This document shows positions 1 through 64,000 of a DNA stretch of 64,000 nucleotides, piece by piece. The notes beneath the pieces were generated by a model. That model saw nothing but the letters and a program-made list of their open reading frames with translations. It was not told where the DNA came from and ran no database searches. The number at the start of each line of letters is the position of its first letter. Position 1 is the first letter of the stretch. This stretch comes from Luteitalea pratensis (GTDB lineage Bacteria; Acidobacteriota; Vicinamibacteria; Vicinamibacterales; Vicinamibacteraceae), in assembly GCF_001618865.1 (NCBI RefSeq), contig NZ_CP015136.1, positions 3,569,001 to 3,633,000 on the forward strand. The letters are read 5' to 3'. The position numbers and the translations under genes were made by a program.

Positions 1-2555
1 GAAGAACTGGCGGTTGACGTTGCCGCCGGTCTCCGCGTAGTTCAGGTTCAGGTCGGCGTAGCCGTCATTGGTCGCCGTGCCGACGTAGCCCGTGCTCAGC
101 GAGATGTCGCCCGGCAGTCGCCGCTCCGCGAACACGTTCCACGGATCGATGGTGCCGCGCTCCGAGTCGTTGGCGTCGGCCCAGCGCATGTCCACGCCAC
201 TCGGCAGCGGCACGTTGCCGCTGGCGATGTCCGGATTGGGCGCGCCGGGGATGCCGGCCGAGAGCGGGCCGTAGGAAATGAACCCGTTCGGCCCCGCATC
301 GGAATAGGCGATCGTCAACGGGTAGAAGCCGCGCATCGGGCGCGACCACGGCAGCGGATTGAACGTGCGGCCGTAACCGGCACGGACCACCGTGTCGTCG
401 TTGATGCGGTAAGCGGCACCGAGGCGCGGCGCGAACAGGCCCTTCGACACCTTGATGCCGAGATCGTCCGCGTTACCGCCGACTCCGCCGAGTGCGACGT
501 TGAACGTCTGGAGGTTCAACTGCTCAAGACCGCGGTCCTCACGGCTCATGAGCGGGTAGTACTCCCAGCGCAGGCCGGCATTGACGGTCAGCTTGTCGTT
601 GACCTGCCAGCGATCGTTGACGTAGATGTCCATCTGGTTCTCGCGCGCCGTCATCACTTCGAACTGCACGCTCTTGCCAAAGCCGCTCGTCTGGCCGAGC
701 AGGAACGCGCCGTAGCTGTTCCAGGCATTGCTCGAGTACCCCGGCACGCCGGTGATGTCGCCGGAGAAGTCGAAGTTGCCGCGCGGGTTGTTGATCTCGG
801 GCTGCCAGGGATCGAGGCTGAGGTGCACGTAATCGAAGCCGCTACGGATTTCATGCCTGCCCGCGACCTGGGTCACGTTGGTCGAGAACGTGTAGTTCTT
901 CTCGAGGCGCGTCACCGGCGTCCAGCCGGCGTCGTTGCCGAGCACCGCGAGGCCGGTGTTGATCGCCGGCATGCCGGAGTAGAAGTCCGCATACTGGCCC
1001 TGCGATCCGAGGCCGGTCGTGCCGGCATTGTTGCTGCCCGGGATCCCGAACACGTCGAGGCCGTAGTTGGTGCCGAAGTCGGGACCCTGCGAGGCGTGGT
1101 CCATGACGTTGGAGCCGAACGTCGCGTCCCAGATCAGGGTCGGCGAGATCGTGTAGGTCTGTCCGAGCGACCAGAGCTTCACCGTCGTGTCACCGCCACC
1201 GGCCTCGGTGAACGGCACGTAGAAGAGGTCCTGCACCGAGGCGTCCATCATCGAATACTTGCCCCAGATCTGGTTGGACGAGGTGCGGTTCCAGTTGACC
1301 TTGAAATCGTAGTTGTCGCGCGTGGCTTCGGGAAAGCGGGCGATTTCGTAGTTGTTCTGGGTGCCGTTGTTGGTGCCCGCGACATTGGGAAGCGGGTACT
1401 GGTTCTGGATCGTCTGCGAGATCGAGCTGATGCGGTTGGCGGGAATCAGCGCCCCGCCGAACTCCGCACGACCGGCCCCGGTCGACTGGTTGCCGGTCGC
1501 GGGGTCGTACAGCCGGAATGCCGGGTTGTCCGCGAGCACTTCGCTGAAGTCCCCTGTGCGCATCTTCGTGGTGGGCACCGTGAAGGTCTCGATACGGCTG
1601 TTCTTCTCGAGGTTGCGCTCCCAGCCGCCGAAGAAGGAAGAGGTGGTTCTTCCTGATCGGGCCACCCACCGTGCCGCCGAGGATGTCCACCGACGACGGC
1701 GGGTTGTCGGCCGCCGAAAAATACTGCTGGCGAGCGTTGAACTCGTCCTGGTTTGCGGAAGAAGAAGGCCGAGCCACGGACTTCGTTGGTGCCCGACTTG
1801 GTCGCCACCGACACCGCGGCGCCACCGGTCATGCCCTGCGAGGCATCGAAGGAGTTGGTCGAGATGTTGACCGTCTCGATCGTTTCTACAGGCGCCACGT
1901 AGCCAACGTGATGCGGCAGCCACACGTTGATCGAGGCCGCGCCGTCGATACGCCTCACGTTGTTGTTACGGTTGGTGCCGTTGACGTTGGTCGTCAGCGC
2001 GCGGCCCGGGGTATCGGTCTGCGCGTTCTGGAGGGCCGTCGGCGTTGCGCCGGGCACCAGGTTCATGAGCCCCTGGTAGTTCCGGTACTGGTTGAGCGGG
2101 AGGTTGACGACGTCGGCAGGCTTGAAGTTGACCGAGACGTCCGCCTTGTCGGTCTTGAGCAACGCGGTTTCGGTCGTCACCGTGACCGACTCGGTCATGG
2201 CGCCCACCGACAGCTTGCTGTCGATGCGCACGACGTCGTTCTGGGCAACGGGGATGCCTGTGTGCACGTATTCCTTGAAGCCCTGGAGGGAGGCCTTCAA
2301 GGTGTAGGTGCCAGGCTGGAGGTTGCGGATGGCGTATGCACCCGTGTCGTCGGAGACCGCCGACACCTCGAGCCCGGTGCCCTGGTTGGTCACCGTGACG
2401 GTCGCGCCTGGAATGAACGCACCCGAGTCGTCCACCACAGTGCCGGCAATGGTGCCGTAGAGCGCCTGCGCCGCGGCCGGGGCCGGGAGCAGGGCGATCA
2501 CCGCGGCCAGCACGCATGCCAGTCCGCCGGTGAGAAGGGTTCGAACAGACTTCAC
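1..2555 (-). CDS. TonB-dependent receptor, Oar-like, carboxypeptidase-regulatory N-terminus; two apparent frameshifts, 3' end outside window
   Basis: Outer-membrane receptor of the Oar/CarboxypepD_reg type, expected to import a large ligand with TonB energy. The start at 2555 gives a signal peptide (about residues 1-30, ending AAAQA). A carboxypeptidase-regulatory beta-sandwich follows (about 31-115: GTIAGTVVDDSG, PGATVTVTNQGTG, LQPGTYTLKA), then a plug domain containing SVATKSGTNEVRG. The reading frame breaks twice. An extra A in a short run at 1752-1754 shifts KSGTNEVRGSAFFFR out of NQDEFNARQQYF. An extra base near 1636-1637 interrupts GGPIRKNHLF before FFGGWERNLEK. After both shifts the frame stays open to base 1, about 850 codons in all. 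The breaks may be real decay or sequencing errors; the flanking sequence is otherwise well conserved in style. Substrate unknown. Confidence 0.85.
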
Positions 2556-2894
2556 TCACACCTCCGACTTTGCGGGGTGTGGGGACCGACAACGCCTTCG
2601 CCCAAGGCAACCTTCGGGCCACCGCGGCCGAAAAGCATGCACGGTACGAGCGTGTGTCCCTAAGGTCTTGCAGCGGCACTCTTTATCGCCATGCTGCGAC
2701 TAGCGCAAACGGGTGAGGACAATCGGCAGGGTCGGGGACTCGCGCGATCTCCGGAAGGTTGGACCCTCAATCTCCGGATTATTGGAGAGGCAGCCGCCCT
2801 TTGGTAGGGCCGGCGCGACGCCTCCAGCCTCCAGCCTCCAGCCTCAAGCGTCAGGACTCGCGCGTAGGCGCGCCGTTCTGCATTACGCTCGCGC
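2556..2894. other. divergent intergenic region with a heptad array
   Basis: This stretch separates the receptor (minus strand) from the DUF6807 gene (plus strand) and must hold both promoters. I see no convincing gene. It contains a CCTCCAG heptad array at 2821-2855, listed separately, and a GTAG-containing GC-rich segment near 2802-2820 that might be a decayed palindromic repeat. No clear promoter boxes could be picked out. Confidence 0.5.
2821..2855 (+). repeat. heptad array, word CCTCCAG
   Basis: Three exact copies of CCTCCAG in register (2821-2841) are followed by the degenerate units CCTCAAG and CGTCAGG. It lies 40 bases upstream of the DUF6807 start. It is one of many period-7 arrays in this window, each with its own word. 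Confidence 0.85.
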
Positions 2895-4118
2895 ATGCCC
2901 AACCTACGGGTCGTGCTGGCACTGGCCGGTCTGACGGCCGGCGCGTCGTTGCTCGCGCAGCCGACGACTCCCTCGTCGACGCTGCCGCGGTTGGTGATCG
3001 AGGCCGGCGAGACGGCACGCACGCACACGCTGATCACGGTGCAACTGCCGGCGACGGTACGCGGCGCCGATCTGCAACTGCGCCACGAGCAGACCGGCGA
3101 GACCGTGACGCTGCAGATCGGGCCCTATCGCGAGGCCTGGGCCGTGGTGCCGTCGATTCCGGCGGACAAGGCCGTGCGCTACCGGATCGAGCCCTCGCTG
3201 AAGGGCGCCGCGCCGGACCGGGTGACGGCGACGCGCGAGGTCTCGCGCGTGCGGGTCGCCGTGGACGGCAAGCCCGCCTTCACCTACGTCGGTGAGCCGC
3301 TGCGCCTGCCGTCGGGCATCGAGGACGTCTACGAGCGCGGCGGCTACATCCACCCGGTGCTGACGCCGTCAGGGCGACGGGTGACCGAGGACTATCCGCC
3401 CAATCACAAGCATCACCATGGCATCTGGGCGGCCTGGACGAGCACCAGATTCGCGGGCCGCACGCCGGACTTCTGGAACATGGGCGACCGGAAGGGCAAG
3501 GTCGAATTCGAACGCCTCGCGCGAGCGTGGTCGGGCCCTGTTACCGCCGGCTTCGAGGCCCGCCATCGCTACATGGACCTGCTCGCGCCCACTCCGATGA
3601 CGGTCCTGCTCGAGGACTGGCAGGTGATTGCCTACGCGCCGGTTGCCGCGGCTCGTCCGGCGTACGTGTTCGACCTCGCGATCACCCAGGCACTGACGGG
3701 CACGAGCCCGCTGGAGTTGCCGACCTATCGCTATGGTGGTGTCGGCATGCGCGGCCGAATCGAGTGGGACGGCAAGGACAAGACGTTCTTCCTCACGTCC
3801 ACTGGCCGTGGCCGCCTGTCGGGCCACGGCACACGGGCCACGTGGGTGCACATGAGCGGTGACGTCGATGGACAGCGGGCCGGCATCGCGATGCTTTCGC
3901 ACCCCGACAACGTGCAGTCGCCCCAACCCATGCGCATCCATCCCACCGAGCCCTTCTTCAATTTCGCGCCGCAGCAGGCAGGCCCGTTGACGATCCGGCC
4001 AGGTGAGGTGTTCCGGATGCGCTATCGCTTCGTGGTGATGGATGGCCCGCCGGATGCGACCCTGCTCGACGCGATGTGGCAGGACTACGCGTTGCCCGTG
4101 CGCGCAAGGGTCGAATAG
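2895..4118 (+). CDS. secreted DUF6807 (PmoA-type) family protein
   Basis: A 407-residue protein with an N-terminal signal peptide (about 1-22, cleavage near LLAQP). The first 130 residues look like a beta-sandwich. The rest matches the DUF6807/'methane oxygenase PmoA' family, whose hallmark here is the histidine-rich NHKHHHGIW at residues 170-178, followed by WNMGDRKGKVEFE. Despite the family name this is not particulate methane monooxygenase. Such proteins are common in Planctomycetes and Acidobacteria next to sugar-catabolism genes, and the histidine cluster suggests a metal- or carbohydrate-binding site. The specific activity is unknown. It stands alone, with an inverted pair of REP-like palindromes just downstream. 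Confidence 0.8.
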   Translation: MPNLRVVLALAGLTAGASLLAQPTTPSSTLPRLVIEAGETARTHTLITVQLPATVRGADLQLRHEQTGETVTLQIGPYREAWAVVPSIPADKAVRYRIEPSLKGAAPDRVTATREVSRVRVAVDGKPAFTYVGEPLRLPSGIEDVYERGGYIHPVLTPSGRRVTEDYPPNHKHHHGIWAAWTSTRFAGRTPDFWNMGDRKGKVEFERLARAWSGPVTAGFEARHRYMDLLAPTPMTVLLEDWQVIAYAPVAAARPAYVFDLAITQALTGTSPLELPTYRYGGVGMRGRIEWDGKDKTFFLTSTGRGRLSGHGTRATWVHMSGDVDGQRAGIAMLSHPDNVQSPQPMRIHPTEPFFNFAPQQAGPLTIRPGEVFRMRYRFVVMDGPPDATLLDAMWQDYALPVRARVE

Positions 4119-4140
4119 CGGTCACCGCGCTTTCACGAAG

Positions 4141-4165
4141 GTAGGGACGCCTCTCCGAGGCGTCC
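4141..4165 (+). repeat. REP-like palindrome, type A (GTAG head)
   Basis: GTAG followed by the arms GGACGCCTC and GAGGCGTCC around a TCC loop. The arm then repeats as a 15-base unit three times (4153-4197, CTCCGAGGCGTCCAT with single changes). It pairs with an inverted copy at 4237-4261. Confidence 0.8.
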
Positions 4166-4236
4166 ATCTCCGAAGCGTCCATCTCCGAGGCGTCTATCTC
4201 CGACATGTCGCAACCGGAATCGTTGGCCGAGCCGAT

Positions 4237-4261
4237 GGACCGCTCGGAGAGCGGTCCCTAC
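4237..4261 (-). repeat. REP-like palindrome, type A, inverted partner
   Basis: Read on the minus strand: GTAG, arm GGACCGCTC, loop TCC, arm GAGCGGTCC. Compared with 4141-4165 two base pairs in the stem differ, and both differences are compensated on the other arm. A half copy ending in CCCTACC follows at about 4265-4280. Confidence 0.8.
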
Positions 4262-4297
4262 CTTCCCAGCGGTCCCTACCTTACCCATGCGCATGCC

Positions 4298-5410
4298 TTA
4301 CCCATGCGCATGCTTGCGGACGATGGCCTGATACGCGTCGCGCTGGCGTTCGATCGACGCCATCAGCGCCATCTGCGCGCGGGCGCGATCCAGGTTGTGG
4401 CCGGGGTGATGAATCCGGTAGTACGTATCGCCCTGCACGTGATCGCCGAGGAAGCGAATCGCCTGTTCGAAGGCGAGCAGTTGCCCCGAAAACGCGAGCC
4501 AGTCGATCTCGGCCGGCTGCAGGAAGGTACCGGCGGCCGAGAGGTAGCCGCGCACGAGCGCCTCGAACATCTCCGGACGCGACGCGACCTTCGAGACATC
4601 GCGCTCGTCCTCTGCCGCGGCATTGGTCGCGGTGCGGACCATGTCGCCGAAATCGATCGGCGCCAGCCCCGCCATCGTCGTGTCGAGATCGACGACGCAC
4701 AGCGCCTCGCCCGTCGCGACGTCCATCATCACGTTGTTGATCTTCGTGTCGTTGTGGGTCACGCGTTCGGGGACGGCGCCAGCCTCTGCAGCCGCAATGA
4801 GCCGATCGGCGTCAGCTTCGTGCGCGAACGCGAGGGCGATCAGATCCCGGCATGCGTGTGCGCGATTGCACGGGTCCGCATCGACCGCTGCAGCAAACGC
4901 GTCGAACCGCCTGCGGGTGTGATGGAAGTCCGGGATCGTGTCGTGCAGCCGATCGCCCGGCAGGTCGGCCAGCAGTGCCTGGAACTGGCCAAAGGCGCGT
5001 GCGGCCGCTTCCGCCTGCGCCGGCGTCTCGACGATGTCGTAGGTGCGCGTGTGCTCGATGAAGAGGTAGGTTCGCCAGACGGCGCCCTCGTCATCGATCA
5101 CGTAGGGCCGGCCGTCGCGGGCGGGAACGAGCGTGAGGGCACGGCGCGAGGCGTCGGGGAGGCCCGCGAGGCGAGTCGCGGCGTGCGAGAGCACACGCGA
5201 CACGTTGTCCATCAGGCGCAACGGCTCACGGAACACGTGCCCGTTGATCCGCTGGTGCACGTAGCGGACACGCGTGCCGGCCTGGTCGTACGTCGCGGCG
5301 TACGTCTCGTTGATGTGCCCGCTGCCGTGCGGCGCGGCCTCGACCAGGGTGCCGTGCACCTGGAAGCAGGCACCAAGGGACCGCAGATCGCGGGCACGTC
5401 CGTCGTTCAT
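4298..5410 (-). CDS. phosphotransferase-family sugar kinase, NahK-like
   Basis: A 370-residue protein of the aminoglycoside phosphotransferase/choline-kinase fold. The Brenner motif THNDTKINN is at about residues 218-226 and the metal-binding DLD of VVDLDTTMAG at 241-243. The N-terminal stretch HGSGHINETY is the nucleotide loop, and the overall pattern resembles N-acetylhexosamine 1-kinase. The ATG at 5410 follows the nucleotidyltransferase stop (5416) by five bases, so the two are co-transcribed. Together they would turn a free (amino)sugar into a sugar-1-phosphate and then an NDP-sugar. The substrate is inferred from the pairing and not proved. Longer in-frame starts upstream overlap the nucleotidyltransferase and are unlikely. 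Confidence 0.82.
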   Translation of the reverse strand: MNDGRARDLRSLGACFQVHGTLVEAAPHGSGHINETYAATYDQAGTRVRYVHQRINGHVFREPLRLMDNVSRVLSHAATRLAGLPDASRRALTLVPARDGRPYVIDDEGAVWRTYLFIEHTRTYDIVETPAQAEAAARAFGQFQALLADLPGDRLHDTIPDFHHTRRRFDAFAAAVDADPCNRAHACRDLIALAFAHEADADRLIAAAEAGAVPERVTHNDTKINNVMMDVATGEALCVVDLDTTMAGLAPIDFGDMVRTATNAAAEDERDVSKVASRPEMFEALVRGYLSAAGTFLQPAEIDWLAFSGQLLAFEQAIRFLGDHVQGDTYYRIHHPGHNLDRARAQMALMASIERQRDAYQAIVRKHAHG

Positions 5411-5415
5411 CGGTC

Positions 5416-6327
5416 TCAGCCGAACAGCGGCGCGGGATAAGCGCCGCCTGCAGCGAGATCGGCCATCGCCCTGGTCACGCCCGGCTTGTCCTCGCGATAG
5501 GTGACGCCGAACCATCGGCTCGAAGTCGGCAGCACGTCGACGACGCACTCGCCGCGCGCGATCAGGCGATCGATCGTGAGCGGGATGTAGCACTCGGACG
5601 TGAGGTCGTGGCCCTGGCCCTCAAGGAACTCGGCAAAGGCCTGCTCGATTTGCGGCATCAGCGCGGGCGTGAACCCCCACATGTTCATCGAGACCGGTTC
5701 CTCGCCGGTGAACCGCTCCGGCGGCACGGTGCCGTCCTGGTTCTCCACGTGGTCGTCGACGGGGAGAATCTTCGTCAGTTCGCGAATGGACTGGAGGTGA
5801 CCCTGCGCATCGGTGACGCAGACGCCACGTGCGACGGTGCCATGTGGCGAGAGCGTGGCGCGAAGCCGGAAGCCGACCATGGCGTAGCTGTGAGGATCGG
5901 CCTGCCGTGCCGGGTCGGCGAGGAAGTCGTGCAGGACCTGGTAGGAGTGCTGGCCGTAGAAGTCGTCGGCATTGATGGCCGCGAACGGCTCATGCATGAC
6001 GTCACGCGCGGCGAGGATGGCGTGCGTCGTCCCCCATGGCTTGGTCCGCTCGGGCGGCCGCTGGAAGCCCCCGGGCAGGTCATCCATGTCCTGGAAGCAG
6101 TAACTGGCGTCGATGCGCCCCTCGTAGCGCGACAGTACCTGCTGCTTGAACGGCTCCTCGAAGTCCCGGCGGATGACGAACACGACACGGCCGAAGCCGG
6201 CGCGCAGGGCATCGAAGATGGCGTAGTCCATGACGGTCTCGCCATGCGGTCCCATCGGGTCGAGTTGCTTGAGGCCGCCATAGCGGCTACCCATGCCGGC
6301 GGCCAGGACGAGAAGAGCTGGGGTCAT
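5416..6327 (-). CDS. sugar nucleotidyltransferase
   Basis: A 303-residue NTP_transferase-fold protein. The nucleotide-binding signature LAAGMGSRYGGLKQ lies at residues 8-21, and the metal-binding region INADDFYG at about 118-125. It likely forms an NDP-sugar from NTP and a sugar-1-phosphate. It is first in a two-gene operon with the NahK-like kinase, which would supply that sugar phosphate. The start codon at 6327 lies 14 bases from a CGGGAGT heptad array that occupies the leader. Confidence 0.83.
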   Translation of the reverse strand: MTPALLVLAAGMGSRYGGLKQLDPMGPHGETVMDYAIFDALRAGFGRVVFVIRRDFEEPFKQQVLSRYEGRIDASYCFQDMDDLPGGFQRPPERTKPWGTTHAILAARDVMHEPFAAINADDFYGQHSYQVLHDFLADPARQADPHSYAMVGFRLRATLSPHGTVARGVCVTDAQGHLQSIRELTKILPVDDHVENQDGTVPPERFTGEEPVSMNMWGFTPALMPQIEQAFAEFLEGQGHDLTSECYIPLTIDRLIARGECVVDVLPTSSRWFGVTYREDKPGVTRAMADLAAGGAYPAPLFG

Positions 6328-6340
6328 GTATGCAGGGTTC

Positions 6341-6422
6341 CGGGAGTCGGGAGTCAGGAGTCGGAGTCAGGAGTCGGAGTCAGGAGTCGGGAGTCGGGAG
6401 TCGGGAGTGCGGAATCGGGCTC
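6341..6422 (+). repeat. heptad array, word CGGGAGT
   Basis: Twelve consecutive units of CGGGAGT or its variants (CAGGAGT, GCGGAAT, CGGGCTC), all of seven bases except two six-base CGGAGT units. It lies between the divergent nucleotidyltransferase and glycosyltransferase genes. The same word, or its complement, recurs at 23953 and 60831. Confidence 0.9.
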
Positions 6423-6610
6423 CGGAGCGCTCAGCCGCGTCGGTATGGTCGTCGTAAGGGCATCGCGACAACGACGGTCCCGGGCTTGCGCGCCAATGGT
6501 TCAGCGCGAATAATCCCGGGACCACCTCGCATGCCCCCCGTGTTGTACACACTTTCGGCCCATCTGGGCAACGTCGGGCCAGCCTGCCTCCGTTACCGTC
6601 TCGCACGCAC

Positions 6611-7966
6611 TTGGTCGCCAGGGACGGGCACAACATCGGCGCGACCGACGTCGTGCTCGCCCTGCGGGCCCGGGGCTGGGACGACATGAGGGTCGTCGGC
6701 GCGATCACGCAGCGCAGCTTTGCGCGCTTCGTCGCCTTCGACCTTGCCGTAGCGGCGCGGCGTATGGGCTGGGCCGTGCACTGGATCGATTTCGACGCAC
6801 TCACGCAGGAACTCGCCGGCTCGCCTCGAGACGCGTGGATCGCGACCCTCGCGCGAGTGACCGATGAGGTGCGTGCATTCGCACCTGACGTGGTCTTCAG
6901 TTACGGCGTGGAGGCCATCCTGCCGCCGTTTCCCGACGTGTTGCCGGAGGAGCCATGGCGGCTCGCCGACGCGGCCCGCGCACCGGTGGCCTGCTTCTTC
7001 TACGACTTCGGTGCACCGTTGGACCGCCCGGTCGACGCCACCACGGCTCCATACGTCGAACGGTTGCAGCGCCAGGACATCCGTGTCTTCTGCTGGGATC
7101 GGCATGCCGTGGCCGACCTCGTCCGATTCGGCGTGGCGGTCGAATACCTGCCGATGGCGGTCAACGACGCGATGTGCCATCCGCCGCCTGCCGCGGCGAC
7201 CCGCGACCTGCCGATCGTGTTCTCCGGCGGACCGAATGCCGAGCGCGTCACAACCTTGCGCAGCCTCGCGCCAGCGGGGCTGTCCGTGTACGGCTACGAC
7301 GAACCGGGCTGGACGGCCGACCCGGTGCTCGCCGCCTGCTATCGCGGCTTCGTGCCCGAGCGTGACCGTTTGCGTGCGATCTACCAGCGCGCGCAGACTA
7401 CCCTGAACGTGACCCGGGCACATGGCCGCGCCAGCCTCAACATGCGCGTCTTCGAGGCCATGGCATGCGGGTGCCTCGTGGTGACCGATCAAGCGGAGGA
7501 AGCGGCGGCGCTGTTTTCGCCTGGCGAGGACCTCGTGACCGTGCCACCTGGCACGGCTCCTGACGCCGTCGTGACGCACTACCTTGCTGACACCGCCGCC
7601 CGGACGCGCATCGCCGCGCGCGGCGCGCGGGTTGTGCGAGAGGCACACACGTACGTCCACAGGCTCGAGTCGATCACGCCGTGCCTCGAGGCCTTCACCA
7701 CGGAGACGCGGGCATGGACGTTCTGGGAACAGTTCATCATCGCCGACCCGGGCAAGGCGCTGCGCTTCGTCGCGGCGCTGCGTGCCGATCGCGCCTTGCT
7801 GCGCGAGGACCTGTGGCACGTGGCGGACACGACGGCACACATCCGTCTCGGACGATGGGGCGCTGCGCGACGATCACTGGACGAAGCGCGCCGGTGCAAT
7901 CCGGGCCTCCGCCGATTACAGGGGCTCGAAGCAGAGTTGACGAGCCAGGAAAGGACGGAGGAGTGA
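6611..7966 (+). CDS. CgeB/DUF3880-like glycosyltransferase; N-terminus probably frameshifted
   Basis: A 451-residue cytoplasmic protein. Residues 100-300 contain FSYGVEAILPPF, PVACFFYDFGAP and LPIVFSGGPNAER. The C-terminal third has the GT-B nucleotide-sugar region NVTRAHGRASLNMRVFEAMACGCLVVTD. This matches CgeB-type spore-maturation/glycosyltransferase proteins; donor and acceptor are unknown. The open frame begins at a TTG at 6611 inside what should be the first Rossmann unit. The missing start appears in another frame from the ATG at 6531 (VLYTLSAHLGNVGPACLRYR), so a one-base deletion near 6610 is likely. The last codons and the stop lie inside a GGAGGAC array. Confidence 0.8.
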   Translation: MVARDGHNIGATDVVLALRARGWDDMRVVGAITQRSFARFVAFDLAVAARRMGWAVHWIDFDALTQELAGSPRDAWIATLARVTDEVRAFAPDVVFSYGVEAILPPFPDVLPEEPWRLADAARAPVACFFYDFGAPLDRPVDATTAPYVERLQRQDIRVFCWDRHAVADLVRFGVAVEYLPMAVNDAMCHPPPAAATRDLPIVFSGGPNAERVTTLRSLAPAGLSVYGYDEPGWTADPVLAACYRGFVPERDRLRAIYQRAQTTLNVTRAHGRASLNMRVFEAMACGCLVVTDQAEEAAALFSPGEDLVTVPPGTAPDAVVTHYLADTAARTRIAARGARVVREAHTYVHRLESITPCLEAFTTETRAWTFWEQFIIADPGKALRFVAALRADRALLREDLWHVADTTAHIRLGRWGAARRSLDEARRCNPGLRRLQGLEAELTSQERTEE

Positions 7967-8127
7967 GGACGGAGGAGGGAGGGAGGAGGGAGGACGGAGG
8001 ACGGAGGACGGAGGACGGAGGTAGGAACGAAGACGGAGGTAGGAACGAGGACGGAGGAGTGAGGACGGAGGACGGAGGAGGGAAAGAGGAGGGAGGAGAG
8101 AGGAAGGAGGAGAGAGGAAAGAGGTAG
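7950..8127 (+). repeat. heptad-derived purine array, word GGAGGAC
   Basis: About 180 bases of almost pure purine sequence built on GGAGGAC with period 7, most regular at about 7990-8025 and degenerating into GGAGGGA-type units. It overlaps the final codons and TGA of the glycosyltransferase. The adjoining bases 8132-8159 switch to GAGCCCG/GTGCCCG heptads in tandem. Confidence 0.85.
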
Positions 8128-8131
8128 GCGA

Positions 8132-8159
8132 GAGCCCGGAGCCCGGTGCCCGGAGCACG
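8132..8159 (+). repeat. heptad array, word GAGCCCG
   Basis: Four heptads: GAGCCCG twice, GTGCCCG and GAGCACG. It sits directly after the GGAGGAC array, and its last bases overlap the left arm of a hairpin at 8156-8176. Confidence 0.8.
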
Positions 8160-8176
8160 GTGGTGGGCCCACCGTG
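8156..8176. terminator. possible bidirectional terminator hairpin
   Basis: Arms CACGGTGG and CCACCGTG around a five-base loop, between the converging glycosyltransferase and response-regulator genes. There is no T run, so an intrinsic terminator is uncertain. Nothing else is seen from 8177 to 8455. Confidence 0.4.
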
Positions 8177-8455
8177 GCGCCTATCCAATGTGGAATCGCG
8201 TTCGGGTGTGCGAGTGTGGTAAAACTCGCGGACCGCGGGAGAACCTGGGTACCGGTGCTCGACTGGCAAGAAGTTGCTGTCGGTTGACCCCAACCCCTGT
8301 TGGAATGTCCGTCTCCTTGCACGCTGATTGCCGTGCCCGGGCGCTCTCGCGGCCTGCCTGTTCATTCGACGCCACGCATGTTGTGCAGATGTTGCAGCGG
8401 CGCTGCGCAACTGTGTCCGCGCAGTCGGTCTGCCGCGGCGATGACCTACAGTGCC

Positions 8456-9175
8456 TCAGGAGCAATCGGCGAACTTGTATCCGACGCCCCAGGCAGTGAG
8501 GATCAACTCCGGCTTCCTCGGATCGCGTTCGAGCTTCTTGCGCAACCGGCTGACCACCGTATCGACCGTACGTTCGGTGTCGGTGTCGTTGGTCCAGGCC
8601 GTTTCCAGCAGGCGGGTGCGGCTGAAGACAATGCCGCGGTGGCTGGCGAGGTGGTGCAACAGGTCGAATTCCTGGCGGGTCAGTTCGACCGGCTCTCCCT
8701 GGATGCGCACTTCGCGTTGCGCCAGGTCCATCGTCACGCCCGGCGCCAGCACCGCGGGTCCCTCGTCAGGAGGGGCGATAGTCTCGCCGCGTCCGTGGCG
8801 GCGCGTCACCGCGAGCACCCGGGCCTGCAACTCGCGGACGCCGAATGGCTTCGTGAGGTAGTCGTCGGCGCCGCTCTCGAGGCCGATGACGGTATCGGCC
8901 TCGCTGTCGCGCGCAGTGAGCATCAGGATCGGCGTCTCGATGTTCGCGCCCGCGATGCGCAGCGCCCGGCAGACCGACACACCGTCGAGCCCGGGCAGCA
9001 TCACGTCGAGCACGAGCAGGTCGAAGCGGGTCCGGCGCGCAAGCTCCAGGGCGGAGCGGCCGTTGGCTTCTTCCTCGACGTCGAAGCCCGCAAGGCCGAG
9101 GTGCAACTGCAGCAATTCGCGAATGGCGACATCGTCTTCCACCACCAGCGCACGTCGAGCGTCGACCTCCGTCAC
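8456..9175 (-). CDS. OmpR-family response regulator
   Basis: A 239-residue DNA-binding response regulator. The receiver domain (about 8-120) has acidic residues VVEDD, the phosphoacceptor Asp57 in LLVLDVMLPG, Thr87 of LTARD and Lys109 of YLTKPF. The C-terminal half is a winged helix (VELTRQEFDLLHHLASHRG, TVDTVVSRLRKKLE). The start is GTG. It is divergent from the histidine kinase at 9256, with an 80-base shared promoter region, an unusual layout for a pair normally in one operon. The partner kinase is inferred from adjacency. Confidence 0.93.
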   Translation of the reverse strand: MTEVDARRALVVEDDVAIRELLQLHLGLAGFDVEEEANGRSALELARRTRFDLLVLDVMLPGLDGVSVCRALRIAGANIETPILMLTARDSEADTVIGLESGADDYLTKPFGVRELQARVLAVTRRHGRGETIAPPDEGPAVLAPGVTMDLAQREVRIQGEPVELTRQEFDLLHHLASHRGIVFSRTRLLETAWTNDTDTERTVDTVVSRLRKKLERDPRKPELILTAWGVGYKFADCS

Positions 9176-9255
9176 GTCACTTGGTACGGCCTGACGGCCG
9201 TGAATGTTTACGCCGAGTCACACTTCTTCCACATATTCGTGATGAGCTTAGCGTG

Positions 9256-10692
9256 ATGGTCCAGCAGCCGGCGGGGATCGCGTGGTGGCGCAGTCTGTAT
9301 CTGCGCATCGGCGTCAGCTTCGTGCTGCTCGTGATCGCCATCGCCCTCATCCAGGGGCTGCTCTTCACCGCCAGGATGCAGCGCGACGCACGCGATCCGC
9401 GCCGCTCGCCGCATGCCGTGGCCATGGAGGCCGCACTGGCCGCCGCCGCGGCCATGGAGCGAAGTGAACCCTTCGACCTGCGCCGCATGCAGCAGGCCCG
9501 GTTCCCCGACTGGGCGCTGATGGACATCGTGATGAGTGACGGGACCGTGCAGTCGACCTCCTCCGGTTCGCCGCTGCCGCCGGCGGTGCTCGACTACGCG
9601 CGCCAGATGCTGTCGCCCACACCGCCCGAGGAACGTGTCGCAACGGCCGTCGACCGGCCGTTGGTGACCGCACCCATCCAGGTCGACGGACAGTTGAAGG
9701 GCGTGGTGCTGTTGCGGTTCCCCAGGCGCAGCCTGATCAGCGAGGTGGCGCGCTTCCTCTCGATCAGCGGCCTGCTGGTGCTCGCCGCGAGCACCGCCCT
9801 TGCCTCGTGGATCATCTTCACCCCGGCTCGGCGCAAGCTGTCGGCGCTCGAGGCCGCGGCGGAACGGATGCGGGAGGGCGATCTCAAGGCGCGGGCGCCC
9901 GAAGACGGCGGCGACGAAATCGCGCTGGTCGCTCGTGCCTTCAACCGCATGGGTGACCAACTCGTGGAGCGCGACGAGACGCTGCGCACCGTGGATCTCA
10001 TGCGCCGGCAGATGCTCGCCGACGTCTCGCACGAGCTCAAGACGCCACTCACCGCCATGCGTGGCTTCATCGAGACGCTGCAGATGCCTCAGATCGCGGC
10101 CGACGAGGAGCGTCGCACCCGGTACTTCGCGACACTCGAGCGCGAGACACGCCGTCTGGAGCGTATCGTGGCCGACCTGCTCGACGTCGCACGGCTCGAG
10201 AACAACGCCGCCGACTTCGAGCTGCGCGTGTTCTCGACGCGCCGCCTGTTCGAGCAGGTGGCGCGCCGTAACGAGCGCGTCGCCGTGGACAACGGTGTGG
10301 CGTTCGACATCCAGGTTGCAGACGAAGCTGACCAGGTGTACGCCGATCCCCATCGCCTCGAGCAGGCCGTCGACAACCTGGTGGCCAATGCGCTCCGCTA
10401 CACCCCAAGCGGCGGCCGCGTGTCGATGCGGGCGGACATGGCTGGCGAGACGGTCGCGCTGAAGGTCGTCGACACCGGTCCCGGCATCCCGGCCGAACAC
10501 ATCGGGCATGTATTCGATCGGTTCTACAAGGCGGATCCGTCGCGTGCCGCCACCCGCGAGGGCAGTGGCCTGGGCCTCTCGATCGTGCGTGCCATTGTCG
10601 AACGCCACGGCGGCACGGTAGGAGTGACCAGCGAGCCGGGCAACACCGAGTTCACGCTGCTGCTGCCAGCAGAGGGCACGACGGAGGCCTGA
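9256..10692 (+). CDS. two-component sensor histidine kinase
   Basis: A 478-residue membrane kinase. TM1 is at about 14-37, a roughly 125-residue periplasmic sensor follows, TM2 is at about 166-190, and then HAMP. The HisKA phosphoacceptor is His259 in ADVSHELKTPLTAMRG. The ATPase domain has the N box DNLVANALRYTP (about 373-384), DTGPGIP and GSGLGLSIVRAI. An in-frame extension upstream to 9181 would overlap the promoter region and places extra residues before TM1, so the ATG at 9256 is preferred. It should phosphorylate the divergently encoded OmpR-type regulator. The stimulus is unknown. Confidence 0.92.
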   Translation: MVQQPAGIAWWRSLYLRIGVSFVLLVIAIALIQGLLFTARMQRDARDPRRSPHAVAMEAALAAAAAMERSEPFDLRRMQQARFPDWALMDIVMSDGTVQSTSSGSPLPPAVLDYARQMLSPTPPEERVATAVDRPLVTAPIQVDGQLKGVVLLRFPRRSLISEVARFLSISGLLVLAASTALASWIIFTPARRKLSALEAAAERMREGDLKARAPEDGGDEIALVARAFNRMGDQLVERDETLRTVDLMRRQMLADVSHELKTPLTAMRGFIETLQMPQIAADEERRTRYFATLERETRRLERIVADLLDVARLENNAADFELRVFSTRRLFEQVARRNERVAVDNGVAFDIQVADEADQVYADPHRLEQAVDNLVANALRYTPSGGRVSMRADMAGETVALKVVDTGPGIPAEHIGHVFDRFYKADPSRAATREGSGLGLSIVRAIVERHGGTVGVTSEPGNTEFTLLLPAEGTTEA

Positions 10693-10750
10693 GACCATCC
10701 CTCCTGCGTTCGCTCGCTCGTGCCAAGGCGGCCGCCACGCTCGCGCTCAC

Positions 10751-10826
10751 GGGCTACCGGCTGCAGGCTGCGGGCTACGTGAACCTTGCGTCGGTTCCTG
10801 TGCTCCTGTTTTCCTGTGGTCCTGCC
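10751..10826 (+). repeat. heptad and octad arrays between convergent genes
   Basis: At 10751-10778 there are four heptads (GGGCTAC, CGGCTGC, AGGCTGC, GGGCTAC). At 10795-10826 there are four octads (TTCCTGTG, CTCCTGTT, TTCCTGTG, GTCCTGCC). Both follow the histidine-kinase stop and precede the end of the convergent glucosidase. Confidence 0.75.
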
Positions 10827-10845
10827 GCCGTCGGGTGTGGCCGGG

Positions 10846-10891
10846 CTCCACCTCCGCCAAGGCTACGGTGGGACAAGTCGGAGAGCCAGCC
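10846..10891 (-). repeat. decayed REP-like elements
   Basis: Read on the minus strand, a degenerate type A copy (GTAGGGCTGGCTCTCCGA) is followed by GTAGCCTTGGCGGAGGTGG, whose outer arms CCACC and GGTGG can pair. The second part is clearly related to 22262-22297 inside the terminal-inverted-repeat element. Confidence 0.5.
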
Positions 10892-13618
<2,727 letters not shown>

Positions 13619-13723
13619 GCGGCCTGACCCTCGTGACCGACGGTGATGGCAGTATTCATGGATTTACAGGCGGAGTCCGGATGTGGCATGACACGCGGTC
13701 AACACGATACGTCACGACGCGAG

Positions 13724-16414
13724 CTACCTCGAGGAGGCATCGCCGCCGGTCGTGAACGGGCTGAGCATGTTGCCAGCCAGCAGGCAGGCGATGAGGCTGG
13801 TCCATCCGGTCTGGTGACTGGCTCCGAGACCCTTGCCGGTGTCGGCGTGAAAGTACTCGTGGAACGGAATGTGCGCGCTCCAGAGGGGATCGCGATCGAA
13901 ACGGTCGTCGCGGCCCCAGACCGGGCGACGTCCGTCCCGGCCGACGAGGAAGAGGCGCGCCAGCCTCCGCGCGATCTCGTCGGCCACCTCCGCCAACGTC
14001 ATCCACTCGCCTGACCCCGTCGGGCACTCCACGCGGTAGTCGTCGCCGAAGTACTGGTGCAGCGTGCGGAGCGACTCGATGAGCAGGTAGTTGACCGGGA
14101 ACCAGATCGGCCCACGCCAGTTCGAGTTGCCGCCGAAGAGCGACGTGCCCGACTCGCCGGGCTCGTAGTCCACGCGGTGGTTGGCGTCCTGCCAGGTGAC
14201 CACGAACGGCTCCCGCTCGTGGTGGCGTGACAACGCTCGGATGCCGAACGGAGACAGGAACTCCCGCTCGTCGAGCATGTATCCGAGCACTTGTCTCAAA
14301 CGCTCCGGCCCGACAATCGAGAAGAGGCCACGCTCGCCCTGGCCCGGCACGCGGACACGGGCGATGCTGGCCGCGAACTCGGGCCGGTGCTCGAGGAACC
14401 AGAACATCCGGCGCATGAACGCCGGCAGCGAATCCAGCTGCGCGGAGTCGAGCGTCGCCACCGCGAACAGCGGGATGAGGCCGACCATCGATCGAATCTT
14501 CACGCGCACCTGTTGCCCGTTGCCCAGTCGCAGCACGTCGTAGAAGAAGCCGTCGGCCTCATCCCAGAGGTTGATGTCGCGGTCGGCGCCCTGATGGCCC
14601 ATGGCATAGCTGATGTACAGGAAGTGTTCCCAGAATTTGGTGGCGACGTCCTCGAACGCCGGATCGTGGCGTGCGAGTTCGAGGGCGATGGTGAGCAGGT
14701 TCAGCGAGTACATCGCCATCCAGCTCGACCCGTCGGACTGTTCGAGGTGTCCGTCGGTGGAGAGGGGCTGCGACCGATCGAACACGCCGATGTTGTCGAG
14801 GCCGAGGAAGCCGCCCTCGAAGACGTTGTTACCGCCTTCATCCTTGCGGTTGACCCACCACGTGAAGTTCAGCATCAGTTTGTGGAAGACGCGCTTCAGG
14901 AACGTGATGTCGGGCGTGCCGGTCCGATCGCGGTCGATCTCGTAGACCCGCCAGGCTGCCCAGGCGTGCACGGGCGGGTTCACGTCGGCGAAATTCCACT
15001 CGTACGAGGGCAGCTGCCCGTTGGGATGCATGTACCACTCGCGCAGAATCAACAGCAGCTGACGCTTGGCAAACTCCGTGTCGACGAGGGCGAGCGGCAC
15101 GCAGTGGAAGGCGAGGTCCCAGGCCGCGTACCACGGATACTCCCACTTGTCCGGCATCGAGATGATGTCGTCGTTGTACAGGTGCCGCCAGTCTGCGTTG
15201 CGGCCCGCGCGGCGCTCGGCAGGGGGACGCGGATGCCCGGGGTCGCCGTCCAGCCAGGTCTTGACGTCGAAGTGGTAGAACTGCTGGTTCCACAACAGGC
15301 CGGCGAACGCCTGGCGCATCACCTGTGCGGCGTCGGCGGAGAGGTCCGCCGGGATGACGGTGCCGTAGAAGGCGTCCGCCTCGTTGCGGCGCGCGGCACA
15401 CACGGCGTCGAAGTCCGCGAAGGGTACCGACCGGGCAGGCGCGTCGGTGGTGAAGCGCACGCGCACCACGGCCTCGCCGCCGGCAGGCACGTCGAGGACG
15501 TAGTGGCCGGAGGCCTTCGTGCCACGAGCCTCGGGATTGGTGGCGGCCCGGTTGCCGTCGACGACATGGTCGTTGATGCCGTCCTTGGCGTAGGCCGGTC
15601 CGTCGATGCCGAACAGCTTCCGCGTGTTGGTGTCGTTCTCGGTGAACAGCAGCGGCGGCGTCCCCTCGAAGTAGACGTAGCGCGTGCCGTAGCTCGACGT
15701 GTCGGCCTGGAGCACGGAGGCGGCGCCCACGGGTGGGCGCGCGTGCAGGCACGGGCGCTCCTCGTCGACCGACCAGGACCAGATGTTGCGGAACCACGCT
15801 GTCGGCAGCACGTGCAGCGAGGCAGCCTCGGGTCCGCGATTGACCACGGTGATCCGCATCAGCACGTCGTCGGTGCCGGCCTTGGCGTACTCGACGAACA
15901 CGTCGAAGTAGCGGTGATCGTCGAAGACGCCGGTGTCGATCAGCTCGTACTCGGGTTCCTGCCTGGTGCGTCGGCGGTTGGTGGCGACCAGATCGGCATA
16001 GGGATAGGCCCGCTGCGGATACTTGTAGAGCAGCCGCAGGTACGAGTGCGTCGGCGTGGCGTCCTCGTGGAAGTAGTACTCCTTGAGGTCCTCGCCATGG
16101 TTCCCCTCGGTGCCCGAGAGGCCGAAGAAGCGCTCCTTCAGGATCGGGTCTTGCCCGTTCCACAGCGTCAGTGCGAAGCAGATCTCCTGCTTGCGATCGG
16201 AGATGCCGGCGATGCCGTCCTCGTTCCAGCGATAGGCACGCGATCGGGCATGGTCGTGCGGGAAGTATTCCCACGCCCGGCCGTCCGTGCTGTAGTCCTC
16301 GCGCACGGTGCCCCATGCGCGATCGCTGACGTAGGGTCCCCAGCGTCGCCAGTGGCTGTTGGGGACGCGGGCCTCGGCGAGGCGTTGGTGCTCGGCGGTC
16401 GGCGGCTGGCTCAT
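13724..16414 (-). CDS. MGH1-like glycoside hydrolase (glucosidase), copy 2
   Basis: An 896-residue tandem paralogue of the gene at 10892 with the same motif order ([54 protein letters not shown]). The ATG at 16414 is preferred because it aligns with the start of copy 1 (both begin MSQP); an in-frame ATG at 16504 adds 30 unlike residues. About 105 bases separate the genes, so they may share a transcript with this copy first. The N-terminal coding DNA (about 16131-16355) is far more similar to copy 1 (13331-13560) than the rest, which suggests gene conversion. Confidence 0.85.
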
Positions 16415-18133
<1,719 letters not shown>

Positions 18134-18134
18134 A

Positions 18135-19163
18135 GTGAACGTCCCCGTGATCACCGGGCGCCTGCAGCACGTGCTGCACGCGCCCTTCACCGTGGAGTCC
18201 GGCGCGGTGCTGCCGCGCGTGACCGTCACGTACCAGACGTGGGGTGAGCTCGCCCCGGCGGGCGACAACGCGGTGCTCGTCTGCCACGCGCTCACCGGGT
18301 CGGCGGACGTGGCCGACTGGTGGGGCGCGCTGATCGGGCCCGCGGGTGCGCTCGACCCCGCCCGGGACTTCATCATCTGCAGCAACACGCTCGGAAGCTG
18401 CTACGGCACCACGGGGCCGGGCAGCCCCGAATGGGACGCCGTCTTCGGGGCGCAGCCGGAAGCGCCCGCCGTGACCGTCCGCGACGTGGTCCACGTGCAG
18501 CGCGCGCTGCTCGAGGCGCTGGGCGTCCGTCGACTCAGGCTCGTCATCGGTGGCTCGATGGGCGGCATGCAGGCCCTCGAGTGGGCGTTGCTGTATCCCG
18601 ACCTCGTCGAGGCGATCGCAGTGCTGGCCGCACCAGCGGTTCACGCGCCGTGGGCGGTCGCGCTCGCCGAGGTGCAGCGGCAAGCCATCTTTGCCGACCC
18701 AGAGTGGCCACTTGGCCGTGCCGCCCGTGGACTCGCGACGGCACGCATGATGGGGATGATCTCGTACCGGAGCGCCCAGGCCTTCGAGACGCGATTCGCG
18801 GCTGGACGACTCGATCCGGCGCAGCCGTACGTGACCCGCTGGTTGCATCGTCACGGCGCGCGCCTCGTCAACAGGTTCGACGCGCGCGCGTACGTGACGC
18901 TGACGCATGTCCTGGACTCGCATGACGTCGGCCGCGGCCGCGGCGGCGTCCCGGCGGCGCTCGCGCAGCTGCAACAGCCGGCGCTGGTCGTCGCCATCGA
19001 CACCGACGTGCTGTACCTGCCGCACGAGATGCGGGCGCTTGCCGCCGCCCTGCCCAGGGGCGAACTGTGCTGGCTGACCTCGCCCCATGGTCACGATGCT
19101 TTCCTGATCGAGCAGGAGATCGTGCTCCGCGCCGTGCGCGAGTTCCGCGCATCAATCAGGTAG
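18135..19163 (+). CDS. metX: homoserine O-acetyltransferase
   Basis: A 342-residue alpha/beta-hydrolase enzyme that makes the O-acylhomoserine used by the MetY encoded just upstream. The nucleophile is Ser141 in GGSMGGMQALEW; Asp291 (VAIDTDVLYLP) and His320 (PHGHDAFL) complete the triad. The oxyanion region CHALTGSADV and the NTLGSCYGTTGP stretch are also typical. The start is GTG. Acetyl versus succinyl preference cannot be settled from sequence, but partnership with a sulfhydrylase favours acetyl. The TAG stop is supplied by the GTAG head of a REP-like palindrome at 19160. Confidence 0.92.
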   Translation: MNVPVITGRLQHVLHAPFTVESGAVLPRVTVTYQTWGELAPAGDNAVLVCHALTGSADVADWWGALIGPAGALDPARDFIICSNTLGSCYGTTGPGSPEWDAVFGAQPEAPAVTVRDVVHVQRALLEALGVRRLRLVIGGSMGGMQALEWALLYPDLVEAIAVLAAPAVHAPWAVALAEVQRQAIFADPEWPLGRAARGLATARMMGMISYRSAQAFETRFAAGRLDPAQPYVTRWLHRHGARLVNRFDARAYVTLTHVLDSHDVGRGRGGVPAALAQLQQPALVVAIDTDVLYLPHEMRALAAALPRGELCWLTSPHGHDAFLIEQEIVLRAVREFRASIR

Positions 19164-19184
19164 GGACGCCTCTCCGAGGCGTCC
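19160..19184 (+). repeat. REP-like palindrome, type A (contains the metX stop)
   Basis: Identical to the copy at 4141-4165: GTAG, arms GGACGCCTC and GAGGCGTCC, loop TCC. Its TAG is the stop codon of metX. It pairs with the inverted copy at 19330-19354. Confidence 0.85.
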
Positions 19185-19329
19185 ATAACCTCACAATCTC
19201 CACGCCTGCCCCACAGACATCCACGCCGACTCGCAAACGCGTCCATGCGTCCACGGGCATGGGCAATCGGAGATGGACTGCTCGGGCGAAGATGCGGAGA
19301 TGGACCGATCGGAGAGAAGGTGCGGAGAT

Positions 19330-19354
19330 GGACCGCTCGGAGAGCGGTCCCTAC
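19330..19354 (-). repeat. REP-like palindrome, type A, inverted partner
   Basis: Identical to 4237-4261. Several half units (GGAGATGGAC plus CGATCGGAGA or CTGCTCGG) precede it at about 19268-19326. Together with 19160 it makes a BIME-like inverted pair in the 235-base gap between metX and the deacetylase gene. Confidence 0.8.
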
Positions 19355-19398
19355 CTGGCGAGCGTGTCCCTGACCATCGTTCCATCTAGAATTCCCTC

Positions 19399-22062
19399 AT
19401 GAACATCCCCGCTGGCGTGGTCGGCCTCGCGTTGGCCCTGTCACTGGTGTCGGTCTCGGCGCAGGTTCGGGCTCCTTACAGCGAAGGCGCCGCGGGACTG
19501 ATTCAGAAGCTCCAGCGCCTGAGCACCACCGCCAGCGCGATGCACACCGGCGCCCATCCAGACGATGAGGACAGCGCGTTGCTGGCTCGACTGGCGCGGG
19601 GAGATCATGCGCGCGTCGCGTACCTCTCGCTCAATCGCGGCGAGGGTGGGCAGAACGTGCTCGGCCCGGAGTTCTACGAAGCGCTGGGTGTGATTCGCAC
19701 CGAGGAATTGCTGCAGGCGCGTTCGCTCGACGGAGGCGACCAGTTCTTCACCCGTGTCGTCGACTTCGGGTACACGGTCAACATGCCGGAGACGGAGCGC
19801 AAATGGGGCGGGCGCGACGTGCCGGTGGCCGACATGGTGCGCGTCATCCGGATGTATCGTCCGCTGGTCGTCGATTCCCGCTTCAGCGGCACTGCCGCCG
19901 ACGGCCACGGCAATCACCAACTCGCGGGTGCCTTGACGCCGCTCGCGGTCAAGGCGGCCGCCGACCCGACGCGGTTCCCCGAGCAACTGAAGGAGGGGCT
20001 GCGACCGTGGCAGGTCAAGAAATTGTACGTGGGCATGCGGTTCGGTCCGAACCAGCCCGACCCGCCGACGCTCACGCTGCCTACCGGTCTTCTGGATCCC
20101 GCGCTCGGCCGATCGTACGCGCAGATCGCGGCCGAGGGCCGCTCGCAGCACAAGACGCAGGAGATGGGCGGCGCGCTGCTGCATGGCCCGCAGTCGACTG
20201 GACTGCGCCTGGTCGAGAGCGTCGTGCCGCGCGTCGAGAAGGAGCAGTCGGTGTTTGACGGGATCGACACGTCGATTCCCGGCCTGGCCGCGCTCGCGGG
20301 CCTGCCCGCCGGCAGCCTTGCCGCGCCGCTGGCGGCAATGGACGCCGCGGCCCGGGAGGCGCTCGACGACGTCGACGTTCGCGCGCCCGCAGGGGTCCTG
20401 CCGAGACTCGCCCGGGGCCTGAAGGCGGCGCGTGACGCACGTACGGCCGTTGCCGCGGTGGCTGCGTCGGCCGATGCCAGGGCCGACGCCACGTTCCTGC
20501 TCGATCAGGAGATCCGGCAATACGAGGAGGCCATGCTGCACGCCTCGGGCGTGCACGTCGAGGCGCTGGCGACCACCGAGACCATCGTGCCCGGAGGACA
20601 GGCGAACGTGAGCGTGCGCGCCTTCGTGCCCGAGGGCGTGACCGTCACCGTCGGCGCACCCACGCTCGACCTGCCGCAGGGCTGGTCGCAGACGCCCCTC
20701 GCCGAGGCGCCACAGTTCGGCGGCCGCGGCTTCATGGCGCGGTTCCTGCGCGAGCAGCCCACGCAGCAGGCGTCGTTTACCGTGACGGCTGCCGCCGATG
20801 CGCCAGTGACGCAGCCGTACTGGCTCGAGCGTGCGCATGGTGGGCGGCCACCGACACCGGCGGAGGAGCGAGGCGACGTGTACGCGTGGAAGGCGGCCGG
20901 TCCCGCGCACGTGCCATTCGCGCCGCCGATCGCGACCGGCCATGCGCAATTGAGTCTCGCCGGCACCGAGCTGGCGATCACGGTCCCCGTGCAGTTCCGC
21001 ATCATCGATCCTGTCCGGGGGGAACTGCGCCGCGCGTTCGAGGTCGTCCCGGCGTTGTCGGTGCACGTCACACCGGGCATGGATGTCGTTTCGCTCGATC
21101 GCGCCGGCGAGGCAAGGAATGTCAGCGTCCGCATCGAGAGTCTGGCGCCATCCGCGCAGTCGGGGTCGGTGGCGCTGCAACTGCCTGACGGCTGGACGGC
21201 CGAACCGCAGGGGGTGTCGTTCTCGGTCGAGCAGGCCGGGCAGAGTGCGACCGTCGGCTTCACGCTGAAAGCGCCAGCCGGCGTGCGTGCCGGCACTTAC
21301 CTGTTCACTGCGCTTGCGACGGTCGAAGGCAAGCACCCGTACGCGTCTGCGCTCCGCACGATTGCGTATCCGCACATCCAGACGCATCGCCTCTACGAGC
21401 CGGCGCGGTTCGACCTGCGCCTGGTGGACGTGCAGGTGGCACCGGTGACGCTCGGCTACATCATGGGCACCGGCGACGAGGTGCCTGAGGGCCTGAAGCG
21501 GCTGGGTGTGCCGGTCACGCTGCTCACACCCAACGACGTCGCCTCGGGTGATCTCGGCCGTTTCGACACGATCATGGTGGGCGTCCGCGCGTCGGAGGTC
21601 CGGCCGGATTTCGTGGCCAATCACAGCCGGCTGCTCGACTACGTGCGCAATGGCGGCACGCTGATCGTGCAGGAGCAGCACGAGGTCTACTCGCAGAAGA
21701 ACCTGCCGCCGTTCCCGGCCGAGATCGGCTCGCGCGTCACCGACGAGGAGGCGCCGGTGACGATTCTCGTACCGACGCACCAGGTGTTCACGACCCCGAA
21801 CCGGATCACGCTCGAGGACTTCAAGCACTGGCGCCAGGAACGCAATGCGTACGGCTTCGCGAAATTCGACGCGCAGTACACGCCGCTGCTCGAGAGTCAC
21901 GACCCGTGGGACACGGAGCAGAAGGGCGGTCTCGTGTACGCGCGGATCGGCAAGGGGCACTACGTCTACTCCGCGTACTCGTGGTTCCGCGAACTCCCTG
22001 ATGGCGTGCCCGGTGCCTACCGCCTCGTCGCGAACCTGGTGAGTCTTGGGGCGAAGAAGTAG
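19399..22062 (+). CDS. secreted PIG-L family deacetylase, multidomain
   Basis: An 887-residue protein with a signal peptide (about 1-22). The N-terminal LmbE/PIG-L domain (about 35-300) has the zinc motif AHPDDED at about 52-58 and the second metal-binding segment DGHGNHQLAG at about 170-179. Central regions are beta-rich, including an NEW3-type stretch (LQLPDGWTAEPQGVSFSVE). The last 200 residues look like a glutamine-amidotransferase-like fold (GVPVTLLTPNDVASGDLGRFDTIMVGVRA). It probably removes N-acetyl groups from an extracellular amino sugar or glycoconjugate; the substrate is unknown. It follows a REP-like pair and is not obviously in an operon. Confidence 0.85.
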   Translation: MNIPAGVVGLALALSLVSVSAQVRAPYSEGAAGLIQKLQRLSTTASAMHTGAHPDDEDSALLARLARGDHARVAYLSLNRGEGGQNVLGPEFYEALGVIRTEELLQARSLDGGDQFFTRVVDFGYTVNMPETERKWGGRDVPVADMVRVIRMYRPLVVDSRFSGTAADGHGNHQLAGALTPLAVKAAADPTRFPEQLKEGLRPWQVKKLYVGMRFGPNQPDPPTLTLPTGLLDPALGRSYAQIAAEGRSQHKTQEMGGALLHGPQSTGLRLVESVVPRVEKEQSVFDGIDTSIPGLAALAGLPAGSLAAPLAAMDAAAREALDDVDVRAPAGVLPRLARGLKAARDARTAVAAVAASADARADATFLLDQEIRQYEEAMLHASGVHVEALATTETIVPGGQANVSVRAFVPEGVTVTVGAPTLDLPQGWSQTPLAEAPQFGGRGFMARFLREQPTQQASFTVTAAADAPVTQPYWLERAHGGRPPTPAEERGDVYAWKAAGPAHVPFAPPIATGHAQLSLAGTELAITVPVQFRIIDPVRGELRRAFEVVPALSVHVTPGMDVVSLDRAGEARNVSVRIESLAPSAQSGSVALQLPDGWTAEPQGVSFSVEQAGQSATVGFTLKAPAGVRAGTYLFTALATVEGKHPYASALRTIAYPHIQTHRLYEPARFDLRLVDVQVAPVTLGYIMGTGDEVPEGLKRLGVPVTLLTPNDVASGDLGRFDTIMVGVRASEVRPDFVANHSRLLDYVRNGGTLIVQEQHEVYSQKNLPPFPAEIGSRVTDEEAPVTILVPTHQVFTTPNRITLEDFKHWRQERNAYGFAKFDAQYTPLLESHDPWDTEQKGGLVYARIGKGHYVYSAYSWFRELPDGVPGAYRLVANLVSLGAKK

Positions 22063-22411
22063 AGAGCAGAAGCAATTTAGGCCTCCTTGGCTGACATTTA
22101 GCATTCACAATGCAGCGCGCAGCCGGCAACGCCATGCCGCGGTGCATGATCAATCCAGAGTGTCGGGGTTTGCAGTGCCGCGGCTCGCCAAGCCGAAGAT
22201 CGGCGGCTACACGTTCACGTTGCTCGGCCACCCGCCGGACCGTCCGAGTCCGGAGGCGTCGACCCTCCACCTTGGCCAAGGCTATGCCGGACACGTCAGG
22301 TCGAGGCGAATCGACGGCTACTCGAGGACTGGCAGCGGCTCGGAGATGGCAATGCCCCGCCCCGCGCTGCATTGTGAATTGTGAATGAGGCGACTGAGTC
22401 CTGAATTGCTT
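22063..22411. mobile_element. small non-coding element with 17-bp terminal inverted repeats
   Basis: The convergent gap between the PIG-L and DUF2264 genes. The ends ATTCACAATGCAGCGCG (22103-22119) and its exact complement (22363-22379) bracket about 243 bases. The interior contains several short palindromes near CTAC/GTAG, including CCTTGGCCAAGG at 22269-22280. The right end repeats ATTGTGA twice in register (22371-22384). No protein of credible length is encoded. It may be a MITE, a composite REP structure or an inverted heptad pair; no flanking target duplication was recognised. Confidence 0.5.
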
Positions 22412-23653
22412 TTACAGGGCCTTGTCGATCGGGATCGGCTGGCCGCTGAAGGCGCGCCTGGCCGTCCAGTCGCGCGGCGCATCGGTCCAGAACGGATCGG
22501 TCGCGGGCAGGCCGAGCGGCAGGAATGCCGCGGAGCACAGGTACAGGCTGCCGGTGGAGATGTAGGTCTCGGCGACGCCTGGCTGGTGGCCGCACAGGCC
22601 CAGGGTGAGCCAACCCGCGCTGTCGTACGTACCTGGCGCGTCGAGCGTGCGTGCGATCACGGCGCTGAGCGCGGCACGCGCCTGTCCTGGCGTCACGTCC
22701 GCCGGCAGGTCGTGACGCAGCGCCGCGTGCGCCAACCCCTGAAACGCGCCGCAGCGGTAGGCGAGGGACCGGCCGACCGGTGGGTACGATCCGTCTGGCG
22801 CGATCAGTCGCTCCTGGATGGCCGCGTACCGCCTCGCACGCGTCAGCACCGGCTCACGCATCGCCTGCCACGCCGGTCGGTCGTCGGCGCACGCGTCGAG
22901 CACGTCGACCAGCATCGGCTGGATGACAAACGCGTTGTAATAGTCGAAGTGGAACTGCGGGCCGTCGCCGTAGATGCCGTCGCCCTTGTACCACTGCTCG
23001 TGCTGACGCAGCGCGTAGTCGATGCGCATGCGATCCCACGTCGTATCGCCGGCCTTCTTGAGCAACGCCTCGACCGTCGCGGCAAAGAGCAGCCAGTTGT
23101 TGAAGCCGGGCAGGATGACGCGAGCCGATCGAAACGCGTCGAGCAGGCGCGTGCGGGTCGCGTCGCCGAGCGATTGCCAGAGTGACGGCGCGCGCAGGAA
23201 AGCCTGGGCCAGGAACGCGGCGTCCACCAGCGGCTGCGAGCCCTGGTTGAAGTTGAGTCGATCGGCACCATCCGGCCGGACGGCCTGGTCGAGGCCCTCT
23301 CGGACCAGGACCACGAATGCGGCACGCTGTTGGCCCTCGGTATCGGACGATGCCGGCAGGGCTAGCCACGGCGCCAGCCCCATCAGGGTCCGGCCGACCG
23401 CCTCCAGATGGGTGACCGCGTCGCGCCCGGTTGCGCCAGGTACGGTTTCAACCGGCATCGACACCCGTAGTTGGCCCGCGGCGAGGGCTCGCAACACGGG
23501 ACCGAACGTGCGCTCCATCCGCGCCAGCCACGATGCCCGGTCTGGAGCCGATGTGCCTGAGCCAGGCGCCTGTGCGGCCGCCCCCGGCGACAGCCCCGCC
23601 AGCGCGGCGCCGCCCACGCTCGCCGCGGCCCTCACGAAGTGCCGACGTTTCAT
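22412..23653 (-). CDS. DUF2264 domain-containing secreted protein
   Basis: A 413-residue protein that opens with MKRRHFVRAAASVGGAALAG, a signal sequence with a twin-arginine-like MKRRHF. The body is helical and matches DUF2264, a family thought to adopt an (alpha/alpha)6 barrel like glycan-active enzymes (NNWLLFAATVEALLKK, GDGIYGDGPQFHFDYYNAFVIQPML, YRCGAFQGLAHAAL). This suggests a polysaccharide or glycoside substrate, but no activity is established. The ATG at 23653 overlaps the stop of the Trm112-like gene by four bases (ATGA), showing translational coupling. A longer in-frame start upstream would run over that gene. Confidence 0.8.
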   Translation of the reverse strand: MKRRHFVRAAASVGGAALAGLSPGAAAQAPGSGTSAPDRASWLARMERTFGPVLRALAAGQLRVSMPVETVPGATGRDAVTHLEAVGRTLMGLAPWLALPASSDTEGQQRAAFVVLVREGLDQAVRPDGADRLNFNQGSQPLVDAAFLAQAFLRAPSLWQSLGDATRTRLLDAFRSARVILPGFNNWLLFAATVEALLKKAGDTTWDRMRIDYALRQHEQWYKGDGIYGDGPQFHFDYYNAFVIQPMLVDVLDACADDRPAWQAMREPVLTRARRYAAIQERLIAPDGSYPPVGRSLAYRCGAFQGLAHAALRHDLPADVTPGQARAALSAVIARTLDAPGTYDSAGWLTLGLCGHQPGVAETYISTGSLYLCSAAFLPLGLPATDPFWTDAPRDWTARRAFSGQPIPIDKAL

Positions 23654-23898
23654 CCGACCGGGATCGCTTCGTCGATGAGCATGACGGGAATGTCCTCGCG
23701 CACCGGGTAGAGGTACTTGCCGTCGGCACGCACCAGCCCCTCGGTGACCGGCTCGGCGACGGCAGCGCCGCCGCGCGTCTTGACGTCGCCGGCGGCAATG
23801 CGCGCGTTCAACGCCGCCAACGTCTCCGCACTCGCAAGGGTGACCGGTGTCTTGTCTTCCGGGCACACGAGAATTTCGAGCAATTCGGCATCCACCAT
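23650..23898 (-). CDS. Trm112-family (UPF0434-like) small protein
   Basis: 82 residues beginning MVDAELLEILVCPEDKTPV and ending with YPVREDIPVMLIDEA, the two conserved parts of Trm112/UPF0434 proteins. Only one cysteine of the usual zinc ribbon remains (Cys12), so metal binding is doubtful. In other organisms the family activates methyltransferases or accompanies lipid A genes. Here it is coupled to a DUF2264 gene, an unusual partner. Confidence 0.78.
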   Translation of the reverse strand: MVDAELLEILVCPEDKTPVTLASAETLAALNARIAAGDVKTRGGAAVAEPVTEGLVRADGKYLYPVREDIPVMLIDEAIPVG

Positions 23899-23921
23899 GG
23901 GGGAGAGTTTACAGGGACTGC

Positions 23922-23968
23922 GGAACGCAGGAGCTCAGGAACGCAGGGAATCGGGAGTCGGGAGTCGG
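23922..23968 (+). repeat. octad then heptad array, word GGGAGTC
   Basis: Three octads (GGAACGCA, GGAGCTCA, GGAACGCA) run into three heptads (GGGAATC, GGGAGTC, GGGAGTC). It lies 23 bases upstream of the Trm112-like start, in the gap shared with the divergent TPR gene. Confidence 0.8.
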
Positions 23969-24051
23969 CCTGGGTAGCGTCGGGACGCTTGACGAACGCC
24001 TGGCGCGCCGGAGCCCAGAGGCGAAGGCGGGCCGAACGGTGAACACGGTCA

Positions 24052-24075
24052 GCGTCGAGCAAGCTCGACGCCTAC
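24052..24075 (-). repeat. REP-like palindrome, type B
   Basis: Read on the minus strand: GTAG, arms GCGTCGAGC and GCTCGACGC, loop TT. A 31-base stretch around it (from GGATGTAG to GCTGA) is identical to 57617-57647. Confidence 0.8.
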
Positions 24076-24108
24076 ATCCGACTGAAGAGTCCTGTGAGGT
24101 TGTTCGAC

Positions 24109-24134
24109 ATTCCCGGCATTCGCGGCATTCCGGC
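24109..24134 (+). repeat. short 9-base array, word ATTCCCGGC
   Basis: The units ATTCCCGGC, ATTCGCGGC and ATTCCGGC. The complementary word GGGAATGCC recurs in tandem at 38234-38290. It sits in the leader of the TPR gene. Confidence 0.6.
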
Positions 24135-24196
24135 ATTACCTGACTCTTGCCGTTCTGTTAGGATGCGGACCTCTACAACTCAGAGGAGATCTGGCC

Positions 24197-25831
24197 ATGC
24201 GCACGTTCGCGTGGACCTCGGCGGCTGCCGCGGTCCTGCTCGCAAGTGTGTCGTTCGTGGTACCGGCGCACGCACAGGATCAATCGAAGCTGAAGCCCAA
24301 GGACATCCCGCGGCTCATGGAGGAAGCCGACAAGTTCATTGCCGCCAACGATATTGCAAAGGCCCAGGCCTACCTGAAGGCGGTGATCGGACTCGATCCG
24401 AAGCAGTCGCAGGCGGCGTTCAAGCTCGGGAAGCTGTGCGAGGCCCAGAAGGACTGGGAGTGCACACTGACCAACTACCAGCTCGCGCTCGGGGCCTTGA
24501 CCGGCGCCGACAAGGCGCAGGCCGACATGGGGCTTGCCACCGGGCACCTCCAGGCTGGCCGCTACGCCGATGCCGCCGAGCACGCCGGCGCCGCGCTCGC
24601 ACTCGATCCGTCACGCGCGCAGGCGCACGTGATTCGTGCCGAATCGCTCGTCAAGCTGAAGAGCCCCGAAGCGCTCGCGGCCTGCGAGGCCGCGGTCAAG
24701 GCCGTGCCCGACAGCGCCGTCGCGCACGCGGCGCTCGGCGAGGCCCTTGTCGCTGCGGGACGAATGGCCGACGCGGAGGCGCCGCTCAAGAAGACCCTCG
24801 AACTGGACCCGAAACAACCGGCCGCGAGTGCGCAACTCGCGCAGGTGTTGGCGGCAAAGAAGGACCACCCGGGGACCATTGCCGCGGCGAGCCAGGCCCT
24901 GTCGGCCGATCCGGCACGCAAGGACCTCTACGCGTTGCGCGGTCGTGCCTACCTTGCGACTGGCGACGAGGCCAAGGCAGTCCAGGACCTGCACACGGCA
25001 GCTGCCGCCAATCCCAATGACAAGGCGCTGCTCCTGGCGCTGGCGACGCTGCAGCACAAGCAAGGGCGACTCGACGCGGCGGCGCAGCAGTACCGCGCGG
25101 TGATTGCCATCGACCCGAAGCTTGGTGAGGCGCAACTGGGGCTTGCCGACGTGCTCGTCACGAACAACGATCTGGCCAACGCGAAAACGCCCGCGACAGC
25201 CGCGGCCGCCCTGCTCGCCGACAACGCCCGGGCGCAGTACCTGCTCGGTCGCGTGCTCGAATACGACAAGCAGTACGACCAGGCGCTTGCGGCGTACGGC
25301 AATGCCGTCAAGCTCGATCCCTCCATCGCTGGCGCGCACTACGGACAGGGACGCATCCTGCGTGAGCAGAAGAAGGACGTGCCCGGCGCGCTCGCGGCGA
25401 TGGAGAAGGCGGTCGCCCTCGATGCCGCCGACCCCGGCATCCTCACCGAACTTGGAGCGGTGCTGTACGAATCCAAGCAGGTCGATCGCACCATTCAGAC
25501 ACTGGAGAAAGCCGTCAGTACTCCCGACTATGCCAACCCGATGGGATTGGCCGTACTCGGCCTGGCGCTCAAGGACAAGAAGGAATACGGCAAGGCGATT
25601 CCGCATCTCGAGAAAGCCGCGGAACTTGCACCGAAATGGTGGATGCCGCGCTGGGGAGCCGCCTGGTCGTACTTCGGCAGCTTCAAGACGGGTTGCCCAT
25701 GCGGGCCTGAGGATCAGGCCCGCGTGCAGAAGATGCAGGCGCACTACGACCAGATGGTCACGCTCGGCGGCAAAGACCCGGCCCTCGCCGAGCGTGTGAA
25801 GATGCTCGCCTCCGGGCTGAAGATCAAGTAG
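24197..25831 (+). CDS. secreted tetratricopeptide-repeat protein
   Basis: A 544-residue protein with a signal peptide (about 1-27, ending PAHAQ) and roughly a dozen TPR units from residue 35 to the end (for example AYLKAVIGLDPKQSQAAFKLGKL, AEAPLKKTLELDPKQPAASAQLAQVL). It has no enzymatic motif and is likely a periplasmic scaffold. A strong ribosome-binding site (AGAGGAG, 24182-24188) precedes the ATG by eight bases. It is a single gene followed by a long hairpin. The partner is unknown. Confidence 0.85.
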   Translation: MRTFAWTSAAAAVLLASVSFVVPAHAQDQSKLKPKDIPRLMEEADKFIAANDIAKAQAYLKAVIGLDPKQSQAAFKLGKLCEAQKDWECTLTNYQLALGALTGADKAQADMGLATGHLQAGRYADAAEHAGAALALDPSRAQAHVIRAESLVKLKSPEALAACEAAVKAVPDSAVAHAALGEALVAAGRMADAEAPLKKTLELDPKQPAASAQLAQVLAAKKDHPGTIAAASQALSADPARKDLYALRGRAYLATGDEAKAVQDLHTAAAANPNDKALLLALATLQHKQGRLDAAAQQYRAVIAIDPKLGEAQLGLADVLVTNNDLANAKTPATAAAALLADNARAQYLLGRVLEYDKQYDQALAAYGNAVKLDPSIAGAHYGQGRILREQKKDVPGALAAMEKAVALDAADPGILTELGAVLYESKQVDRTIQTLEKAVSTPDYANPMGLAVLGLALKDKKEYGKAIPHLEKAAELAPKWWMPRWGAAWSYFGSFKTGCPCGPEDQARVQKMQAHYDQMVTLGGKDPALAERVKMLASGLKIK

Positions 25832-25833
25832 CG

Positions 25834-25875
25834 GGAAGGGAGCGCACGGGCCGTCGATGCCGAGCGCTCCCTTCC
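25834..25875. terminator. long bidirectional hairpin
   Basis: Perfect 12-base arms GGAAGGGAGCGC (25834-25845) and GCGCTCCCTTCC (25864-25875) with an 18-base loop, starting two bases after the TPR stop and ending five bases before the end of the convergent gene. There is no T run. The position strongly suggests shared termination. Confidence 0.7.
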
Positions 25876-25880
25876 GTCAC

Positions 25881-26756
25881 CTACTTCTTCTGCGCCGTCG
25901 CAACCGTGGGCTCCGGCGCTTTCACGGTCCAGAACGGGTCGGCAGCGGACCATTCCTTGGGCAGCGTGCTCATCGACGGTCGAAGCCGGAAGATGTAGGA
26001 CCTCGAGGTCTCGACGGCCTCACGATGGACCTCACGCGACTGCTCGCGTCCGCTCTCCCCGACCGCCGCGCGGAATGCATCAGCCGTGTGCATCGGCCCG
26101 GAGGCATCGCCGGCAGCCAGCGTCGCTGACGGATACATGAAGTAGAACGTCAGGTCCTCGGTGCCAGCCTCGGACTCGTACACCGCCCAGTGCTCGTCCA
26201 TCTTGGCCTTCGTGTGTGCCTCGACCATCGCCCGCCAGAAGGCGCGGAACTCGCGATCGTGGCCCGCCTTCACCCGCACCACGTCGACCTGCATGAACCG
26301 CATCGCGGGCAGGCTGACATTGGCCTGGTAGCTCAGGGCTGGCCGGTACCCCGCCACGATCGACGTCGTACGCTCGAGGATGTCGGCTTCCTGCGACGAG
26401 AACCTGTCGGCGATGGCCTGCATCGACGGCGAACCTTCTACGGCATCCTCGGCCTTCTGGAAGTCGGCGTACGAGGCATATCCCGAGAAGAACCAAGCCT
26501 CGGTCGGTCCGGCCATCGAGGTCATGGCGAGCCAGTGCTGCGGCACGCCCGCTTTCGCAAATCCCTGCGCCCACGCGCTCTCGTTTGCCGCATGCGCGGC
26601 GCCGCGGCCCGGCTTGACCTCCTCGCGATAGATCACCAGTAACGGCGACGGAGTGCCGGGAGCCGCGGTCTCCTGGGCTTCGGCGGGCACGACGGGCAGG
26701 CTCGCAAAGAGGCCTGCACACACGCAAGTTCGGACGACGGACTTCACCAACGGCAT
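25881..26756 (-). CDS. secreted protein of unknown function, two NIPSNAP/ABM-like repeats
   Basis: A 291-residue protein with a signal peptide (about 1-28, ending PAEAQ). Two roughly 100-residue halves look alike: LLVIYREEVKPGRGAAHAANE with LAMTSMAGPTEAWFFSGYAS, and FMQVDVVRVKAGHDREFRAFW with WAVYESEAGTEDLTFYFMYP. This is the pattern of a dimeric alpha/beta-barrel (NIPSNAP/antibiotic-monooxygenase-like) fold. No catalytic residues can be named. It is convergent with the TPR gene and appears monocistronic. Confidence 0.65.
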   Translation of the reverse strand: MPLVKSVVRTCVCAGLFASLPVVPAEAQETAAPGTPSPLLVIYREEVKPGRGAAHAANESAWAQGFAKAGVPQHWLAMTSMAGPTEAWFFSGYASYADFQKAEDAVEGSPSMQAIADRFSSQEADILERTTSIVAGYRPALSYQANVSLPAMRFMQVDVVRVKAGHDREFRAFWRAMVEAHTKAKMDEHWAVYESEAGTEDLTFYFMYPSATLAAGDASGPMHTADAFRAAVGESGREQSREVHREAVETSRSYIFRLRPSMSTLPKEWSAADPFWTVKAPEPTVATAQKK

Positions 26757-26944
26757 CTCCTTCGGACGGTCCGCGCAAGCGGACGCGATTGCCCGATGCC
26801 GGCGGCATGCCGGCTCCGGGCTCTCACCACACTGGCGACACGCTCAGGCATGCCAGCAGTTGCAATGGATGAGTCAGAGGTTACCCCGACTGCGGCGCGA
26901 TGACAACGGCATGGACTTCGGGGCCGCCGCCGGGTGGCTCGACG

Positions 26945-28216
26945 TCACGCGTGCGACAGGAACACCGCGACGTGACCGGCTTCGTTGACGCGCGCGGGCC
27001 AACCCGCGTGCGTCAGCACCCGCGCTGCATCCGCAGCCAGCAATTCGTCGAGCCGATGTGACACCGCCGACGCGTTGGCCCACATCACTTCCGGTGCCGC
27101 TGACGAATCGGGGTCGTCGTAGTACCCATCGGCGCGCCGCGCGCCGAGGCCGAACTCCAGCCGCAGGGCATCGGCGCAGGTCCGCAGCCTGGCTTCGAAC
27201 GAGACCTCGCTGCGCAGGACGGCACCCATCTTCGACGTCATGGTCACCTCCGCATCATCGGCGTGCAGCGTGTACCACGGCACGACCCCGAGCGCAGACA
27301 GGTTGTCCATGCTGAAGGCGAACTCATCTGGCACCAGCAGGCCGTCGCGTTTGGCGTAGGTGAAGTAGCGGCACTCCATCGTCTCGGTCCAGTCCGTGCC
27401 GCACACCAGCAGGCCGCCCTCGAGCAGGAGCGCACCGAGGTGTTCGAGGGCCGTCTGCCTGAAGGCCGCATCGAAGTACAGAAGCATGTTGAAGCAGCGC
27501 ACGACGTTGGCCGGCTCGCCATCGAACCCGGCAAGGTCTGACCGCACGAACCGCAGGCCCGGACGTTCCGAGGCCAGGGCCGGGTCCACGGTCAGTGCGG
27601 CATGCGGGTGGCCGCCGTGTCCGCCTTCGTGACGCAATGCATGCAGCAATCCTTCGAAGCGAGCCTTCGACCCGCCCCAGTCCGAGAGCAGGGCGTTCCA
27701 CGCGTCGGTTGTCGGCACCAGTGGCTGGAAGTACTCCGCCTCGCCAGCCCCGTTGAACACGCAGTAGTTGTCCAGGCCGTCGTGCACGACGAATGCCGGC
27801 AGCGAGCGATCGACACCCACGATGTCCCAGCCGGGAAGGGCCGCGGCGCTGTCGAACGTGGTCAGCGGTGGAAATCCGCAGGCCACGTCGATGAGGCGCG
27901 AGGGCTGCGGAAACCGATGGGCGATGAGTGCGTCGATCTTGCGATGTCGACCCGCCAGGGTAATCGGTGGAACCCGGCCCTCCCACCGTTCCGGCAACAG
28001 CCGCGCTACGAGTGACGCCAGCATGCCTGCCTGGAACGGCGATACGTCGTGGGCCGGATAGCGCCCGGCGTGCATGAAGCGGAACTGCCGCTCGACAAAC
28101 ACACGCACGTCCTCACGGTCGATGGGCATCTCGCAGAGCCGGTCGACGACATCGGTCGACAGCCTGCCATCGAAATACGTGCGGTTCAGGCCTTCTGCGA
28201 AGGCACGGATGGACAT
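26945..28216 (-). CDS. class I SAM methyltransferase-like protein, unknown substrate
   Basis: A 423-residue cytoplasmic protein. The central Rossmann part has a glycine-rich motif I (LIDVACGFPPLTTFD, about 109-123) followed by WDIVGVDRSLPA with the ribose-binding Asp, and later NVVRCFNMLLYFDAAFRQTALEHLGALL, typical of a class I fold. The first 100 residues are helical and not recognised. No close family can be named. It is divergent from the matB-like gene, with about 155 bases between them. Confidence 0.6.
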   Translation of the reverse strand: MSIRAFAEGLNRTYFDGRLSTDVVDRLCEMPIDREDVRVFVERQFRFMHAGRYPAHDVSPFQAGMLASLVARLLPERWEGRVPPITLAGRHRKIDALIAHRFPQPSRLIDVACGFPPLTTFDSAAALPGWDIVGVDRSLPAFVVHDGLDNYCVFNGAGEAEYFQPLVPTTDAWNALLSDWGGSKARFEGLLHALRHEGGHGGHPHAALTVDPALASERPGLRFVRSDLAGFDGEPANVVRCFNMLLYFDAAFRQTALEHLGALLLEGGLLVCGTDWTETMECRYFTYAKRDGLLVPDEFAFSMDNLSALGVVPWYTLHADDAEVTMTSKMGAVLRSEVSFEARLRTCADALRLEFGLGARRADGYYDDPDSSAAPEVMWANASAVSHRLDELLAADAARVLTHAGWPARVNEAGHVAVFLSHA

Positions 28217-28371
28217 CTTGCTACCGCCCCGGGGTGATCAGCACCTGTGGCTGGATCGGAAACTCGCATGCTGACTCAGCAGTATCAGCGTGTCAAGCAA
28301 CACCGGCGACGTTGAATTGCCATGCGGGTGCGCGTCGACGACGCGTGGCCTGCGATATCGTTCAGCTCGCG

Positions 28372-29847
28372 ATGTCCTTGCTCGACCTCTACGACCTTTC
28401 GCTGCAAGGTCGGCGTGACACGCCGGCGCTGGACGTCCGGGGGCCGTCGGGACAGTGGCACACCTTCTCGTTCGGCGACCTCGACATCCGCAGCAACCGC
28501 CTCGCGCAGGTCCTCGCGTCGCGCGGTGTCAGGGCCGGCGACCGCGTCGCGTTCTGCCTGCCCAACCGCGTCACGGTCGTCGACCTGTGGCTCGCGGTGG
28601 TCAAGCTAGGCGCGATCGCAGTGCCCATCAACGTGCTCTATCGGGGGCGCGAAATCGCGCACATCCTCGGCGACGCCACACCATCCGCCGTGGTCACCAC
28701 AACCGATCGCGCGCCCGACTTCGAGGCCTCGTGTGCCTGCTGGACCGTCGACGCGCTCGAGGCCGACGCCTCCACGGCGGCCGCCATCCGGCCATCCGGC
28801 CGTGCCGATGCCGCCACGCCTGTCGCACTCATCTACACGTCGGGGACCACCGGCGTCGCCAAGGGCGCGGTGCTGACCCACGGCAACTTCGCGGCCAATG
28901 CGCTATCGCTGCTCACCGCCTGGGGCATCAGCAGCGCCGACCGCTATTTCGCTGCCTTGCCGCTCTTCCACGTCCACGGCCTGGGTAACGGCATCCAGTG
29001 CTGGCTGGCCAGCGGCTGTCACATGCGCCTCGTCGAGCGGTTCGAGCACGAGCAGGCCTGCGACTGGTTCGAGGACTACCGGCCGACGCTGTTCTTCGGC
29101 GTGCCGACGATGTACGTGCGCTTGCTCGACACCGCGCCGGCGCGCGCCCGCGCCATCGGCGAGCGCATGCGATTGTTCGTCTCCGGCTCGGCGCCGTTGC
29201 CGGCGCAGGTGCACGAGGACTTTGCCGCCCTGTTCGGGCACGTCATCCTGGAACGCTACGGCATGACCGAGACGTTGATGAACGTGAGCAATCCGCTCGT
29301 CGGCGAGCGGCGTCCCGGCACCGTGGGGCTGCCGATGCCGCTGGTTGCCGTGCGCATCCTCGACGAGGCGGGCGAACCGGTCACCGACGGCAAGACTGGC
29401 GAGCTCTGGGTGAAGGGCCCCAATGTGTGCGATCGCTACTGGAACCGCCCCGACGCAACAGCGTCCGCCTTTGTCGACGGCTGGTTCCGGACCGGAGACC
29501 TCGGCACCCGCAGCGCCGATGGTTACATCACGCTCCAGGGCCGGCGTAGCGACCTGATCATCTCCGGCGGCTTCAACATCTACCCGCGCGAGATCGAAGA
29601 GGTGCTGACCAGCCTGCCGGGAATCCGTGAAGCCGCGGTCGTGGGTGTCGCCGATGCGGTCCGTGGTGAGGTGCCGGTGGCGTACGTGGTAGCCGACACC
29701 GATCTCGATGTCTCGGCAGTGGAGAAGAGCCTGCGCGCCGAGATCGCGTCGTTCAAGGTACCGCGCGGGTTCGTCCGCGTCGACGCGCTGCCGCGCACAG
29801 CGCTCGGCAAGATCCAGAAGCACCTGTTGCCGGCCTGGACGCGATGA
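28372..29847 (+). CDS. acyl-CoA synthetase, probably malonyl-CoA synthetase (MatB-like)
   Basis: A 491-residue ANL-superfamily enzyme that activates a carboxylate with ATP and CoA. Motifs are IYTSGTTGVAKGAVLTH (about 154-170), the A5 segment ERYGMTE at about 297-303, WFRTGDLG, the hinge GRRSDLIISGGFNIYPREIE and the C-terminal lysine in TALGKIQKHLL. The choice of malonate rests on the general resemblance to MatB and on the next gene, a MatC-type carrier overlapping it by four bases (ATGA). Other dicarboxylates or acids remain possible. The ATG at 28372 is preferred because it gives the usual N-terminus; an upstream frame to 28234 lies in the promoter region. Confidence 0.82.
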   Translation: MSLLDLYDLSLQGRRDTPALDVRGPSGQWHTFSFGDLDIRSNRLAQVLASRGVRAGDRVAFCLPNRVTVVDLWLAVVKLGAIAVPINVLYRGREIAHILGDATPSAVVTTTDRAPDFEASCACWTVDALEADASTAAAIRPSGRADAATPVALIYTSGTTGVAKGAVLTHGNFAANALSLLTAWGISSADRYFAALPLFHVHGLGNGIQCWLASGCHMRLVERFEHEQACDWFEDYRPTLFFGVPTMYVRLLDTAPARARAIGERMRLFVSGSAPLPAQVHEDFAALFGHVILERYGMTETLMNVSNPLVGERRPGTVGLPMPLVAVRILDEAGEPVTDGKTGELWVKGPNVCDRYWNRPDATASAFVDGWFRTGDLGTRSADGYITLQGRRSDLIISGGFNIYPREIEEVLTSLPGIREAAVVGVADAVRGEVPVAYVVADTDLDVSAVEKSLRAEIASFKVPRGFVRVDALPRTALGKIQKHLLPAWTR

Positions 29848-31088
29848 ATCCGGCGTACCTGTCCGTCATTGCGCTCCTGCTCGTGATGGCCGCCAGTTTC
29901 GGCACGCGCCTGAACGTCGGGGTGCTTGCTGTGGCGCTTGCGTGGCTGGTGGCGGTGTTCGGCGCGGGATGGAAGGCCGATGCCGTGATGGCGGTCTTCC
30001 CCTCGTCGCTCTTCGTCACGCTGCTCGGCGTGACGCTGCTGTTCGGCGTGATGCAGGCCAACGGGACGATGGGGGCACTCACGCAGCGTGCGATCCACGC
30101 CTGCGGCGGTCGTACGGGCTGGCTCCCGCTGCTGCTCTTCGCACTGGCCTGCACGGTGAGCACGATGGGGCCGGGCGCCATCGCCACCATTGCATTGCTC
30201 GCGCCGGTGGGCATGGCGGCCGGTGCGCGAGCGGGACTGCCGCCGTTGCTGACCGCCCTGATGCTGGGCAACGGCGCCAACGCGGGCAACCTCTCACCGT
30301 TCAGTGCGGTCGGCGTGATCGTTTCGGCGGGCATGACCAGGGCCGGTGTCGGCGGTCACGAGTGGCAGGCGTGGGCGGCCAATTTCGTGGCGCACGCCCT
30401 GGCTGCGGCACTCGCATGGGTGCTGTTCGGCGGCCGGCGATTGCGGCGCCAAACGAATGACGTGGACGCGGGCCCGCTCACGCCACTCGACAGGCATCAC
30501 TGGACGACATTGGCGGTCGGCGCAGGGTGGGTAGCCGCCGTCGTGTTCCTGAAGGTCAACCTTGGCTTCGCCGCGTTCGCCGCCGCTGCCGTCCTCGTGC
30601 TGATTCGCGCCGGTGACGACACGGCGATGCTCAGGCATGTCCCCTGGGCCGTCATCGTGATGGTGTGCGGTGTGAGCCTGCTCATCGGCGTGCTCGAGGG
30701 CACCGGCGGCCTCGACCTGTTCAGCACGTTTCTGGCACGCATCGCAACGCCGGCGACGGTCAATGGCGTGATCGCCTTCGTGACCGGCGCGATCTCGACC
30801 TACAGCTCGACGTCGGGTGTGGTCTACCCGACGTTCCTGCCGACCGTGCCGGCACTCGTGCAGAAACTCGGCGGCGGCGATCCGTTGCAGATCGCCCTCA
30901 GCATCAACGTCGGCGCCGCCCTGGTCGACGTGTCGCCGCTCTCGACGATTGGCGCGCTCTGCATTGCGGCGCTCCCCGAAGGGCAGGACGCGACACATCT
31001 CTTCCGCCGCCTCCTGGCGTGGGGGATCTCGATGACCCTCGCCGGGGCGCTGTTCTGCCAGTTCGCGATCCGATGGTTCGCGACCTAG
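29844..31088 (+). CDS. dicarboxylate carrier, MatC/SLC13-like
   Basis: A 414-residue integral membrane protein with about ten to twelve TM segments. It begins directly with hydrophobic MNPAYLSVIALLLVMAASFG. The MatC N-terminal pattern and paired family loops MLGNGANAGNLSPFSAVGV (about 140-158) and the later SINVGAALVDVSPLSTIGAL indicate an inverted-repeat ion-transporter-like fold. It is translationally coupled to the acyl-CoA synthetase, so it likely imports the acid that enzyme activates (malonate by analogy). The stop is followed at once by GCATCAA/GCATCAG heptads. Confidence 0.8.
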   Translation: MNPAYLSVIALLLVMAASFGTRLNVGVLAVALAWLVAVFGAGWKADAVMAVFPSSLFVTLLGVTLLFGVMQANGTMGALTQRAIHACGGRTGWLPLLLFALACTVSTMGPGAIATIALLAPVGMAAGARAGLPPLLTALMLGNGANAGNLSPFSAVGVIVSAGMTRAGVGGHEWQAWAANFVAHALAAALAWVLFGGRRLRRQTNDVDAGPLTPLDRHHWTTLAVGAGWVAAVVFLKVNLGFAAFAAAAVLVLIRAGDDTAMLRHVPWAVIVMVCGVSLLIGVLEGTGGLDLFSTFLARIATPATVNGVIAFVTGAISTYSSTSGVVYPTFLPTVPALVQKLGGGDPLQIALSINVGAALVDVSPLSTIGALCIAALPEGQDATHLFRRLLAWGISMTLAGALFCQFAIRWFAT

Positions 31089-31109
31089 GCATCAAGCATC
31101 AGGCATCAG
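31089..31109 (+). repeat. heptad array, word GCATCAG
   Basis: Three heptads (GCATCAA, GCATCAG, GCATCAG) fill the gap between the stops of the convergent matC-like and queD genes. The queD stop codon lies inside it. The same word in complement forms the array at 45929-45963. Confidence 0.8.
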
Positions 31110-31543
31110 ATGGTGGCGATTTTCTCGACCACGAAGATGTTGTTCTCCGTCTCCTGGATGAGGACTTCGACGGTGTATGCGACGCCATGACCCGGGAACT
31201 TGTCGCGGATGTGGTCGACCACCTTGTCCCAGATGTAGAGGGCGACGTTCTCCACACTCGGGCCCTTGCCCTTCAGCATCACCACGCCCTCGGGCTCGAA
31301 CAAATCCGAGTCGAGGAACGTCGCGTCCTGCTCGGTGACCAGCATCTTGTGATCGAGCAAGCGCATCACGGCCTTGAGGTCGCCGAAGTCGAGCGCCATG
31401 TCGAGGTGATCGCGCGGGAAGGCCTCGCACGACACCGTCACGGTGCCGCGCCACGTGTGTCCGTGCACGAACTTGCACTTGCCGGGGTAACCGAGCTGCC
31501 GGTGCCCGGTGTGGAAATGTGAATGGACGATGATCTTTTCCAT
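31106..31543 (-). CDS. queD: 6-carboxytetrahydropterin synthase
   Basis: A 145-residue PTPS-fold enzyme for the second step of queuosine/7-deazaguanine synthesis, converting 7,8-dihydroneopterin triphosphate. Zinc ligands appear in HSHFHTGHR near the N-terminus and in the CKFVHGHTW segment, where a Cys three residues before His-Gly-His is the QueD-type catalytic pattern. LDFGDLK and the terminal VEVLIQETENNIFVVE are conserved parts of the fold. The ATG at 31543 gives normal family length; an upstream extension overlaps the PHP gene. No other queuosine gene is in the window. Confidence 0.85.
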   Translation of the reverse strand: MEKIIVHSHFHTGHRQLGYPGKCKFVHGHTWRGTVTVSCEAFPRDHLDMALDFGDLKAVMRLLDHKMLVTEQDATFLDSDLFEPEGVVMLKGKGPSVENVALYIWDKVVDHIRDKFPGHGVAYTVEVLIQETENNIFVVEKIATI

Positions 31544-31554
31544 CTCGGTCCATT

Positions 31555-33288
31555 CTAACGGCCGGCGGTCCAGCGCGCGGCGTGCACGGTGACGGTCCGG
31601 GAGTCTCCCGGCCTGGCGTTGACGGTGTCCATCACCAGCAGGAGTGCATGGATGCGGTCGAGCGGCACGCGGCCGGTCGCCGGGCGGATCGGCCGGAATT
31701 CGTTCATGGGCAGGGCCACCACGCGCCGCGTGCCATCCACGTAACAGGAGTGCCGCCATCGCAGGCCCTCGCCCGACCGCGGTTCCCTCCACTGCACCGA
31801 GAGGCGCATCGCGGCCGACGCAGACAGCTCCAGCTCGAGGCCGGTCGCCCCAGCGGGCGGTGGCGCAAGAACGCCAACCAACGCCGAGAACTGGCTGACG
31901 CGTTCACCACCAGCCAGGCGCAGCGTCGCCTCCCCGCGAGTCCCTGGCGAGGCAGGCCTCAACATTCCGCTCGATCGCGGGTCGTGTTCGACGTGCCAGC
32001 CACGAATGTCGACATCGTCGGCCGAGGCGTTGGTCGTTGTGGCACCCGGCGCCAGGTGTCCGGTACCCGGTACCCGGTACCCGGCACCCGTTTCCGTCAC
32101 GTCAGGCAGGTTGTGCCCGCGTGCGGCACTGATGGCCACGGGTAGCGCCGGCCAGCCTCGCCGTGCGGGCAACCACAGTTCGGCGCGATAGACGGACCCT
32201 GGTTCGTCGGCGGGTAGCGGCGCCGACAACGCGGACGCTTGCGCCTCCCGGTACACATGACCGTTGCGTAGCACACGGATGCTCGCGCCAGCCGGGCCGT
32301 TGCTCTTGACCACGACGGTCGCCTCGCCATCAGCGTCGCGGCCAGGCCTCGCCATCGTCGCGGGCCCGATCAGATCGAACGACAGCCACACAGGATCGGC
32401 CATGCTGAACACGGCACTCCACGTGACGCGGTGTCGAATCGCAGCCAGCACCGCGACCGCGTCGCGGCGGGCGTCGCCAGAGGGCGTCCCGTCCAACCAC
32501 GGCACGACGACGCCGAAGGTGCCGAAACTCGCGCGATATGACGGGAACTCGGACAGCGTCCTTCCGCCGTCGATGGGGTCGGCGCTTCGCTGCCATCCGA
32601 TGCGTGCGTGCGCGTCCACGGCCGCCAGGGCCAGCTGCGGTCCGCGTGCCGGCTGGTCGCGTTCGGCGAAGAGCGCGGCTGGATACCTGGCGAGCCCCGC
32701 CAGCGTTCCTGCCCGATTCAACGGATAGGCCAGCAGCTTGACGAGCAGTTGCGCGGTACTGGCGGTGCGCCATGTCGAGTCGCCGTTGATCCATTCGAAC
32801 CCGTCGGCAGCCACTGACGGGTCATGCCAGGCGAGCGATGATCGCAACGAGTCCGGGTGGGCGATGAGGCCCATGCCGCCGAGGCGCCTGACGTCCTCCG
32901 CGACGGCTCGACCCTCCCCGGCCAGCGGGTAGGGCACGGGCGGCAGGTCGAGTGCGACGTAGTGCCCGTCGTCGGTGCTGATTTCCACCGCGTCGATCAG
33001 CAGCACGCCATTGATGATGCGTGGCCCTGCCGGTGTACGCGTCCCGTCCCCGTGATCGGTGAGGATGACGAAGTCCAGACTGGCGCCGGCGGCAGCCGCC
33101 GCGATCGCTTCCGGCGTCCCACTGCCGTCTGACTGCGTGCTGTGCACGTGATAAGCGCCACGCCACAAGGGCGGCTGGCGCGCCACAGGAGGGAGGAGGC
33201 GTGGTCGCGGTGGTCGAACGACCAGCACCAGCGCAGCGGCGACGGCCGCGACCACTCCCAGCCATCGCCACGCCCTGCGTCGCACCAC
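31555..33288 (-). CDS. membrane-anchored PHP-domain metallohydrolase (CehA/McbA-like)
   Basis: A 577-residue protein with an N-terminal hydrophobic anchor (about 8-25). The PHP domain starts at about 43 with AYHVHSTQSDGSGTPEAIAAAAAG (metal motif HxH), followed by LTDHGDGTRTP and IAHPDSLRSS. These suggest a divalent-metal phosphoesterase or related hydrolase. The C-terminal 250 residues are unlike known domains. Bases 32041-32089, an in-frame stretch of seven GGTACCC-type heptads, encode a low-complexity linker there, which looks like a repeat inserted into the coding sequence. It is followed closely by queD. Confidence 0.75.
   Translation of the reverse strand: MVRRRAWRWLGVVAAVAAALVLVVRPPRPRLLPPVARQPPLWRGAYHVHSTQSDGSGTPEAIAAAAAGASLDFVILTDHGDGTRTPAGPRIINGVLLIDAVEISTDDGHYVALDLPPVPYPLAGEGRAVAEDVRRLGGMGLIAHPDSLRSSLAWHDPSVAADGFEWINGDSTWRTASTAQLLVKLLAYPLNRAGTLAGLARYPAALFAERDQPARGPQLALAAVDAHARIGWQRSADPIDGGRTLSEFPSYRASFGTFGVVVPWLDGTPSGDARRDAVAVLAAIRHRVTWSAVFSMADPVWLSFDLIGPATMARPGRDADGEATVVVKSNGPAGASIRVLRNGHVYREAQASALSAPLPADEPGSVYRAELWLPARRGWPALPVAISAARGHNLPDVTETGAGYRVPGTGHLAPGATTTNASADDVDIRGWHVEHDPRSSGMLRPASPGTRGEATLRLAGGERVSQFSALVGVLAPPPAGATGLELELSASAAMRLSVQWREPRSGEGLRWRHSCYVDGTRRVVALPMNEFRPIRPATGRVPLDRIHALLLVMDTVNARPGDSRTVTVHAARWTAGR
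32041..32089 (+). repeat. heptad array inside a coding sequence, word GGTACCC
   Basis: Seven exact-length heptads (GGCACCC, GGCGCCA, GGTGTCC, GGTACCC three times, GGCACCC). The array totals 49 bases, yet the surrounding PHP-protein frame stays open. A related array with the words GGTACCC/GGTGCCC lies at 57679-57713. Confidence 0.85.
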
Positions 33289-33299
33289 GCGGGGGAGGA

Positions 33300-33383
33300 T
33301 AACGCCTAACGCCTGACGTTTAACGCCTCACCACTTCTTCCCAATCCCGAATCCGCAGTCCCGCAGGCCCAAGGCCCAAGCCT
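33300..33383 (+). repeat. heptad array spanning the gap, words TAACGCC and CAAGGCC
   Basis: Twelve consecutive seven-base units in one register occupy all 84 bases from 33300 to the stop codon of the LigD-domain gene. They include TAACGCC (three times), TGACGTT, CAATCCC, GAATCCG, CAGTCCC, GCAGGCC, CAAGGCC and CAAGCCT. Confidence 0.8.
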
Positions 33384-34160
33384 CTAACGACTCTTCGCGC
33401 GGGCGCGCTTTGCCGGCGCCGCAGTCGGCTTGGTCGCTGCGGCGGGCGCCGACGTCTTCGCGCTGGTGGTCTTCGGGACTGGCTCGATCTTGTCGAGCTT
33501 CTTGAGCACGTCGGTCAAGGTCTCCAGCGCCGTGTCGCCGGTGTGGCCGCGATTGCTGAGCCACACGTCCGGCGCTTCCTGCGCGAGGATCTCGCGGAAC
33601 GAGCCGGCGCTCTTGACGCTGTTGGGCGCGAACTCGGTGATGTCGACGTCACCGGCCCATTCGTCCTTGTGCTTGATCAGCAACCAGGAGCGGCCATCGT
33701 CTTTCGCGCCGGCGCGCCCACCCCAGCCGCGTGTGCGGACCAACACCCAGGATCCCTTCAGCTTGTAACCGTCGAGGCGCATCTTGAGATCGCCCTTCTC
33801 GAGCGACGCGTCGATGTCGTCGGTCTCCGGTTCCCACGTGCCCACGTCCCAGAGCATCACCACGCCGGCGCCGTAGCCCTCGGGAATCACACCCTCGAAC
33901 TCCCCGTATTCGATCGGGTGATCCTCGACGTGCATCGCGAGACGCTTCGTTCCGGGATCGAGCGAGGGCCCCTTGGGCACGGCCCACGAAAGCAGCACGC
34001 CGTTGTGCTCGATGCGGAAGTCGTAGTGCAATGCCGTGGCCAGGTGCTTCTGCACGCAGAAGAAGCGTGTCGGCGCCTTCCGCGTCATTGCCTTCGTGTC
34101 ACCAGCGGGCTCCGGCGTCTTCGTGAAGTCTCGCTTGCGTCGGTACTCTTCGAGGGCCAT
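33384..34160 (-). CDS. stand-alone LigD-type 3'-phosphoesterase domain protein
   Basis: A 258-residue protein corresponding to the N-terminal phosphoesterase (PE) module of bacterial NHEJ ligase LigD, here without ligase or polymerase modules. Expected active-site residues are present: His39, His45, Asp47 and Arg49 in KHLATALHYDFRIE, then His81 and Tyr85 in EDHPIEYGEFEG, with SWAVPKGPS between. The C-terminal 40 residues are Lys/Ala-rich and probably disordered. It would trim 3'-phosphate or ribonucleotide ends during DNA repair. No ku or ligase gene is nearby. A good AGGAG site precedes the ATG at 34160; a longer upstream frame overlaps the divergent pgi gene. Confidence 0.85.
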   Translation of the reverse strand: MALEEYRRKRDFTKTPEPAGDTKAMTRKAPTRFFCVQKHLATALHYDFRIEHNGVLLSWAVPKGPSLDPGTKRLAMHVEDHPIEYGEFEGVIPEGYGAGVVMLWDVGTWEPETDDIDASLEKGDLKMRLDGYKLKGSWVLVRTRGWGGRAGAKDDGRSWLLIKHKDEWAGDVDITEFAPNSVKSAGSFREILAQEAPDVWLSNRGHTGDTALETLTDVLKKLDKIEPVPKTTSAKTSAPAAATKPTAAPAKRARAKSR

Positions 34161-34212
34161 CGCGTGCTCCTGGGGGCTGGCGGGCGTCAGGCTACAGGCT
34201 ACACTTGTCGCC

Positions 34213-35922
34213 GTGACTGCCTCACCCATTTCCGTGCAGCCCGGCTCGCTGGCCGAGGCGATTGCCCGCACCCTCGCGCAGTGGACTGCCGAGCGACGCG
34301 TGGCGCGGCTCTGGACCAAGGATGCCTCGCTCTGGACGAGCAGCGGCGAGGAGAAGTGGCTGGGGTGGCTCGACGTGATCGAAGCCCAGCGCCGTGAACT
34401 CGGCGCGCGCACCGCCCTGGCCGATGCGATTCGCACCGAGGGCATCACTGACGTGCTGCTGCTCGGAATGGGCGGCTCCAGCCTCGGCCCCGAGGTCGTC
34501 TTCCGCGTCATCGGTGGCGCGACCGGTGCACCGCGTCTGCACGTGCTGGACTCGACCGACCCGGCGCAAGTGAAACGCTTCGATGACGCCGTCGACCTGC
34601 GTTCCACGCTCGTGCTCGTCGCGAGCAAGTCGGGCAGCACGCTCGAGCCCAACGTCTTTCTTGCGTACTTCTTCGACCGGCTCAAGCAGGTGGTCGGGGA
34701 GGCCGAGGCGGGACGTCACGTCGTGGCGATCACCGACCCGGGATCGCAGATGCAGAAGGTGGCCGAACGGGATGGCTTCCGCGCCATTGCCTTCGGTGAG
34801 CCGACGGTCGGGGGCCGGTTCTCGGTCTTGTCGGCATTCGGCACGGTGCCGGCCGCGCTGAGCGGCGTCGATGTTGCCTGCCTGCTCGACGAGGCCGCCC
34901 AGATGGCCGATGCATGTCGCAGCGAAGACGCGGCCACAAACCCGGGCGTCGCACTCGGCGTGGTGATCGGCGAGGCCGCCAAGGCGGGTCGCGACAAGCT
35001 CACGATCCTCGCGTCACCAGGCATCGCGCCGCTCGGCGCGTGGCTCGAGCAATTGGTGGCCGAGTCCACGGGCAAGAACGGCACGGCCGTCATTCCGGTC
35101 GATCTGGAGCCGCGTGGTGACGCGAGCACGTACGGCAGCGATCGCCTCTTCGTCTACTTGCGGCTCGCGGCCGATGCCGACGCCGATCAGGACGCGTTTG
35201 TCGAGCAGTTGAATCACGCCGGGCAACCGGTGGTGAAGATCGACGTGCGCGATACCTATGCGCTCGGCCAGGAATTCTTCCGCTGGGAGATCGCCACGGC
35301 GGTAGCTGGAGCGGTGCTCGGCATCAACCCCTTCGATCAGCCGGACGTCGAGGCGAGCAAGATCAAGACGCGCGCCCTGACCGATGCGTTCGAGCAGGAA
35401 GGCGCCCTCCCGGCCGAGGCGCCCGTGGTGCTCGACACCGAGATGGCGATTTTCACCGACGAAGCCAACGTCCGCGCCCTGGGTCCGGTGGCAACGCCCG
35501 TGGAGGCCATCGCCGCACACCTGCGGCGCGTCGTTGCCGGCGACTACGTGGCGCTGCTCGCCTACATCGACATGACCACCGACAACATCGCGGCGCTGCA
35601 GGAGATTCGCGCCGTGATTCGCGCCCAGGCCGGGACGGCCACCTGCCTCGGCTTCGGTCCCCGCTTCCTGCATTCGACCGGGCAGGCATACAAGGGCGGG
35701 CCCGACAGCGGCGTCTTCCTGCAGATCACCTGCGACGATGCGGTCGATGTGCAGGTGCCGGGACGTGCGTTCACCTTCGGCGTCGTGAAGGCGGCGCAGG
35801 CTCGCGGCGACTTCGGCGTGCTCGAGGAGCGGGGGCGCCGGGCGCTGCGCGTCCACCTCGGCGCTGACGTGGCTGCAGGTCTGCAGGCCTTGCGCTCGGC
35901 CGTCGAGGGTACCTACCAGTGA
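34213..35922 (+). CDS. pgi: glucose-6-phosphate isomerase, of the type usually fused to transaldolase
   Basis: A 569-residue PGI-fold protein that interconverts glucose-6-phosphate and fructose-6-phosphate. The two SIS halves are visible: LLLGMGGSSLGPEVVFRV near residue 77, ASKSGSTLEPN at about 138, and the later TGQAYKGGPDSGVF. This sequence type usually forms the C-terminal part of transaldolase-PGI fusions; here no transaldolase part precedes it. The GTG at 34213 is chosen because the frame further up runs through the divergent LigD-domain gene. The stop overlaps the GTG of zwf (GTGA), so pgi-zwf-pgl form one operon linking glycolysis to the oxidative pentose phosphate pathway. Confidence 0.85.
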   Translation: MTASPISVQPGSLAEAIARTLAQWTAERRVARLWTKDASLWTSSGEEKWLGWLDVIEAQRRELGARTALADAIRTEGITDVLLLGMGGSSLGPEVVFRVIGGATGAPRLHVLDSTDPAQVKRFDDAVDLRSTLVLVASKSGSTLEPNVFLAYFFDRLKQVVGEAEAGRHVVAITDPGSQMQKVAERDGFRAIAFGEPTVGGRFSVLSAFGTVPAALSGVDVACLLDEAAQMADACRSEDAATNPGVALGVVIGEAAKAGRDKLTILASPGIAPLGAWLEQLVAESTGKNGTAVIPVDLEPRGDASTYGSDRLFVYLRLAADADADQDAFVEQLNHAGQPVVKIDVRDTYALGQEFFRWEIATAVAGAVLGINPFDQPDVEASKIKTRALTDAFEQEGALPAEAPVVLDTEMAIFTDEANVRALGPVATPVEAIAAHLRRVVAGDYVALLAYIDMTTDNIAALQEIRAVIRAQAGTATCLGFGPRFLHSTGQAYKGGPDSGVFLQITCDDAVDVQVPGRAFTFGVVKAAQARGDFGVLEERGRRALRVHLGADVAAGLQALRSAVEGTYQ

Positions 35923-37442
35923 GCACGGCGAACGGCTCGTTGCGGCCGCTCCCGATCGCCCCGGCGGATCCGGCCGTGTTTGTCGGCTTCGGCGCGTCGG
36001 GCGACCTGACGCGCCGCAAGCTCGTGCCGGCCCTCGTCAACCTGCGCCGAACGGGCGCCTTGCCCGCAGCATTTGCCTTCATCGCCGTGATCCGCCAGGC
36101 CGACGTGGGCAAGTCACTGGCCGATGACGTGTTGAAGGCCGCCGACGAGCACCTCGACTCGCCGCTCACCCAGGAGGAGCGCGACTGGTTCCTCGGTCGC
36201 ATCGGCGTCGTCGTCGGCGACGTCGAGCAGCCGATCCTCTATGCCGACATCGCCGCACGCCTGACCGAACTGCAGGCTTCGCACGGCACCGGCACCAACG
36301 CCCTCTTCTACCTGGCGACGCCGCCGCAACTGTTCGCGCCGATCGCGGCCGGTCTCGGCAAGGCCGGCCTGCTCGACGAAGCCGCGGCCCATGGCTGGCG
36401 CCGCGTTGTCGTGGAGAAGCCGTTCGGCCACGACCTCGAGTCGGCGATCGCTCTGAACCGCGCGTTGTCTGGGGTGATGGAAGAACGGCAGATCTACCGG
36501 ATCGACCATTACCTCGGCAAGGAGACCGTGCAGAACCTGATGATCTTCAGGTTCGCCAACAGCATCTTCGAGCCGATCTGGAATCGGCGGTACGTGGACC
36601 ACGTCCAGATCACCGTCGCGGAGTCCGACGGAATCGGAACGCGGGGCGGATACTACGACGAGGCGGGCGCGCTGCGCGACATGGTGCAGAACCACCTGTT
36701 CATGCTGCTGGCATTGACGGCGATGGAGCCTCCCATCTCGTTCGATGCCGATGCGGTGCGCGACGAGCGCCTGAAGGTGCTGCAGGCGATCACGCCGTTC
36801 ACGCGGGCGATGGTCGAACGCGATGTGGTGCGGGCCCAGTACGCAGCCGGCCGGATCAAGGATGCCGACGTGCGTGGCTACCTCGAAGAGGACAAGGTCG
36901 CGCCCGGATCCTCCACGGAAACCTTCGTGGCGCTGCGCCTGCAGGTGGAGAACTGGCGCTGGGCGGGCGTGCCGTTCTACCTGCGAACCGGCAAGCGCCT
37001 CGCCAAGCGCGTCTCCGAGATCGCCGTGCATTTCCGGCAGCCGCCATTCATGATGTTTCGCGACACGGCGGTGCGGAGCCTCAACTGCAACGTGCTCGTG
37101 ATTCGCGTGCAGCCCGAGGAGGGCATCACCCTGGAAGTGGATGCCAAGGTACCGGGCCAGGCGCTCGATCTGAAGACCGTGGCGATGGACTTCAAGTACG
37201 ACGAGGTCTTTGCGCAGACGCCGTCGACCGGTTACGAAACGCTGCTGTACGACGCGCTGACCGGCGACCAGACGCTGTTCCACCGGGCCGACAGCACCGA
37301 GGTGAGCTGGCGCGCCGTCATGCCGATCCTCGAGGCGTGGCCCTCGCAATCGCGACCCGTCTGCTACGCCGCCGGTTCGTGGGGACCTGAGGAGGCCCAC
37401 GAACTGCTCGAACGCGACGGTCGCGCGTGGCGACGTCCGTGA
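35919..37442 (+). CDS. zwf: glucose-6-phosphate 1-dehydrogenase
   Basis: A 507-residue enzyme for the first oxidative pentose-phosphate step. It contains the dinucleotide motif GASGDLTRRKL (about 25-35), VVVEKPFGHDLESA and the substrate/catalytic signature RIDHYLGKE (194-202). Its length is normal for the family. It starts at a GTG overlapping the pgi stop by four bases, and its own stop overlaps the start of the phosphogluconolactonase gene. NADP versus NAD preference was not assigned. Confidence 0.95.
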   Translation: MSTANGSLRPLPIAPADPAVFVGFGASGDLTRRKLVPALVNLRRTGALPAAFAFIAVIRQADVGKSLADDVLKAADEHLDSPLTQEERDWFLGRIGVVVGDVEQPILYADIAARLTELQASHGTGTNALFYLATPPQLFAPIAAGLGKAGLLDEAAAHGWRRVVVEKPFGHDLESAIALNRALSGVMEERQIYRIDHYLGKETVQNLMIFRFANSIFEPIWNRRYVDHVQITVAESDGIGTRGGYYDEAGALRDMVQNHLFMLLALTAMEPPISFDADAVRDERLKVLQAITPFTRAMVERDVVRAQYAAGRIKDADVRGYLEEDKVAPGSSTETFVALRLQVENWRWAGVPFYLRTGKRLAKRVSEIAVHFRQPPFMMFRDTAVRSLNCNVLVIRVQPEEGITLEVDAKVPGQALDLKTVAMDFKYDEVFAQTPSTGYETLLYDALTGDQTLFHRADSTEVSWRAVMPILEAWPSQSRPVCYAAGSWGPEEAHELLERDGRAWRRP

Positions 37443-38212
37443 CCGAGCCGCGCATGGCGCGCGGCGCGCTGATCCGCCTGGCATCGACGCCGGAGTCGGT
37501 CGCGGCCGCCGCGGCCAGCGAAGTCCTGGCGGTGCTCGAAGCGGCCATGGCCTGGCGTGGCGAGGCTCATCTCGCTCTTTCGGGCGGACGTACCCCAGCG
37601 GCACTGCACCGCGTGCTCGCCTCGCTACCGTTCGACGGCTGGTCGCATGTCCACGTGTGGTTCGGCGACGAACGCATGGTTGCACCAGCGCATGCCGACA
37701 GCAACTACCGCATGGCCCGGGAGACGTTGCTCTCCGCGGTCCCGGTTCCGGAGCCACAGGTCCATCGTTGGGAGACCGAGTTGGGGCCAGGTGAGGCCGC
37801 GTCGCGCTACGACGCGGCGCTGCGCGACCTTGCAACCCGGCAGGAGCGATCGGCGCCGGCCTTCGACCTGTTGCTGCTCGGGATGGGTGCCGACGCGCAT
37901 ACCGCCTCTCTGTTTCCAGGCAGCCCTCTTCTGGCTGATGCGGCAGACGGTGTGGATCGCGCCGCGCCGTTTGCCACCGCTGTCGAAGTGCCGACGTTGA
38001 ACACCTGGCGTCTCACCGTCACGCCGGCGACGATCCGCGCGGCCCGCACCGTGTTCGTGCTGGTCGTCGGCGGCGACAAGCACGCCGCACTTCGACGCGT
38101 CCTCGGTGCCTCGCCCGATCCCCTCGAGGCTCCGGCGACGCTCCTGCACGACGTCCCGGGGGATCTCGCCTGGTATGTGGATCGCGCCGCGCTGTTCGGC
38201 AAACCGGGGTAG
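37439..38212 (+). CDS. pgl: 6-phosphogluconolactonase
   Basis: A 257-residue NagB/RpiA-fold protein that hydrolyses 6-phosphogluconolactone, the product of the zwf enzyme encoded immediately upstream. LALSGGRTPAALHRVL, VHVWFGDERMVAPAHADSNY and LLLLGMGADAHTASLFPG are the standard Pgl motifs. The GTG at 37439 overlaps the zwf stop by four bases in the same style as the pgi-zwf junction; an in-frame GTG four codons upstream (37427) is also possible. Confidence 0.92.
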   Translation: MTEPRMARGALIRLASTPESVAAAAASEVLAVLEAAMAWRGEAHLALSGGRTPAALHRVLASLPFDGWSHVHVWFGDERMVAPAHADSNYRMARETLLSAVPVPEPQVHRWETELGPGEAASRYDAALRDLATRQERSAPAFDLLLLGMGADAHTASLFPGSPLLADAADGVDRAAPFATAVEVPTLNTWRLTVTPATIRAARTVFVLVVGGDKHAALRRVLGASPDPLEAPATLLHDVPGDLAWYVDRAALFGKPG

Positions 38213-38233
38213 AAATTCTCTGGACGATGCGCA

Positions 38234-38290
38234 AATGCCGGGAATGCCACACGCAGGGAATGCTGGGAATGCCGGAATGCTGGAATGTCG
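38234..38290 (+). repeat. 8-9 base array, word GGGAATGCC
   Basis: Units GGGAATGCC, GGGAATGCT, GGGAATGCC, GGAATGCT and GGAATGTC, the first interrupted by ACACGCA, in the gap between the convergent pgl and phosphodiesterase genes. The complementary word is tandem at 24109-24134. Confidence 0.7.
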
Positions 38291-38313
38291 AGAGCTCGCG
38301 CCCGGGGGACCGC

Positions 38314-38787
38314 TCAATCGATTTCGATGATCTCGACATCGGCGACGCCAGCCTCCAGTGTCAGGCGGGCCACGCTCGGGACGACGTCGAAGCGACGCGG
38401 CCCAGCCGCTCCGGGATTGACCACGAGCTTCCGGCCTGCACGATGCACGAGCGCGCGATGGGTATGGCCGAACACCAGGATGCTCGCGTCCGCGTAGCGG
38501 TAGAGAAGGCCTTCCGGAGTGGGGCGGCCCAGCTCGTGCCCGTGGCTCACGTGAATCTGCCACCCTTCGAGCGAGAGCCAGCGGTGCGCTTCGAGTTCAG
38601 GGGTATCGATATCGTCCACGTTGCCGTGCACGGCCAGGACCGGTGCCAGCGCCTTGAGCTCGACGAGGACGTCGCGATTGCCGACATCGCCGGCGTGCAG
38701 AATCAACTCGACGCCTTCGAGAGCCTGCATCGCGGACGCCCTGAGTTGCCCGTGGGTATCGGAAATCAGCCCGACGACGATCGGCAT
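38314..38787 (-). CDS. YfcE/MJ0936-type metallophosphodiesterase
   Basis: A 157-residue calcineurin-like phosphoesterase. The metal-binding blocks are in order: GLISDTHGQ at 6-14, LHAGDVGN at about 30-37, VHGNVDD at about 53-59, SHGHELG and VFGHTHRA. This is a compact single-domain member of the YfcE/MJ0936 group, usually a phosphodiesterase with broad activity in vitro. The physiological substrate is unknown. It is divergent from the esterase gene, with 28 bases between starts. Confidence 0.85.
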   Translation of the reverse strand: MPIVVGLISDTHGQLRASAMQALEGVELILHAGDVGNRDVLVELKALAPVLAVHGNVDDIDTPELEAHRWLSLEGWQIHVSHGHELGRPTPEGLLYRYADASILVFGHTHRALVHRAGRKLVVNPGAAGPRRFDVVPSVARLTLEAGVADVEIIEID

Positions 38788-38815
38788 GGCTCTTGTATTC
38801 TAGCGGGCGATTGCC

Positions 38816-39532
38816 ATGACTACCGAGCCTCGCGAACATGCCATCGTCACGCCGGTTCATGGGCGCTATCTGGTGCGCGTGGCGGAGTCGCCGACCCGCG
38901 GTCCCGCGCGCAACGCCCCGATGGCGGTCGGGTTCCACGGCTACGGAGAGTCTGCCGACGAGCAATTGGCGCGCCTCGAAGCGATTCCCGAGCTAGCCGA
39001 TTGGACGCTGGTCAGTATCCAGGGGCTGCATCGGTTCTACGGTCGCGGGCAGGCCGTGGTGGCGAGTTGGATGACGTCGCAGGATCGCGAGGGCGCGATT
39101 GAAGACAACCTGCGCTACGTGCGCAGTGTAATCACCGAGGCGGTCCACCAGACCGGTGAGCCGCAGGCGCTCGTGTACGTGGGGTACTCGCAGGGCGTCG
39201 CCATGGCTTGGCGAGCCGCGATTCTCGGGGCCCGGCGGATCGATGGCCTCGCGGTCTTCGGCGGCGACGTGCCACCAGAACTTGTGGTGCGGCCGATGAC
39301 GCAGTGCCCGCCCGTGCTGATCGGCCGCGGCCGCGACGACACACAGTACACGGCCGCGCATTTCCGTACCGATCTCGACATGCTGGCGACGCGCTTCGTG
39401 GCGGTGGAGCCGTACGAGGTGGTCGGCGGCCACGGGTGGACCCCCGCCGTGGGGCGTGAGATCGGCGGCTTCGTCACCCGGTTGATCCACCCGACGTCGG
39501 CCGCAGCGCGTTTGCCCGACGTGTTCCCCTGA
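38816..39532 (+). CDS. alpha/beta hydrolase, phospholipase/carboxylesterase family
   Basis: A 238-residue esterase-like hydrolase. The nucleophile elbow is GYSQGVAMAWRA (about 122-133), matching the GxSxG of the carboxylesterase/acyl-protein thioesterase group. GFHGYGES near residue 41 is the oxyanion loop. GRGRDD and the late GGHGWTP carry the probable Asp and His. It is cytoplasmic, with no signal peptide. The substrate is unknown. It is convergent with ppc. Confidence 0.8.
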   Translation: MTTEPREHAIVTPVHGRYLVRVAESPTRGPARNAPMAVGFHGYGESADEQLARLEAIPELADWTLVSIQGLHRFYGRGQAVVASWMTSQDREGAIEDNLRYVRSVITEAVHQTGEPQALVYVGYSQGVAMAWRAAILGARRIDGLAVFGGDVPPELVVRPMTQCPPVLIGRGRDDTQYTAAHFRTDLDMLATRFVAVEPYEVVGGHGWTPAVGREIGGFVTRLIHPTSAAARLPDVFP

Positions 39533-39544
39533 GGCGTCCGCGCG

Positions 39545-42082
39545 TCATCCAGAATTCCTCAGCCCTGCCGTGATACCGGCAATGGTCCGGACGAGCGGCC
39601 GCGCGGCATCGCTGTCGCCGGCGCGATGGGCGCGCAGCAGCGCCACCTGCATGGCGTTGATCGGATTCACGTAAGGATTTCGCAGTCGAATCGTGCGCTG
39701 CACGACCGGGTGCCGATCGAGCAGGCGATCGGCCTCGACGATGCGCAGCACGACATCGGTCGTGCGCGCGTGCTCGTCCGCGATGCGCGCGAAGTGGCCG
39801 TCCGGATCGGCGCTCGCCGGCACGAGATCGAGATAGGACCGCGCGATGTCCAGACTCGACTTCGCGAGCGTCATCTCCAGGTTCTCGACGATCGACCGGA
39901 AGAACGGCCAGTCGCGGTACAGGCGCCGCAACTGATCGAGCCCTTCGGGTGTCTCGACGATCGGGGCGAGGCCGCTGCCGCACCCGAACCACGCGGGCAG
40001 GAGGGAGCGGTTCTGGGTCCACGAGAACACCCACGGAATCGCCCGGAGCGATTGCAGGTACTCGGCGTCCGCGGAGGGACGCCGCGCAGGCCGTGATCCG
40101 ATTTCGAGCAGTGCCAGCTCGTCGACCGGCGTGAACAATCGGAAGAACGGCACGAACCGCGGGTTGTGCCACACGAAATCGCGGAACGCGGTCTCCGATC
40201 GACGCGCGGCTTCGGTCATCAACTCGCGCCCGAAGCCCGGCGCGCTCGAGCCGACGACGTTGGGGAACACCGACAGCAGCGTCGCCGACAGCGCGGCTTC
40301 GAGGTTGCGGTACGCAAGTCCCGGCAGGCCGTACTTGAACGAGATCGTCTCGCCCTGTTCGGTGAGCTTGATGCGGCCGCGGGCATGGCCGCCTGGCTGG
40401 GCGAGGATCGCGGCATGCGTCGGGCCGCCGCCGCGTCCTGTACTGCCGCCGCGGCCGTGGAAAATGGTGAGTTCGATGCGGTGCCGCGCCGCGACCGCCG
40501 AGAGGTTCTCCTGGGCGCGATAGATCTCCCACTGCGCCGCGAGGTAACCACCGTCCTTGGCCGAGTCCGAGTAGCCGACCATCACCTCCATGCGACGACG
40601 GCGGGCGTCGAGCACCGCGCAGAACTCCGGCGACGTGGCCAGCGCCTCGACGATCTCGCCCGCGCGCTGGAGGTCGTCGATCGATTCGAACAGCGGCACG
40701 ACCGATAGCGTCAGGCCTGCCTCGCGCGCCATGCCGACTGCCGTCAGGACGGGCTCGGGCCCGGTAGTGCCGGACAGGATCAGGGTGTCGCACGCGGCGG
40801 GGCCGTGCTGCCGATGCAGGTCCGCGACGACATTCAGCGTGTCGCGGACGCGGTCGGCCTGCCCGGTGAGGTCCCGCGCGTGCACGCGGACGTCGAGCTT
40901 GGCGATATGGAAGCCGAACAACTCGACGCGCCGACGCAGCGCCGCGAGTCGGCCGTTCGCGATCCGCTCCCCGCGATGTGCGCGCAACGACGCGTCGATG
41001 ACCTCGAGGTCTGCCACGAACTCGTGCACGTGGCCGTACCCGCCTGGCTGGCTCTCGGCCGTCTGCAACAGCCGCTGGTACATCAACCACAGCTTGCGGC
41101 GGTAGGGCTCGTCGTCTGCCGAGGCAGTGATTTCGGCTGGCATCAGGCCGGCGAGCCGCTGCTCGTCGGCCGCAATCGACGTCTGCAGCGCCTCGTTGAC
41201 GTCCACCAGCGCGCGGGATACGCCCATCGTCCGCGCCATGTCGCGGACTTCGTCGGCGTATCGGCGCAGCACCAGTTCACGCGCGCGTTGTGCCGCCGCG
41301 CGCAGCGTGCTCGGACCAGCGTTCGGGTTGCCGTCCTGGTCGCCGCCGATCCAACTGCCGAACCGCAACGGCAGCGGTGCACCGGGGATGCGCCGCCGGT
41401 AGTCGCCGACGAGCGCCGGTCCGACGTCGAAGAGACTCTGTTCGAAGAACCACAGGCCGTGCCGGATCTCGTCGACCACGCGGGGCCGCTTGGTGCGCGT
41501 TTCGTCGGTCTGCCAGAGCGTCGTGATCTGCTCGGCGAGCGCGTCCTCGATGTCGCGCTTGCCCGGGTCGGACAACTGCGGGTCGTCGAGCCTGTGCAAC
41601 AAGTCGCTGATCAGCAACTGGGCGGTCAGCACCGTCCGGCGCGTCGCCTCGGTCGGATGCGCCGTGAGCACCAGTTCGAGCGACACCCGCCGCGCGGCGT
41701 CGCGCAACTGCCCGTTCGAGACTCCAGCCGCCTCGAGGGCCTGGAAGGCCGAGTCGAGCGACTCCGCGGCCACCCGTCGTTCCACGGCGTACTGCCGCCG
41801 CCTGCGAATCCGGTGATGTTGTTCGGCGAGGTTCGCCAGCTGGAAGTACAGCGAGAATGCGCGCACGAGCCGGCCTTGTTCGTCGACCGGCAGGGCCGCG
41901 ACGATGGACTGGACGGCCTCGAAATCGCCGGCGCGTGAGGTTTGCCGCACGCGTTCCTCGGCGTCGTAGAGTGATTGCCCTTCCTGTTCCCGGATGACGT
42001 GCCCGAGCAGCGCGCCAAGGAGGCGGACGTCGCGGCGAAGGGGGCCCTGAGAATCGGGAGCAGGCGGGAGCGCCACGGCCAT
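39545..42082 (-). CDS. ppc: phosphoenolpyruvate carboxylase
   Basis: An 845-residue enzyme that carboxylates PEP to oxaloacetate, refilling the TCA cycle. The catalytic-His signature is LVLTAHPTEATRRT (138-150) and the glycine-rich loop FHGRGGSTGRGGGPTHAAI lies around residue 540, with GYSDSAKDGGYLAAQW shortly before it. It is slightly shorter than the E. coli enzyme. It is divergent from the POT transporter, with 110 bases between starts. No effector gene is nearby. Confidence 0.95.
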   Translation of the reverse strand: MAVALPPAPDSQGPLRRDVRLLGALLGHVIREQEGQSLYDAEERVRQTSRAGDFEAVQSIVAALPVDEQGRLVRAFSLYFQLANLAEQHHRIRRRRQYAVERRVAAESLDSAFQALEAAGVSNGQLRDAARRVSLELVLTAHPTEATRRTVLTAQLLISDLLHRLDDPQLSDPGKRDIEDALAEQITTLWQTDETRTKRPRVVDEIRHGLWFFEQSLFDVGPALVGDYRRRIPGAPLPLRFGSWIGGDQDGNPNAGPSTLRAAAQRARELVLRRYADEVRDMARTMGVSRALVDVNEALQTSIAADEQRLAGLMPAEITASADDEPYRRKLWLMYQRLLQTAESQPGGYGHVHEFVADLEVIDASLRAHRGERIANGRLAALRRRVELFGFHIAKLDVRVHARDLTGQADRVRDTLNVVADLHRQHGPAACDTLILSGTTGPEPVLTAVGMAREAGLTLSVVPLFESIDDLQRAGEIVEALATSPEFCAVLDARRRRMEVMVGYSDSAKDGGYLAAQWEIYRAQENLSAVAARHRIELTIFHGRGGSTGRGGGPTHAAILAQPGGHARGRIKLTEQGETISFKYGLPGLAYRNLEAALSATLLSVFPNVVGSSAPGFGRELMTEAARRSETAFRDFVWHNPRFVPFFRLFTPVDELALLEIGSRPARRPSADAEYLQSLRAIPWVFSWTQNRSLLPAWFGCGSGLAPIVETPEGLDQLRRLYRDWPFFRSIVENLEMTLAKSSLDIARSYLDLVPASADPDGHFARIADEHARTTDVVLRIVEADRLLDRHPVVQRTIRLRNPYVNPINAMQVALLRAHRAGDSDAARPLVRTIAGITAGLRNSG

Positions 42083-42192
42083 CTGCCCATTCTAGGCCGC
42101 GCCGCGCGGCCACCTGTGCTATTTCTGTCGCCTATGTCGCGCAGACGAGCGGGCCTCCCGAGACGCCAGCGGGTTGCGACGGAGGAGTCCGC

Positions 42193-43698
42193 ATGAGCGG
42201 AAACACGCGTTCGGGCCCGACCGAGGCGCCGATTCCGGCCTTCGGCGAAATGCTGGGGCATCCACGGCCGTTGTGGATGCTCTTCATGACGGAGTTCTGG
42301 GAGCGATTTGCCTTCTACGGCATCCGCTGGGCCCTGGTTCTCTACATCGTCGCGCAGTTCCACGCGGGCAGCGCGTCCGGCGAGGAACCGGCGAGCCGTA
42401 CCTACGGCGCCTACCTCGCGCTCGTGTATGCCGCCGCGATCTTTGGCGGCTACGTTGCCGACAAGATCCTCGGCTACCAGCGATCGATCCTGCTCGGGGC
42501 CGTGATCATGGCGTCCGGGCTGTTCATGATCGCGATTCCGGATGAACGCATCTTCACCTTCGGACTCGCGACCGTCATCGTCGGCAACGGCCTCTTCAAG
42601 CCGAACATCTCGACGATGGTCGGCAAGCTCTACACGCAGGGCGACCCGCGGCGCGACTCGGGCTTCACGATCTTCTACATGGGCATCAATGCCGGCGCGC
42701 TGATCGCGCCCGTGCTGACCGGCTGGCTGGCCGAGCAGGTGTTCGGCAGCAGTGGCATGCCCGCGTACAAGTACGTGTTCATCGCCTCCGGCTTCGGCAT
42801 GCTCGTCAGCCTCGTGTGGTTCTGGTTCGGCCGCAAGCAACTGGAAAGCATCGGGCTGCCGATTGCGGGGCGTGAAGGGATGCAGATCGTCGCGTACACC
42901 GCGATCGGCTGCCTGCTGGCGATTCCGGTCACCTGGTTCCTGATCGCGCAACTCGGCGCCACGGCGCTGCAGTACGTGCTCACCGCGATGTTCGTCGGCT
43001 TGTGCATCCTGCTGCTGACCGAAGGCTTCCAGAACGGCCCCGTCGCGCGCGACAAGGCGATCGCGATGCTGATCATCTTTGCGTTCAACGTCACGTTCTG
43101 GATGTTCTTCGAACAGGCCGGCAGTTCGTTCACGTTCCTGGCCGACAAGATCGTCAATCGCGACTTCGGCAGCTTCACGTTCCCGGTGGCCTGGTTCCAG
43201 ACGGTGAACTCGATCGCGATCATCACGCTGGCGCCGATCGTCGCGTGGGTATGGGTCAAGCTGGGACGCTACAACCCGTCGATTCCGCAGAAGTTCGGCC
43301 TCGGCCTCGTGTTCAACGGCCTGGCGTTTCTGCTGCTGATGTTCGCGCTCTCGAGCCTCGTCAACGTCGCCGGCAAGATCCCGTTCTGGACGCTGGTCGC
43401 GGTGTACGTCATCCAGTCGGTCGGCGAACTGTGCCTCTCGCCGATTGGCCTCTCGATGGTGACCAAGCTCGCGCCAGTGCGCCTCGTCGGCTTCGGCATG
43501 GGCGGCTGGTTCCTGTCGACGGGCATCGGCAACAACCTGTCGGGCATCTTCGCCGGCTACGTGAGCGGCGAGAGCGGCATGACGACGGCGTCAGCGCTCG
43601 GCGGCTATACGTTCGGCTTCTGGGCCCTGCTGATCGCCGGCGGCATCCTGTTGCTGGTCGCGCCGCTGCTGAACAGGCTCATGCATGGAGTGAAGTGA
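42193..43698 (+). CDS. POT-family proton-coupled peptide transporter
   Basis: A 501-residue MFS protein of the proton-dependent oligopeptide transporter family. The proton-coupling motif EFWERFAFYGIRWAL (about 35-49) and the PTR2 signature FYMGINAGALIAPVLTGWLAEQ (about 159-180) are clear. It has roughly 12-14 TM segments and imports di- and tripeptides. The ATG at 42193 follows GGAGGA with good spacing. The stop is followed after three bases by nine GTCATTG-type heptads. Confidence 0.93.
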   Translation: MSGNTRSGPTEAPIPAFGEMLGHPRPLWMLFMTEFWERFAFYGIRWALVLYIVAQFHAGSASGEEPASRTYGAYLALVYAAAIFGGYVADKILGYQRSILLGAVIMASGLFMIAIPDERIFTFGLATVIVGNGLFKPNISTMVGKLYTQGDPRRDSGFTIFYMGINAGALIAPVLTGWLAEQVFGSSGMPAYKYVFIASGFGMLVSLVWFWFGRKQLESIGLPIAGREGMQIVAYTAIGCLLAIPVTWFLIAQLGATALQYVLTAMFVGLCILLLTEGFQNGPVARDKAIAMLIIFAFNVTFWMFFEQAGSSFTFLADKIVNRDFGSFTFPVAWFQTVNSIAIITLAPIVAWVWVKLGRYNPSIPQKFGLGLVFNGLAFLLLMFALSSLVNVAGKIPFWTLVAVYVIQSVGELCLSPIGLSMVTKLAPVRLVGFGMGGWFLSTGIGNNLSGIFAGYVSGESGMTTASALGGYTFGFWALLIAGGILLLVAPLLNRLMHGVK

Positions 43699-43701
43699 CG
43701 C

Positions 43702-43764
43702 GTCATTGGTCATGCGTCAGTGGTCATTGGTCATTGGTCATTGGTCATTAGTCATGGGTCATTA
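43702..43764 (+). repeat. heptad array, word GTCATTG (left member of an inverted pair)
   Basis: Nine units in perfect register (GTCATTG four times, GTCATGC, GTCAGTG, GTCATTA twice, GTCATGG) begin three bases after the POT stop. An inverted array of the same word lies at 44409-44457, with the four-helix-bundle gene between them. Confidence 0.92.
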
Positions 43765-43846
43765 AGGTTAAGAGTCAGGCGTCACTCGGACGTCGAGCAC
43801 AGCGCACCGTCGAAGACGCGCGCGATGCGGGGCGCTCTCGCCAACG

Positions 43847-44221
43847 TCATCTGCGGGGAGCAGTACGACTGGTTGATTGGCTGGCCGTGCGGCAGATGGC
43901 CGACACCACCTGCCCAATCGAGGTCGCTTCCGTGATGAGTGGCTCGAGGTCTTCTCCCTCGAGCAATTTAGCGCTGTGGGCGAGTCGCAACCAGAACTGC
44001 GCTTCGCGCGACTCCTTACGAGCGATCGCTACTTTCGCGACGAAGTCTGGTCGCGATTGTGCGCCTCTCGCTTCGGCCAGGTTCGCGCCTATCGAGGTCG
44101 CACTGGCAACCGGTTGTCGAATCACGACATCTCTTGCGATGCGTCGGAACTCGACGTCCTTGCGGAACGTGCACACCCGGACCGCAAAGTGAAATGCGCG
44201 GGCATGGATGTCAGGATCCAT
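43847..44221 (-). CDS. four-helix-bundle protein (TIGR02436/23S rRNA IVP family)
   Basis: A 124-residue all-helical protein. SIGANLAEARGAQSRPDFVAKVAIARKESREAQFWLRLA is the conserved core of the family that also occurs in 23S rRNA intervening sequences. The ATG at 44221 (MDPDIHARAFHFAVRV) gives normal length; an in-frame ATG at 44239 adds six residues. No catalytic function is known; the family forms small oligomeric bundles. It is isolated between converging genes and lies exactly between inverted heptad arrays, as if the whole 750-base block were a unit. Confidence 0.82.
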   Translation of the reverse strand: MDPDIHARAFHFAVRVCTFRKDVEFRRIARDVVIRQPVASATSIGANLAEARGAQSRPDFVAKVAIARKESREAQFWLRLAHSAKLLEGEDLEPLITEATSIGQVVSAICRTASQSTSRTAPRR

Positions 44222-44408
44222 GCCTGTCTCGAAGCACACTTCGCGCCAGCGCTCGAGCCTCCACTACCGCCCTCGCGCCGTAGTGCAGGCCGCGCAGGTG
44301 GTGAATTCTGCAACCTACTGCATCAGCAGCGTGTTCAACTCACGCAACGGAGCGTCGTGCGTGCTGCAGACTGCCCCTGCCCAAGCCTGACCGGCAATGC
44401 TGACTGAC

Positions 44409-44457
44409 CAATGACCCATGACCCATGACCAATGACTCATGACCAATGACTAATGAC
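44409..44457 (-). repeat. heptad array, word GTCATTG (right, inverted member)
   Basis: On the minus strand there are seven units: GTCATTA, GTCATTG, GTCATGA, GTCATTG, GTCATGG twice, GTCATTG. The ferredoxin TAG stop (44450-44452) lies inside the first unit. Confidence 0.9.
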
Positions 44458-44809
44458 TCCCGTCGATCCACTCAGGCTCCGGCTGAATCTGAGGATCTGG
44501 CGTGCCGCCGGGATCAGGGCGGCCGGATCCCGCGAGACGGCTGATCGCACGGACGGTCATGTCGTGGTCACAGACGATCTGGCAGGAGAGGCGGACGCCG
44601 GTCAGGCCCTTCGCTTCGAGCCGTTCCTTTTCGGCCCGTGTCATCCTGGCGGGCTCGCCCTCGATGAACTCCACGCGGCAGGTCGTGCAGCGGGCATTGC
44701 CACCGCACGCGTGCAGGATGTCGACTCCCTGCTGCTCGATGGCGAGCACCAGGCGCTGGCCTTCGGACACGTCGAACACACCCACTTCGTCTATCGTCAG
44801 TTTCGGCAC
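44450..44809 (-). CDS. 2Fe-2S ferredoxin
   Basis: A 119-residue plant/adrenodoxin-type ferredoxin. Cluster ligands are Cys35, Cys41 and Cys44 in CGGNARCTTC, and Cys76 in LSCQIVC. It is an electron carrier; partners are unknown. The C-terminal 25 residues are Pro/Gly-rich and end inside the heptad array. It lies 25 bases downstream of the epimerase gene on the same strand, so the two are probably co-transcribed. It could supply electrons to the divergent radical SAM enzyme, but this is only positional. Confidence 0.9.
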   Translation of the reverse strand: MPKLTIDEVGVFDVSEGQRLVLAIEQQGVDILHACGGNARCTTCRVEFIEGEPARMTRAEKERLEAKGLTGVRLSCQIVCDHDMTVRAISRLAGSGRPDPGGTPDPQIQPEPEWIDGSH

Positions 44810-44834
44810 TTTGTCTCCATGAGAACGGGGATGG

Positions 44835-45944
44835 TCAGAAGAACTTCTTCAGCAGGCCAATCGCGCCCTGCTTCCACGGCACCCGATGCGAGATGCCGGA
44901 TGACTCGGTGAACTGCTCCTTGTGCGCGATGTACCACTCGAAGTTGCGGAGCAGCGCGTCGCGGTTGGAGTACTTCGGCGCGAATCCCAGCTGCCGTTCG
45001 GCCTTCTCGATCGACACGAACGAATCCTTGGACGCCGTCTCGTAGACCCACTTGTACAGCGGCGACACGCCGAGCGCCTCGAGGAAGCGCAGCCCCCAGA
45101 TTGCCGGCGCAGCGGGGAAGCCGACGATGTGACGTCCATGCCCGGCGCGATCGAGGACGGCCTGGTAGTCCTCGCGCATCGTCAGGTACTCCTTCGCCCC
45201 GATGTTGAACGTGTCGTTGACGGCGTCCACCGGCAGCGTGAGGCAGCCGACGATGACCTCGCAGAGATCCTCGACGTCGAGCAACTGGTACCGATTGCCG
45301 CCGTTGCCGATCATCGGGAAGTTGCGCTTGTCGAGCGCCCAGTCGTAGAGCAGGGCGAAGACGCCCAGGCGCTCCGGGCCGACGAACGACTTGGGCCGCA
45401 GCACGGGGACGATGAGGCCGGCGGCGCGGAACCGCGCGGCCTCCGCCTCCGCCGCCACCTTCGCGACCCCGTACGGGCCGACGCCGTCCAGCCGGTCGTC
45501 TTCCTTCAGTGGATGGTGATCGGGAATGCCGTAGACGGCCGTCGACGAGATGTGGACGGCGCGCTCGATACGGTGATCGCGCGAGGCCTCGAGCACGATC
45601 CGGGTACCGATGACGTCGGTCGTGTGGATGTCCTCGGGCGGATAGAGCGGCAGCGCCGCGGCACAGTGCACCACGTACCGGCAACCCTCCAGTGCGGTGT
45701 CCATGTCCCGGCGAATCCGGATGTCGCCCTGCACCACCCGTACGTGCGGCTCCATGTCCGGGTAGCCGAACGGCGCGATGTCGAGGGAGGTCGTCGCGTA
45801 ACCGCGTCCGTGCAGGTAGCGGAGGAGGTTGATGCCGAGGAAGCCGGCGCCACCGGTGACGAGCACACGCGTCGGCCCGGCGGGCACACTGTTGAGGGTC
45901 GAGTCGGTCGCCAAACCCCACAAGTGTAATGCCTGATGCCTCAT
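44835..45944 (-). CDS. NAD-dependent epimerase/dehydratase
   Basis: An extended SDR protein of about 369 residues. The dinucleotide motif is TGGAGFLG, followed by a Ser-Ser-Thr region (ISSTAVYG) and the catalytic YGVAK. It likely acts on an NDP-sugar or related carbonyl compound. The exact start is unsure: the ATG at 45944 lies inside the ATGCCTG heptad array, while TTG at 45923 or 45914 and GTG at 45887 are shorter options. The last would leave a compact 6-residue lead-in to the Rossmann motif. It is divergent from the radical SAM gene and upstream of ferredoxin. Confidence 0.8.
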   Translation of the reverse strand: MRHQALHLWGLATDSTLNSVPAGPTRVLVTGGAGFLGINLLRYLHGRGYATTSLDIAPFGYPDMEPHVRVVQGDIRIRRDMDTALEGCRYVVHCAAALPLYPPEDIHTTDVIGTRIVLEASRDHRIERAVHISSTAVYGIPDHHPLKEDDRLDGVGPYGVAKVAAEAEAARFRAAGLIVPVLRPKSFVGPERLGVFALLYDWALDKRNFPMIGNGGNRYQLLDVEDLCEVIVGCLTLPVDAVNDTFNIGAKEYLTMREDYQAVLDRAGHGRHIVGFPAAPAIWGLRFLEALGVSPLYKWVYETASKDSFVSIEKAERQLGFAPKYSNRDALLRNFEWYIAHKEQFTESSGISHRVPWKQGAIGLLKKFF

Positions 45945-45963
45945 GCCTGATGCCTGATGCCTG
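45929..45963 (+). repeat. heptad array, word ATGCCTG
   Basis: Five heptads (ATGCCTG four times, ATGCCTC once) lie between the divergent epimerase and radical SAM genes. On the minus strand they read CAGGCAT and may supply both ATG and AGG-like sites for the epimerase start. Confidence 0.88.
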
Positions 45964-46023
45964 AGGGTGCTAATCCCGATGGACGCGTGTGCTCTCGATC
46001 CACGCCTTGGTACACTCGCCGGG

Positions 46024-47400
46024 ATGGTCGTGATTCTGTCCACGTACGAGCTGGGGCGTCCGGCATTCGGCCCGGCCCTCGCGGCAGCGTGGACGCGAGA
46101 CGCGGGCCTCGAGGTCCGCCTCATCGACCTGTCGCGCGAGCCACTCCCGCCAGGCCTCGTCGCGGCCGCATCGTCGTTCGCGGTGCACGTGCCCATGCAT
46201 GCGGCGACGCGCCTGGCCGGGCCGGTCCTGTCGCGTCTGCGTGACGAGCGCCCCGAGACCACCCGCATCGCCTTCGGGCTGTACGCGCCGCTGAACGCCG
46301 ACTGGTTGCGGCGACACGGTGCGACGCATGTGCTGGGCGTCGAAGCCGAGGCGACACTGGCGACCCTGGCGGCGGGTAAGGGTGGTGACGAGCGCGATTT
46401 GCGCGGCACGCAAGTACCCCGGCTCGCGTTCCCCGTGCCGGACCGCTCGACGCAGCCACCGCTTTCGGCCTACGCACGGCTCAACATCGGCGGTGAACGT
46501 CGCCTCGCGGGTTACACCGAGGCCTCGCGCGGCTGCCTGCATACCTGCACGCACTGCCCGATCGTGCCGATCTACCAGGGCAGCATGCGGGTCGTGCCGG
46601 TCGAGACCGTGCTCGCCGACGTTGCGCAGCAGGTCGCGGCGGGCGCCCAGCACATCACCTTCGGCGATCCGGACTTCTTCAACGGCCCGACACATGCGCG
46701 CCGCGTGATCGAGGGCCTCACGTCGAGGCATCCCGACGTCAGCTACGACGTGACCATCAAGGTCGAACATCTGCTCGCGCATCGCGATCTCCTCAATCGG
46801 CTCGCGGGCACGCGCTGCGCCTTCGTCACGTCCGCCGTCGAGGCGTTCGACGACGAGGTGCTCGCACATCTCCAGAAGGGTCACACGGCCGATGACGCGC
46901 GCCGTGCCGTTGCGGCCTGCCGGGACCGTGGCCTCGCGCTGGTGCCGACGTTTGTCGCGTTCACGCCGTGGACGACGGTCACGGGCCACGTGGCATTTCT
47001 CGAAGCGATTCGCGCGCTCGATCTCGTGGACGTCGTTGCGCCGGTCCAGTTGGCGTTGCGGCTGCTGCTGCCATCCGGATCGGCGCTGCTGGCCGACCCG
47101 GACGTGCAGCGTGTGGCCTTTGTCTTCGACCGGGACGCCCTCGCGTATCCATGGACACACGCAGATCCGGCGGTCGATCGCCTGCAGGAGCAGTCGATGG
47201 CGTGGCTCGGTCAGCAGGGCCGCCGGGCGTCACGAGCCACGGCGTATGCCGGGTTGCGCCGCATGGCCGATGAGGCCGCCGGCACGGCCTTCGATGCGTT
47301 CACACCTGGTGACGCGTTGGTGCGGGCTGCCGTGCCCTATCTCGACGAGCCCTGGTACTGTTGAGCGGAGCCCCTCGGAGAGCCGGGAGCTCTCGTGTAG
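46024..47400 (+). CDS. radical SAM selenoprotein with C-terminal Cys-Sec-Ala-Glu-Pro tail
   Basis: 458 residues if TGA at 47362-47364 is read as selenocysteine; 446 if read as stop. The N-terminal 130 residues form a Rossmann-like domain similar in shape to B12-binding domains but without the DxHxxG motif. The 4Fe-4S site is C171-x3-C175-x2-C178 in SRGCLHTCTHCPI. After Cys446 the codons TGA GCG GAG CCC give Sec447-Ala-Glu-Pro. The frame then runs LGEPGALV to TAG, which touches the ATG of the ATP-grasp gene. A stem-loop at 47378-47394 has the size and spacing of a bacterial SECIS. This matches the CUAEP/CCAEP-tail radical SAM family as I recall it. The reaction is unknown. An ATG at 46024 is preferred over 45967. 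Confidence 0.85.
47362..47394 (+). promoter_or_regulatory. UGA recoding site with SECIS-like stem-loop
   Basis: TGA at 47362 is followed 13 bases later by the arms GAGAGC (47378-47383) and GCTCTC (47389-47394) enclosing a five-base loop CGGGA. A G in the second loop position and a distance of about 20 bases from the TGA fit the loose bacterial SECIS rules. The loop and start of the 3' arm also hold GGGAG (47385-47389), the best ribosome-binding site for the gene at 47401. Confidence 0.75.
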
Positions 47401-48672
47401 ATGTCCACCGTCCTGCTGTGCACGACCACCCTCGGCTACCAGGCCCGGGCGTTCGACGCCGCGGCGCGTCGCGCCGGCGTGACCTTGCGGATCGTGTCCG
47501 ACCGCTGCGACCACCTGGACGACCCCTGGGGCGACAGCGCGATTCCGGCGCGGTTTGACAGGAATGCCGCGCACGTGACGCCAGTGCTGGCGGCGCTCGA
47601 GGGAATGCCGGTGGACGGCGTCCTCGCCGTCGGCGATCGACCCGCCTGGCTGGCGGCGCACATCGCGCAGGCGCGTGGCCTGCCGTGGCATGCGCCCGAG
47701 GCGGTCGCCGTCGCCACGAACAAGCTGATGGCCCGTGGCCGCATGCTGGCCGCCGGCCTCCCGGTGCCGTGGTTCGTGAGTCTGCCGGTCCATGGCGACG
47801 AGGACCTCGATCGCCTGACGCGCGTGCGATTTCCGTGCGTGGTCAAGCCGATCGGCTTGTCGGCGAGTCGTGGCGTGATGCGCGTCGACTCGCTGGCGGG
47901 GTTGCTCGCCGCACGTGAGCGCCTGGCGGCCCTGCTTGCGCGTGTCGACGTCCGCGCCAGCGCTTCAGCCGACGATGACGTCCTGATCGTGGAGGGCTTC
48001 GTGCCGGGGCAGGAGTTCGCCCTCGACGGCGTGCTCGAGCAGGGGGCGCTTCGTGTATTCGCACTGTTCGAGAAACCCGATCCCCTCGACGGGCCGTTCT
48101 TCGAGGAGACCATCTACGTGACGCCGGCCCGGCTCGCGCCGGCGCGTCAGCACCTGGTTGCCGGCCACATCGCGCGGGCCGCGCTGGCCCTCGGCCTGCA
48201 CCATGGCCCGATTCACGCCGAGTGCCGGGTCGACGGCGACGACATCGTGGTGCTCGAAGTCGCGCCGCGCCCGATTGGCGGCCTCTGCGCGCGATCGATC
48301 CCGGTGGTGGCGCCCGACGGCACACGCTGCGGCCTCGAAGATGCGCTGCTGGCGCACGCCCTCGGTCAGTCCCTCGACCGATACGGCCACCAGGCCCTCG
48401 CGAGCGGGGTGCTGATGGTGCCGGTGCCCGAGACCGGACGCCTGCGGTCAGTCGAAGGCGTGGATGCCGTGCGCGAGATGCCGTCGGTGACCGGCGTGGA
48501 GATCACCGCGAAATCCGGGTCGATGCTCGAGACGCTTCCCGAGGGAGGCACCTATCCCGGCTTCGTCTTCGCGGAGGGGGCGCAACCGGGCGACGTGATC
48601 GACGCGCTGCGCGAAGCGTCGCGGCGGTTGCGGCTGGTGATGGACCGGACGCTGCCTATTTCGCGGGGGTAG
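47401..48672 (+). CDS. ATP-grasp family ligase, partner of the radical SAM selenoprotein
   Basis: A 423-residue protein with the carboxylate-amine-ligase ATP-grasp layout. An N-terminal Rossmann part (TVLLCTTTLGYQ) is followed by VVKPIGLSASRGVMRV (ATP-binding lysine, about 142-157), VEGFVPGQEFALDGVL, and IHAECRVDGDDIVVLEVAPRPIGGL with the metal-binding Glu/Asn-equivalent region. It should join a carboxylate to an amine or thiol using ATP; substrates are unknown. The ATG directly follows the upstream TAG with no gap, so translation is likely coupled. The pairing suggests a shared pathway to a modified peptide or small molecule. Its end overlaps the convergent yggX-like gene by 17 bases. Confidence 0.85.
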   Translation: MSTVLLCTTTLGYQARAFDAAARRAGVTLRIVSDRCDHLDDPWGDSAIPARFDRNAAHVTPVLAALEGMPVDGVLAVGDRPAWLAAHIAQARGLPWHAPEAVAVATNKLMARGRMLAAGLPVPWFVSLPVHGDEDLDRLTRVRFPCVVKPIGLSASRGVMRVDSLAGLLAARERLAALLARVDVRASASADDDVLIVEGFVPGQEFALDGVLEQGALRVFALFEKPDPLDGPFFEETIYVTPARLAPARQHLVAGHIARAALALGLHHGPIHAECRVDGDDIVVLEVAPRPIGGLCARSIPVVAPDGTRCGLEDALLAHALGQSLDRYGHQALASGVLMVPVPETGRLRSVEGVDAVREMPSVTGVEITAKSGSMLETLPEGGTYPGFVFAEGAQPGDVIDALREASRRLRLVMDRTLPISRG

Positions 48673-48928
48673 GTGTGTAGCCGGGCGGCAGGGCCGCGCT
48701 CTCGCCGAAGAAGAAGTCCTCCATGTGCTTCGCCACGATATCCTGGGCTTCCTTCTGCCAGGGCATGAGGCGGTACTCGTTGAGGATCATCTTCATCCGC
48801 TCTTCCCACATCGCCCAGGCTTCCTGGGACACGCTATCGTAGATACGCTGGCCAAGTGGTCCCGGCCACGGCGCTTCTTCGAGTCCCGGCAGTTCCTGCC
48901 CCAGCTTCACGCAATGCACCGTCCGCAT
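48656..48928 (-). CDS. Fe(2+)-trafficking protein, YggX-like
   Basis: A 90-residue protein. Conserved YggX positions are visible: the N-terminal Cys in VHCVKLGQE, the PGPLGQRIYDSVSQEAWAMW block and MILNEYRLM, then KHMEDFFFG. YggX supports iron-sulfur cluster maintenance and oxidative-stress resistance in Proteobacteria. The C-terminal 15 residues extend beyond the usual length. The ATG at 48928 gives the family start; a longer upstream frame runs into the divergent transporter. Iron-sulfur support next to a radical SAM gene is suggestive but may be coincidence. Confidence 0.85.
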   Translation of the reverse strand: MRTVHCVKLGQELPGLEEAPWPGPLGQRIYDSVSQEAWAMWEERMKMILNEYRLMPWQKEAQDIVAKHMEDFFFGESAALPPGYTPTPAK

Positions 48929-48953
48929 GGGGCCGATCGTACCAGAGCCTTCG

Positions 48954-50366
48954 ATGTCCTTCTTCGACCGTTTTCGATCCTCGCCTCGCCTGTTGGTGAC
49001 CCTCGGCATCCTCGGCGGCAGCTTTCTCGCCGCCATGGAAGCCACCATCGTCGCGACCGCCATGCCGACCGTCGTCGACCAGTTCGGCGGATTGGCACAC
49101 TACAGCTGGGTGTTCTCCGGCTACATGCTGACGTCGACGGTCACGACGCCGGTGTGGGGCCGCATCGCCGACGTCCACGGGCGGCGTCGACCCTACCTCG
49201 TGGCCATCGGGTTGTTCCTGCTGGGGTCGATGTTGTGCGGCGTTGCCACGTCGATGACGCAGCTCATCGCCTTTCGCGCCCTGCAGGGTGTCGGGGCGGG
49301 CGGCATGCTGCCGCTTGGCATGGTCATCATGGGCGACATGTTCTCGCTCACGGAGCGAGCCCGCGCGCAGGCGCTCTTTGCCGGCGTCTGGGGGATCTCC
49401 TCCATCGCCGGCCCCCTCATCGGCGCGGTGCTCACCGAGAACGCGTCGTGGCGGTGGATCTTCTTCATGAACCTGCCGTTCGGCCTGGCGGCGGCGTTCC
49501 TGGTGGCCCGGTTCCTGGTCGACCGCCTGGGTCACGATCGCGGTGACGTCGACTACATCGGCGCCGGCGTGCTCATGAGCGCGGTCACCGCGCTGATGCT
49601 CGCGCTGAACCAGACCGGCGTGCCCGACGCGTCGCTTTCGCCGACGGTGGTGCGGATGCTCTATGTCTCGGCGGTCGCGCTCGGCGCGCTGTTCGTGCTC
49701 CTCGAACGCCGCACGGCGCATCCGACGCTCCCGCTGTCGCTGCTGGCCAACCGCATGGTGGCGACCACGACCGCGAGCGGCGCGCTGCTGGGGATCGCCA
49801 TCTTCGGAGCGCTGGCCTTCGTTCCCCTGTACGTGCAGGCGGCGCTCGGTCGAACCGCGCGCGAAGCGGGCAGCGTGCTGACGCCCCTGCTGCTTGGCTG
49901 GGTGTCGATGTCGATCGTCACGGGCCGCTTGCTGCCGCGCGTGGGGTTCCGGCCGTTCATCCTCGGCGGACTCAGTTTCGTGTCGGTGGGCTTCCTCGGC
50001 CTGGCCACCGTGCGGCCGGACGGACCGATGTGGAAGCTGCATGTGGACCTCGGCCTGATGGGGATCGGGATGGGGATGACCATGCTGTCGCTGCTGCTGG
50101 CGGTGCAGGCGACGGTCGCGCGCGAGCAACTCGGTGTGGCCACCTCGCTCGGGCAGTTCACGCGCAGCATCGGCGGGGCGATCGGCGTCGCCGTGATGGG
50201 GGCGATGGTGGCCGCGTCGCTGCCGTCGAGCGGTCCGACACCAGCCGCCCTGGCACTGGGGCTCCATCGCGCCTTCGTCACGGGGGCGGTGGTGTCGCTG
50301 GTGGCGCTCTGCTCTGCATTGCTGGTCCCGGGGGGCTTGCCCGAGCAAAAGAAAACGGTCGGGTAA
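48954..50366 (+). CDS. MFS efflux transporter, DHA2/EmrB-like
   Basis: A 470-residue drug:H+ antiporter-type protein with about 14 TM segments. Motif A is GRIADVHGRRRPY (about 65-77). LQGVGAGGMLPLGMVIMGDM is the DHA2 loop and GVWGISSIAGPLIGAVLTENASWRWIFFMNLPFG is motif C plus the WRWIF signature. The exported compound is unknown. There is no adjacent membrane-fusion gene, so it may act alone. The ATG at 48954 is preferred; a GTG-like upstream extension to 48927 overlaps the divergent yggX start. Confidence 0.88.
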   Translation: MSFFDRFRSSPRLLVTLGILGGSFLAAMEATIVATAMPTVVDQFGGLAHYSWVFSGYMLTSTVTTPVWGRIADVHGRRRPYLVAIGLFLLGSMLCGVATSMTQLIAFRALQGVGAGGMLPLGMVIMGDMFSLTERARAQALFAGVWGISSIAGPLIGAVLTENASWRWIFFMNLPFGLAAAFLVARFLVDRLGHDRGDVDYIGAGVLMSAVTALMLALNQTGVPDASLSPTVVRMLYVSAVALGALFVLLERRTAHPTLPLSLLANRMVATTTASGALLGIAIFGALAFVPLYVQAALGRTAREAGSVLTPLLLGWVSMSIVTGRLLPRVGFRPFILGGLSFVSVGFLGLATVRPDGPMWKLHVDLGLMGIGMGMTMLSLLLAVQATVAREQLGVATSLGQFTRSIGGAIGVAVMGAMVAASLPSSGPTPAALALGLHRAFVTGAVVSLVALCSALLVPGGLPEQKKTVG

Positions 50367-50570
50367 GTTTTACTGTTGGGTTTCAGGACACGGATGAGTC
50401 TGTCTCTCGATGGGCCAAAAACTACCTTCAGTTAGCAGGCTTGGTGATGCGATGGTTGAGTTGGGACAAAGCGCCTCAGGCTGGCACGGTTGTTGTAGAG
50501 GTGAGGGTGACTTTCGACGGCGTTCGCAGGGCACTTCCGCGAGCGGCCGGTCGTAGAGGGAGGCTTCACC

Positions 50571-50807
50571 GTGAGTAATGACAACACCCCCGAGCAGGGC
50601 GAGACGCGCCGCAAGGAGCGGCGCGGATTCGCGTCCATGTCCCCAGAGAAGCAGCGCGAGATTGCCAGCAAGGGCGGTCGCGCGGCGCACATGAAAGGGA
50701 CCGCGCACGAATGGACGTCCGAAGAGGCCCGCGCTGCGGGTCGCAAGGGCGGACGCGCCAGCCGCGGCGGTCGCGGCCGGCTGCCGGAGGGCGGCGCTGC
50801 CGAGTAG
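50571..50807 (+). CDS. KGG-repeat stress-induced protein
   Basis: A 78-residue, very hydrophilic protein. Two KGG units, IASKGGRAAHMKGTAHEW and GRKGGRAS, match the stress-induced bacterial acidophilic repeat motif. Such proteins (for example YciG-like) are induced by stress or starvation and are likely disordered or nucleic-acid-associated. The start is GTG, preceded by GAGGGAGG. A textbook terminator follows, so the gene is monocistronic. Confidence 0.85.
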   Translation: MSNDNTPEQGETRRKERRGFASMSPEKQREIASKGGRAAHMKGTAHEWTSEEARAAGRKGGRASRGGRGRLPEGGAAE

Positions 50808-50839
50808 GCGGCCCACCGACCTCATCTCCACGAACCCGG

Positions 50840-50874
50840 GGGACGTCCAACAACGGACGTCCCTCTTTTCATTT
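50840..50874 (+). terminator. rho-independent terminator
   Basis: Arms GGGACGTCC (50840-50848) and GGACGTCCC (50855-50863), loop AACAAC, then TCTTTTCATTT. It ends the KGG gene transcript, 33 bases after its stop. Confidence 0.9.
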
Positions 50875-50925
50875 CCGCTGAACGTTCTGCGGCTCACGTT
50901 GTCGTGCAGCGGCAACGCAGGCAAC

Positions 50926-52869
50926 ATGGATCCCGTGACGGTACGAGGACTCGGACGGTGCCTGCTCTGCGCCTGTCTCGCGTGGGCATCCGCAGGCGGA
51001 GCCGCTACCGCCCAGGAGGGGACGGGCGCACCCGACGCACGCCGGTTGAAAGTGCGTAGTCTCGATATACAGGGTGTGTCAGGTCTGGACGTGAGTCAGC
51101 TGACAGGGGTCCTCGCCACCCGTGAAAGCGGCGGCCTGTTGCCCTTCCTCGGCAAGGATCGCTACTACAACCCACGGCAACTGCAAGCCGACCTCTATCG
51201 CATCATCGCGTTCCTCTCCGACCATGGGTGGCCGAGGGCGCGGGTGACGTCGGTGGACCTCGATCGGGACGAGGAGGCCAAGGCCGTCGACGTGACCGTC
51301 CACGTGGACCAGGGCCCGCCGGTCATCATCGACAAGGTCGAGACCTTCGGGTTCGACGTCCTCGAGCCGCGTGACCAGGAGGCGGTGCAGCAGCGGATCT
51401 CGGTGGTCGCGGGCCGGCGGCGTGTGCAGGGTGACGTCCGCAACACGCGTACCGCGACGCTGGCCGTGTTGCAGGAACGTGGCTACGCGTACTCCACGGT
51501 CAACGTCCTCGAGGGCGAGGGCACGGCGCCCGGCCACGTGTCGCTGTACGTCATCGCGGAGCCAGGACCGCAGGCGTTGTTCGGCACCATCACCGTCCGT
51601 GGCAACCACGGTGTCAGCGACGGCCGCGTGAAGTCGCTGCTGTCGATGAAGGAAGGGCAGGAGTTCCGCATCAGCCGCGTCGTCGACACCCAGCGGCGCC
51701 TGTACAACCGCGAAATCTTCCAGTTCGTGTCGGTCAACGCCGAGCCCACCAGCACCGTTGGCGCGCCGGTGCCCGTCAACGTCGTGCTCACGCAGGCCAA
51801 GCCGATGCGGCTCTCGATCACGCCCGGCTACGGCAGCGAGGAAAAGGCCCGCATCACCACCACCTTGCGGCACCTGAATTTCTTCGGCGGCGCGCGTACC
51901 GCGCTGGCGACCGTGCGCTGGTCCTCGCTGGATCGCGGCGTCCGGCTGAACGTCGAAGAACCATCCTTGTTCCGGCGCGGCGTTTCGATGAGCGTCGGCG
52001 CCCAGTACTGGTACGCGGACGAACCGGCCTACCGGTCGACGACCAAGGGCGGGCGCGTGACCTTTGCCAAGCAGCGCGAGCGGAGCGATCCGGTGCGTCG
52101 GAGGCAGTCGCTGACGACGTTGTCGGTGACCGTGGTCGACGAATACGAGGACTACACGGTCTCCGAAGAGGCCCTCAACGACCCGGACTTCTACGACGAC
52201 CTGATCGCCCTCGGGCTGAACCCGAACACGGGGCGAGGCAAGGGCCAGTTGCTGGCGCTCGCCGTCGACCTGCAGCGCAACACCACGCCGAACCTCATTG
52301 ACGCCAAGGGTGGATACCTCGTCTCCGCGCACGTGGAGCAGGCCGGCAACTGGATGCCTGGCGCCTACAACTACACCGAGTACACGGCCGAGATGCGCAA
52401 GTACCACACGTTTGGCAACATCGTCGTTGCCGGCAAGGCCCGGGCCGGCACCATCGACGCCCCTGGCCTCCTGGCCGCCGACGTGCCGTTTTTCAAGCGT
52501 TACTTCCTCGGCGGCTCGTCGGGCATGCGCGGGTGGGGCCGATTCGAGGTCTCGCCCCTGACGTTGTCCGGCAACCCCATCGGCGGGCATTCGATGTTCG
52601 AGGGTTCGGCCGAGGTGCGCGTCCCGGCCTTCGCCAAGTTCGCCATCGTCGGCTTCGTCGATGCCGGCAATGTCTGGTACGAGACCCTGGACTTCCACTT
52701 CGACGAACTGCGGGTCGACGTCGGCCCCGGTCTCCGTTACCTGACGCCCATTGGCCCGGTCCGTGTGGACTTCGGCTACCAGCTCACGCGCATAGAAGGC
52801 TTGCTGGTCAATGGCGAGCTCGAGCCGCGCCGCTGGCGGATCCACTTCAGCGTCGGGCAGGCGTTCTGA
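50926..52869 (+). CDS. Omp85-family translocation component, TamA/BamA-like
   Basis: A 647-residue outer-membrane protein with a signal peptide (about 1-30, ending ATAQ). Successive POTRA-like units span about 35-320 (VRSLDIQGVSG, IDKVETFGFDVLE, FGTITVRGNHGVSDGRVKSLLSM). The rest is a 16-strand barrel with the Omp85 signature FKRYFLGGSSGMRGWG and the terminal strand WRIHFSVGQAF. The ATG at 50926 is preferred over a TTG at 50899. It is followed two bases later by the TamB gene, so the pair would act together in outer-membrane protein or lipid export. Confidence 0.88.
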   Translation: MDPVTVRGLGRCLLCACLAWASAGGAATAQEGTGAPDARRLKVRSLDIQGVSGLDVSQLTGVLATRESGGLLPFLGKDRYYNPRQLQADLYRIIAFLSDHGWPRARVTSVDLDRDEEAKAVDVTVHVDQGPPVIIDKVETFGFDVLEPRDQEAVQQRISVVAGRRRVQGDVRNTRTATLAVLQERGYAYSTVNVLEGEGTAPGHVSLYVIAEPGPQALFGTITVRGNHGVSDGRVKSLLSMKEGQEFRISRVVDTQRRLYNREIFQFVSVNAEPTSTVGAPVPVNVVLTQAKPMRLSITPGYGSEEKARITTTLRHLNFFGGARTALATVRWSSLDRGVRLNVEEPSLFRRGVSMSVGAQYWYADEPAYRSTTKGGRVTFAKQRERSDPVRRRQSLTTLSVTVVDEYEDYTVSEEALNDPDFYDDLIALGLNPNTGRGKGQLLALAVDLQRNTTPNLIDAKGGYLVSAHVEQAGNWMPGAYNYTEYTAEMRKYHTFGNIVVAGKARAGTIDAPGLLAADVPFFKRYFLGGSSGMRGWGRFEVSPLTLSGNPIGGHSMFEGSAEVRVPAFAKFAIVGFVDAGNVWYETLDFHFDELRVDVGPGLRYLTPIGPVRVDFGYQLTRIEGLLVNGELEPRRWRIHFSVGQAF

Positions 52870-52871
52870 TC

Positions 52872-55800
52872 ATGGCGCGCGGACGGCGGGCCTTGAGAGC
52901 CCTCGCGATCGTGGCGGTGCTGCTGGTGGGTCTGCTGATCGTGGCGGCGGTCCTCACGCAGACGGCGTGGTTCCGGGAACGGCTGCGGCGTCTCGCCGTG
53001 CGCCAGGCCGAGGCGGCGATCGAGGGAAGACTCGAGATCGGATCCATCGAAGGTGATCTCCTTCACGGCGTGACGCTGCGTGAGGTGGCCGTCGTGCAGG
53101 GTGACGTCCGCGTCGTCCGGGTTGGCCGCGTCCAACTGACCTATGGCGTTGGCGACCTTGCGTCTACCGGCCGCACTGTCCGCCAGATCACGATCGACCA
53201 GCCCGTGATCGAGGCCATCCGGACGCCGCAGGGTTGGAATGTCGCGCGACTGCTGAAGCCGCGCCCGCCTGCTGATCCGAACAAGCCGCGCGCCACGTTC
53301 ACCTTGCCCGAGATTCTGGTGACCAACGCGGTCGTGACGGTGCGTGAGATCGGTGTCGCGCAGACGCAGGCCATTCCGCGACGGATGGAGGGGCTGACGT
53401 TCGAGGGCGGCATCGCGAGCAGCCCGCGCGAGTTCAGCGCCGACATCCGTCGGCTCACTTTTCGGGCTGGGCAGCCCGACCTCGATCTGCGATCGCTGGC
53501 GGGACGGATCGTCAGCGTGCCCAACGGCTGGCGCTTCCAGACCGTGACGGCTCGGACCGCCGAGTCCACACTGACAGTGGATGGCACCCTGACGCGTTCG
53601 CCGGCGACGTCACCCTGGGCCTTCGACCTCGACGTCACCGGGCAGCCGGTGTCGTTGCCCGAGATCTCGCGGTTCATCCCAGCGACAGCCTTCGAGCTCC
53701 ATCCTCGTCTCGCCGTCGGCGTGACCGGCACGGTCGACGCGCTGAAACTGGACGTCGACGTCACGCAGTCGGAAGCCGGCCGGGCCAAGGGCAGCCTCTC
53801 GATCGATACGACGGCGCCGATCCGCGGGCTCGCGGGCCACCTCACGGTCGCCGACGTCAACCTTGCCCCGATCGTGAAGGATCCGGTTGCGGCCGGCCGC
53901 ATCACGGGCGATGCCACGTTCGACCTGCGGTTCCCCTCGGCAACCGCCGGGTTTCCCGTCGACGGCACCTACACTTTCACGGGGCCGCGTGCCAGTGGGT
54001 ACGGCTACGAGGCGACCAACGTCAAGGCGACCGGCTCGCTCGACGGGCGCAACATCAGGCTCGATGCGTCAGCGAACGCCTACGGAGGCAGTGCGTCGAC
54101 CAAAGGGACCATCGCTCGTGCCGGCCAGGGGCAGCGCGAGCTGACACTCGATCTTGCCGGACGGGTCGCCGGCGTCGACCTGCGGAACCTGCCCGCCGCG
54201 TTGCGGATTCCGACGCTGGAGGCCGACCTGACGGGCACCTATACCGTCCGCGGCGCACTGTCATCGGTGAAGGCCGACGCCGTGCTCGACCCCTCGACCG
54301 TCGAAGGCGCGACGCTCGTGGATGGGACAGTAGGCTCCTTCCAGCGCACGTCGCGCGGCTTCACCTTCGGCGCAGCCGGGACGGTGGCTGGACTGGACCT
54401 GCAGCGACTCGGTCGGCGCCTGAAAGTCCCCGCGATGACCGATCCGAGGCTGTCCGGCGTGGTCAACGGGACCTTCGATGTCGCGGGAGAACAGCGCGGG
54501 CGCGAGGGCGTGCGCGTCGAGGCGAGCGGTACGCTCACCGACACCCGCGTGTACGAGGGCTACGTGCCGCAGATGGGCTTCACCGCGACGCTCGACGGTA
54601 ACCGCCTCGACGTGGCCGCGAAAGGCCGGGCGGAGGACTTCGAGCTGGAGACGGTCTCGGAAACCCCCGCGGCGACCGGGGTGCTGCGTGGCGACGTCGA
54701 TGTCCGCGTCGCTCTCCCCGACGTCCGCGCCGTCTCGCTCGACACGGTAGGCGTCGAGGGAACGGTGACGCTCGACACGCCGACGCTGTTCGATGTGCCC
54801 TTCACCACCGTCGGCGCCGACCTCACACTCGCCGGCGGCTTGCTCACGGTGCGACGACTCGACGGCCGCGGCGATGGCTTCACGCTGACCGGCAATGGCG
54901 CCGTCGGCCTTGGCCCCGACGATGTGTCCGATTTCCGGTATCGCATCGAGGCCGACTCGTTGGTGAACCCGACCAAGGTCGCTGATCTTCCGATCACCGG
55001 ATCGGCCACCACCGAAGGCCGGATCACCGGCACCCGTGCGGACTTCCTCGTCACCGGGACGATGGCCGGCGACCAGGTGGCCTACAGCGACACCGTGGCG
55101 GCCGGCACGGTCACGGCGCAGTACGCCGTCCGCGTGCCCGATTTCGATCCGGAGCGCGTCGACGTGCAGACGTCCATCGACGGGCAGCAGGTCCAGGTGG
55201 CGGGACAGGTGCTGTCGACGGTTACCGGCACCATCGGGTATACCACCGACCTCGTGCGCTTCGACGCCTCCGGCACGGACGCCTTGCGTGCACTCGCCGC
55301 GCGCGGGACGTTGCGGCTCGAGGACGGCGGGCAGCGGCTCACGCTCGAACAGGCGCAGGTCTCGCGCGAGGGCGTGCAGTGGGGGCTGGCGCCCGGCACC
55401 ATGGCGCGGGTCACGATCACGCCACGGCAGGCCACGGTCGGCGAACTGCACCTGGCCAGTGGCGCGCAGCGCCTCGATCTGGAGGGCACCGTCGGCCTCG
55501 CGACCGATGCCGAGTCGTCCCTGCGCGTCGGGGCCAACGGCGTCGACATCGGTGACGTGCTCATGCTGGCTGATCAGAAGATCGAGGCCGATGGCGTACT
55601 GACGGCGTCGGCGACACTCGGCGGCACGCGCGAACGGCCTCTCGCCGACGGCAATCTCGAGATCACGAAGGGGAGCATCCGCAAGATCGACGTCCAGCGC
55701 CTCGGCGGCCGTGTCACCTTCGATGGCACGCTCGCGCTCATCGACCTCGAACTCGTGAAGGACCAGTACGCGCGGCTGACCGCGAGGGGGGTGTTGCCGC

Positions 55801-57488
55801 GCACGCTGCTCGAGGGCAAATCCGACGAGCATGTGGCGGCCACTGTTGCCGATCGCCTCGACGTCGCCATCGTCTCGACGCCGATCGACCTTGCGATGGC
55901 CGAAGGGGTCAGCGAGTACGTCACCAAACTGGGCGGGCAGGCACAGATGGACGTGCGCGTGACCGGGTCCGGCCGCGACCCGCACGTGGAAGGGGCGGTG
56001 TTCCTGACCGACGGCACCTTCGTTGTCCCGATGACGGGCGTGACTTACAAGAACATCGACGCGGTGTTGACCTTCGAGGAGGAGCGCGTCCTCATCTCGG
56101 AACTCGGCGTCGAGACCGACAACGGGGACCTGTTGACGGTGCAGGGCGAGTTGGGCCTGAGCCGGCAGCAGGCGCGCACCGTGAGCATGAAGATGAAGGG
56201 CAGGGACTTCCGCGTGCTGGACAACCACTACGGGGTCCTCGACCTGGACGCGGACGTGACGATCTCGGGGACGCTGCTGGCGCCGGTCATCGAAGGCAGC
56301 CTCGATGTGTCCGACGGCCGTCTCGAACTGGACGAGATCGTCCCGGAGGTCGCCAACACCAACTACGCGACCCGGGCGGAGTACCAGGGCATCCCGACGG
56401 CGCGCCTGCGTGGCGCGATTGTGCCGGATCTGCTGGGCGCGCAGGACCGCGCGCCCGAACTCGTGGCCGGCACGAACACCTTCAACCTCGGTACGGCACC
56501 GGTCGGCAGCGCCGTGCCTCCATCCGGCGATGGTCCGAACGCGCCGCCGCCGTCGCCGCTGGGAGATCCGTCCACGGGAGCGAAGGCGCCTGCTGCTGGT
56601 GCACCCGCGGCAAACGCCGCCCCCCCGGCCGCTGGTGGCGGCAACAGTCCGGCGGCGGCCACACCGACCTCTGAGGAGGGTGTCTTCGCGCAAACCGCAC
56701 TCAACGTCCAGGTGCAGATCCCGGACAACCTGATCGTCCGTGGGACGAGCATCGAGGCCGCGCGCGCGTCGGTCGGCGACCTGAACGCGACGCTCGGCGG
56801 CGATTTCCGCGTCGCCAAGACGGCCGGCAAGCCAGTCGTCCTGCTCGGCACCGTCAACACCGTCCGGGGCGTGTACTCGTACCAGGGCCGCCGCTTCGAC
56901 CTGGTGCGTGACGGACAGATCCACTTTCGCGGCGCGGAGGAGATCGATCCGCGGCTGGACATCACCGCGCAGCGCATCATCCAGGGCGTCGAGGCACGCG
57001 TGCGCATTCAGGGGACCGCCCGCAATCCGTCGCTGTCGTTGTCCTCGAACCCGCCCCTCGACGAGGGCGACATCCTTGCACTTATCGTCTTCAACCAGCC
57101 AATCAACCAGCTGGCGACAGGGCAGCAGAGTTCCCTTGCCGAGAAGGCCGGAGGCATTGCCGCGGGGTTTGTCGTCTCGCCGCTGGCCGAGGCTCTCGGG
57201 AGCACGCTGGACCTCGACCAGTTCGAAGTGGAGACCACCGATCCCAGCGGCCGCGTCAACCCGGCGGTGGTCATCGGGCAGCAGGTCACCCAAGACTTGT
57301 TCCTGCGGTTCCGCCAGCAGTTCGGCAACCAGCAGGTCTCGCAATTCCTGCTCGAATACCGCCTCGCCGATTTCCTCAGGCTGCAGGGCAACGTCGCGGA
57401 GGGTGACGGACTCACGGCGGGCAACAGGTCGCTCACCCAGCGCATCGAGCGCTACGGCATGGACCTGGTCTTCTACTTCTCGTTCTGA
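52872..57488 (+). CDS. tamB: TamB/DUF490 family inner-membrane-anchored translocation protein
   Basis: A 1538-residue protein. It has an N-terminal anchor (about 10-32), then an AsmA-like start (WFRERLRRLAVRQAEAAIEGRLEIGSIEG), about 1100 residues of repetitive beta-helix, and an Ala/Pro-rich linker at about 1215-1270. The conserved C-terminal TamB domain ends FLLEYRLADFLRLQGN...GMDLVFYFSF. It likely forms a hydrophobic groove between membranes and docks on the Omp85 protein encoded upstream. The ATG at 52872 is two bases after the tamA stop; a longer frame upstream overlaps tamA. AsmA-like lipid-transport proteins share the fold. Confidence 0.9.
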   Translation: MARGRRALRALAIVAVLLVGLLIVAAVLTQTAWFRERLRRLAVRQAEAAIEGRLEIGSIEGDLLHGVTLREVAVVQGDVRVVRVGRVQLTYGVGDLASTGRTVRQITIDQPVIEAIRTPQGWNVARLLKPRPPADPNKPRATFTLPEILVTNAVVTVREIGVAQTQAIPRRMEGLTFEGGIASSPREFSADIRRLTFRAGQPDLDLRSLAGRIVSVPNGWRFQTVTARTAESTLTVDGTLTRSPATSPWAFDLDVTGQPVSLPEISRFIPATAFELHPRLAVGVTGTVDALKLDVDVTQSEAGRAKGSLSIDTTAPIRGLAGHLTVADVNLAPIVKDPVAAGRITGDATFDLRFPSATAGFPVDGTYTFTGPRASGYGYEATNVKATGSLDGRNIRLDASANAYGGSASTKGTIARAGQGQRELTLDLAGRVAGVDLRNLPAALRIPTLEADLTGTYTVRGALSSVKADAVLDPSTVEGATLVDGTVGSFQRTSRGFTFGAAGTVAGLDLQRLGRRLKVPAMTDPRLSGVVNGTFDVAGEQRGREGVRVEASGTLTDTRVYEGYVPQMGFTATLDGNRLDVAAKGRAEDFELETVSETPAATGVLRGDVDVRVALPDVRAVSLDTVGVEGTVTLDTPTLFDVPFTTVGADLTLAGGLLTVRRLDGRGDGFTLTGNGAVGLGPDDVSDFRYRIEADSLVNPTKVADLPITGSATTEGRITGTRADFLVTGTMAGDQVAYSDTVAAGTVTAQYAVRVPDFDPERVDVQTSIDGQQVQVAGQVLSTVTGTIGYTTDLVRFDASGTDALRALAARGTLRLEDGGQRLTLEQAQVSREGVQWGLAPGTMARVTITPRQATVGELHLASGAQRLDLEGTVGLATDAESSLRVGANGVDIGDVLMLADQKIEADGVLTASATLGGTRERPLADGNLEITKGSIRKIDVQRLGGRVTFDGTLALIDLELVKDQYARLTARGVLPRTLLEGKSDEHVAATVADRLDVAIVSTPIDLAMAEGVSEYVTKLGGQAQMDVRVTGSGRDPHVEGAVFLTDGTFVVPMTGVTYKNIDAVLTFEEERVLISELGVETDNGDLLTVQGELGLSRQQARTVSMKMKGRDFRVLDNHYGVLDLDADVTISGTLLAPVIEGSLDVSDGRLELDEIVPEVANTNYATRAEYQGIPTARLRGAIVPDLLGAQDRAPELVAGTNTFNLGTAPVGSAVPPSGDGPNAPPPSPLGDPSTGAKAPAAGAPAANAAPPAAGGGNSPAAATPTSEEGVFAQTALNVQVQIPDNLIVRGTSIEAARASVGDLNATLGGDFRVAKTAGKPVVLLGTVNTVRGVYSYQGRRFDLVRDGQIHFRGAEEIDPRLDITAQRIIQGVEARVRIQGTARNPSLSLSSNPPLDEGDILALIVFNQPINQLATGQQSSLAEKAGGIAAGFVVSPLAEALGSTLDLDQFEVETTDPSGRVNPAVVIGQQVTQDLFLRFRQQFGNQQVSQFLLEYRLADFLRLQGNVAEGDGLTAGNRSLTQRIERYGMDLVFYFSF

Positions 57489-57521
57489 ACGCGGGCTCCG
57501 GCGGCCGGACGCAGGCCGGCC

Positions 57522-57549
57522 ATTCCCGAGTCCCGATTCCCGATTCCCG
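57522..57549 (+). repeat. heptad array, word ATTCCCG
   Basis: Four heptads: ATTCCCG, AGTCCCG, ATTCCCG, ATTCCCG. Four CCC runs spaced by four bases give a potential G-quadruplex on the minus strand. Confidence 0.88.
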
Positions 57550-57558
57550 ATCAGTCGA

Positions 57559-57582
57559 CTGTCGACCAAGGTCGACAGCTAC
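57559..57582 (-). repeat. REP-like palindrome, type B variant
   Basis: Read on the minus strand: GTAG, arms CTGTCGACC and GGTCGACAG, loop TT. It is related to 24052-24075 and 57621-57644, with paired changes in both arms. Confidence 0.8.
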
Positions 57583-57620
57583 ACCACTGTTGGATGTCGA
57601 CAGCTACACCATTGTTGGAT

Positions 57621-57644
57621 GTAGGCGTCGAGCTTGCTCGACGC
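57621..57644 (+). repeat. REP-like palindrome, type B
   Basis: GTAG, arms GCGTCGAGC and GCTCGACGC, loop TT. It is identical to the minus-strand copy at 24052-24075 and in inverted orientation to its neighbour at 57559. Confidence 0.85.
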
Positions 57645-57678
57645 TGATCAGGATCGACGTTTGTCCAGGCGTCTGCTG

Positions 57679-57713
57679 GGTACCCGGCACCCGGTGCCCG
57701 GTGCCCGGTGTAC
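57679..57713 (+). repeat. heptad array, word GGTGCCC
   Basis: Five heptads: GGTACCC, GGCACCC, GGTGCCC twice, GGTGTAC. It ends six bases before the proposed ECF promoter. Confidence 0.88.
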
Positions 57714-57718
57714 GTGTT

Positions 57719-57745
57719 TGTCGATTCCCGCGAGGCCCGTTCGTC
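57719..57745 (+). promoter_or_regulatory. putative ECF42-type promoter
   Basis: TGTCGA (57719-57724), 17 bases, then CGTC (57742-57745), matching the published ECF42 target pattern of TGTCGA and CG(A/T)C as I recall it. It lies 63 bases upstream of the DGPF start, with the sigma gene next, the usual autoregulated arrangement. Confidence 0.55.
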
Positions 57746-57808
57746 TTGAGGCAACGGCACGCGGCGCGGGTATGGGCTCGTATCCTTGCTGCCGAGGGAG
57801 ATCGACGA

Positions 57809-58168
57809 ATGGCCAAGTACCTGCTGCTGTTGCGCGACACCGGCACCTATCCCGACATGAGCCCCGAGGCGATGCAGGCCGTGCTCCAGCGCTACATCGA
57901 CTGGACGACCGGTCTCGCGACCCGCGGCGTGCTCGTGGACGCAAGCAAGCTGTACGACGGCGCTGGCCGCATCGTCCGCGGCGGACGGCCGCAGCCGGTC
58001 GTCACCGACGGGCCGTACGTGGAGGGCAAGGAGGTCATCGGCGGCTACTACGTCGTCCAGGCCGCGTCGTATGAGGACACCGTGGCCTTGTCCTCCGATT
58101 GTCCGCACCTGGATTTCGGCTCGATCGAGATCCGCGAACTCGAGGCCATGGGTGGCGAGCAGTCCTGA
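57809..58168 (+). CDS. YCII-related DGPF-domain protein
   Basis: A 119-residue dimeric alpha/beta-barrel protein. It contains MAKYLLLLRDTG at the start, the KLYDGAGRIVRGGRPQPVVTDGPYVEGKEVIGGYYVV block with the DGPF-type signature (here DGPY), and a DCPHLDFGSIEIREL tail. Its biochemical role is unknown. Such proteins are the characteristic genomic partners of ECF42 sigma factors, and the sigma gene indeed follows with a 17-base overlap. The ATG at 57809 has GAGGGAGA upstream; the longer in-frame extension is repeat sequence. Confidence 0.85.
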   Translation: MAKYLLLLRDTGTYPDMSPEAMQAVLQRYIDWTTGLATRGVLVDASKLYDGAGRIVRGGRPQPVVTDGPYVEGKEVIGGYYVVQAASYEDTVALSSDCPHLDFGSIEIRELEAMGGEQS

Positions 58169-59531
58169 GCGGCTCGTTGACCACCTGTTCAGGGAGGAGG
58201 CGGGCCGGATGGTCACCCGCCTCACCCACGTGCTCGGGGCGAAGCACCTGGGCGTGGCCGAGGACGCGGTCCAGGACGCGCTGCTGCGCGCGCTGCAGGC
58301 CTGGCCTGTGGGCGGCGTGCCAGCGCAACCTGCGGCCTGGCTGTTCACGGTCGCGAGGCATCGGGCCCTCGATCGCCTGCGTCGAGATACGTGGTTTCGC
58401 GACCGCGAGGGGATCATCACGGCGGCAGTCCTGGCACTGGGCGAGCAGGGGTGCGACGAGGGACGACTGCCGTTCGGCGACCCCGACCTGTGCGTGATGT
58501 TCCTGACGTGCCACCCGGCGCTCTCGCGGGACGCGCGTGTGGCCTTGACGCTCAAGACGGTGTGCGGCTTCGGCGTCGACGAGATCGCGCGCGCCTACCT
58601 GCAGCCGGCGACGACAGTGGCGCAGCGACTCGTCCGGGCGAAGCGGACGTTGCGTGACACCGATGCGGTGGCCGATATGCCCGCGCGCGACGAGCTCGTC
58701 CAGCGTCGGGCCGCGGTCCTCGAGGCGTTGTACCTGATGTTCAACGAGGGCTACGCGGCGCACGACGGCGAGCACCTGACACGGCCCGACGTGTGTGAGG
58801 AAGCGGTCCGGCTGACGCGACTGCTCGCGGTCGCTCCCGCAACCGCGTGTCCGGCCGCGTCGGCGCTCCTGGCGCTGATGCTGCTGCATTCGGCACGGTT
58901 GGCCGCCCGTACGTCGAGTGAGGGCGACGTGTTGCTGCTCGACGCGCAGGACCGCAGACAGTGGGATCGGGCGCGACTGGCCGAGGGGCTCGCCTGGTTC
59001 GAGCGCAGCGCGTCGGGCGACGATCTCTCGCCGTACCACGTGCAGGCTGCGATCGCCGCGACGCATGCCGCGGCTCCCGACATGGCCCGCACCGACTGGG
59101 CGCGCATCGTCGCCCTCTACGACCAGTTGCACCGGCTGGCGCCGTCACCGGTCGTGCAGTTGAATCGCGCGGTCGCCATTGCGCAGTGGCAGGGGGCTGC
59201 TGCCGGCCTTGCGGTACTCGACACCGACCGCCTGCTCTCGCGCCTCGACGGCTACTACCTGGCACATGCGGTGCGCGGCACCCTGCTCCTGCAGGTGCGG
59301 CGTCCCGCCGACGCGATCCAGGCATTCGATCGCGCGCTGCGATGTGGATGCTCCGCGCCAGAACGCCGGCTCGTCGAGCGTCGGCGCACCGCGGCGCAGC
59401 GTGCGCTACTCGCGGACGATGGCGTCGATCGGGGAGAGGCGAGCGGCGCGAATCGCCGGATACGTGCCGAAGACCAGGCCGACGATGAGGGCAGCGAGCG
59501 CGCTGATGATCAACGTGCTCGGACTGACTGA
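58152..59531 (+). CDS. ECF sigma factor, ECF42-like with C-terminal TPR-type extension
   Basis: A 459-residue protein. Sigma-2 covers about 8-75 (VAEDAVQDALLRALQAWP, AAWLFTVARHRALDRLRR) and sigma-4 about 110-170 (LTLKTVCGFGVDEIARAYLQPATTVAQRLVRAKR). A long helical C-terminal domain follows, with LYLMFNEGYAAHDGEHLTRPDVCEEAVRL and SPVVQLNRAVA, as in ECF42 factors where this extension controls activity without an anti-sigma factor. The start GTG at 58152 overlaps the DGPF gene. The last about 40 residues (from LLADDGVDRG) are antisense to the convergent ABC permease gene and look like read-through after loss of the normal stop; the overlap is 126 bases. Confidence 0.88.
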   Translation: MASSPERLVDHLFREEAGRMVTRLTHVLGAKHLGVAEDAVQDALLRALQAWPVGGVPAQPAAWLFTVARHRALDRLRRDTWFRDREGIITAAVLALGEQGCDEGRLPFGDPDLCVMFLTCHPALSRDARVALTLKTVCGFGVDEIARAYLQPATTVAQRLVRAKRTLRDTDAVADMPARDELVQRRAAVLEALYLMFNEGYAAHDGEHLTRPDVCEEAVRLTRLLAVAPATACPAASALLALMLLHSARLAARTSSEGDVLLLDAQDRRQWDRARLAEGLAWFERSASGDDLSPYHVQAAIAATHAAAPDMARTDWARIVALYDQLHRLAPSPVVQLNRAVAIAQWQGAAAGLAVLDTDRLLSRLDGYYLAHAVRGTLLLQVRRPADAIQAFDRALRCGCSAPERRLVERRRTAAQRALLADDGVDRGEASGANRRIRAEDQADDEGSERADDQRARTD

Positions 59532-60704
59532 CGCGTGGATGAGGGCTTCGGTCCGTGATCGGATGATGGCGGTGGTCGCATACGCGCCAGCGAGGCCCAC
59601 GATCACGCCAATCACGCTGCCGGTTGCGGAGATCGCCACCGACTCGGTCAGGAACTGGGTGAGGATGTCACGCCGCCTGGCACCGACGGCCTTGCGGATC
59701 CCGATCTCGCGCGTGCGCTCAGCCACCGACGCCAACAGCACGTTCATGATCCCGATCCCGCCGACGAGCAGCGAGATGGACGTGAACGCGCCGAGCAGCA
59801 ACTTCATCACGAGGATGCCCTGGGTGACCTGCGCCAGCCGCTCGGGGCCGTGCGCGACGACGCGGACCTGATCGCGCCAGTCGGCCCGGCCGTTCGCGAG
59901 GCGCTCGAGGCGACTTCTGGTTTCAGGTGCCGCCTCGACCTGGCTGACGGTCACGCTGAGGGATCGAGCTCGGGGCAGCGGTACCGTGACGAGCGCGTCC
60001 TCTGCCGTGTCGAGCGGCACGACGGCCGACAGGGTCCGGGCACCAGGCGGATCCGCCACGAGGCCGATCACCCGGTAGGACGCGCGGCCCAGCGTGATCA
60101 CCCTGCCGACCGCTGCCGCCCCGCCATTGCCTTGCAGCAACGTCGCCGCGGTCTTCGGCGTCAGGATGGCGACCCTGGCGGCGGTGCGAAGTTCGTCGGC
60201 GCTGAACCAGCGCCCAGCCGCCATGTCGGTCGGCGGGACGACGCCGGCCAGCCAGAGCCCCCGCAACCGGACGGCGTGCAACGCGGTCCCGGGTGAGGAA
60301 GGGAACTCGACGCAACTCGTGCCGGACGCGCACCCGGTCAGGGCCGTGCCCGTGACCTCGAGGCGAACCTCCGTGCCGGGCAGGACAGCGGCCACGCGCT
60401 GGGCATCGGCGGCGGTGAAGATGGGGTAGCGGCTGCGAGGCACGCGGTGACCGTCGAACAGATCGTCGGTCCGGGCCTCCAGGGTGATGCGTTGCAGGCC
60501 CTCGAACGCGATCCGTTCGCGTGCAAAGGACTCGGCCCCGTCGCCAAGCGACAAGACCGCCGCGAGCGACGCCGCACCCATCACCACGCCAATGGTCGAG
60601 AGCAGGGTCCTGAGCGGATTGGCGCGGAGCGCATCGAGTCCGGTAAAGACAGCGGCATGCACGGGCAAAGAGACGTCCGGAGGGACGGCTGGGTTCCGAA
60701 TCAT
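59406..60704 (-). CDS. MacB-type ABC transporter permease, copy 2
   Basis: A 432-residue permease with four TM segments: one near 30-55, then a periplasmic MacB core domain, then three at the end (LLGAFTSISLLVGGIGIMNVLLASVAERTREIGIRKAVGARRRDIL, AISATGSVIGVIVGLAGAY, LIISALAALIVGLVFGTYPAIRAARLSP). This is the FtsX/MacB fold for lipoprotein or macrolide-type export. The start at 60704 is chosen because upstream in-frame codons are an ATGCCGCG/GGCCGAG repeat. It follows a second permease by 150 bases. No ATPase gene is in the window; it probably lies beyond the right edge. Confidence 0.87.
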   Translation of the reverse strand: MIRNPAVPPDVSLPVHAAVFTGLDALRANPLRTLLSTIGVVMGAASLAAVLSLGDGAESFARERIAFEGLQRITLEARTDDLFDGHRVPRSRYPIFTAADAQRVAAVLPGTEVRLEVTGTALTGCASGTSCVEFPSSPGTALHAVRLRGLWLAGVVPPTDMAAGRWFSADELRTAARVAILTPKTAATLLQGNGGAAAVGRVITLGRASYRVIGLVADPPGARTLSAVVPLDTAEDALVTVPLPRARSLSVTVSQVEAAPETRSRLERLANGRADWRDQVRVVAHGPERLAQVTQGILVMKLLLGAFTSISLLVGGIGIMNVLLASVAERTREIGIRKAVGARRRDILTQFLTESVAISATGSVIGVIVGLAGAYATTAIIRSRTEALIHASVSPSTLIISALAALIVGLVFGTYPAIRAARLSPIDAIVRE

Positions 60705-60708
60705 GGTA

Positions 60709-60775
60709 ATGCCGCGATGCCGCGATGCCGGAATGTCGAAGGCCGACGGCCGACGGCCGAGGGCCGAGGGCCGAG
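60709..60775 (+). repeat. octad then heptad array, words ATGCCGCG and GGCCGAG
   Basis: Four octads (ATGCCGCG twice, ATGCCGGA, ATGTCGAA) run directly into five heptads (GGCCGAC twice, GGCCGAG three times). It begins four bases upstream of the permease start. Confidence 0.85.
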
Positions 60776-60803
60776 CGCGGATCAGAGCCACCAATCGGGG
60801 TGT

Positions 60804-60851
60804 CTCAGGCCTCCGGGCTCAGGCTTGTCGACTCCCGACTCCCGACTCCCG
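60804..60851 (+). repeat. heptad array, words CTCAGGC and ACTCCCG
   Basis: CTCAGGC, CTCCGGG, CTCAGGC, TTGTCG, then ACTCCCG three times. It ends two bases from the stop of the upstream permease, so on the minus strand the array begins just after that stop. It shares the GGGAGTC word with 6341 and 23953. Confidence 0.82.
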
Positions 60852-60853
60852 TT

Positions 60854-62143
60854 CTACTCGTAGTGGAGCGCCTTGACCGGGTCGAGTCGCGCCGCCTTGC
60901 GGGCCGGGTAGACGCCGAAGAGCAGTCCCACGGTGACCGAGACGGTGAAGGCCAGCACCACAGAGAACGGCGTGATGACGGTCGTCCACCCGGCGAAGAA
61001 CGCGACCAGGCGAGAGATCAATACGCCGACGACCACACCCAGCAGCCCGCCCAGGCCGGAGATGATCGTGGCTTCGATCAGGAACTGACGTACGACCTCG
61101 GCCTGCGTTGCCCCCACCGCACGGCGGACACCGATCTCCCGCGTCCGCTCGAGGACGCTGGCGAGCATGATGTTCATGATGCCAATGCCGCCCACGAGCA
61201 ACGAAATCGAGGCAATGGCGACCATCACCATCTGGAAGATGCGCTGGGTGCGCCGCTGCTCGGCCAGCAGTTCGGCCGGCACGACCAAGCTGTAGTCCGG
61301 AGAGCGGCGATGCGTTTCATCGAGCAACCCGCGGATGGCCTGGGCTGCGCTCGGCGACGCCTCGGACGACGTGACCTGGACGAACAGCCCGTCGATCTCG
61401 TCCTTGAAGCCGCTGGTGTTGTCCTCGAGCCGCAGGATGGCCGTCCACACCGGCACGTAGATCAGGTTGTTCCTGTCGTCGGCGGGCAGGCCGGACGTAC
61501 CGCGTGGCGCCGCCATCTGCGGCCGCGTCACGCCGATGACACGGAGCCACTGTTCGTTGACCTTGACGTGCTTGCCCAGGGCTGCCGCGCCGGGAAACAG
61601 GGCGTCGGCGATGCCGTCGCCCAGGACCGCCACCGGCGCTGCGCTGCGCGACTCGTTGGCGTCGAAGAAGCGGCCTTCGGAGATGACCAGGCCGGCGATC
61701 GACTGGTACTCGGTCGCGACGCCGAACACGACCGGGATGTCCCGGCCAGGCCGGGGCAGCAACGCCGTGGGCGTGAACCGCTTCCGGGGAGAGATGGCCG
61801 AGATCGCCGGGACGTTTGCCTGGACGAGGCGCATGTCGTTGAACGTCAACCCTGGCGAAATCGCGCGCATCTTGTTCAGCGTCTGCCAGTCGGTGGCCTC
61901 ACGCGCCTCGACGATCAGGTTGCGGACGCCGAGGTTCTCGATGAACGCCATGACCTGCTGTTGTGCGCCGGCGCCAATCGACAGCATGGCGACGACCGCC
62001 GCGACGCCGCAGATCATCCCCAGCATCGTCAGGAGCGACCGCAGCTTGTGCGCGAGCAGGTTCTCGAGGCCCATGCGGACATCGGGCCCGAGCCGCGACG
62101 TCCAGATATGCGTGCGGCGAGGCCGCGAGGCTGGCGCGTTCAT
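60854..62143 (-). CDS. MacB-type ABC transporter permease, copy 1
   Basis: A 429-residue permease. TM1 is at about 35-60 (LLTMLGMICGVAAVVAMLSIG), with a large periplasmic core and three C-terminal TMs including SISLLVGGIGIMNIMLASVLERTREIGVRRAVGA, the MacB/FtsX hallmark. The ATG at 62143 overlaps the stop of the upstream HlyD gene (ATGA), so the adaptor and permease are made together as parts of a tripartite exporter. The substrate is unknown. This copy lacks the Cys-containing loop (GCASGTSC) seen in the copy at 59406. Confidence 0.9.
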   Translation of the reverse strand: MNAPASRPRRTHIWTSRLGPDVRMGLENLLAHKLRSLLTMLGMICGVAAVVAMLSIGAGAQQQVMAFIENLGVRNLIVEAREATDWQTLNKMRAISPGLTFNDMRLVQANVPAISAISPRKRFTPTALLPRPGRDIPVVFGVATEYQSIAGLVISEGRFFDANESRSAAPVAVLGDGIADALFPGAAALGKHVKVNEQWLRVIGVTRPQMAAPRGTSGLPADDRNNLIYVPVWTAILRLEDNTSGFKDEIDGLFVQVTSSEASPSAAQAIRGLLDETHRRSPDYSLVVPAELLAEQRRTQRIFQMVMVAIASISLLVGGIGIMNIMLASVLERTREIGVRRAVGATQAEVVRQFLIEATIISGLGGLLGVVVGVLISRLVAFFAGWTTVITPFSVVLAFTVSVTVGLLFGVYPARKAARLDPVKALHYE

Positions 62144-63423
62144 CGCGCACCTCCTGCGGCCGGCGGCGCTGCTGCCGCCGGTGCATCGTCATCGATCACG
62201 GCGGGATCGCGGAGCGCGACAAGGGCGCCTTCCGCCAGTCCATCGACGACCACGCGCGACTGTGTCCGCGCCACCACCTTGACCTTGGTCGGCACGTAGC
62301 GCCCGTCCTGCTGGAGGAACACCGTCGGCGTACCGTCCCGATCGAACACGGCCTGCCGCGGCAGGGACAGGGCGTTGCGGAGCGGTGTGCCCTCGATGCG
62401 GATGCGCGCAGTGCGGCCGGCCTCGATGCCTTCGGGCAGTGCCGGCATCGCAAAGGTCACGTCGAACTCGCGCTGGGTGCTGGCCCGCCAGAACGGACCG
62501 CGATCGGCCATGCCGGACACGGCGAGTACGGTCGCGGGCATCGGGGCCCGTGCGCTGCCGTCGATCAGGACTTCCGCCTTCTGATTGGCCTTCACGGTGG
62601 TGGCGAGCGACTCGGCCACCCTGGCCCGCACCTGAATCGCCGTGGGATCCAGCACCTGCAGCACGGGACGTCCGGGCTGCACGCTGTCTCCCTCGCGATA
62701 GTCGGGGAGGGACATGCCGGGGTACCCGAAGCCTCCGGACGCATCCATGTTCTGCCGCACCGCGACGACGCCGGCAAAGGGCGCACGGATGGTCATCTGT
62801 TCGATGGCATGGCGGGCGCGATCGCGCGCAAGGATCGCCTTCTGCCGCTTTTCGTCGGCGACAGCCCGCGCGGCCTCGCTCGTCCTGGCGCGTGAGCGGA
62901 CGTCCTCTTCGATCTGCGCCAGCTTGCGACGGGATTCGTCGAGCGTCAGCTCGTTCTTGCGCGCGTCGACCTCGGCCAGCAATTCGTTCGTCGTGACGTC
63001 GAGTTCAGCCTTGCGCACGTCGAACCGCGCCTTCAGCAGGTTGACCTCGTCCTGCGCGGCCTGCACGGCGCGATCGGCGTCGAGCTTCTGGAGTTCGAGC
63101 CCGGCCTCTTCGACCTCGCTCTCGCTCGTCTCGAGTGCGAATTCCTGCTCGGCCGTGTCGAACCGCATCACCACTTCGTCGGCGGTGACTCGGGTTCCGG
63201 TCGGCGACAGCTGCACGAGGCGGAGGTTGCCGCCGACGGCCGGGGCCGTGATCAGTTGCGAGCGCGTCGCGACGAACTCGCCTGCGGTGTGGACGTCGGA
63301 GCTCACGTCGCTTCGTTCGACCTTCGTGGTGGGCATCTCCTCACGTCCGGAGGCGGTGCCGCACCCGCAGGCCGCGACGGCGGCGGCGAGAACGATCAGC
63401 GCGTCGCGCGCGAACGTGGTCAT
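62140..63423 (-). CDS. HlyD-family periplasmic adaptor subunit
   Basis: A 427-residue membrane-fusion protein with an N-terminal lipoprotein-like signal (VLAAAVAACGCG, Cys near residue 20). It has a split lipoyl domain around a coiled coil of about 110 residues (for example AELDVTTNELLAEVDARKNELTLDE), then beta-barrel and membrane-proximal parts (TVFLQQDGRYVPTKVKVV). It should bridge the MacB permeases to an outer-membrane channel. It is coupled by four-base overlaps to the adaptor gene upstream and the permease gene downstream. Confidence 0.88.
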   Translation of the reverse strand: MTTFARDALIVLAAAVAACGCGTASGREEMPTTKVERSDVSSDVHTAGEFVATRSQLITAPAVGGNLRLVQLSPTGTRVTADEVVMRFDTAEQEFALETSESEVEEAGLELQKLDADRAVQAAQDEVNLLKARFDVRKAELDVTTNELLAEVDARKNELTLDESRRKLAQIEEDVRSRARTSEAARAVADEKRQKAILARDRARHAIEQMTIRAPFAGVVAVRQNMDASGGFGYPGMSLPDYREGDSVQPGRPVLQVLDPTAIQVRARVAESLATTVKANQKAEVLIDGSARAPMPATVLAVSGMADRGPFWRASTQREFDVTFAMPALPEGIEAGRTARIRIEGTPLRNALSLPRQAVFDRDGTPTVFLQQDGRYVPTKVKVVARTQSRVVVDGLAEGALVALRDPAVIDDDAPAAAAPPAAGGAR

Positions 63424-64000
63424 TCCGTGCCGCCCCCGATGGCAGCGAGCAACTGGTCGGCGTCGGGCGGCGCGGTGACCGCGACCCGTTCGCCGGGCGC
63501 GAGTCCCGAGGCCACGGCCGTCACGTCGTCGTTACGGTAGGCCACGCTGACGTATCGCGGTTCGATGCCCCGCGGCGTGACGACGTAGGCGATGGGGCGG
63601 CCGCCATGGGCGAACAAGCCCCGCGAGGGCACCAGGATCTGGTTGTCGTGACGCCCCACGCCGACGCGGGCCACGGCACTCATGCCTGGCCGCAGGCGCG
63701 CCTCGGCACGCGTGAGGTCGAGCACCAGTTCGAAGCCTCGCTTGGGCGGCCAGCCGCCAGAGAAGTCCAGCTTCGCAATCGTGCCGATCGAGACGATGCG
63801 CGCGGTCAGTTCCGAGTCGCTCAGGGCGTCCACGCGCACGGTGGCTTCCTGGCCGACTGACAGGCGGCTGCGATCCACTTCGTCGACCATCGCGGTCATG
63901 CGCGCGGAGGCAAGATCAGGCAGTTCGGCAATCTGCGCGCCCGCCCAGGCGGCGTCGCCGACCTGGAACGGCCGGTTGCCCTGGCCGAACTGGCCCGCTC
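63420..64000 (-). CDS. HlyD-family periplasmic adaptor subunit, 5' end outside window
   Basis: 193 codons of a second adaptor are visible; the frame is open to the right edge. Recognisable are WAGAQIAELPDLASARMTAMVDE (end of the lipoyl/barrel junction), RLRPGMSAVARVGVGRHDNQILVPSRGLF and the C-terminal YVSVAYRNDDVTAVASGLAPGERVAV, typical of RND/MacA-type adaptors. It overlaps the next adaptor gene by four bases. Two adaptors and two permeases in one operon is unusual and suggests a duplicated export module. Confidence 0.88.
   Translation of the reverse strand, partial: AGQFGQGNRPFQVGDAAWAGAQIAELPDLASARMTAMVDEVDRSRLSVGQEATVRVDALSDSELTARIVSIGTIAKLDFSGGWPPKRGFELVLDLTRAEARLRPGMSAVARVGVGRHDNQILVPSRGLFAHGGRPIAYVVTPRGIEPRYVSVAYRNDDVTAVASGLAPGERVAVTAPPDADQLLAAIGGGTE

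What the first reader, a model, noticed from the sequence alone, without database searches (positions are those of the whole stretch)
46024..47400. Radical SAM gene whose apparent stop is probably a selenocysteine codon
In the sequence, TGT-TGA-GCG-GAG-CCC reads Cys-Sec-Ala-Glu-Pro at the end of a radical SAM protein, the frame stays open for 11 more codons, and the next stop (TAG) touches the ATG of a co-directional ATP-grasp gene. A stem of six perfect pairs follows at SECIS-like distance. The CUAEP/CCAEP-tail radical SAM family is established in protein-family databases as I recall, but its chemistry is not. Ordinary gene callers would truncate the protein at residue 446 and lose the redox-active tail.
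Basis: partly seen in the sequence, partly recalled or inferred. Interest (0 to 1): 0.85.

Follow-up and report, generated by a model that had tools for sequence, protein, structure and literature searches.

The report
Radical SAM selenoprotein with ligase partner
An apparent stop codon in a soil-bacterium enzyme gene is very probably read as selenocysteine, and the enzyme nearly always travels with a partner of the peptide-bond-forming kind, pointing to an undescribed small-molecule pathway.

Summary
At 46024-47400 a radical SAM gene reads through TGA (47362-47364) as Cys-Sec-Ala-Glu-Pro and ends at a TAG abutting the ATG of an ATP-grasp gene. The protein matches NCBIfam NF040546, CUAEP/CCAEP-tail radical SAM (seleno)protein, at 642.6 bits (cut-off 500), so family and Sec proposal already exist in a database; no held paper names it. 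New here: in 80 relatives the residue is TGA (56) or Cys (24). A 6-bp hairpin after the TGA is kept in Sec forms (at least 5 of 6 pairs in 76 of 90) with compensatory changes and lost in Cys forms (2 of 30). The genome has selA, selB, selD and tRNA-Sec. The ATP-grasp, nearest among solved structures to L-amino acid ligase BL00235, is present in 48 of 48 Acidobacteriota genomes carrying the radical SAM gene and 6 of 249 others. A YggX or NfuA-like gene lies within 1.5 kb of the ligase in 60 of 90 loci. The sister family is ArsL of arsinothricin biosynthesis, but tested arsenic genes are absent nearby. Sec is near certain by computation; the chemistry (unusual amino acid, then dipeptide) is inferred.

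The parts
46024..47400 (+). CUAEP-tail radical SAM selenoprotein gene, 458 residues with Sec447
   Evidence: NF040546 642.6 bits over cut-off 500; read with TGA as U; aligned to homologues over the full length
46534..46557 (+). radical SAM CX3CX2C motif, C171, C175, C178
   Evidence: invariant in 26-row and 62-row alignments; PF04055 45.5 bits over cut-off 29.5
47362..47364 (+). TGA codon 447 read as selenocysteine, next to Cys446
   Evidence: TGA or Cys codon followed by Ala-Glu-Pro in 80 of 80 relatives
47378..47394 (+). bacterial SECIS hairpin: stem 47378-47383 with 47389-47394, loop 47384-47388
   Evidence: six Watson-Crick pairs; stem kept with compensatory changes in 90 Sec sequences, not in 30 Cys sequences
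47401..48672 (+). ATP-grasp gene of L-amino acid ligase type, near-obligate partner
   Evidence: PF13535 103.1 bits and PF18603 60.7 bits, both over cut-off; closest solved relative 3vot, L-amino acid ligase BL00235; co-occurrence 48 of 48
48656..48928 (-). YggX / Fe(2+)-trafficking protein gene, convergent with the ATP-grasp gene and overlapping its end
   Evidence: PF04362 112.6 bits, NF003817 116.9 bits over cut-off 74; the only match in the genome; same neighbour in 50 of 90 ligase loci
48927..50366 (+). DHA2-type MFS efflux transporter, possible exporter; membership in the unit uncertain
   Evidence: PF07690 185.1 bits; TIGR00711 218.9 bits, below its cut-off 230.2; its cluster was found in 6 of 81 loci, the window included

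Best explanation
The TGA is a selenocysteine codon. SelB with tRNA-Sec inserts Sec447 using the hairpin that follows after 13 bases, giving a vicinal Cys446-Sec447 pair in a conserved C-terminal tail (supported by comparison, about 0.97). The enzyme is one half of a two-gene pathway whose other half is the adjacent ATP-grasp of L-amino acid ligase type (supported by co-occurrence, about 0.9). Inferred: the radical SAM enzyme, an ArsL relative on a B12-enzyme-like scaffold, builds an unusual amino acid, with the Cys-Sec tail either holding a soft (thiophilic) substrate atom (about 0.4) or acting as a redox relay (about 0.3); ArsL-like transfer of the 3-amino-3-carboxypropyl group is about 0.25. 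The ligase then joins the product to another amino acid (about 0.6). The recurring YggX or NfuA-like neighbour suggests that the pathway serves, or depends on, iron or Fe-S handling (about 0.4). The confidence given is for the first two sentences on Sec and the pairing.
For: Family: NF040546 642.6 bits against cut-off 500. Residue: 56 TGA, 23 TGC, 1 TGT of 80 relatives, all followed by Ala-Glu-Pro. SECIS: six stem columns paired in 90.7% of cells in 90 Sec sequences and 40% in 30 Cys sequences; slid registers 41-57%; column shuffles at most 77%; 76 of 90 against 2 of 30 sequences with at least 5 of 6 pairs; loop base 23 is G in 89 of 90 Sec sequences. One relative (G263) reads CUSEP-Leu-TAG, and a hairpin can be drawn by eye beyond its stop codon. 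Machinery: selA, selB, selD and tRNA-Sec in the genome; of 50 genomes, the 39 Sec forms include 38 with selA over cut-off and 36 with selB over cut-off, and the 3 genomes with neither gene are Cys forms. Partner: ATP-grasp in 48 of 48 radical SAM genomes and 6 of 249 others, and in 17 of 20 further genomes where it is not next door. Ligase class: 3vot BL00235, E 2.6e-70. Iron/Fe-S neighbour: 60 of 90 ligase loci.
Against: No protein-level evidence of selenium. The hairpin columns were chosen after looking at the same sequences, the sequences are related, and 14 of 90 Sec sequences have fewer than 5 of the 6 pairs. In the window itself the hairpin is not the minimum-energy fold and the region is not significant alone. 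5 of 8 Cys-form genomes have selA and selB, so the association with machinery rests on three genomes on the Cys side (Fisher p 0.0035, not corrected for relatedness). Three Sec-form genomes lack a selB over cut-off (G110, G287, G080; 95%, 75% and 75% complete), and G080 has only a selA fragment. The ligase was not found in 3 of 20 genomes with the radical SAM gene (those of L106, L107, L125; completeness not told). Tested arsenic genes are absent near the family, which argues against an arsenical product. Nothing tested here shows the substrate.
Confidence: 0.9

Rival explanations
1. The TGA is an ordinary stop and the protein ends at Cys446; the downstream AEP stretch is untranslated.
For: Mechanical ORF calling stops there; RefSeq annotates the T. 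roseum relative as ending at the same Cys.
Against: AEP after the codon is invariant in the 26-row and 62-row alignments, which include Cys forms that translate it; the hairpin is kept in TGA forms and not in Cys forms; sel genes are present.
Confidence: 0.02
2. It is an ArsL-type enzyme of an organoarsenical pathway: the Cys-Sec tail binds As(III), the enzyme adds the aminocarboxypropyl group from SAM, and the ATP-grasp makes a peptide of the arsenical amino acid.
For: Second-best family is ArsL/RCCLKC at 238.6 bits; the ArsL tail also has a vicinal Cys pair that MAFFT aligns with Cys446-Sec447; RCCLKC loci of Alicyclobacillus, Priestia and Pantoea also hold an ATP-grasp gene.
Against: Below the ArsL cut-off of 450; no ArsR, ArsB, ArsC, ArsH, ArsN1, ArsQ or aquaporin relative at E 1e-5 in 80 loci (many of them short) and only two weak ArsM-like matches; the ligases of the two systems are only 23-25% identical; the 13-kb stretch around P. 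amygdali arsL shows no ATP-grasp gene.
Confidence: 0.12
3. The Cys-Sec pair is a redox relay, like the C-terminal tail of thioredoxin reductase (recalled), that reduces the enzyme's own substrate, cluster or a cysteine after each turnover.
For: Vicinal Cys-Sec on a short C-terminal tail whose end is of low confidence in the model; Cys can stand in for Sec, with at least 15 changes on the tree.
Against: The invariant Ala-Glu-Pro after the pair and a moderately confident model there (pLDDT near 79 for 441-450) are not what a free swinging arm needs; no reductase was recognised among the 20 neighbour proteins annotated.
Confidence: 0.3
4. YggX or NfuA lies next to the ligase only by shared ancestry or because radical SAM enzymes need clusters, and the pathway has nothing to do with iron.
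For: Most fetched loci are Acidobacteriota (67 of 80), so synteny may be inherited; the radical SAM partner itself needs a 4Fe-4S cluster (family knowledge); 30 of 90 ligase loci show neither gene.
Against: Two different iron/Fe-S proteins take the place in different lineages, among them Methylomirabilota, Latescibacterota, Actinomycetota and Pseudomonadota, and they are beside the ligase also where the radical SAM gene is elsewhere.
Confidence: 0.5

Closest known systems
NCBIfam NF040546, CUAEP/CCAEP-tail radical SAM (seleno)protein (rSAM_CUAEP)
   Same: Nearly full-length match over the curated cut-off; CUAEP tail; Sec or Cys alternative already in the family name
   Different: The family name carries no function, SECIS, partner or pathway; those are added here. 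It is not in the rows of Table 1 of the 2026 inventory PMC13188914 as shown
NF040542 RCCLKC-tail radical SAM, ArsL of arsinothricin biosynthesis
   Same: Sister family, 25-31% identical to the window protein in four examples, same cluster motif, vicinal Cys pair at the C terminus; ATP-grasp gene in three of the four loci fetched
   Different: Below cut-off; CCLKC tail instead of CUAEP; lacks roughly the last 50 residues before the tail; lies among arsenic genes
L-amino acid ligase BL00235 (PDB 3vot) and alanine-anticapsin ligase BacD
   Same: ATP-grasp family aligns over nearly its whole length with BL00235 at 240.5 bits and partly with BacD at 97 bits; LAL_C2 domain
   Different: Substrates unknown; marked out here by its coupling to the radical SAM gene
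Other radical SAM selenoproteins: TIGR04167 and TrsS (NF045646), listed in PMC13188914
   Same: Radical SAM proteins with Sec (table rows seen)
   Different: Other families; Sec motif GxxU for TIGR04167, none given for TrsS; neither is among the 15 family matches
AprD4, MgmA, OxsB, TsrM structures
   Same: Same overall fold: N-terminal Rossmann-like domain plus radical SAM barrel (AprD4 Z 28.1, rmsd 3.5, 404 aligned)
   Different: 14-20% identity in the alignments; other substrates

Membership tests
NF040546 CUAEP/CCAEP-tail radical SAM (seleno)protein | Score over curated cut-off of 500 bits | tested here: met
   642.6 bits, profile positions 1-465 of 468
NF040546 CUAEP/CCAEP-tail radical SAM (seleno)protein | C-terminal C-U/C-A-E-P tail | tested here: met
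   CUAEP at residues 446-450 with TGA read as U
Radical SAM superfamily | CX3CX2C motif and PF04055 over cut-off | tested here: met
   C171, C175, C178 invariant; 45.5 bits over 29.5
Bacterial selenoprotein | In-frame TGA aligned with Cys of homologues | tested here: met
   56 TGA and 24 Cys of 80
Bacterial selenoprotein | SECIS hairpin just downstream of the TGA | tested here: met
   covarying stem kept in Sec forms and not in Cys forms; single-sequence folding and Rfam were negative
Bacterial selenoprotein | selA, selB, selC, selD in the genome | tested here: met
Bacterial selenoprotein | Selenium found in the protein | not testable with these tools
   needs 75Se labelling or mass spectrometry
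NF040542 ArsL, arsinothricin biosynthesis | Score over cut-off of 450 bits | tested here: not met
   238.6 bits; no match over cut-off in the genome
NF040542 ArsL, arsinothricin biosynthesis | RCCLKC tail | tested here: not met
   CUAEP instead
NF040542 ArsL, arsinothricin biosynthesis | Arsenic genes in the neighbourhood | tested here: not met
   0 of 80 loci for ArsR, ArsB, ArsC, ArsH, ArsN1, ArsQ and aquaporin queries at E 1e-5; 2 weak ArsM-like matches
NF040542 ArsL, arsinothricin biosynthesis | Transfer of the aminocarboxypropyl group of SAM | not testable with these tools
   enzyme assay needed
L-amino acid ligase (ATP-grasp partner) | ATP-grasp_4 and LAL_C2 domains over cut-off | tested here: met
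   103.1 over 27 and 60.7 over 29.4 bits
L-amino acid ligase (ATP-grasp partner) | Dipeptide synthesis | not testable with these tools
   enzyme assay needed
Cobalamin-dependent radical SAM | Binding of cobalamin by the N-terminal domain | tested here: inconclusive
   fold resembles OxsB and TsrM, but AprD4 is the best match; no B12 motif test was made

The most novel reading that the evidence does not exclude
The selenoprotein and its ligase are the core of an undescribed, widespread pathway (48 of 297 Acidobacteriota genomes sampled, and five other phyla by record title) that makes a small peptide from a radical-built amino acid. The Cys-Sec tail holds the thiophilic atom on which the radical acts, and the product works in iron or Fe-S cluster handling beside YggX and NfuA.
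Probability: 0.25. Interest if true: 0.88.

Novelty: new member of a known kind. Interest (0 to 1): 0.62.

Why it matters
Radical SAM enzymes with Sec are few (two rows besides this one in the inventory table that I read), and this family is named in a database but absent from those rows. The pairing with an amino acid ligase makes its function directly testable: delete either gene and look for the same missing metabolite. Ordinary annotation can cut off the Sec and everything after it, as in the RefSeq record of T. roseum.

Tried and rejected
Single-sequence folding of the hairpin gave no significance and Rfam gave no SECIS match (only two chance-level matches, E 3.8 and 7); both were superseded by comparison. 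An arsenic pathway was tested through neighbours and largely rejected. The ligases of RCCLKC loci were compared as possible orthologues and rejected, 23-25% identity; a search of plasmids with the window's ligase did not list the three RCCLKC loci fetched. An apparent ligase-radical SAM fusion in L129 was rejected: the joining stretch is a run of N, 4112-4496. The distance from tail to cluster could not be measured, as no model coordinates were in the Python box. The first clustering script printed no clusters and was repeated with changes.

Literature: no held paper has CUAEP or CCAEP, NF040546 or rSAM_CUAEP, or RCCLKC. The 2026 review PMC13188914 was seen by passages and parts 1 and 2 of 3 of its section 7, which hold Table 1; PMC9312934 by passages; PMC8552651 by passages; the rest only as search listings. 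One search gave no paper.

Rows dropped or missing: of 126 tail sequences, 6 identical ones were dropped before the SECIS count; L091 was left out because its contig ends; G188 and G128 have the tail of their main match cut by a contig end (a second G128 piece has one TGA), and G263 was not caught by the motif script and was later read as CUSEP by eye. Gene calls in neighbourhoods are my own simple ORF choice. The 90 ligase loci were not checked for one genome drawn twice.

Full report
What is there. The radical SAM frame at 46024-47400 contains one TGA, codon 447, inside Cys-TGA-Ala-Glu-Pro, then 11 open codons and a TAG that abuts the ATG of an ATP-grasp gene. The protein scores 642.6 bits against NCBIfam NF040546, CUAEP/CCAEP-tail radical SAM (seleno)protein, cut-off 500. 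The next family is ArsL (NF040542) at 238.6 bits, cut-off 450. The window lies in a genome of 7,480,314 bases in one contig. I take it for an acidobacterium from its nearest relatives on the tree; the size reminds me of Luteitalea pratensis, from memory only.

Is the TGA selenocysteine? By record title they are 67 Acidobacteriota, 6 Pseudomonadota, 4 Actinomycetota and one each of Thermomicrobiota, Methylomirabilota and Latescibacterota. All 80 have C-x-A-E-P with x encoded by TGA in 56, TGC in 23 and TGT in 1. On a quick tree of 97 rows rooted on four ArsL-type proteins, Sec and Cys forms need at least 15 changes, about 11 of them forced by well-supported branches, against shuffled means of 22-25. 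The two residues thus replace each other often, as they do in other selenoprotein families (recalled).

SECIS. I placed 120 distinct 48-base stretches, beginning at the TGA or Cys codon, without gaps. A stem of six pairs around a five-base loop is formed in 90.7% of cells in the 90 Sec sequences and 40% in the 30 Cys sequences. Registers slid by 1-3 bases give 41-57% in Sec sequences, and shuffling one side of each column gives at most 77% in 1000 trials. At least five of six pairs are present in 76 of 90 Sec and 2 of 30 Cys sequences. Loop base 23 is G in 89 of 90 Sec sequences, and the commonest loops are AGTTG (26), AGGTT (17) and AGGTG (17). Folding energies relative to mononucleotide shuffles also differ (median z -1.07 and +0.57, Mann-Whitney p 5.9e-12). 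The window has all six pairs, with loop CGGGA, seen in no other of the 90. Sec-form tails after AEP have exactly 8 residues in 45 of 55 and never fewer; Cys-form tails have 8 in 15 of 24, fewer (3-5) in 7 and 22 in 2. G263 reads CUSEP-Leu-TAG, and a hairpin can be drawn by eye just past the stop (not folded). This suggests that the stretch after AEP is held at least partly by the RNA rather than by the protein. Caveats: the columns were chosen on the same data, and the sequences share ancestry.

Machinery. The genome has selA (492.4 bits, cut-off 267.9), selB (326 bits, cut-off 242.25), selD (324.7 bits, cut-off 125) and a tRNA-Sec (65.7 bits, gathering 47; anticodon TCA). The second tRNA match over the gathering score is a tRNA-Ser. 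selD itself carries an in-frame TGA in a UxxK context, probably a second selenoprotein. Among 50 Acidobacteriota genomes with the radical SAM gene or a large piece of it, 39 read as Sec: 38 have selA over cut-off and one a fragment below it; 36 have selB over cut-off. Eight read as Cys: five have both genes over cut-off, three have no selA match and no selB over cut-off. Three tails were not read by the script. Fisher p for selA is 0.0035, uncorrected.

The partner. The ATP-grasp gene follows the radical SAM gene directly on the same strand in 49 of 81 loci (the 80 and the window) and lies elsewhere in the locus in 7 more; 5 loci are too short to tell. In NC10 (L116) and Latescibacterota (L129) it lies upstream. 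In 297 Acidobacteriota genomes the radical SAM gene is over cut-off in 48 and the ligase at E up to 1e-60 in 54. All 48 have both. The six with the ligase alone are G206 and G080, which hold radical SAM fragments, and G017, G057, G226 and G278 (Fisher p 3.6e-49, uncorrected for relatedness). Ligase and radical SAM gene are on the same contig in 34 of the 48. Of 20 further genomes whose radical SAM locus lacks a neighbouring ligase, 17 have it elsewhere; those of L106 (Rhizohabitans), L107 and L125 show none at E 1e-40. The ligase has ATP-grasp_4 and LAL_C2 domains, and its nearest solved relative is L-amino acid ligase BL00235, 3vot, 240.5 bits. The pair is therefore most simply a two-step route: an unusual amino acid, then a peptide bond (inference).

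Iron neighbours. In 90 ligase loci, 50 have an Iron_traffic (YggX) gene and 11 an NfuA-like gene within 1.5 kb, one has both, so 60 of 90 have at least one. The window's YggX is the only one found in its genome. The adjacency is also seen where the ligase lies away from the radical SAM gene, in draft genomes usually on another contig (for example L161-L166, L169, L170, L173, L175-L178), and in five phyla counting Acidobacteriota. The NfuA-like calls rest on two proteins tested, PF01106 over cut-off with TIGR03341 below cut-off, and on a profile built from five members. Eight of the 90 loci end within 700 bases downstream of the ligase.

ArsL. Four RCCLKC proteins align with 25-31% identity to the window protein, the same cluster motif, and a vicinal Cys pair that falls on Cys446-Sec447. 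ArsL is predicted to transfer the aminocarboxypropyl group of SAM to As(III) (PMC8552651, passages). RCCLKC loci of Alicyclobacillus, Priestia and Pantoea also carry an ATP-grasp gene; the stretch around P. amygdali arsL does not (that gene table is incomplete by design). But those ligases are distant, and tested arsenic genes are absent near 80 CUAEP loci apart from two weak ArsM-like matches. So ArsL is a guide to possible chemistry, not the identity. Vicinal CU motifs in the 2026 inventory include a MerB-like lyase and HgcA, which is suggestive of soft-metal chemistry.

Structure. The AlphaFold2 model has mean pLDDT 93.4 and pTM 0.92; the tail block 441-450 averages 79 and 451-458 averages 47. 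The best fold matches are AprD4 (Z 28.1, rmsd 3.5, 404 aligned), MgmA, OxsB, TsrM and MiaB: a Rossmann-like domain plus a radical SAM barrel. I could not measure the distance from tail to cluster.

Verdict. The family itself is already named, so this is a new member of a known kind. The added findings, a SECIS supported by comparison, a near-obligate amino acid ligase partner and iron or Fe-S neighbours, turn an orphan family into a testable pathway.

Noticed in passing
L154:6935-8371 (NC_011961.1, Thermomicrobium roseum): RefSeq protein WP_012643191.1, named CUAEP/CCAEP-tail, ends at the Cys before a TGA that is followed by GCG GAG CCG and a possible hairpin; the Sec tail is cut off in the annotation. 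Sec machinery of that organism was not tested.
   Followed up: partly
L021:1501-2421 (selD of the window's genome): selD carries an in-frame TGA in a UxxK context, probably a second selenoprotein of this genome.
   Followed up: partly
L155, L157, L158 (plasmids of Alicyclobacillus, Priestia, Pantoea): RCCLKC-tail (ArsL-type) loci contain an ATP-grasp gene, which suggests that some arsinothricin-like amino acids are further ligated into peptides.
   Followed up: partly
L146 (G263:C93): Variant tail CUSEP with a TAG stop two codons later; a hairpin can be drawn after the stop codon.
   Followed up: partly
L037:1501-2949 (G295:C65): Radical SAM relative with an additional in-frame TAG about 64 codons before the Sec codon, in a variable region; error, pseudogene or recoding not resolved.
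   Followed up: no
L075 (CALQBJ020000119.1): A record titled Bifidobacterium breve MAG carries a copy that falls among Acidobacteriota on the tree; probably a mislabelled bin.
   Followed up: no
L154:5509-6720 and 8578-9855: A PLP-dependent aminotransferase lies upstream and an MFS transporter downstream of the T. roseum gene, both on the other strand.
   Followed up: no
13 of 81 loci, for example L057:830-1801: A gene cluster whose one tested member is CofD (F420 biosynthesis) recurs on the same strand, median distance about 2.4 kb from the radical SAM gene, upstream in the cases printed.
   Followed up: no
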